Shown one piece after another: positions 1 to 21,143 of a DNA stretch of 21,143 nt (position 1 is the stretch's first letter; every line of letters starts with the position of its first letter). Source of the stretch: a virus; IMG/VR virus record IMGVR_UViG_3300035145_000346, positions 1-21,143 of that record; one strand, 5' to 3'. A program made the position numbers and the translations under genes. The notes beneath the pieces were generated by a model. The model was not told the origin of the DNA, did not search any database, and worked only from the letters and a program-made list of their open reading frames with translations.

Positions 1-3000
1 CAAGGTTTTAGAATTGGTGCTAATCTGAACGAGAAACTATATGTTTCTATTGGTGGCACAGAGTTTGAAGCACCTGTTTATATGGGTCAGAATACTCTCA
101 CTGGTGTTGCTACTGCAATCATTGGTGACTATGCTGGTACTAAGTTTGCTACAGCATCGGCACCGAACACTAATTATGAAATGACGGTTGAAGACCGTGG
201 TTTTGTTAATGGTGAAACTATCAGAGTATTCAGTGATGATGGTGACCTGCCAGAAGGTTTGTCTCCTAATGTTGTATACTATTGTATTAGAGTCAGTGCT
301 ACAGAGATTAAGATTGCATCGACATTCTCTAACGCTGTTAACGGTATCCCCATCGAAATCTATGGTGGCACAAAGTTAAGAGTTGAGTCTAGAGTATCTG
401 ATAAGAGTCCTAATGATATTGGACACCCTGTACAATATGACCCCGCTCAGAATAACTGGTTCATTCACTCTACAGACAATAATAGAATCTATCAAGAACT
501 CGTAGCTAACCAAGCATTAGTCGGTGAGGTAGAAACAGATCCTTCATACTTCAAGAGATTTGAAGATCGTAGAGGTATTGAGAACAAACTTTATAAAGTT
601 CGTTATGTTATTCCTAAGGAGGCAATCAACTCCAGAGATCCTGTAGATGGATTCATCTTACAAAGATCTGGTCAGACTGGTTATGCTAAGACATCTGATG
701 TTACTGCAACTACAATTACTGCTCAGGATACAAACTTCAAGAGAAACTATGGATTCATTGCAACCTGTAGTGAAGTAAGTGATACTGTCACTGTCAGAGC
801 AGAATTACCTCACGGTGTTACCGTTGGTGATATTGTTCATGTTGAGAATGTTCTTGACAGTAATAACACTGCTGGATTAGATAAGAAAGGATATAATGGA
901 TTCTTCGAGGTAACTTCTGTACCAAACTCTATGGAGTTTAGATACAGCAATACTGATATCGATGGTGATAAGAAGAACACGGGTAATTTTGTAGATAGCA
1001 CTCATACCAGAGATCTTTTCCAACCTAGGTTCTCGGTCAATGACAACAAAGGTAACTTTGATATCTACAGATCTACTGTAGTCTCTGAGTATGTCAAGGA
1101 TGAGAGTGATGGTGTATATCTGCTGGAAGTTCTGGCATCTGACTATGCACCACCAACTGAATTTACTGACAAGAAATATAGTCAGCAGATTACTGATTTC
1201 TATCCACAGTTAGATAGAGATAACATTAGAAAGAATCCTCCTGCTGCTGTATCTTTTGCTAGAAGAGCACCTATCGGTAGAGTAGATACTAACAGTCTTC
1301 TTAACTCTGTCACTAGAGAAGCGATCGATAAGTTTGCACAGAAGTTTGGTGTTGGTTATGGTGTATCTAGTGTCACTCCAGTATCTGCTGGTGTATGCAC
1401 AGTTCAGTTAACTCAACAGCATAACTTTAATGGTTTCATTGCATATGAGAATCTCTCTCCATATGGTACTGGTGCAGGTTTTGCTGTCACCGACAAATAT
1501 AATGTTAAACTTGTAGACTCTCTTGGTAACTGGAACGGTGCAACTGCTAGAGTTGTTGTTGGTACTGGTCTCACATATATCAGTAGTCTTACACTTCAGG
1601 CACCTGGTTCTGGTTATGCTGGTGGCGAAACTCTGTTCCCCGAGAACTTTAGTGGCGCATCGATTGGTGTTCCTACCACTGGTCTGATTGCAAACCACGA
1701 TGATACTGTACAAGTTACAGGTATTGGTACAACTGCTGGTGGATATTTCAGAATTACTGATGTTCCCACTAAAGATTCTGTTGCTCTGGCATGTACCGCT
1801 GGCGATCCAACAACACTGACTGGTCAATATGTCTATAGAATTGCACCTTCTGTTACTATTGGATCCACGCACTTTGACAATACAACAGGTATCACGACAT
1901 TTAGTACACTGACACCACATGGTCTGAGAACTGGTTCGCAGTTCACTGTAGTAGATAACAATGATAATAAGGTTGGTGATTTCTACATTACTTCTGTAGA
2001 TAATGTTGAGGAGTTCCAAGCGAAGACTGTTAATGATGTTGGATTTACTACTCAGTTCAAAATCTTACCTCATGCATTCTCTGATAATGAGCAGACTGTA
2101 AGTATCAATGAAGCAATCGGTTCTAGATATAAGGGTCTGTATGCTGGTGATCATGCTGTAGTTAAGACAGCAGTTACCAACACTGATACTCTGATCCCAG
2201 TACAACACGCTACTGGTATTAACACTGGTGCAAGATTTACTCTTGGTGATTATGTCGAGATTGATGAAGAGATTGTAAGAATCTCTGGTCCTATTGCTGG
2301 TTCTGGTAATGACTCACTGACCGTTCTTCGTGGTCAGTTAGGTACAGTTCCAAAAGCACACAGTGCTCATGCTCCTGTCAGAAAACTGAATGTTCTGGCA
2401 GTAGAGACACGCAGACCATCTATTCTCCGTGCATCTGGTCACACCTTTGAATATCTTGGTTATGGTCCTGGTAACTATTCCACCGCACTTCCTCAGGTTC
2501 AGAACAGAACACTGACACAAGTTGAGGAGTATCTGTCACAGGCACAAGAGAAGTCTTGCGGCACAGTTGTTTACACTGGTCTAAATAACGAGGGTGACTT
2601 CTACATTGGTAACAAGAGAATCTCTTCTGCCAGTGGTCAAGAATCTTCCTTCAATATTCCTATTCCTACCATCACTGGTGAGGATCCATCTGCTAACTCC
2701 GTTGTATTCGACGAAGTTACTGTTAAGCAGAGACTGAATGTTGAGGGTGGTGAGCAACAGAATATCCTCTCACAGTTTGATGGTCCAGTTACATTTACTA
2801 ACGATGTAACCCTGACTGGTAATGTTGTTTCCAGTGGTAGCATTGAACTTGCTGGTACTATTGACTTCACTGGTACATTCCCACAAGGTGCTAAACTGAA
2901 CTGTGTTCGTGCTGGTGTAGGCACTAATAAGACTGAGATTACTACTGATCCTGGATGTGGTGACCTTGTTCTTAACGCTGCAACTGGATTCTCCGTTGCT

Positions 3001-3447
3001 ATTGCAACCAACACCGCATATGATGCAGAGGTAACATTTAGAGAGAAGGTTAACTTCCAAGGATTTACCACATTCTCTGGTGATGTATACATGAGTGGTG
3101 CTGGATTCACATATTGTGGTGGTCCTCTCCATGTATGTGACGATATTGTTGCCTTCTACGGTCAGACATCTGACCTTTCATTCAAAGAAAATATTGCTAC
3201 TCTTGAAAATCCTCTCGCCAGAGTCATGGAGATCCGTGGCACTGAGTATGATTGGAAAGAAGGCAATAAGAGTTACAAGGGTCATGATGTTGGCGTGATT
3301 GCCCAAGATGTTGAGAAAGTTCTGCCTGAGGCAGTATCTACTAAACCTGATGGTACAAAGGGTGTTCACTATAATAAACTCATCCCACTCTTGATTGAAG
3401 CAGTCAAGGATCTTTCTAAACAGGTCGATGACTTAAAGGATAAATAG
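1..3447 (+). CDS. Tail fibre-like protein with C-terminal S74 intramolecular chaperone (5' partial)
   Basis: The frame is open from base 1, so the gene begins upstream; 1148 residues are visible. The ATG at 82 is internal. The last 92 residues match the peptidase S74 chaperone family, which helps trimeric phage fibres fold and then cuts itself off. The hallmark Ser-Asp...Lys is present: SDLSFKENI, with Ser encoded at 3169 and Lys at 3184, followed by GVIAQDVEKVLPEAV and a YNKLIPLLIEAVKDL helix. Cleavage is expected just before that Ser. The body is rich in Thr, Val, Gly and Asn with short beta-type repeats, and lacks cysteine-rich or membrane segments, as expected for a beta-helical fibre. 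It probably forms part of the distal tail or baseplate and contacts the host. The S74 assignment is firm; the exact position in the virion is inference. Confidence 0.85.
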   Translation, partial: QGFRIGANLNEKLYVSIGGTEFEAPVYMGQNTLTGVATAIIGDYAGTKFATASAPNTNYEMTVEDRGFVNGETIRVFSDDGDLPEGLSPNVVYYCIRVSATEIKIASTFSNAVNGIPIEIYGGTKLRVESRVSDKSPNDIGHPVQYDPAQNNWFIHSTDNNRIYQELVANQALVGEVETDPSYFKRFEDRRGIENKLYKVRYVIPKEAINSRDPVDGFILQRSGQTGYAKTSDVTATTITAQDTNFKRNYGFIATCSEVSDTVTVRAELPHGVTVGDIVHVENVLDSNNTAGLDKKGYNGFFEVTSVPNSMEFRYSNTDIDGDKKNTGNFVDSTHTRDLFQPRFSVNDNKGNFDIYRSTVVSEYVKDESDGVYLLEVLASDYAPPTEFTDKKYSQQITDFYPQLDRDNIRKNPPAAVSFARRAPIGRVDTNSLLNSVTREAIDKFAQKFGVGYGVSSVTPVSAGVCTVQLTQQHNFNGFIAYENLSPYGTGAGFAVTDKYNVKLVDSLGNWNGATARVVVGTGLTYISSLTLQAPGSGYAGGETLFPENFSGASIGVPTTGLIANHDDTVQVTGIGTTAGGYFRITDVPTKDSVALACTAGDPTTLTGQYVYRIAPSVTIGSTHFDNTTGITTFSTLTPHGLRTGSQFTVVDNNDNKVGDFYITSVDNVEEFQAKTVNDVGFTTQFKILPHAFSDNEQTVSINEAIGSRYKGLYAGDHAVVKTAVTNTDTLIPVQHATGINTGARFTLGDYVEIDEEIVRISGPIAGSGNDSLTVLRGQLGTVPKAHSAHAPVRKLNVLAVETRRPSILRASGHTFEYLGYGPGNYSTALPQVQNRTLTQVEEYLSQAQEKSCGTVVYTGLNNEGDFYIGNKRISSASGQESSFNIPIPTITGEDPSANSVVFDEVTVKQRLNVEGGEQQNILSQFDGPVTFTNDVTLTGNVVSSGSIELAGTIDFTGTFPQGAKLNCVRAGVGTNKTEITTDPGCGDLVLNAATGFSVAIATNTAYDAEVTFREKVNFQGFTTFSGDVYMSGAGFTYCGGPLHVCDDIVAFYGQTSDLSFKENIATLENPLARVMEIRGTEYDWKEGNKSYKGHDVGVIAQDVEKVLPEAVSTKPDGTKGVHYNKLIPLLIEAVKDLSKQVDDLKDK
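3439..3446 (+). promoter_or_regulatory. T4-type late promoter element GATAAATA
   Basis: The octamer GATAAATA differs in one base from the T4 late promoter core TATAAATA, and the form NATAAATA is accepted for T4-like cyanophages. It overlaps the stop codon of the upstream fibre gene and ends 29 bases before the next ATG. The same octamer recurs before the genes at 8148 and 9930. It would drive the unit 3476-8121, in which no other copy was seen. Confidence 0.6.
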
Positions 3448-3475
3448 GTAAAAGGGTCTCATTTAACTACAGATA

Positions 3476-5860
3476 ATGCCTAGCAATTATAAGACAGTTA
3501 TTAACTTTAGAGATGGGATTCAGGTAAACACCGATGATCTCATCTCTAATAACGGTCTGGTGGGTATTGGCAGTACCATACCTAGACAAGAGTTAGATGT
3601 TCGTGGTAATGTTGTTGCCGATGGCAACACTGAGTTAAATAATCTAAATGTAGTAGGATACACAACTTACTACGGTAATGTTAATGTTGCTGCTGGATAT
3701 TCGGTTGGTATTGGAACTACCGTACCAGAAGCAGACTTTCAAGTAGGTGTTGGATCTACAGGTTTCACTGTTACTTTGGCAGGTGTAGTTTCTGCTGCAC
3801 AGTATTATGGTGATGGTTCAACATTAAGCAATCTTCCTGTATCTGTATGGGTAAATCCTGGAGCAGGTAGTACAATCTATGCACTATATGATGTTGGAGT
3901 AGGCACCGAACAGACCCGAGATGGTGCCGACTTTGGTGTAGGATATGAAATTTATATGGATGCCAAGAGTGGCATCGCTACATTTGAAGGTGTAGAAGCA
4001 AAAAATATTACGGTTCGAGGTAATGCTAACCAAGGCAACATTACTGCTACTGGTGTTCTTGGTATCTCAACAGTTAATGCAACTAAGAGTATCTCTGCTC
4101 CTAGTTTCATTGGTACGATTACAAACGCAATTAGATCTGTTGTTGCAGCAGGTCTGACTGATTCTCCCGATATCACTGTAAGAAATGTTTATGGTGTAGG
4201 TGGTAACTTTACTGGCATCACAAGTTTCGGAACACTACAAATTAGTGGTGGTGTTGTTGGTGAGGGTGGTATTATTACTGCCACAACATTTAGTGGTACT
4301 GCATCCACTGCTGTTGGTGCTCAGACTGCATATAGTTTGCTGGGCGATCCCTCAATTCAGGTTGATTCTGTAGACATCCCTGGATTAAACAACACATTCT
4401 TAAGAAGCACTGGTATTTCTACTCTTGGTGGTGCTGTTTATGTAGATCAATTTATTGGTGTAGGTAACACAGTTGCTATCAGTGGTGATGCTGCTGGTTT
4501 CATTGGTACAGTTAGAATGGTCGGTGACCTGACTGTATCGGATAATATGACCCTCGGTGGTAACATTTCACTGGGTGGTAGTATTATTGGTGACCTGTCA
4601 GTATCTGACTTTGATGTTAATACATTGAATGTTGGTGCTGCTCTGTCTGTAACTGGTACATCTGAATTTACAGGACAAACTGATTTTGAAAGCAACATTA
4701 GTGTAGATGGTGTTTCTTCTCTCAATGGACTTGTTTCTGTTGGTGGTACGCTTACTGGTACATATGTAAATGGTGTCGAGTCTATAGTTACTAATCAGCG
4801 AGTTCTTGGTGTTTCTACAATTCAGGAAGCAGATGTAACCACACTGAAAGTTGCTGGTGACTTACTCGTTAGTGGTAGTGGTATCATTACATCGAATATA
4901 ATTGAAATCAATGGTCCGACAGGTATTATTTCTGCCAGATCAATTTTTGCAAATACTGGTGTTAGTACATTCCAAGATATCATTGTCAGTGGAGGCAACG
5001 GCACATTCATCAATGCAACATATATTGGTGTTAATACCGATGCCCGTCCTATTACTGAGGGTATCGCATTAGAAAGTCCATCAGAATTGTGGGTATCTGA
5101 GAAAACTGGTGTTGGTATTGGTTCTACCAGTGGTGATAGAGCATCTAATGTCAATTTCTATGTTGGCATGAATAGGGATGATACCACTGGTGAACTAATT
5201 GATACTCAGGCAATCTTTGAGACTAGTGTTGGTATTGGAACTACATTAGTTTCTACGAGTAACCGTGTAGAGATCTATAAAGATACTATTTTCTTTGGTG
5301 GAAATACTGGTCTTGGTGGAACTACTGCTGGCATTGGTGCTACGGCAGATATCCGAGTTGGATTTAATACTGTCAATCCCCAGTGTGCATTTGATATGAG
5401 AATGGCACAATCTCCATTGATTCTGCCACACTCTAAATTTGCTAACTCAATAGATAATGGAGGCATGGATGTCCAAGGTGATCGTGAAGGTTCTATATAC
5501 TATAACTCTCTAGACCACGAGTTCACTGTTTATTTTGATGATGACCAAGCGATTGGTCTTACGACCGATCTCGGTTTCGATATCATGGAAGAGAGAGGAT
5601 TCCAAGGGCGCATTGTTGACTCTGAAAATTATAGAGACAATACTGAGGCACCTATCAATCCACCCGAATTCCCTCCTGGATGGTCTACATCCAACTTAGT
5701 GTATAATATTCAGCATGAGCAATTCCAAGTCTTTGGTGGTGACAACATCTGGAGATCTCTGGTCGGTAGTGCTACTAGTGGCATCTCAATGTCCGTCAAT
5801 GGATCTACGCTAACTATTACTGTTACTGGCGTCGGTTCTGTAGATCTAACATTAACTTGA
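3476..5860 (+). CDS. Tail fibre-like structural protein, beta-repeat type
   Basis: This encodes 794 residues. The N-terminus has repeats of a kind common in phage fibres: VGIGS at 29-33, VGIGTTVP at 77-84, and a YYGDGSTLSNL motif at 110-120. The central part (roughly 240-480) is a series of short Gly/Ser/Thr/Val strands of the form xLxVxGxxxxxG, typical of trimeric triple-beta-helix shafts. The C-terminus is another beta-rich stretch ending VDLTLT, with no S74 domain, so it would have to trimerise without that chaperone. Neighbours are fibre genes and it follows a late promoter element, which supports a virion role. It is probably a tail fibre or baseplate-associated fibre; the receptor is unknown. 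The start is the first ATG after the promoter; no strong Shine-Dalgarno is visible. Confidence 0.75.
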   Translation: MPSNYKTVINFRDGIQVNTDDLISNNGLVGIGSTIPRQELDVRGNVVADGNTELNNLNVVGYTTYYGNVNVAAGYSVGIGTTVPEADFQVGVGSTGFTVTLAGVVSAAQYYGDGSTLSNLPVSVWVNPGAGSTIYALYDVGVGTEQTRDGADFGVGYEIYMDAKSGIATFEGVEAKNITVRGNANQGNITATGVLGISTVNATKSISAPSFIGTITNAIRSVVAAGLTDSPDITVRNVYGVGGNFTGITSFGTLQISGGVVGEGGIITATTFSGTASTAVGAQTAYSLLGDPSIQVDSVDIPGLNNTFLRSTGISTLGGAVYVDQFIGVGNTVAISGDAAGFIGTVRMVGDLTVSDNMTLGGNISLGGSIIGDLSVSDFDVNTLNVGAALSVTGTSEFTGQTDFESNISVDGVSSLNGLVSVGGTLTGTYVNGVESIVTNQRVLGVSTIQEADVTTLKVAGDLLVSGSGIITSNIIEINGPTGIISARSIFANTGVSTFQDIIVSGGNGTFINATYIGVNTDARPITEGIALESPSELWVSEKTGVGIGSTSGDRASNVNFYVGMNRDDTTGELIDTQAIFETSVGIGTTLVSTSNRVEIYKDTIFFGGNTGLGGTTAGIGATADIRVGFNTVNPQCAFDMRMAQSPLILPHSKFANSIDNGGMDVQGDREGSIYYNSLDHEFTVYFDDDQAIGLTTDLGFDIMEERGFQGRIVDSENYRDNTEAPINPPEFPPGWSTSNLVYNIQHEQFQVFGGDNIWRSLVGSATSGISMSVNGSTLTITVTGVGSVDLTLT

Positions 5861-5866
5861 TAAGAT

Positions 5867-7519
5867 ATGGCATATAACGATTGGTCAAATACTACGCAGA
5901 CATTATTAAATGGTTCTGCAGGTACTCAAATCTCATTCGGTGAGATCAGGGCAGCGATTGGTGACACTACAGCATCAATCTCTGCTCGTGAGTTGCATCG
6001 AGTAACTGATCTTGATGCGCCATATGATTTTAATACAGGAAAATATCCATCATCTACTGGTCAGGCACACCTACCATATGTTTTAGATGCTACTGAGAAT
6101 ATTGGTGTAGGTACAACTGGAGCATTATCTCCTCAAGATGTCAGAGGGGTGATTCAAGAATATGTTCTAGAACAAGATCCCAACACCGAAGAAGATAGAT
6201 TTGATATCGGCACACTTTCTCCTGCTGGTGGTTCACCAGTAGCAGTAAACTGGAACTCTAATCTTAATAAGAATATCACGAAGTATCTCAGAGTTCGTGG
6301 TAGAATGAAGTCTGAGCAGGTAAGTCAACCAGCAGTATCTATTGCAAGTTCTGCATCATCTAACCTGAATGTATATGTACACAATTCACCATCATCGTAT
6401 GGTGTATATGGTGCTGGTGGTCAAAAAAATCCTGGAACAGGTAATCCTGGTCAACCTGGTGGACACGCAGTTAATGTTGCTAACCCTGGCGCTCCTGCTT
6501 CCCGTGTTGTATATGTAGAGTGCGAAGGTAGCACATCTAGAATTTATGGTGGCGGTGGCGGTGGTGCCGATGGCGCTGACGGTTCTAACGGATCTCCTGG
6601 TACTGGTGCTGCCTCTGGATCACCTGGTTCTCCTGGTAGCAAAGGTTCTAACGGATCTCCTGGATCTCCTGGTGGTAGTGGACAACCTGGTCAACCTGGT
6701 AGTGGTGGACAACAGAGATCAACAAAGAAATGGTCTTATCAGCAGAGAAGAACTGTTGACCAATCTAGAAGACAGGAAAGACGGAGTAGAAGAGGTTGGT
6801 GGGGTAGAGGTAGAAAGAGAAGAAGAAAAGAATATCAGAACAAATTCCAAGAGAGGAGAACAGTCAATAATTCAAAACAGCAGAGAACTTACTGCTCTGG
6901 TGGATCTGGCGGATCAGGCGGCGGCGGAGGCGGCGGCGGATCTGGTGGTGGCGGTGGTGCTGGCGGCGGTGGCGGTCAGGGCGGTTCCGCTGGTACTAAT
7001 GGTGGCGGCGGAACTGGTGGTGTTAAGGGTTATGGTGCAGACGGTAGAGGGTGGAACAATAAGACCACTCTCTTAGGTGGTTCTGCTGGTACTCCTGGCA
7101 CACCTGGACAACCTGGCACACCTGCTGGTAGCGGCACTCCTGGTGGTGGTGGACAACCTGGTGGTCCTGGATCAGGTGGCGGTGGCGGTGGTTCAGGTCA
7201 ACCTGGTACTCCTGCTGGTTGTGGTGCTGGTACTCCTGGCACACCTGGAACCCCTGGTTCTCCTGGACAACCTGGACAACCTGGTGGTAAAGGTGGTAGC
7301 GGGCAACCTGGACAACCTGGCACCCCTGGTGGTTCTGGTCAACCTGGTCAACCTGGCACTAAAGGTGGTGATGGTGGAGACTGGGGTATGCCTGGACAAC
7401 CTGCATCTAGATCTGGTTCTGGTGGTGCCGCTGGTCGTGGTGTAAATGGTTCTAACTACACAGTAATTAACGGTCCTAACCAACCTGGCGGCACAGGAGA
7501 TATTAGAGTATTGTATTGA
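5867..7519 (+). CDS. Collagen-like, glycine-rich fibre/adhesin protein with Arg-rich insert
   Basis: This encodes 550 residues. Residues 1-180 are an ordinary globular-type sequence with a fibre-like start (MAYNDWSNTTQTLLNGS). From about 185 it becomes Gly-rich. Collagen-type Gly-X-Y triplets lie near 240-281 and 405-515 (GSPGSPG, GTPGTPG, GQPGQPG), with proline nearly always in position Y. Between them are an abrupt basic segment (about 282-343, 17 Arg and 6 Lys) and a polyglycine tract (344-385). The C-terminus returns to a short globular tail ending GDIRVLY. Glycine-rich adhesins at fibre tips are known in T4-like phages, and collagen-like triplets are known in phage fibres, so a host-binding or fibre-rod role is likely. 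It starts six bases after the upstream fibre stop, and the oxygenase gene starts five bases after its own stop. Confidence 0.75.
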   Translation: MAYNDWSNTTQTLLNGSAGTQISFGEIRAAIGDTTASISARELHRVTDLDAPYDFNTGKYPSSTGQAHLPYVLDATENIGVGTTGALSPQDVRGVIQEYVLEQDPNTEEDRFDIGTLSPAGGSPVAVNWNSNLNKNITKYLRVRGRMKSEQVSQPAVSIASSASSNLNVYVHNSPSSYGVYGAGGQKNPGTGNPGQPGGHAVNVANPGAPASRVVYVECEGSTSRIYGGGGGGADGADGSNGSPGTGAASGSPGSPGSKGSNGSPGSPGGSGQPGQPGSGGQQRSTKKWSYQQRRTVDQSRRQERRSRRGWWGRGRKRRRKEYQNKFQERRTVNNSKQQRTYCSGGSGGSGGGGGGGGSGGGGGAGGGGGQGGSAGTNGGGGTGGVKGYGADGRGWNNKTTLLGGSAGTPGTPGQPGTPAGSGTPGGGGQPGGPGSGGGGGGSGQPGTPAGCGAGTPGTPGTPGSPGQPGQPGGKGGSGQPGQPGTPGGSGQPGQPGTKGGDGGDWGMPGQPASRSGSGGAAGRGVNGSNYTVINGPNQPGGTGDIRVLY

Positions 7520-7524
7520 TTTGA

Positions 7525-8121
7525 ATGTCTGTTTATCCTATACCTCCATCACCCACCTGGGATGATGTTGACTTTGAAGTATACGAAGATGGGTTCACTA
7601 AAGAAGAGTGTGAGCGTATCATTGCTCTAGGTGAATCCCTAAATGCCATAGATTCTATCGTTGGAGATACCAACGATGATCAGAAGGTGTCAAATTCTAT
7701 TCGTAAGTCTAAGAACTCATGGATAGAATTGAATGAGACATCTGAGTGGATTTATGCTAGACTGGGTAAAATCGCCAACGACATCAATGGTATGTTTTGG
7801 CGTTTTGACCTAAATGGATTCTATGAGGATCTACAATATACTCGATACAATGAAGACGGGGACTTCTATGGTTGGCATATTGATAATGGTATGCGATCAG
7901 GAGATCCTCCAAGAAAGTTGAGTATTGTAGTCCAACTCTCTGATCCAAGTGAATATGAGGGTGGTGACTTAGAAGTTCATGCTACACAGCATAGTAAGAT
8001 TGCTAAGTCACAAGGATTGGTCACAGTTTTTCCAAGTTATAGACTACATCAGGTAACACCTGTTACTGCGGGAGTACGCAGAAGTCTGGTAGTATGGTTA
8101 TGTGGACCCGCATTTAGGTGA
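7525..8121 (+). CDS. Fe(II)/2-oxoglutarate-dependent oxygenase, prolyl 4-hydroxylase-like
   Basis: This encodes 198 residues, close to the usual length for PKHD/PiuC-type members of the prolyl 4-hydroxylase family. These enzymes hydroxylate a substrate using O2 and 2-oxoglutarate, releasing succinate and CO2. The iron triad is visible: His118 and Asp120 in GWHID, and His175 in YRLHQVTPVTAGVRR. Arg185, ten residues after the last His, is placed to bind 2-oxoglutarate. The core strand KLSIVVQLSDPSEYEGGDLE is also typical. There is no signal peptide or membrane segment, so it acts in the cytoplasm of the infected cell. It sits five bases behind the collagen-like gene, suggesting co-expression and that protein as substrate. 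2OG oxygenases are frequent in cyanophages, usually with unknown substrate, so the substrate is inference. Confidence 0.88.
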   Translation: MSVYPIPPSPTWDDVDFEVYEDGFTKEECERIIALGESLNAIDSIVGDTNDDQKVSNSIRKSKNSWIELNETSEWIYARLGKIANDINGMFWRFDLNGFYEDLQYTRYNEDGDFYGWHIDNGMRSGDPPRKLSIVVQLSDPSEYEGGDLEVHATQHSKIAKSQGLVTVFPSYRLHQVTPVTAGVRRSLVVWLCGPAFR

Positions 8122-8127
8122 TAAATA
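8120..8127 (+). promoter_or_regulatory. T4-type late promoter element GATAAATA
   Basis: This is a second exact copy of GATAAATA. It overlaps the TGA of the oxygenase gene and ends 20 bases before the ATG at 8148, the same arrangement as at 3439. It would drive the two small genes 8148-8660. Confidence 0.55.
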
Positions 8128-8147
8128 AAATATCATCATCCCTCATT

Positions 8148-8339
8148 ATGTACAAACCTTATTCACCAGAGTGGCACAGATACAGGTATCTAAAAGAAGC
8201 ACTGGATAAGTATCTGGACGACTATGTTGACAACGATGTCATCATGAAGGACATCCTAAATATAGTGTGTGCGCGGCAAGATGCGGCACATGAAGAGTAC
8301 CACAGACTCGAAGATTTAGAATTAAAACTGCGGGAGTAA
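8148..8339 (+). CDS. Small hypothetical cyanophage protein, 63 aa
   Basis: The product starts MYKPYSPEWHRYRYLKEAL and is charged and helical, with no membrane segment and no recognised domain. A GTG at 8118 would add ten residues, but it lies at the stop codon of the oxygenase gene and upstream of the late promoter element, so the ATG is preferred. It sits three bases before the next gene and is probably cotranscribed with it. Function unknown. Confidence 0.65.
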   Translation: MYKPYSPEWHRYRYLKEALDKYLDDYVDNDVIMKDILNIVCARQDAAHEEYHRLEDLELKLRE

Positions 8340-8342
8340 CAG

Positions 8343-8660
8343 ATGCTGTCTACCCAATACCGCCTCAGACTAGAATTTATCTGCAAATGTATTGCTAACG
8401 GTGAAGATGTAAAGTTAGAAGATATGATCTGGGCGGAGAAATTGTCTAAGGCAAATACAACTGCCCGTGAATGGTTACGGAAAGCACGAAGACAAGCAGC
8501 GAATCCTGATATGCAGGAGGGTAGTATGGATGATTTTATGAATAGGATGGGATTAGGTGACCCCGACCCATCCAATCATAGAACGGGGTTTGAATCAGCG
8601 GATGAAATCGTAGACTGGTTTCAAAGAGATAAACCAGACGACTGGAGACAGCGAGACTAG
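8343..8660 (+). CDS. Hypothetical phage protein, 105 aa
   Basis: A clear ribosome binding site GGGAG (8332-8336) lies six bases before the ATG, inside the end of the previous gene, so the two are probably translationally linked. The N-terminal half is basic and helical (AREWLRKARRQAA near 61-73). The C-terminal half is acidic with DDFMNRMGLGDPDP and a tryptophan-containing end (DEIVDWFQ, DDWRQRD). No catalytic motif is recognised. Such short proteins near tail genes are common in cyanophages; function unknown. Confidence 0.65.
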   Translation: MLSTQYRLRLEFICKCIANGEDVKLEDMIWAEKLSKANTTAREWLRKARRQAANPDMQEGSMDDFMNRMGLGDPDPSNHRTGFESADEIVDWFQRDKPDDWRQRD

Positions 8661-8702
8661 TGGCACACACCCGCTGGCGCAGCGGTCTCGCGCTGCTATA
8701 AT
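8661..8702 (+). promoter_or_regulatory. Stem-loop plus sigma70-like promoter module
   Basis: A perfect hairpin CCGCTG-GCG-CAGCGG (8671-8685) follows the stop codon of the 105-aa gene and is followed by a consensus TATAAT at 8697-8702. A weak -35 (CTGGCG, 8674-8679, 17-base spacer) overlaps the hairpin. The TGGCACACACCC at 8661 recurs in the module at 20755. This marks the start of a new transcription unit with the ligase-like gene. Confidence 0.6.
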
Positions 8703-8708
8703 AAAGGC

Positions 8709-9875
8709 ATGAAGAACACACACCTAGAGCACCTGGAAGACGACATCCTCAACAGCGGCACCGCTGGTGGGTTCAATGTCGTCTCTTTTTTGCGTTCGTT
8801 CAATGACATGTTGAGCGGCAAATCGTCCGACATTTCTATCACTACGAAGTGGGATGGTGCTCCTGCTATCATTTGCGGCACAGATCCTCAGACACAGAGG
8901 TTTTTTGTGGGCACTAAGTCTGTGTTCAATAAGGTAACACCTAAAGTCTGTTATGACGACACTGATGTAGATCGTTTCTACAAAGGTGCTCTCGCAGATA
9001 AACTTAAGGTCTGCCTTCAATACTTACCACAACTCAACATCACGGGTATTATTCAAGGTGACCTACTCTTCACTGCGGGAGATCAGAGATCAGGCATTAT
9101 CGGTGGAAATCGAGTTACTTGTTTTACTCCTAATACCATTACTTACGCTGTTCATCATCATTCCAGTGTCGGTGCTCAGGTTCGCGCAGCACAGGTTGGG
9201 ATTGTCTTTCATACGGTATATAAAGGCGATTCACTACAAGATTGTAAGGCGGTATTTAGCAACAGAGCACCAGTTTTTCAGAGCACTGAAGATTGTTTCG
9301 TTGCCGATGCGAATTATCACGCTGCCAGTATCCCTTCTCTATATTCTCCTGCTGAAAGTGCAAAACTCAATGCATACATCAACAGGGCAGAAGGTTCGCT
9401 AAAGCAATGTTCTAAGTTTCTCGATGTTATGAATCAGCATGGTGTTATGCACCTGCTGCTCAAGAGATTCTTCAATCAGCGTATTCGTGCTGGTCGCAAT
9501 CTGCACAATACTGATCGTCTCGTACAAGATTTCATCAAATTCTATATCGAGACCATGAATACTGAGCGTGATACTAAGAAACAGCAGAAGACTCGTGACA
9601 GGTATGACAATCTGCGTACCCAAGGTGTTAAGTTCCTCATGAAGAACAATAAGCATCTGTATCACATCATCGCATCATATCTGTCTATTCGTGATGCTAA
9701 GAAGATGATCATTGCACAACTCAACAAAGGTGGTGCAATCAAGACTTTCATCGGTAAGAAACCCACAACTCCTGAGGGTTATGTTGTCAGCAAAAACAAC
9801 GCTGCGCTTAAGTTTGTGGACGATGAGTTTCGTCTTGCTAACATCACGGTTGACAAATCCTGGGATTCTAAGTAG
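8709..9875 (+). CDS. Putative nucleotidyltransferase / RNA-ligase-like protein (DUF6267-like)
   Basis: This encodes 388 residues. I recognise the sequence as a conserved cyanophage family, but not one with an assigned function. Several pieces resemble the covalent nucleotidyltransferase (DNA/RNA ligase) superfamily: KWDG at 47-50 as motif I (K47 the possible adenylated lysine), QGDLLF at 116-121 as motif III, VGIVFHT at 163-169 as IIIa, EGYVV at 356-360 as IV, and LKFV with K368 as V. T4 RNA ligase 1 has a comparable EGYV...KIK ending. A long helical, basic stretch (about 215-345) separates IIIa from IV, unlike most ligases. The gene has its own promoter, with TATAAT only six bases upstream of ATG, and uses CGN arginine codons more than the late genes. 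The ligase-like fold is inference; no function is proven. Confidence 0.6.
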   Translation: MKNTHLEHLEDDILNSGTAGGFNVVSFLRSFNDMLSGKSSDISITTKWDGAPAIICGTDPQTQRFFVGTKSVFNKVTPKVCYDDTDVDRFYKGALADKLKVCLQYLPQLNITGIIQGDLLFTAGDQRSGIIGGNRVTCFTPNTITYAVHHHSSVGAQVRAAQVGIVFHTVYKGDSLQDCKAVFSNRAPVFQSTEDCFVADANYHAASIPSLYSPAESAKLNAYINRAEGSLKQCSKFLDVMNQHGVMHLLLKRFFNQRIRAGRNLHNTDRLVQDFIKFYIETMNTERDTKKQQKTRDRYDNLRTQGVKFLMKNNKHLYHIIASYLSIRDAKKMIIAQLNKGGAIKTFIGKKPTTPEGYVVSKNNAALKFVDDEFRLANITVDKSWDSK

Positions 9876-9893
9876 AATACCTTTGTAGGGTTT

Positions 9894-9901
9894 GATAAAT
9901 A
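9894..9901 (+). promoter_or_regulatory. T4-type late promoter element GATAAATA
   Basis: This is the third exact copy of GATAAATA, in the short gap between the ligase-like gene and the first halogenase-like gene, ending 28 bases before the ATG. It suggests late expression of the halogenase pair. Confidence 0.6.
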
Positions 9902-9929
9902 CACCAGTAAGTCTTATAGAGAATCTGTA

Positions 9930-11297
9930 ATGGGCAGAAAGATTGCTGTTGTTGGCATGTCTCCTGGTGGATTAGTGCAGTTGGCATCCATGGTGAAGGC
10001 ACGAAATGCCTTCCATGAAGAATATGGAGATGATGAATATACTCTGATTCATGACCCTGATAAGGTCAATAATTATATGCTGTCTGGCACAAATCCAGCA
10101 TATTTTGATGAACTGGTTGAGGTATTGAATCTACCTCGTAGATATTTGATGAAATATGCAAATTCTACTGATAGTGCTGGATATAAGTTTGTTGGATGGG
10201 GTGCAGGCAAGAAGAATTTCTTTGCCACATATAATCATCAACTTGGCGCACACTTTGATATTGTTGCCCTCAGAGCGAGATTATTGAAAGAGGGTGCAAA
10301 GGCATGGGGATATGGTGTAAGTATTGTAGAGCAAAAGATTGATGGATTTGCTGTTGAAGAAGATGGATGTGTTGTCAATGGTGTTAAGTATGACTATGTA
10401 ATTGACTGCACTGATAAAGAACCACTGTATGATCCTGGTTCATATGGCGAACCAAAATTCTGTCTTGTAGATACTGCTCTCGTCGTAGAAAGACCATTAC
10501 CAGGTGATTGGGATTATACGATGGAAGTTGCTGCTAAGTATGGACATATCACTGGTATGCCATATCAAGATAAGCAAATTTGGTCTTATAATTTCAAGAG
10601 AAAGGATCATGATGAGAATGAGATCTTTGCTGACATGCAAACATTCTTCCCAGATGAAGATCTAAAATCATATAAGTGGGACAAGATTGAATACAATCCA
10701 TCAACATCCGCATATTTGATTGAGTACGGCGGAAGATATATCAGAAATGGTGCTGCCGCAGTTCAGGCAGATCCTCTCGGTGGTGTACATCATGAACTCA
10801 CACAGTTATTTGCTAACTTCATCGACGAATATCTGTATAGAGCTGCGGAACAGGACAAAGTTCAAGTGCTCGAAGAGATCCAAATGGATTTTACTGATGC
10901 GCTAAATGACTCTTACATGGGTTATATGGCGTTCTTGTATCATCTAGGTGCGAAACCTAAGACCGCATTTTGGAAGAATGGTAAGGAACTTGCGCGGGAG
11001 TTCCTCAAAGGTCCCGCATTTTTGCATCCTGCGTTCTTCCCTGGTAAAGAATGGTTAGATGAAGTTCTCAGTGAAAAGTGGGGACAGAAAGAATATATGC
11101 AGATATTAGATCAAAATGATGAGGTAGAAGATGCTGGTGGTAGAATTAGTAAGATGCCTCTAATTGTGATGAGTGATTATTGCTTATTCTTCGATCTTGC
11201 AAAGGGTCTAAATGCACCATGGGCGAAGTATTTGACTGGTCTTGAAACAGTTCATCCTCCCGAAAAGTTTGGCACTATTGGTTACGATTATTTCTAA
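9930..11297 (+). CDS. Tryptophan-halogenase-family paralogue lacking catalytic motifs
   Basis: This encodes 455 residues and is clearly homologous to the next gene along its whole length: shared KF(V/I)GWG, YD(Y/F)VIDC, DWDYT, (R/K)NG near the middle, and the C-terminal layout. The family consists of FAD-dependent oxidoreductases that halogenate tryptophan or similar aromatics. Here the diagnostic residues are gone. The dinucleotide loop reads GMSPGG (9-14). The GES(A)T motif is replaced by SGTNP (52-56). The catalytic Lys before the GWG motif is not a Lys. WxWxIP is reduced to HITGMP (206-211), and PLES is reduced to PLGG (282-285). It may be a non-catalytic partner of the second protein, or use a different chemistry. 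The downstream gene begins immediately after its stop codon, so they are cotranscribed. Halogenase-like genes are known in cyanomyoviruses without proven activity. Confidence 0.75.
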   Translation: MGRKIAVVGMSPGGLVQLASMVKARNAFHEEYGDDEYTLIHDPDKVNNYMLSGTNPAYFDELVEVLNLPRRYLMKYANSTDSAGYKFVGWGAGKKNFFATYNHQLGAHFDIVALRARLLKEGAKAWGYGVSIVEQKIDGFAVEEDGCVVNGVKYDYVIDCTDKEPLYDPGSYGEPKFCLVDTALVVERPLPGDWDYTMEVAAKYGHITGMPYQDKQIWSYNFKRKDHDENEIFADMQTFFPDEDLKSYKWDKIEYNPSTSAYLIEYGGRYIRNGAAAVQADPLGGVHHELTQLFANFIDEYLYRAAEQDKVQVLEEIQMDFTDALNDSYMGYMAFLYHLGAKPKTAFWKNGKELAREFLKGPAFLHPAFFPGKEWLDEVLSEKWGQKEYMQILDQNDEVEDAGGRISKMPLIVMSDYCLFFDLAKGLNAPWAKYLTGLETVHPPEKFGTIGYDYF

Positions 11298-12605
11298 ATG
11301 AGGAAAATTGCTGTTATTGGTGCAGGAGTGGTTGGTATTAACTGTCTCCTGCGATTGATTGACGAAAGAGATCCTGGAGAGGTTGAAATAGTCTGGATTT
11401 ATGACTCATCCTCTCCCATATTTGGTATTGGTGAGTCTACTACACCTGATCTACCATCACAGATTTCACATACAACTAATCTGAGCATTTACCATGCTCA
11501 GCAAGCATTTGATGCCACAGTTAAGTATGGAAATAAGTTTATTGGATGGGGAGATAAGCAGAATTTTATACACTGGTTAGACTTTCATTATCATGGTATT
11601 CACTTTGACACATACAAGTTTAGTAAGCATTTCTTAGAATGTTTGCCAGAGAATACTTACGACTTCACACTATTAGATCAGAAGATTACTGATGTTAGTA
11701 TTACAAACTTTGGCATGTATCTCAACGGTGAGAGATATGATTTTGTCATCGATTGCTCTGGTAAATCATTACTAGACCAAGATAGTTACTTCGATATCCC
11801 ATTCCCTACTGTCAATACATGTCTTGCTGTCAGGTTACCTGAACCAGCAGATTGGGACTATACAATTACATATGCTCATAAGAATGGGTGGATGTTCGGT
11901 ATACCATTGAAGAACAGACGCACCTGGGGATATTGCTATGACTCTACGATTACAACAGAAGAGGAAGCATTAGAAGATTTTAAGACTATCATCAAACGCG
12001 ATGATATTGACTACAGAAAGATTGAATGGGAGCAGAAACTATCTGCATACATGGTACATCCCAGCGGCAGATATGCTAAGAATGGCAATGCGCTAGGATT
12101 TCTTGAACCATTAGAAAGTTTTGCTGGTGCATATTATGATAAAGCATCAGATGAAATGGTAGAATATGCATGTCGGGGACATATGCATGTGCATGGGACA
12201 GATGAACTGAATGAATGGTATTATAATGAGATGGTTGATGATTGGATCAAGAATCTTGCATGGATCTATCACTTTGGGTCGATATATGATACTCCATTCT
12301 GGAGGAGAACAAAGTCTATTGCTAAACAATATCTGAACGATCCTGATGTATATAAGAACAATAAGAAAGAGTCATTTACTGATGAACTATGGCAGAGAGT
12401 CTCTTATGATGATGATCTAAAGCGCAAAGCAGTGCTGCATGAGTTAGAAAAAGAGGTGGGATCTTTGAACTCCTTTGTTAGAAACTATCGAGACTTTGCA
12501 GAGATGGTATATGGCATGGGCGTAGAATACGCTGAGAGGTATCCAATAACCTCGCCGATGATTGTATGCCCTGAACCACATGGAGAACTGTCACAGGAGA
12601 TCTGA
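11298..12605 (+). CDS. Flavin-dependent tryptophan-halogenase-like protein
   Basis: This encodes 435 residues, slightly shorter than PrnA/RebH-type enzymes. The FAD-binding GAGVVG lies at 8-13 and GESTTP at 45-50. Lys76, five residues before FIGWG (81-85), is placed like the catalytic Lys of PrnA. GWMFGIPL (197-204) is a WxWxIP variant with Phe for the second Trp. FLEPLES (268-274) gives the Glu-Ser equivalent to PrnA E346/S347. By family, reduced flavin, O2 and halide would form HOCl/HOBr, which passes to the Lys and then an aromatic substrate; a separate flavin reductase is needed and none is seen here. The ATG directly follows the TAA of the preceding paralogue. Its end overlaps an early promoter. 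The substrate is unknown, and a non-halogenating oxidase is possible. Confidence 0.8.
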   Translation: MRKIAVIGAGVVGINCLLRLIDERDPGEVEIVWIYDSSSPIFGIGESTTPDLPSQISHTTNLSIYHAQQAFDATVKYGNKFIGWGDKQNFIHWLDFHYHGIHFDTYKFSKHFLECLPENTYDFTLLDQKITDVSITNFGMYLNGERYDFVIDCSGKSLLDQDSYFDIPFPTVNTCLAVRLPEPADWDYTITYAHKNGWMFGIPLKNRRTWGYCYDSTITTEEEALEDFKTIIKRDDIDYRKIEWEQKLSAYMVHPSGRYAKNGNALGFLEPLESFAGAYYDKASDEMVEYACRGHMHVHGTDELNEWYYNEMVDDWIKNLAWIYHFGSIYDTPFWRRTKSIAKQYLNDPDVYKNNKKESFTDELWQRVSYDDDLKRKAVLHELEKEVGSLNSFVRNYRDFAEMVYGMGVEYAERYPITSPMIVCPEPHGELSQEI

Positions 12606-12630
12606 CAAGGGTCTGAGAGACCGTTATAAT
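12602..12630 (+). promoter_or_regulatory. Sigma70-like early promoter with hairpin in the spacer
   Basis: CTGACA (12602-12607), a 17-base spacer and TATAAT (12625-12630) form a near-consensus promoter overlapping the halogenase stop codon. The spacer contains a small hairpin GGTCT-GAG-AGACC (12610-12622). Transcription would begin near 12637, which rules out the ATGs at 12562 and 12631 as starts for this transcript and points to the ATG at 12652. Confidence 0.75.
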
Positions 12631-12651
12631 ATGAGTATCAACAGGACACAC

Positions 12652-13356
12652 ATGAACGCTATTGAAGCAGGCAGACTTGCCAAGGCAGAGGGTCACCAAC
12701 TCGAACGAGATCTGCCTACATTGATGAATGAAATGTTCGGTGGAGATCATGTTACCAACGGTCGCCCAGATACCAAAGTTGACATCTACGACAATGAGTC
12801 TTGCACTGCCTATTCTGTCAAGAATGTCAGCAAGAATCACACCCAGGTGGCACTACTTTCTTCGCGTAAGTTCATCGAGTATTTCAACCTTCAGGATACT
12901 CTTCCTGCTCTGTTTATCCGTCTGTTCTTCGGTGTGCCTAACAATCTTGGTATGTCTCTGGTTCATCTTAAGCATAAAGACCTCCCTCTGAGTGACGCTG
13001 AGAAGCGTCAGAATCGCGTCTACGCTAACAATATCCCACAACCAGTTAAGGACGCCTTCCTGGACTTTATGAACGCCAATAAGAACCGTATTTTTGATGT
13101 TATCGTGCGTCATGGTCTCAACGATGGTATGCCTGTCACCAAAATGATCTGGCGTAACAAGAAAACCAACGACATTAAGTTCATCGAGATTGATGACCTT
13201 GCAGAGCAATGTGCAGGTGGAGAGTGGAAACTAAATAAGACAACTTTGGAGTTCCGTACTGCCAAAGGTGACAAATTGTTTCATCTCCAGATGAAAGGTT
13301 CTGGTAAAAAATACAATTCAGGTTATCATGGTATGATGTTTCACATTTATCAATAA
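12652..13356 (+). CDS. Hypothetical protein, possible PD-(D/E)XK nuclease-like
   Basis: This encodes 234 residues from the ATG at 12652 (MNAIEAGRLAKAEGHQLERD), chosen because the promoter -10 ends at 12630 and an AGGA lies before it. A longer in-frame reading from 12562 would overlap the halogenase end and is unlikely. The N-terminus shows a layout resembling the restriction-endonuclease fold: Glu-rich helix 14-30, PDTKVD at 39-44, then AYSVKN with Lys57 on the next strand. Phage and restriction enzymes of this fold often read PD...(E/Q/S)xK. The remainder contains FIRLFFGV and a histidine-rich GYHGMMFHIY end. It starts the early operon 12652-15551. The nuclease call is a guess from the motif only; otherwise function unknown. 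Confidence 0.55.
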   Translation: MNAIEAGRLAKAEGHQLERDLPTLMNEMFGGDHVTNGRPDTKVDIYDNESCTAYSVKNVSKNHTQVALLSSRKFIEYFNLQDTLPALFIRLFFGVPNNLGMSLVHLKHKDLPLSDAEKRQNRVYANNIPQPVKDAFLDFMNANKNRIFDVIVRHGLNDGMPVTKMIWRNKKTNDIKFIEIDDLAEQCAGGEWKLNKTTLEFRTAKGDKLFHLQMKGSGKKYNSGYHGMMFHIYQ

Positions 13357-13724
13357 TGGGACTATTCGACACTGTTAGATCATCATACGATCTTGGTCCT
13401 GGTCTTTGGAATAAAGACCTACAGACTAAAGATCTTGTATGTTTGATGTGTGAGTATTGGATAGACCCAGCAGGCAGACTATTCGAGATTGATTACTCTG
13501 GCACACAGGATTATACTGCTGATTTTACTCACTACTATGCCAATGGTAATCATGGTAGAGTATCACCTGTTGAAATTACTAAGACCATTGAGTGTTATCC
13601 TGCAAAATGGGACTGTTACTATGCACCGTTTCCATCTATCAAGATTACGCTTTGTGATGGTATAATTGTCTCTGTAGATAGAAAACCCAAAGTGACATTG
13701 ATCAGCAATGACTCAACTTATTGA
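13356..13724 (+). CDS. Hypothetical phage protein, 122 aa
   Basis: The ATG overlaps the TAA of the previous gene by one base (TAATG), so translation is probably coupled. The product begins MGLFDTVRSSYDLGPG and contains DPAGRLFEIDYSGTQDY and a C-terminal beta-type stretch (IKITLCDGIIVSV). Four cysteines and several aromatic residues suggest a small folded domain. No membrane segment and no catalytic motif are recognised. It is the second gene of the early operon; function unknown. Confidence 0.65.
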   Translation: MGLFDTVRSSYDLGPGLWNKDLQTKDLVCLMCEYWIDPAGRLFEIDYSGTQDYTADFTHYYANGNHGRVSPVEITKTIECYPAKWDCYYAPFPSIKITLCDGIIVSVDRKPKVTLISNDSTY

Positions 13725-13926
13725 ACCAACAGATTCACGCTATTTTAATCAGACATCTGATGCACCTTATGATAGACATCACTACAAAATTGTGATGCGA
13801 AATGGTGAGTCAGTCGTCGTAGATAGTTGGGATTTGGCAAACTCTATCTGGTTTCAGAAACCCTCACAGTTTCTATCACATATCGAAGTCCTAGACATTA
13901 AACAACAGGGAAAAGGTTTTCAATGA
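13708..13926 (+). CDS. Small hypothetical protein, 72 aa
   Basis: It overlaps the previous gene by 17 bases in another frame. The product starts MTQLIEPTDSRYF and has a beta-rich middle (YKIVMRNGESVVVDSWDLANSIWF), with no recognised domain. The start context CAATGACTCAAC is repeated exactly at the next gene. Function unknown. Confidence 0.55.
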   Translation: MTQLIEPTDSRYFNQTSDAPYDRHHYKIVMRNGESVVVDSWDLANSIWFQKPSQFLSHIEVLDIKQQGKGFQ

Positions 13927-14057
13927 CTCAACAACAATGGCAAGAAGTTGAAGCAATCGTTCGTAGGGAACAAGTGCAAGCATTGCAACATATGAACACT
14001 AAGAGATACGATGACCTCAAAAAAATCCTCGACGAACTCTACGAACTCGCCCACTAA
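13923..14057 (+). CDS. Small hypothetical protein, 44 aa
   Basis: The ATG overlaps the preceding TGA (ATGA). The product is entirely polar and helical: a glutamine-rich start, then KRYDDLKKILDELYELAH, an amphipathic or coiled-coil-like end. It is supported by the perfect overlap spacing in the operon rather than by homology. Function unknown. Confidence 0.5.
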   Translation: MTQQQWQEVEAIVRREQVQALQHMNTKRYDDLKKILDELYELAH

Positions 14058-14181
14058 TCCTACCATTCCACTCGTACTATCACTGGTGGCATGTTTTCTA
14101 TTTGGTATTAGTATTATTGTTGCTGGTTATTTCCACGGCAACATGCATTTACTCACAACATTGAAGAACGCACACCCATGA
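14011..14181 (+). CDS. Small single-pass membrane protein, 56 aa, overlapping gene
   Basis: The ATG at 14011 lies inside the 44-aa gene, in a different frame, with 47 bases shared. The product has a polar Ser/Thr/Asn N-terminus (1-18), one hydrophobic segment at about 19-40 (IPLVLSLVACFLFGISIIVA), and a short polar tail ending NAHP. The TGA overlaps the epimerase ATG (ATGA), the same coupling used elsewhere in this operon, which is good support for it being real. No strong ribosome binding site is seen. Function unknown; small membrane proteins made early by phages often act on the host envelope. Confidence 0.5.
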   Translation: MTSKKSSTNSTNSPTNPTIPLVLSLVACFLFGISIIVAGYFHGNMHLLTTLKNAHP

Positions 14182-14903
14182 AAGTATTAGTTACTGGTCA
14201 CAAAGGTTTTATCGGTAGGCATGTATATGCTGACTGGCAAGAAACATTTGGTGCAGTAAATGTTGATGGAATTGACTTTCCTGATGATCTTGCAGATTTT
14301 GATCGTCATGATTACAATCGTGGTGACTATGATCTTGTCATCCATCTGGCAGCATTTGCTAACATTCGAGAGAGTTTAGATGATCCACACAAATTCTATG
14401 AGAATAATGTAGAGAAGGCACGGAAACTGTTCGACTGGTGTAGAGAAACTGACACGCTGTTGATCTATGCATCATCTAGTGCTGTAGATGGTGAATACTG
14501 GGAGAATCCGTATGCAATGACTAAATGGATCAATGAAATTATGGCACCGCCTAACTCCATTGGATTGAGATTGACGACAGTATATGGTGAGAATAGTCGT
14601 CCAGACATGATGTATAGAATGTTGGAGGATAAGACCGCAACTTATGTCACCAACCATACGAGAGATTGGATTCATGTTGATGATGTATGTCGTGCCATTC
14701 GTTATCTTGCTGCCCACAAGATTAGAGGTCCTATTTCAGTCGGTACAGGCATTTCAGTTAGTGTAAAAGAGTTGGCAAATAAGATGGGTATGTCACACCT
14801 GCCAGTTAAAGAACTGACACCAGGTGAGCGGCAAGACAATACAGCAGACACTAAAATGTTGTGTAGCACTGGATGGTTCCCCACTCGCTCTGTACTACTA
14901 TGA
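14178..14903 (+). CDS. NAD-dependent epimerase/dehydratase family protein (sugar-nucleotide modifying)
   Basis: This encodes 241 residues, an extended SDR protein. The Rossmann signature TGHKGFIG has Gly7, Gly10 and Gly13. HLAAFANIRES follows at 56-66, and the active-site serine strand is YASSS (97-101). The catalytic YxxxK is Tyr112-Lys116 (YAMTK), and TRDWIHVDDVCRAI is the usual motif after the substrate loop. The family acts on nucleotide sugars by transient oxidation at C4. At 241 residues it is shorter than the 300-340 typical of bacterial UDP-sugar epimerases, with a reduced substrate-binding lobe. Epimerases of this kind are known in cyanophages, possibly for modifying host surface sugars or phage glycans. 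ATGA overlaps occur on both sides, within the early operon. The exact sugar cannot be read from sequence. Confidence 0.85.
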   Translation: MKVLVTGHKGFIGRHVYADWQETFGAVNVDGIDFPDDLADFDRHDYNRGDYDLVIHLAAFANIRESLDDPHKFYENNVEKARKLFDWCRETDTLLIYASSSAVDGEYWENPYAMTKWINEIMAPPNSIGLRLTTVYGENSRPDMMYRMLEDKTATYVTNHTRDWIHVDDVCRAIRYLAAHKIRGPISVGTGISVSVKELANKMGMSHLPVKELTPGERQDNTADTKMLCSTGWFPTRSVLL

Positions 14904-15394
14904 AAGAGTTTGATTATGATCTGGACTACAAATCTCTTGACTTTACAGATGAAGAAACTCGCAAACTTTATCGTATTGGAAGGGGAGAACAAGGGGTTTT
15001 ATTGGTTCGCCCTTATACAGACGCTATTCGTGCTCATTGGAGATTCAGAACTGTTCCTGTAGCAGAACAATCATCACGCGCAATTCATAACATGTATTGC
15101 CATTTTCGTGAGCATGAGGACTTCATCGGCATGGATATGTGTCGCAAGTTCTTAGAAATGGGATTCACAAGATCTAGACGCTACGCTAATCACAAGTCTG
15201 GTCGCAAATATAAGACAAAACCACCGTATTATCACACTGGTGATCGTGGTGGTGCGGAAGTATTGCCGCAAGATCCTGATGCTTTGACCTGCGAAAAGGC
15301 ACATTGCGCGAATATATTTAAGACTGTGCGCGATTTAGTAGCAAAAGACCCTACATATATCAGGATGCGTAAGGAATGGCGCTCAAATGAGTAA
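14900..15394 (+). CDS. DUF4385 family protein
   Basis: This encodes 164 residues from the ATG at 14900, which overlaps the epimerase stop (ATGA); a longer reading from 14873 is less likely. I recognise the DUF4385 pattern: FDYDLDYKSLDF at the N-terminus, YRIGRGEQGVLLVRPY, HWRFRT, and MCRKFLEMGFTRSRRYANHKSGRKY. Members are found in bacteria, archaea and cyanophages with no established activity. The many basic residues and the conserved GFTR..RYANHK segment suggest nucleic-acid or phosphate binding, but that is only inference. It lies in the same operon as the epimerase, which does not by itself show a shared pathway. Confidence 0.85.
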   Translation: MKEFDYDLDYKSLDFTDEETRKLYRIGRGEQGVLLVRPYTDAIRAHWRFRTVPVAEQSSRAIHNMYCHFREHEDFIGMDMCRKFLEMGFTRSRRYANHKSGRKYKTKPPYYHTGDRGGAEVLPQDPDALTCEKAHCANIFKTVRDLVAKDPTYIRMRKEWRSNE

Positions 15395-15551
15395 CGCTAG
15401 AGATGATAATGAGATTGCATGGCAGTTGCATACACTAGGACAGAAACTAGGCAACATAGATTACAAGATTAGACATAGAACTATCTCTACAAGAGATGAA
15501 GAATGGGAAGAATATACGATAGAATATAATAGAAAGAAGAAGGACAGATGA
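15387..15551 (+). CDS. Small hypothetical protein, 54 aa
   Basis: It overlaps the end of the DUF4385 gene by eight bases in another frame. The product (MSNARDDNEIAWQLHTLGQK...) is highly charged, helical and ends in a basic tail (NRKKKDR). It is the last gene before the terminator at 15553. There is no recognised domain. Support is position and an uninterrupted frame that ends right at the hairpin. Confidence 0.5.
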   Translation: MSNARDDNEIAWQLHTLGQKLGNIDYKIRHRTISTRDEEWEEYTIEYNRKKKDR

Positions 15552-15552
15552 G

Positions 15553-15587
15553 AAACCGCACACTGGGTTGACCTGGTGCGCGGTTTT
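15553..15587 (+). terminator. Intrinsic terminator closing the 12652-15551 operon
   Basis: AAACCG-CAC (15553-15561) pairs with GTG-CGGTTT (15576-15586, with a two-base CG bulge) to give a nine-pair stem followed by T-rich sequence. The loop (15562-15575) carries TTGACC, the -35 of the next promoter, so terminator and promoter are nested. Confidence 0.6.
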
Positions 15588-15597
15588 GCCCTATAAT
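15568..15597 (+). promoter_or_regulatory. Sigma70-like early promoter for the helicase
   Basis: TTGACC (15568-15573), an 18-base spacer and TATAAT (15592-15597) give a strong host-type promoter. The expected start near 15604 leaves a leader of about 16 bases before the ATG at 15620, without a Shine-Dalgarno. Confidence 0.8.
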
Positions 15598-15619
15598 ATG
15601 ATCACAAGCGACAGACAGC

Positions 15620-16888
15620 ATGATTCAGTTCCGCTCCCACCAGTCCCGTGCTCTTGATGTTCTTCAAGAGTCGCAGAAAGGTTGCGTGTATGTTCCTACA
15701 GGTGGCGGCAAAACTATCATCATGATGGAAGATTGTGCCCGCCGACTTATCGATGCAGACAAAGCAATGACCGTTGTCGTTGTTGCTCCGCGTTTGCTTC
15801 TTGCTAACCAGTTGTGCAGCGAGTTTGTAGAATATGTAGAACCAAAGTTAGAACTAGCGTTCAAGAATAACTTCAACATTCTGCATGTTCACAGTGGCGA
15901 TACTGTGTACGATTCTTCTACTCGTCCTCAGTATATCAGCAACTGGGTTACAAAGTATCGCAATCTTCCGCAGCATCAGATTATCTTTACCACATATCAT
16001 TCGCTCCCGCGTATTGTTGACAGTGGTATCAGTATCGATGTTCTGTATTGTGACGAAGCGCACAATGCTACCAATAAGCAACACTTTGTTGGTGTTGCTG
16101 CTACATCTATGTCAGCAGATAATGCGTTCTTCTTTACTGCCACTCCTAAGTATTCTCGCGATCCTTATGCTCGTGGCATGAACAATAAGATCGTGTTCGG
16201 TGATACTCTCATGAATGTACCTGCTCCCGAACTTGTAGAGAACGGCAGCATCATTCCTCCGCAACTTGTTGTTCACGAGACAGAACATGTTCGCACTAAG
16301 CACAATGCACATGATGTAGATCGTGATGTTGTTCTCGATATTATTGAGGATCTCGATGAACAGCAGTCTGCTAAAGTTCTTGTTGCTGCCCCTAACACTC
16401 GTGTGCTCTGGCGTATGCTCAGCAACAGCGACATTATTGACTGTTTGCGTGAGCGTGGTTATGATATTTTGCACATCACATCTAAGCATGGTGCATATGT
16501 CAATGACAAGAAAGTCGGTCGCGATGTATTCTTCAAGACCTTGCAAGAGTGGGGCAAAGATGATGACAAAAAGTTCATCATCTTCCACTATTCTATTCTC
16601 TCCGAGGGCATCAATGTTCCTGGTCTGACTCATACTATTCTGCTGCGTAATTTGCCTGTCATTGAGATGGCACAGACCATCGGGCGTGTAATTCGCCTAC
16701 ATAAAGATGATGCAAAAGATATTGCTGATGGCAAAATCCCTGCTGGTCAATACAACCTCTATCGTAAATCGCATGGTGTTGTGACCGTACCTATTCATGG
16801 TAAGCAGTCTATTGCCACTCGCAATCGTTTGCAGAAAGTTATTGATCTTATCTTCGTTGATGGTCTCCCCGCACATTCATTCGCATAA
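15620..16888 (+). CDS. DEAH-type superfamily 2 helicase
   Basis: This encodes 422 residues with the expected motif order of an SF2 ATPase: RSHQSRAL (Q-like, 5-12), Walker A PTGGGKT (26-32), motif Ia APRLLLANQL (56-65), DEAH (145-148), TAT (173-175) as motif III, SEGINVPG (328-335) as motif V, and QTIGRVIRL (352-360) as motif VI. It is an ATP-driven nucleic-acid translocase or helicase. In T4-like phages the comparable protein is UvsW, a branch-migration helicase acting in recombination and replication; this protein is shorter than T4 UvsW, so I do not assign that name. The arginine codons are nearly all CGN, unlike the AGA-rich late genes. It is first in a unit that continues into three 53-aa genes. 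Confidence 0.88.
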   Translation: MIQFRSHQSRALDVLQESQKGCVYVPTGGGKTIIMMEDCARRLIDADKAMTVVVVAPRLLLANQLCSEFVEYVEPKLELAFKNNFNILHVHSGDTVYDSSTRPQYISNWVTKYRNLPQHQIIFTTYHSLPRIVDSGISIDVLYCDEAHNATNKQHFVGVAATSMSADNAFFFTATPKYSRDPYARGMNNKIVFGDTLMNVPAPELVENGSIIPPQLVVHETEHVRTKHNAHDVDRDVVLDIIEDLDEQQSAKVLVAAPNTRVLWRMLSNSDIIDCLRERGYDILHITSKHGAYVNDKKVGRDVFFKTLQEWGKDDDKKFIIFHYSILSEGINVPGLTHTILLRNLPVIEMAQTIGRVIRLHKDDAKDIADGKIPAGQYNLYRKSHGVVTVPIHGKQSIATRNRLQKVIDLIFVDGLPAHSFA

Positions 16889-16897
16889 GTAAGTACA

Positions 16898-17059
16898 ATG
16901 TCCCAGTATGTTCAGAGAATCACCTACCGTAAGGATGGTGTTCAGGCAACTAGAGATGTTCTCGCCAGCACACCTACAAAGGGTGAAAGACTGCTCCGCA
17001 GAGAGTTAGGTGATCTTACAGTGGAATCCATTGTTACCACTGTTCCCCCTGTAGAATAA
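16898..17059 (+). CDS. Small hypothetical protein, 53 aa (paralogue 1 of 3)
   Basis: It starts nine bases after the helicase stop. The product MSQYVQRITYRKDGVQATRD... shows a strand, a turn at KDG, a second strand, a helix (GERLLRRELG) and a final strand (VESIVTTV). This layout and the length of exactly 162 bases are shared with the next two genes. The stop overlaps the next ATG (TAATG). No known domain is recognised. Confidence 0.6.
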   Translation: MSQYVQRITYRKDGVQATRDVLASTPTKGERLLRRELGDLTVESIVTTVPPVE

Positions 17060-17220
17060 TGGCGTTTAGGCATCATATCACCTACAAATTAGATGGCACA
17101 GGTGATACACTAGAAAAGACCATCTATGCACCTAAAAATACAGATGCAGAGTCAATCTTGCTATCTGAGGTGCCAAATGCTAGAATCGAACGGATTCTGA
17201 CTGAAGTAACTCCCCGCTAA
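17059..17220 (+). CDS. Small hypothetical protein, 53 aa (paralogue 2 of 3)
   Basis: The ATG overlaps the TAA of the previous gene. The product has HHITYKLDG aligning with QRITYRKDG of its neighbour, then APKNTDAESILLSEV aligning with the helix, and IERILTEVTP aligning with the last strand. Identity is low, but the order and length are conserved. Function unknown. Confidence 0.6.
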   Translation: MAFRHHITYKLDGTGDTLEKTIYAPKNTDAESILLSEVPNARIERILTEVTPR

Positions 17221-17225
17221 TCATC

Positions 17226-17387
17226 ATGCTCTTTGGTAATGCTCGTCGTCAAGATGTTATGATCTATCGTAGCGATCTTGGTCATCAGACAGTGACAATC
17301 AATGCTCAAAATCCTGATGCTGCCCGTCGTGTTGTAAAAGAACAATATGGGCAGAACATTCAGATCATTCGCGTTGACACATATTGA
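17226..17387 (+). CDS. Small hypothetical protein, 53 aa (paralogue 3 of 3)
   Basis: The start is ATCATCATG with no Shine-Dalgarno. The product has VMIYRSDLG, then INAQNPDAARRVVKEQYG, then IQIIRV, following the same strand-turn-strand-helix-strand order as the two preceding 53-aa proteins. The NPDAA segment at the helix start is a common feature of small alpha/beta proteins. Function unknown. Confidence 0.6.
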   Translation: MLFGNARRQDVMIYRSDLGHQTVTINAQNPDAARRVVKEQYGQNIQIIRVDTY

Positions 17388-17629
17388 ACTATAATGAGTG
17401 GTATTCAGCAAATCCTGCCATCTTAGATGCTAAAAACCCTTTTTCTGGTTATGTGAGCAAGGATGGCACCGTTGCCGCTGTTCCCGTCGCGAATAGCAGA
17501 AAATTCGTTGTTATACACAATGGCAGTCAATATAAGACCTGCCGTAACTATCAGTCTGCCTTAAATATCTGCAAAAAGTTAGAGAAAGCAACCAGTTCAC
17601 GAACTGGACTAGGGACCCTACCGATCTGA
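17384..17629 (+). CDS. Hypothetical protein, 81 aa, probable TTG start
   Basis: The frame is closed upstream at 17375, and the first usable start is TTG at 17384, overlapping the previous TGA (TTGA); the true start is uncertain. The product contains GYVSKDGTVAAVPVANSRKFVVIHNG, then CRNYQSALNICKKLE, suggesting a small beta-sheet plus helix. Its 3' end and stop codon lie inside the hairpin at 17614-17640, so the last few residues are dictated by that structure. Function unknown. Confidence 0.5.
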   Translation: MNYNEWYSANPAILDAKNPFSGYVSKDGTVAAVPVANSRKFVVIHNGSQYKTCRNYQSALNICKKLEKATSSRTGLGTLPI

Positions 17630-17647
17630 TCGGTGGGGTCTTATACT
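17614..17647 (+). promoter_or_regulatory. Stem-loop plus promoter-like module
   Basis: GACCCTACCGAT (17614-17625) pairs with ATCGGTGGGGTC (17629-17640), twelve pairs including one T-G wobble, with a three-base CTG loop. No clear T-run follows, only CTTA. A -10-like TATACT (17642-17647) comes directly after. No good -35 is visible. It separates the helicase unit from the 17675 unit. Confidence 0.5.
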
Positions 17648-17674
17648 ATGGAGGTAACCAAGGGAGACGCCCTA

Positions 17675-17851
17675 ATGACCAAGACCATGACCAAACGAGA
17701 GGCAAAGGCACATTTTCTCGCCGTATCTGTGCCCGAAGGTCTTAACGACAAACCCGCAATGCGTTACGCTTGGGGATTGTTCACCGATATGCTGTGCCGC
17801 GATGGTTACATCACGATGAAACAGTATGAAACATGGACTTGCCCCTTTTGA
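17675..17851 (+). CDS. Small hypothetical protein, 58 aa
   Basis: AGGGAG (17661-17666) lies eight bases before the ATG at 17675, which is preferred over the in-frame GTG 17633 and ATG 17648. The product starts MTKTMTKREAKAHFLAV and contains MRYAWGLFTDMLCRDGYIT, suggesting a short helical domain. It sits directly upstream of the HicA-like gene, but shows none of the HicB antitoxin features. Function unknown. Confidence 0.55.
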   Translation: MTKTMTKREAKAHFLAVSVPEGLNDKPAMRYAWGLFTDMLCRDGYITMKQYETWTCPF

Positions 17852-17853
17852 TT

Positions 17854-18039
17854 ATGTCTACTAAGATTGACAAAGATCTCAGAAAACTGATGAAATCCTA
17901 TGATTTTGTCTTACATCGTGTCGGCAGTCACTATACTTGGCATGGACCAAATCGTGCCGTTGTGGTGACATCTAAGACGCCAGGTAAGGCGCGTTGGTTA
18001 AAAGAAATTGAAAAGAACATTAGGAGGGAAATAGGATGA
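17854..18039 (+). CDS. HicA/YcfA-like small protein (possible RNA-binding toxin homologue), orphan
   Basis: This encodes 61 residues. The layout matches HicA mRNA interferases, which have a double-stranded-RNA-binding-like fold: helix DLRKLMKSYDF, strand VLHRVGSHYTWHG with the conserved Gly-Ser-His (24-26, His26 as the catalytic candidate), strand RAVVVTS, then a C-terminal helix WLKEIEKNIRREI. HicA toxins cleave mRNA and are normally neutralised by an adjacent HicB. No HicB-like sequence is seen on either side. It may be a phage effector against host mRNA, a domesticated RNA-binding protein, or an inhibitor of a host HicB. The ATG is two bases after the previous stop, and its own stop overlaps the next ATG. 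The HicA-fold call is moderately sure; toxicity is inference. Confidence 0.6.
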   Translation: MSTKIDKDLRKLMKSYDFVLHRVGSHYTWHGPNRAVVVTSKTPGKARWLKEIEKNIRREIG

Positions 18040-18251
18040 AATTGGACACAATAGGCAGAATTATTGGATCATTCATGGTCGTAACTGCCTATTTCGTTGT
18101 TCTACATGTCAGCGTCACATTTGGTGTGGTTATGCACTTTATTGCTGATGCAATCTCCATCCCATTCTTTATAAGAACTAAATCGTGGGATGTGGTTATC
18201 ATGTTAGGTTTCCTGCTAGCGATCAGCAGCACCAAACTAGTCCAGTTCTAG
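18036..18251 (+). CDS. Small two-helix membrane protein, 71 aa
   Basis: A full AGGAGG (18022-18027) lies eight bases before the ATG, which overlaps the previous stop (ATGA). Two hydrophobic segments are visible at about 9-36 (IIGSFMVVTAYFVVLHVSV...) and 51-67 (WDVVIMLGFLLAISS), joined by a turn with FIRTKSWD. No signal-peptide cleavage site is evident. It probably sits in the host inner or thylakoid membrane. Function unknown. It is the last gene of its unit, before the hairpin at 18275. Confidence 0.6.
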   Translation: MKLDTIGRIIGSFMVVTAYFVVLHVSVTFGVVMHFIADAISIPFFIRTKSWDVVIMLGFLLAISSTKLVQF

Positions 18252-18274
18252 CACTGTCCACCAATCGCCCCAAA

Positions 18275-18298
18275 GCACCGTCTGAGGTGCCATACTAT
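18275..18298 (+). promoter_or_regulatory. Stem-loop followed by CATACTAT promoter-like element
   Basis: GCACC (18275-18279) pairs with GGTGC (18286-18290), with loop GTCTGA. CATACTAT follows at once (18291-18298). The same CATACTAT follows the terminator at 19342, and TATACTAT follows the hairpin at 17614. No clear -35 is seen, so promoter status is tentative. Confidence 0.4.
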
Positions 18299-18320
18299 AA
18301 GAGTCAAAGGAACAGAGCAA

Positions 18321-18548
18321 ATGCAACTTTCTTCAAAGCGTCATTCCATGGTTGTCGAGTTTCGCCCCCATGCGATTTTGACTGATAAGTTTGTCTACAC
18401 TTTGAAGTTCAAAGGTGACACTCAGTCTATGCGTCTTTTCTCTAAAAAAGAGATGATCGAAACTTGCAATTCTCGTCTCGATATTCATGGTTATGAGGTC
18501 ACAGATTTTCTGACTGAACCTCAACAATACATGCCCGCATCTTGCTGA
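18321..18548 (+). CDS. Hypothetical protein, 75 aa
   Basis: AAAGGA (18306-18311) lies nine bases before the ATG. The product has a beta-rich N-terminal half (VVEFRPHAILTDKFVYTLKF) and a helix (KKEMIETCNSRLDIHGYEV). It has no membrane segment and no recognised domain. It is first in a run of small genes. Function unknown. Confidence 0.6.
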   Translation: MQLSSKRHSMVVEFRPHAILTDKFVYTLKFKGDTQSMRLFSKKEMIETCNSRLDIHGYEVTDFLTEPQQYMPASC

Positions 18549-18558
18549 TCTTATCATC

Positions 18559-18735
18559 ATGAACACTATTCAACTGCTACAAATCTCACAAGATATTCAA
18601 GAACAGATCGAAATCTGTGGAGAGTTGTGGGATCTCTCCGATTTTGAAGTTACTGCCCTTTGTGGTATAGTAGCGGATGCATTTGCTGAACGCGGTGTAA
18701 CTATGCAACAATCATTGGAGGATCTGAAACTGTGA
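18559..18735 (+). CDS. Small hypothetical protein, 58 aa
   Basis: The start context is ATCATCATG without a Shine-Dalgarno. The product (MNTIQLLQISQDIQEQIEIC...) is acidic and helical with LSDFEVTALCGIVADAF, and there is no known domain. Its TGA overlaps the GTG start of the next gene. Function unknown. Confidence 0.5.
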   Translation: MNTIQLLQISQDIQEQIEICGELWDLSDFEVTALCGIVADAFAERGVTMQQSLEDLKL

Positions 18736-18866
18736 ACTCGCAAACTGTGACCATTGAAACTGACTATCACATTCTTGAGACTGATGAAGAATCTATGCAA
18801 GAGTTTGAAGATCAATGTGAAAAACTCAACATTGACATAGACTACTTGCTTTTCGAGTTTATCTAA
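18732..18866 (+). CDS. Small acidic hypothetical protein, 44 aa, GTG start
   Basis: GTG at 18732 overlaps the previous stop (GTGA), with GGAGG (18717-18721) ten bases upstream, a good ribosome binding site. The product is strongly acidic (HILETDEESMQEFEDQ) and ends IDYLLFEFI. Small acidic early phage proteins often bind and inhibit host proteins or mimic DNA, but nothing specific can be read here. Confidence 0.45.
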   Translation: MNSQTVTIETDYHILETDEESMQEFEDQCEKLNIDIDYLLFEFI

Positions 18867-18874
18867 ATTATAAT
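18846..18874 (+). promoter_or_regulatory. Sigma70-like promoter
   Basis: TTGCTT (18846-18851), a 17-base spacer and TATAAT (18869-18874), overlapping the end of the 44-aa gene and 27 bases before the ATG at 18902. Unlike the other early promoters here, it has no hairpin close upstream. Confidence 0.6.
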
Positions 18875-18901
18875 AGTCCCATTCACACATTTCACTCAAC
18901 G

Positions 18902-19057
18902 ATGACAAATCTGATCCAAAGTTCTGTCGAGATTACTAAAACTCAGGCGGATACTTTGTTGTGGTGCTACGAACAAATGTACATCGATCTCAGTGATGCT
19001 GAGATTAAAGATCTCGAACCAGTCATTAACCAACTTGAAGGACTAATTCGCTCTTAA
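18902..19057 (+). CDS. Small hypothetical protein, 51 aa
   Basis: It lies just downstream of the promoter at 18846, with a pyrimidine-rich leader and no Shine-Dalgarno. The product (MTNLIQSSVEITKTQADTLL...) is acidic and helical with DLSDAEIKDLEPVINQLEGL, suggestive of a helix-turn-helix or coiled-coil fold. No homology is recognised. Confidence 0.5.
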   Translation: MTNLIQSSVEITKTQADTLLWCYEQMYIDLSDAEIKDLEPVINQLEGLIRS

Positions 19058-19069
19058 TCTCTAACAATC

Positions 19070-19333
19070 ATGCTTCTTCAAATTCTAAATGTAGAGTTCG
19101 ACTTTACCGATGGTGAAGGAGAACTGCCAGAAAAGTTTCAGAAATTTGTTATCGAAGAGACAGTAAATTCTCTTTGGACAGTATCATCAGAAGATGATAT
19201 TGCCGACGCAATTAGTGAGCGTACAGGATGGGCAGTTTCATCCATTGATTATGATATTCTGCCCGAACCTGGTTCTCTAGATTATAATCGCGAGAATGAG
19301 CACACGCCACCCGATGCAGGGACGGCAGAATAA
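19070..19333 (+). CDS. Hypothetical phage protein, 87 aa
   Basis: It starts at AATCATG, twelve bases after the previous stop. The product has a hydrophobic strand at the N-terminus (LLQILNVEFDF), an acidic middle with DDIADAISERTGWAVSSIDYDIL, and a polar disordered tail rich in Glu, Pro and Asp. No membrane segment. It resembles uncharacterised small cyanophage proteins; function unknown. Confidence 0.6.
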   Translation: MLLQILNVEFDFTDGEGELPEKFQKFVIEETVNSLWTVSSEDDIADAISERTGWAVSSIDYDILPEPGSLDYNRENEHTPPDAGTAE

Positions 19334-19341
19334 CTGGCACA

Positions 19342-19366
19342 GGGGCGATTGCGGTCGCCCCATTTT
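19342..19366 (+). terminator. Intrinsic terminator
   Basis: GGGGCGA (19342-19348) and TCGCCCC (19355-19361) form a perfect seven-pair GC-rich stem with a six-base loop TTGCGG, followed by ATTTT. It ends the unit containing the 51-aa and 87-aa genes. Confidence 0.75.
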
Positions 19367-19377
19367 CATGCCATACT
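19349..19377 (+). promoter_or_regulatory. Promoter nested in the terminator
   Basis: TTGCGG (19349-19354), which is exactly the terminator loop, lies 17 bases before CATACT (19372-19377). Together they form a moderate sigma70-like promoter for the 19403 gene. Confidence 0.5.
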
Positions 19378-19402
19378 ATGTTTAACAAAACAAAGGAGAT
19401 CA

Positions 19403-19630
19403 ATGACTGTCGAAATGCAACCACGAATCATCAACGGAACTGCCTACGATATGCCCACCGTCGGTGGTATGGACCGTTGCCAAATTAACACTCGTTTGCA
19501 TTACATTAACGAGGAATTGTCCAAAATTCAGATGAAGCAAGCATCACTGATTGCAATGCGTGATGAACTCGATCGCTATGCAGAATTGCAAGAGTCTGAA
19601 GATCTCTTCGATGAAATGTTCGGCGGTTAA
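19403..19630 (+). CDS. Hypothetical protein, 75 aa
   Basis: AAAGGAG (19392-19398) lies four bases before the ATG at 19403, which is preferred over the longer reading from 19349 that would start inside the terminator. The product begins MTVEMQPRIINGTAYDM and then forms a long helix (YINEELSKIQMKQASLIAMR...) of coiled-coil character, ending FDEMFGG. No recognised domain. Function unknown. Confidence 0.6.
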   Translation: MTVEMQPRIINGTAYDMPTVGGMDRCQINTRLHYINEELSKIQMKQASLIAMRDELDRYAELQESEDLFDEMFGG

Positions 19631-19664
19631 TTCTTACTAACTCATTCACCCTTTCATTAACATC

Positions 19665-19796
19665 ATGCGTATTTTCTTTGCTGCTATCATTGTTCTTCTC
19701 GGTGTTAATTTTGGCATCGAGTTAATGAACTCCAGCATGGTTGAACTCATTAAAGAGCGTAACGAACAATTAGAGCGTGCCATCGACCAGATGTGA
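19665..19796 (+). CDS. Small membrane or secreted protein, 43 aa
   Basis: The start is ACATCATG after a C/T-rich leader. Residues 3-19 (IFFAAIIVLLGVNFGIE) are a single hydrophobic segment after Met-Arg, followed by a polar helix (VELIKERNEQLERAIDQ). This could be a type II anchored peptide or carry an uncleaved signal. Function unknown. Confidence 0.5.
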   Translation: MRIFFAAIIVLLGVNFGIELMNSSMVELIKERNEQLERAIDQM

Positions 19797-19854
19797 CAGT
19801 CAGCAAGGTGGACCAACCCCACTTGCATTTTCCCCAAATCCGTGCCATCATACT
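19795..19854 (+). promoter_or_regulatory. Stem-loop plus promoter-like module, left copy of 17-nt direct repeat
   Basis: GACAGTCAGCAAGGTGG (19795-19811) begins at the stop codon of the 43-aa gene. A stem forms between GCAAGGTGG (19803-19811, one bulged G) and CCACTTGC (19819-19826), followed by ATTTT, so it can terminate. CATACT lies at 19849-19854; TTGCAT (19823-19828) is a possible -35, but the spacing is long. The 17-mer recurs exactly at 20742. Confidence 0.5.
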
Positions 19855-19881
19855 GGTATGAACAACAAAGGAACAAACGCC

Positions 19882-20118
19882 ATGCCCATCACCGTCACCA
19901 ACGACCAGGGCAAAAAATATATCTCACTCGTGCAAGATCCTGCCTTCATTAGTGCAATTCAAGGACTGCAAGAATATGTCTACGATATGAACGCCGACAT
20001 CGATATGGCATACGATTGGATCTGCGACCAGGCAGAATGTTCCTCCTTTGTTGCAGACGGTCCCGCATGGGATTTGTTCTACGATATGTGGGACGCTACC
20101 CAAAATCTTGACGACTGA
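19882..20118 (+). CDS. Hypothetical acidic protein, 78 aa
   Basis: AAAGGA (19867-19872) lies nine bases before the ATG, which is preferred over the in-frame ATG at 19858. The product is strongly acidic and aromatic with YVYDMNADIDMAYDWICDQ and GPAWDLFYDMWD. Such a negative surface could mimic DNA or bind a host factor, but no family is recognised. It is first in the cassette enclosed by the 17-nt repeats. Confidence 0.6.
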   Translation: MPITVTNDQGKKYISLVQDPAFISAIQGLQEYVYDMNADIDMAYDWICDQAECSSFVADGPAWDLFYDMWDATQNLDD

Positions 20119-20345
20119 TGTTTACTGACCCCTGTACTTTCGCACTTCAATTAGACAAACAACTTATGGCAATTCACAATCCCTATGTCGAAAATCTTGT
20201 CGAGATGGGTTATGATCGAAAAGATGTAGAAACTGCTTCTACGATGTTTCAAAAGAAAACCTTTCCTTATACTATTCACGGTCGCACATATCAGACCGAA
20301 GAAGAATATAATGAAGCAATTCACGAGTTTATGAATGGCATGTGA
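20118..20345 (+). CDS. Hypothetical protein, 75 aa
   Basis: The ATG overlaps the previous TGA by one base (TGATG). The product contains FALQLDKQLMAIHNPYVENL and GYDRKDVETA, then IHGRTYQTEEEYNEAIHEF, giving a helical small domain with a short strand. No recognised family. Second gene of the repeat-enclosed cassette; function unknown. Confidence 0.6.
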   Translation: MFTDPCTFALQLDKQLMAIHNPYVENLVEMGYDRKDVETASTMFQKKTFPYTIHGRTYQTEEEYNEAIHEFMNGM

Positions 20346-20347
20346 TT

Positions 20348-20740
20348 ATGTCTGCTATTAAACACTTCATCCACAATCTTCAATCCCTTTCTGATCCCAT
20401 GCGTTACATTGATCCCGAGCGTCGTAATGATTTGATGGAGGCATATTGCAATGAGGTTGTTAACAACATGAGCGTAGATGATCTCATGGAAACTGTATTT
20501 TCCTACATGTATCATGAGACCTTAAATTATACTGACGACGAATGTTTGGCAGAGATTGAAGATTTGCATTTCAATGGTGATAAGAAAGAGACAGCAGAAT
20601 TTGCTCGCAAATATATCACTGAGGATGAGGCAATGAACTATTTCAAGAGCAACATTTCTGATGCTGATGATAAAGACTGGAAAGATTTTTGGTACGGTGT
20701 AGACATTAGCGAACCTAGCGAGGCAACGGGGTGGCAGTGA
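20348..20740 (+). CDS. Hypothetical protein, 130 aa
   Basis: The ATG at 20348 is preferred over the GTG at 20342; it lies two bases after the previous stop. The product is acidic and helical: MSAIKHFIHNLQSL, YIDPERRNDLMEAYCNEVV, ETVFSYMYHETLNYTDDEC, and DADDKDWKDFWYGVDISEP. No membrane segment or catalytic motif. It is the last gene of the three-gene cassette, with the right-hand 17-nt repeat starting two bases after its stop. Function unknown. Confidence 0.6.
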   Translation: MSAIKHFIHNLQSLSDPMRYIDPERRNDLMEAYCNEVVNNMSVDDLMETVFSYMYHETLNYTDDECLAEIEDLHFNGDKKETAEFARKYITEDEAMNYFKSNISDADDKDWKDFWYGVDISEPSEATGWQ

Positions 20741-20741
20741 G

Positions 20742-20798
20742 GACAGTCAGCAAGGTGGCACACACCCCCTTGTGAAATGCCCCAAAATCGCTTATCTT
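20742..20798 (+). promoter_or_regulatory. Stem-loop plus promoter-like module, right copy of 17-nt direct repeat
   Basis: GACAGTCAGCAAGGTGG (20742-20758) is identical to 19795-19811. CAAGG(T)GG pairs with CC(C)CCTTG (20765-20772) with one mismatch; no T-run follows. TTGTGA (20770-20775), a 17-base spacer and TATCTT (20793-20798) form a weak promoter for the next gene. Confidence 0.45.
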
Positions 20799-20856
20799 AT
20801 AGAAGTGGAGGGGACAGCACCCGCCACGCTCTTTAACTCTCTTCTCTTCTCTCATC

Positions 20857-21143
20857 ATGCGTAAGATCGAACAACAAATGTGCCGCGCCATTCAGTCTAA
20901 CATCGACTGGCAATCTGCTAACACTTCTGTGCATTTTGACCCTGAAACTGGCGTTTCTGTTGTGCGACTCCACGGCAATAAGATTGCTGAGGTTTCTGAT
21001 AACGACATGACCATTTTCGATGGCGGTTGGCAATCCAACACCACAAAATCTCGCCTTAATGCATTATGCGATTATTTCTGCATCTCTGGTGAAGGTGTAT
21101 TCCAGAAAGATTTCAAGTGGTTTGTTCGTAAGTTTGTTGCAGA
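20857..21143 (+). CDS. Conserved marine-phage hypothetical protein (3' partial)
   Basis: Ninety-five residues are visible before the window ends. The start MRKIEQQMCRAIQ, then DWQSANTSVHFD, VVRLHGNKIAEV and FDGGWQSNTTKSRLNAL, matches a family of uncharacterised proteins that I recognise from many marine cyanophages. It appears to be a small alpha/beta domain with a beta-sheet in the middle. The leader is almost pure C/T and there is no Shine-Dalgarno; the start is at ATCATG. Function unknown. Confidence 0.7.
   Translation, partial: MRKIEQQMCRAIQSNIDWQSANTSVHFDPETGVSVVRLHGNKIAEVSDNDMTIFDGGWQSNTTKSRLNALCDYFCISGEGVFQKDFKWFVRKFVA

What the first reader, a model, noticed from the sequence alone, without database searches (positions are those of the whole stretch)
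5867..8121. Collagen-like phage fibre next to its likely prolyl hydroxylase
The fibre protein carries about thirty X-Pro-Gly sites, mostly in Gly-X-Pro triplets such as GSP, GQP and GTP, with proline in the Y position, where collagen prolyl 4-hydroxylases act. Five bases downstream is an oxygenase of that family with an intact His118/Asp120/His175/Arg185 set. 2OG oxygenases are common in cyanophages with unknown substrate; this order offers a concrete one. It would mean a phage that hydroxylates its own virion protein to stabilise the fibre.
Basis: partly seen in the sequence, partly recalled or inferred. Interest (0 to 1): 0.75.

Follow-up and report, generated by a model that had tools for sequence, protein, structure and literature searches.

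The report
Phage collagen fibre with hydroxylase partner
A marine phage fibre gene rich in collagen-type Gly-X-Pro triplets travels with a gene for a prolyl-hydroxylase-like enzyme, and unrelated aquatic phages pair such fibres with the same enzyme clade, so these viruses probably hydroxylate their own fibres; the chemistry itself has not been tested.

Summary
The 550-aa fibre has 31 Pro-Gly sites; in its repeat region 27 are Gly-X-Pro-Gly and none is Gly-Pro-X-Gly. A PF13640 oxygenase with intact H118/D120/H175/R185 starts after a 5-nt gap. All 24 close fibre homologues in IMG/VR keep 28-50 PG sites and carry the oxygenase downstream, 23 within 3-9 nt. Five remote homologues with 1-2 PG sites lack it. 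In freshwater phages with an unrelated fibre family, enzymes of the same clade again sit by collagens with proline before glycine. Overall 11 of 13 enzyme-found clusters with enough flank show this, against 7 of 97 unpaired phage collagens. Twelve phage paralogues of another clade and 78 of 80 cellular relatives have no such collagen neighbour; the other two are phage contigs binned in MAGs. A sister clade, including cultured S-PRM1 and S-CAM9, pairs with collagens rich in Lys before Gly. The enzyme is closer to PKHD-type hydroxylases than to animal collagen P4H. Hydroxylation, position and stabilising role are inferred. I found no published link between phage collagens and these oxygenases.

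The parts
5867..7519 (+). Gly-rich collagen-like fibre / adhesin-tip-like protein, 550 aa, 31 Pro-Gly sites
   Evidence: ORF; 24 close IMG/VR homologues and remote homologue S-SRM01 'gp37-gp38 adhesin tip complex'
5867..6421 (+). N-terminal non-repetitive domain (aa 1-185)
   Evidence: most conserved part of alignment A2/A4; used as query for the fibre survey
6554..6715 (+). first Gly-every-third tract, GSP/GQP triplets (aa 230-283)
6716..6895 (+). basic variable insert with R-R-G-W-W-G (aa 284-343); candidate receptor-binding loop (inference)
   Evidence: alignment A2
6902..7036 (+). poly-Gly tract (aa 346-390), 15 triplets
7079..7381 (+). main Gly-X-Pro region (aa 405-505), GTP/GQP/GSP; holds most candidate hydroxylation sites
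7382..7516 (+). conserved C-terminal segment (GGDWG ... GDIRVxY)
   Evidence: alignment A2
7525..8121 (+). 2OG-Fe(II) oxygenase, PF13640, 198 aa, PKHD/prolyl-hydroxylase-like
   Evidence: Pfam 61.8 bits vs cut-off 27; phrog_61; AF2 pLDDT 90.1; Foldseek best hits PKHD-type hydroxylase, P. putida P4H, PHD2
7876..7884 (+). H118-x-D120 of the iron-binding triad
8047..8049 (+). H175, third iron ligand
8077..8079 (+). R185, presumed 2OG carboxylate ligand
3476..5860 (+). upstream tail protein (phrog_3269), 6 nt before the fibre gene

Best explanation
Genes 5867-7519 and 7525-8121 form a substrate-enzyme pair. The oxygenase uses Fe(II), O2 and 2-oxoglutarate to hydroxylate prolines that precede glycine (Gly-X-Pro, mainly GQP/GTP/GSP) on the newly made fibre chain, before or during folding of its Gly-every-third tracts into polyproline-II-type assemblies (a collagen triple helix or a polyglycine-II bundle). 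Hydroxyproline would stiffen or stabilise these tracts in the tail fibre or adhesin tip. Shown: gene order, intact active site, the strict Pro-before-Gly pattern, conservation and joint absence of the pair, and recurrence with an unrelated fibre family. Inferred: the reaction, the hydroxylated atom, the timing and the stabilising role.
For: 27 GXPG and 0 GPXG in the window fibre; 29 PG in the repeat region against a shuffle maximum of 24. All 24 close fibre homologues have 28-50 PG, 16-39 Pro in Y and 0-1 in X, with the oxygenase 3-9 nt downstream in 23 (848 nt in one). Five remote homologues with 1-2 PG lack it; one of them, L466, has only a weak 28.5-bit hit. One of the five is S-SRM01, with no match in its complete 240,842-base genome while controls in the same search matched. 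Same enzyme clade found by enzyme homology: 12 of 13 clusters with at least 2 kb upstream have a collagen within 3 kb, 11 of them Y-proline; phage paralogue clade 0 of 12 (Fisher 3e-6). Y-proline above 10% in 7 of 97 unpaired phage collagens from a proline-neutral scan; median Y-Pro 38% vs 0%, p=7e-12. Only 2 changes of X/Y label on a 72-row oxygenase tree. The freshwater fibres do not match the marine fibres outside Gly-rich parts. Cellular relatives: 78 of 80 without a paired fibre, the other two being phage contigs in MAGs. Profile reaches Bacillus, Chlamydomonas and PBCV-1 prolyl 4-hydroxylases and EGLN1 (species of some entries from general knowledge); fold matches P. putida P4H and PHD2.
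Against: No chemistry was tested. Loci are not independent (shared descent within two main fibre families), and p-values ignore this. Two Y-clade clusters are exceptions: L070/L067 sit by a Gly-Pro-X collagen and L068 by none. Some unpaired phage collagens have over 10% Y-proline without this oxygenase in the locus, though loci are truncated. The enzyme carries Arg185 and is nearest to PKHD-type enzymes. The fibre model is poor (pLDDT 51) with no fold match, so triple helix versus other Gly-rich fold is unresolved.
Confidence: 0.72

Rival explanations
1. The oxygenase modifies the fibre but not its X-Pro-Gly prolines: it hydroxylates another residue (Asn, Asp, Lys or a Pro elsewhere), and the Gly-X-Pro pattern reflects folding constraints alone.
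For: A sister clade pairs with collagens rich in Lys before Gly rather than Pro, so clade specificity is not fixed; two Y-clade clusters break the pattern.
Against: Unpaired phage collagens from a proline-neutral scan rarely have Y-proline (7 of 97 above 10%), so folding alone does not demand it. Enzyme clade predicts which residue precedes Gly.
Confidence: 0.13
2. The oxygenase acts on another macromolecule (host EF-Tu or ribosomal protein, or DNA/RNA) and sits in the tail-fibre module by chance or hitch-hiking.
For: P. putida P4H, the third-best fold match, was solved with EF-Tu. Cyanophage oxygenases have been proposed to act in DNA repair (PMC2984593; PMC3037559). Tail modules of cyanophages contain several 2OG oxygenases.
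Against: Near-fixed 3-9 nt spacing to the fibre, joint absence in remote fibre homologues, and recurrence next to an unrelated collagen family. The paralogue clade without collagen neighbours is a separate branch.
Confidence: 0.09
3. The enzyme works on a small molecule or alters 2-oxoglutarate levels (nitrogen signalling, or a halogenated metabolite or glycan made with the nearby halogenases).
For: 2OG modulation was proposed for cyanophage oxygenases (PMC3037559) and a halogenated metabolite cluster for jumbo cyanophages (PMC7824862). Flavin halogenase genes lie downstream here.
Against: Neither proposal predicts the clade-to-residue correlation of neighbouring collagens.
Confidence: 0.06

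Closest known systems
Mimivirus collagens with the viral lysyl hydroxylase/glucosyltransferase L230 (literature: Luther 2011, cited in PMC8968730; PMC5802723)
   Same: A virus encodes both collagen-like protein and a 2OG oxygenase that modifies the residue before Gly.
   Different: Giant virus of amoebae, PLOD-type enzyme, Lys target; here a tailed phage, PF13640 PKHD-like enzyme, predicted Pro target, adjacent genes.
Bacillus anthracis prolyl 4-hydroxylase (PDB 3itq, 5hv0; activity on (PPG)n as reported in PMC8968730)
   Same: Prokaryotic 2OG oxygenase that hydroxylates X-Pro-Gly peptides; found by the profile.
   Different: Not close in sequence (33 bits); cellular rather than phage gene; its gene order relative to collagen genes was not examined here.
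PKHD-type hydroxylases Sbal_3634 / PiuC / YbiX (PDB 3dkq, 9ghl; NCBIfam PRK05467)
   Same: Closest solved sequences and top fold match.
   Different: Score far below the equivalog cut-offs (70.7 vs 143 bits or more); chromosomal relatives of the phage enzyme lack collagen neighbours.
Prophage collagen-like tail fibres of E. coli (EPclP; PMC3368898)
   Same: Phage fibre proteins with collagen tracts.
   Different: Those favour Pro in X and rarely in Y, explained there by the absence of prolyl hydroxylases in bacteria and viruses; here the reverse pattern occurs together with an oxygenase.
S-SRM01 QPX48018 'gp37-gp38 adhesin tip complex'
   Same: Homologous N-terminal domain, Gly-rich body with insert, conserved C-terminal segment.
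   Different: 1 PG site, no oxygenase of this type in the genome; a flavin halogenase lies directly upstream.

Membership tests
2OG-Fe(II) oxygenase superfamily, PF13640 | profile match above curated cut-off | tested here: met
   61.8 bits vs 27
2OG-Fe(II) oxygenase superfamily, PF13640 | H-x-D...H iron triad and basic 2OG ligand, double-stranded beta-helix fold | tested here: met
   H118, D120, H175, R185 invariant in 48 sequences; AF2 pLDDT 90, Foldseek E 9e-12 to 3dkq
Animal-type collagen prolyl 4-hydroxylase (C-P4H) | Lys as 2OG carboxylate ligand and separate peptide-substrate-binding domain (features recalled from general knowledge) | tested here: not met
   Arg185 at that place and a single 198-aa domain
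Prolyl 4-hydroxylases in the wide sense | profile and fold similarity to solved P4H/PHD enzymes | tested here: met
   profile hits 5c5t, 3itq, 5hv0, 2jig, EGLN1; fold hits 4iw3, PHD2
Prolyl 4-hydroxylases in the wide sense | 4-hydroxylation of proline | not testable with these tools
   needs biochemistry or mass spectrometry
PKHD-type hydroxylase YbiX/PiuC (NCBIfam PRK05467 equivalogs) | score above equivalog cut-off | tested here: not met
   best 70.7 bits vs 143
Collagen (PF01391) | profile match above curated cut-off | tested here: not met
   window 15.5 bits vs 27.2; homologue L461 52.9 and unrelated paired fibre L058 74.8 pass
Collagen (PF01391) | long uninterrupted Gly-X-Y repeat forming a triple helix | tested here: inconclusive
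   tracts of 6-17 triplets with interruptions; fibre model pLDDT 51
S16/T2 gp38-type polyglycine-II adhesin tip | fold match to solved gp38 | tested here: inconclusive
   homologue annotated as such, but no Foldseek match with a poor model

The most novel reading that the evidence does not exclude
Aquatic phages carry a family of collagen-modifying 2OG oxygenases whose clades have different targets in the residue before glycine: proline in the window's clade (X-Pro-Gly) and lysine in a sister clade (X-Lys-Gly; e.g. cultured S-PRM1 and S-CAM9), so phages evolved both prolyl- and lysyl-hydroxylation of their fibres.
Probability: 0.35. Interest if true: 0.88.

Novelty: new variant of a known kind. 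Interest (0 to 1): 0.8.

Why it matters
Phage collagens have been held to lack hydroxyproline because bacteria and viruses lack the enzyme (PMC3368898); this gives a set of phages where both the preferred substrate pattern and a candidate enzyme are present together. It offers a concrete substrate for one clade of the numerous cyanophage 2OG oxygenases, which have so far been assigned to DNA repair, nitrogen signalling or metabolite synthesis. The prediction is testable with two small genes and one mass-spectrometry run, and would provide a compact hydroxylase for recombinant collagen made in bacteria. If the lysine clade also holds, cultured phages are available to test it on virions.

Tried and rejected
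Whole-fibre tblastn in phages gave nothing, probably because of low-complexity filtering; the N-terminal domain was used instead. The degenerate GXP DNA pattern is palindromic and pulled many out-of-frame or GC-rich matches; the GPX pattern was kept only for the X-type side and flagged as biased; a proline-neutral GGW pattern was then used for the control. The idea that any cyanophage 2OG oxygenase pairs with collagen was rejected (0 of 12 in the paralogue clade). The idea that cellular relatives are paired was rejected. A search for a cultured phage of the window's clade failed: best cultured-phage matches are at most about 41% identical. The fibre fold search gave no usable match. Literature searches found no paper linking phage collagens to these oxygenases.

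Full report
What is there. The window is a 21,143-base IMG/VR virus record. Gene 5867-7519 codes a 550-aa Gly-rich protein; 5 nt later, gene 7525-8121 codes a 198-aa PF13640 2OG-Fe(II) oxygenase. The fibre has 31 Pro-Gly sites. In the repeat region 27 are in G-X-P-G and none in G-P-X-G; shuffles of that region give 12.5 PG on average and never more than 24, against 29 observed. The H118/D120/H175/R185 set is intact and invariant in 48 homologues. The AF2 model of the enzyme is confident (pLDDT 90) and matches PKHD-type hydroxylases, P. putida P4H and human PHD2; by sequence the nearest solved relatives are the PKHD-type enzymes Sbal_3634 and PiuC, with prolyl 4-hydroxylases reached by the profile.

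Test 1, homologues of this fibre. A scan with the fibre's N-terminal domain gave 28 loci. The 24 close homologues (62-68% identical) all have 28-50 PG, 16-39 Y-position prolines and 0-1 X-position prolines, and all have the oxygenase downstream on the same strand, 3-9 nt away in 23 and 848 nt in one. The remote homologues (L466-L469, and S-SRM01, annotated as adhesin tip complex) have 1-2 PG and lack it; L466 has only a weak 28.5-bit hit. S-SRM01's complete 240,842-base genome has no match to the enzyme profile, while five control records in the same search do. So the enzyme and the X-Pro-Gly sites are present together or absent together. This is a contrast between few lineages and does not give direction of change.

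Test 2, homologues of the enzyme. A scan with the oxygenase returned 80 loci, nearly all 44-51% identical to the window's enzyme; I call them freshwater phages as an inference from sample types, not from a lookup. After clustering and requiring 2 kb upstream, 12 of 13 clusters of the window's clade (window included) have a collagen-like ORF within 3 kb, 11 of them with proline in Y; the exceptions are L070 (X-type) and L068 (none). Outside their Gly-rich parts these fibres share no detectable similarity with the window's fibre family, so the pairing occurs with at least two fibre families. Controls: a phage paralogue clade, mostly from cultured cyanophages, 0 of 12; 80 cellular relatives, of which only L537 and L538 have a paired fibre, and both carry the phage fibre gene, with DUF6267-like sequence also downstream in L538, i.e. 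phage contigs in MAGs (L547, L570, L594 and L616 have PG-rich ORFs that are not such fibres).

Test 3, composition. A pattern that ignores proline (GGW every nine bases) sampled 113 phage collagen loci. Of 97 without an oxygenase and with at least 15 triplets, 7 have more than 10% Pro in Y; pooled 1.6%, median 0. Collagens paired with the window's clade have 28% pooled and median 38% (rank test p=7e-12). Collagens paired with the sister clade have Pro in X (35%) and Lys in Y (23% pooled, median 23%, against 4% and 0 in unpaired; p=7e-5). Among sister-clade loci found by enzyme homology, 10 of 11 have at least 23% Lys in Y. The tree of 72 oxygenases needs only 2 changes to explain X- versus Y-type labels. 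Biases: six sister-clade loci and the L219 seed came from a GPX pattern, which selects Pro in X but not Lys in Y; some Y-type loci (L170, L160, L198) came from a GXP pattern; fibres within a clade are related, so p-values overstate independence; scans are capped at 80-120 rows; loci are short.

Mechanism. The most economical reading is that the enzyme hydroxylates Y-position prolines of the fibre before it folds. General knowledge: collagen P4Hs act on X-Pro-Gly in unfolded chains, and Y-position 4-Hyp stabilises triple helices. Ghosh et al. (PMC3368898) explain the rarity of Y-proline in phage and bacterial collagens by the absence of the enzyme; here the exception to the first coincides with an exception to the second. 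Whether the fibre forms a triple helix or a polyglycine-II bundle is open: its tracts are short (up to 17 triplets), the window protein is below Pfam's Collagen cut-off, and the model is poor. Either fold uses polyproline-II-like chains.

Comparison. Not an animal-type C-P4H (Arg ligand, single domain) and not a YbiX/PiuC equivalog, but a PF13640 enzyme in the prolyl-hydroxylase-like part of the superfamily. A virus that modifies its own collagen is known for mimivirus (lysyl hydroxylase L230; literature). The phage setting, the predicted proline target, the adjacency and the clade-to-residue correlation are new to me; no held paper links phage collagens with these oxygenases, but most subscription journals are not in that library. 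Earlier proposals for cyanophage oxygenases were DNA repair, 2OG/nitrogen signalling and metabolite synthesis. Hence 'new variant of a known kind'.

Noticed in passing
window 9930-11297 and 11298-12605; L442-L465; L319:4355-5812: Flavin-dependent (tryptophan) halogenase homologues lie downstream of the fibre-oxygenase pair in nearly all fibre-homologue loci with enough sequence, and directly upstream of the homologous fibre in S-SRM01. The fibre's insert holds a nearly invariant Trp (W312). A halogenated fibre is a possible second modification.
   Followed up: partly
L425:4992-5549 (S-PRM1), L427 (S-CAM9), L488, L495, L500, L507, L512, L479, L477: Sister-clade oxygenases sit 14 nt to about 1.8 kb from collagens with G-X-K/G-Q-K triplets (Lys before Gly 23-44%), suggesting lysyl hydroxylation; two of these phages are cultured.
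   Followed up: partly
L457:7536-8087, L458:7476-8039, L461, L464, L465: A second, diverged oxygenase copy (42-44% identical to the window's in L457 and L458) follows the first directly behind the fibre gene.
   Followed up: no
L004:5588-6193, L072:5606-6199, L074:4420-5001, L077:4417-5001: A second oxygenase-like gene of another subfamily lies next to the first one beside the Y-proline collagen (PF13640 confirmed in L004 and L074).
   Followed up: no
L005:4270-5001, L058, L060, L012, L065: A conserved ORF of about 238 aa (LEFLC..GNIPEPYPARK) without Pfam match lies between the collagen and the oxygenase in these loci.
   Followed up: partly
L105:1-6900: A collagen ORF of at least 2,299 aa with 369 Pro in Y and 0 in X among 604 triplets; no oxygenase of this family detected in the locus.
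   Followed up: no
window 6716-6895: Strongly basic, length- and sequence-variable insert inside the Gly-rich region (RRSRRGWWGRGRKRRRK); looks like a variable recognition loop.
   Followed up: no
L537, L538: Contigs binned as Euryarchaeota and Rhodobiaceae MAGs carry the phage fibre-oxygenase pair; probably phage contigs mis-binned.
   Followed up: partly
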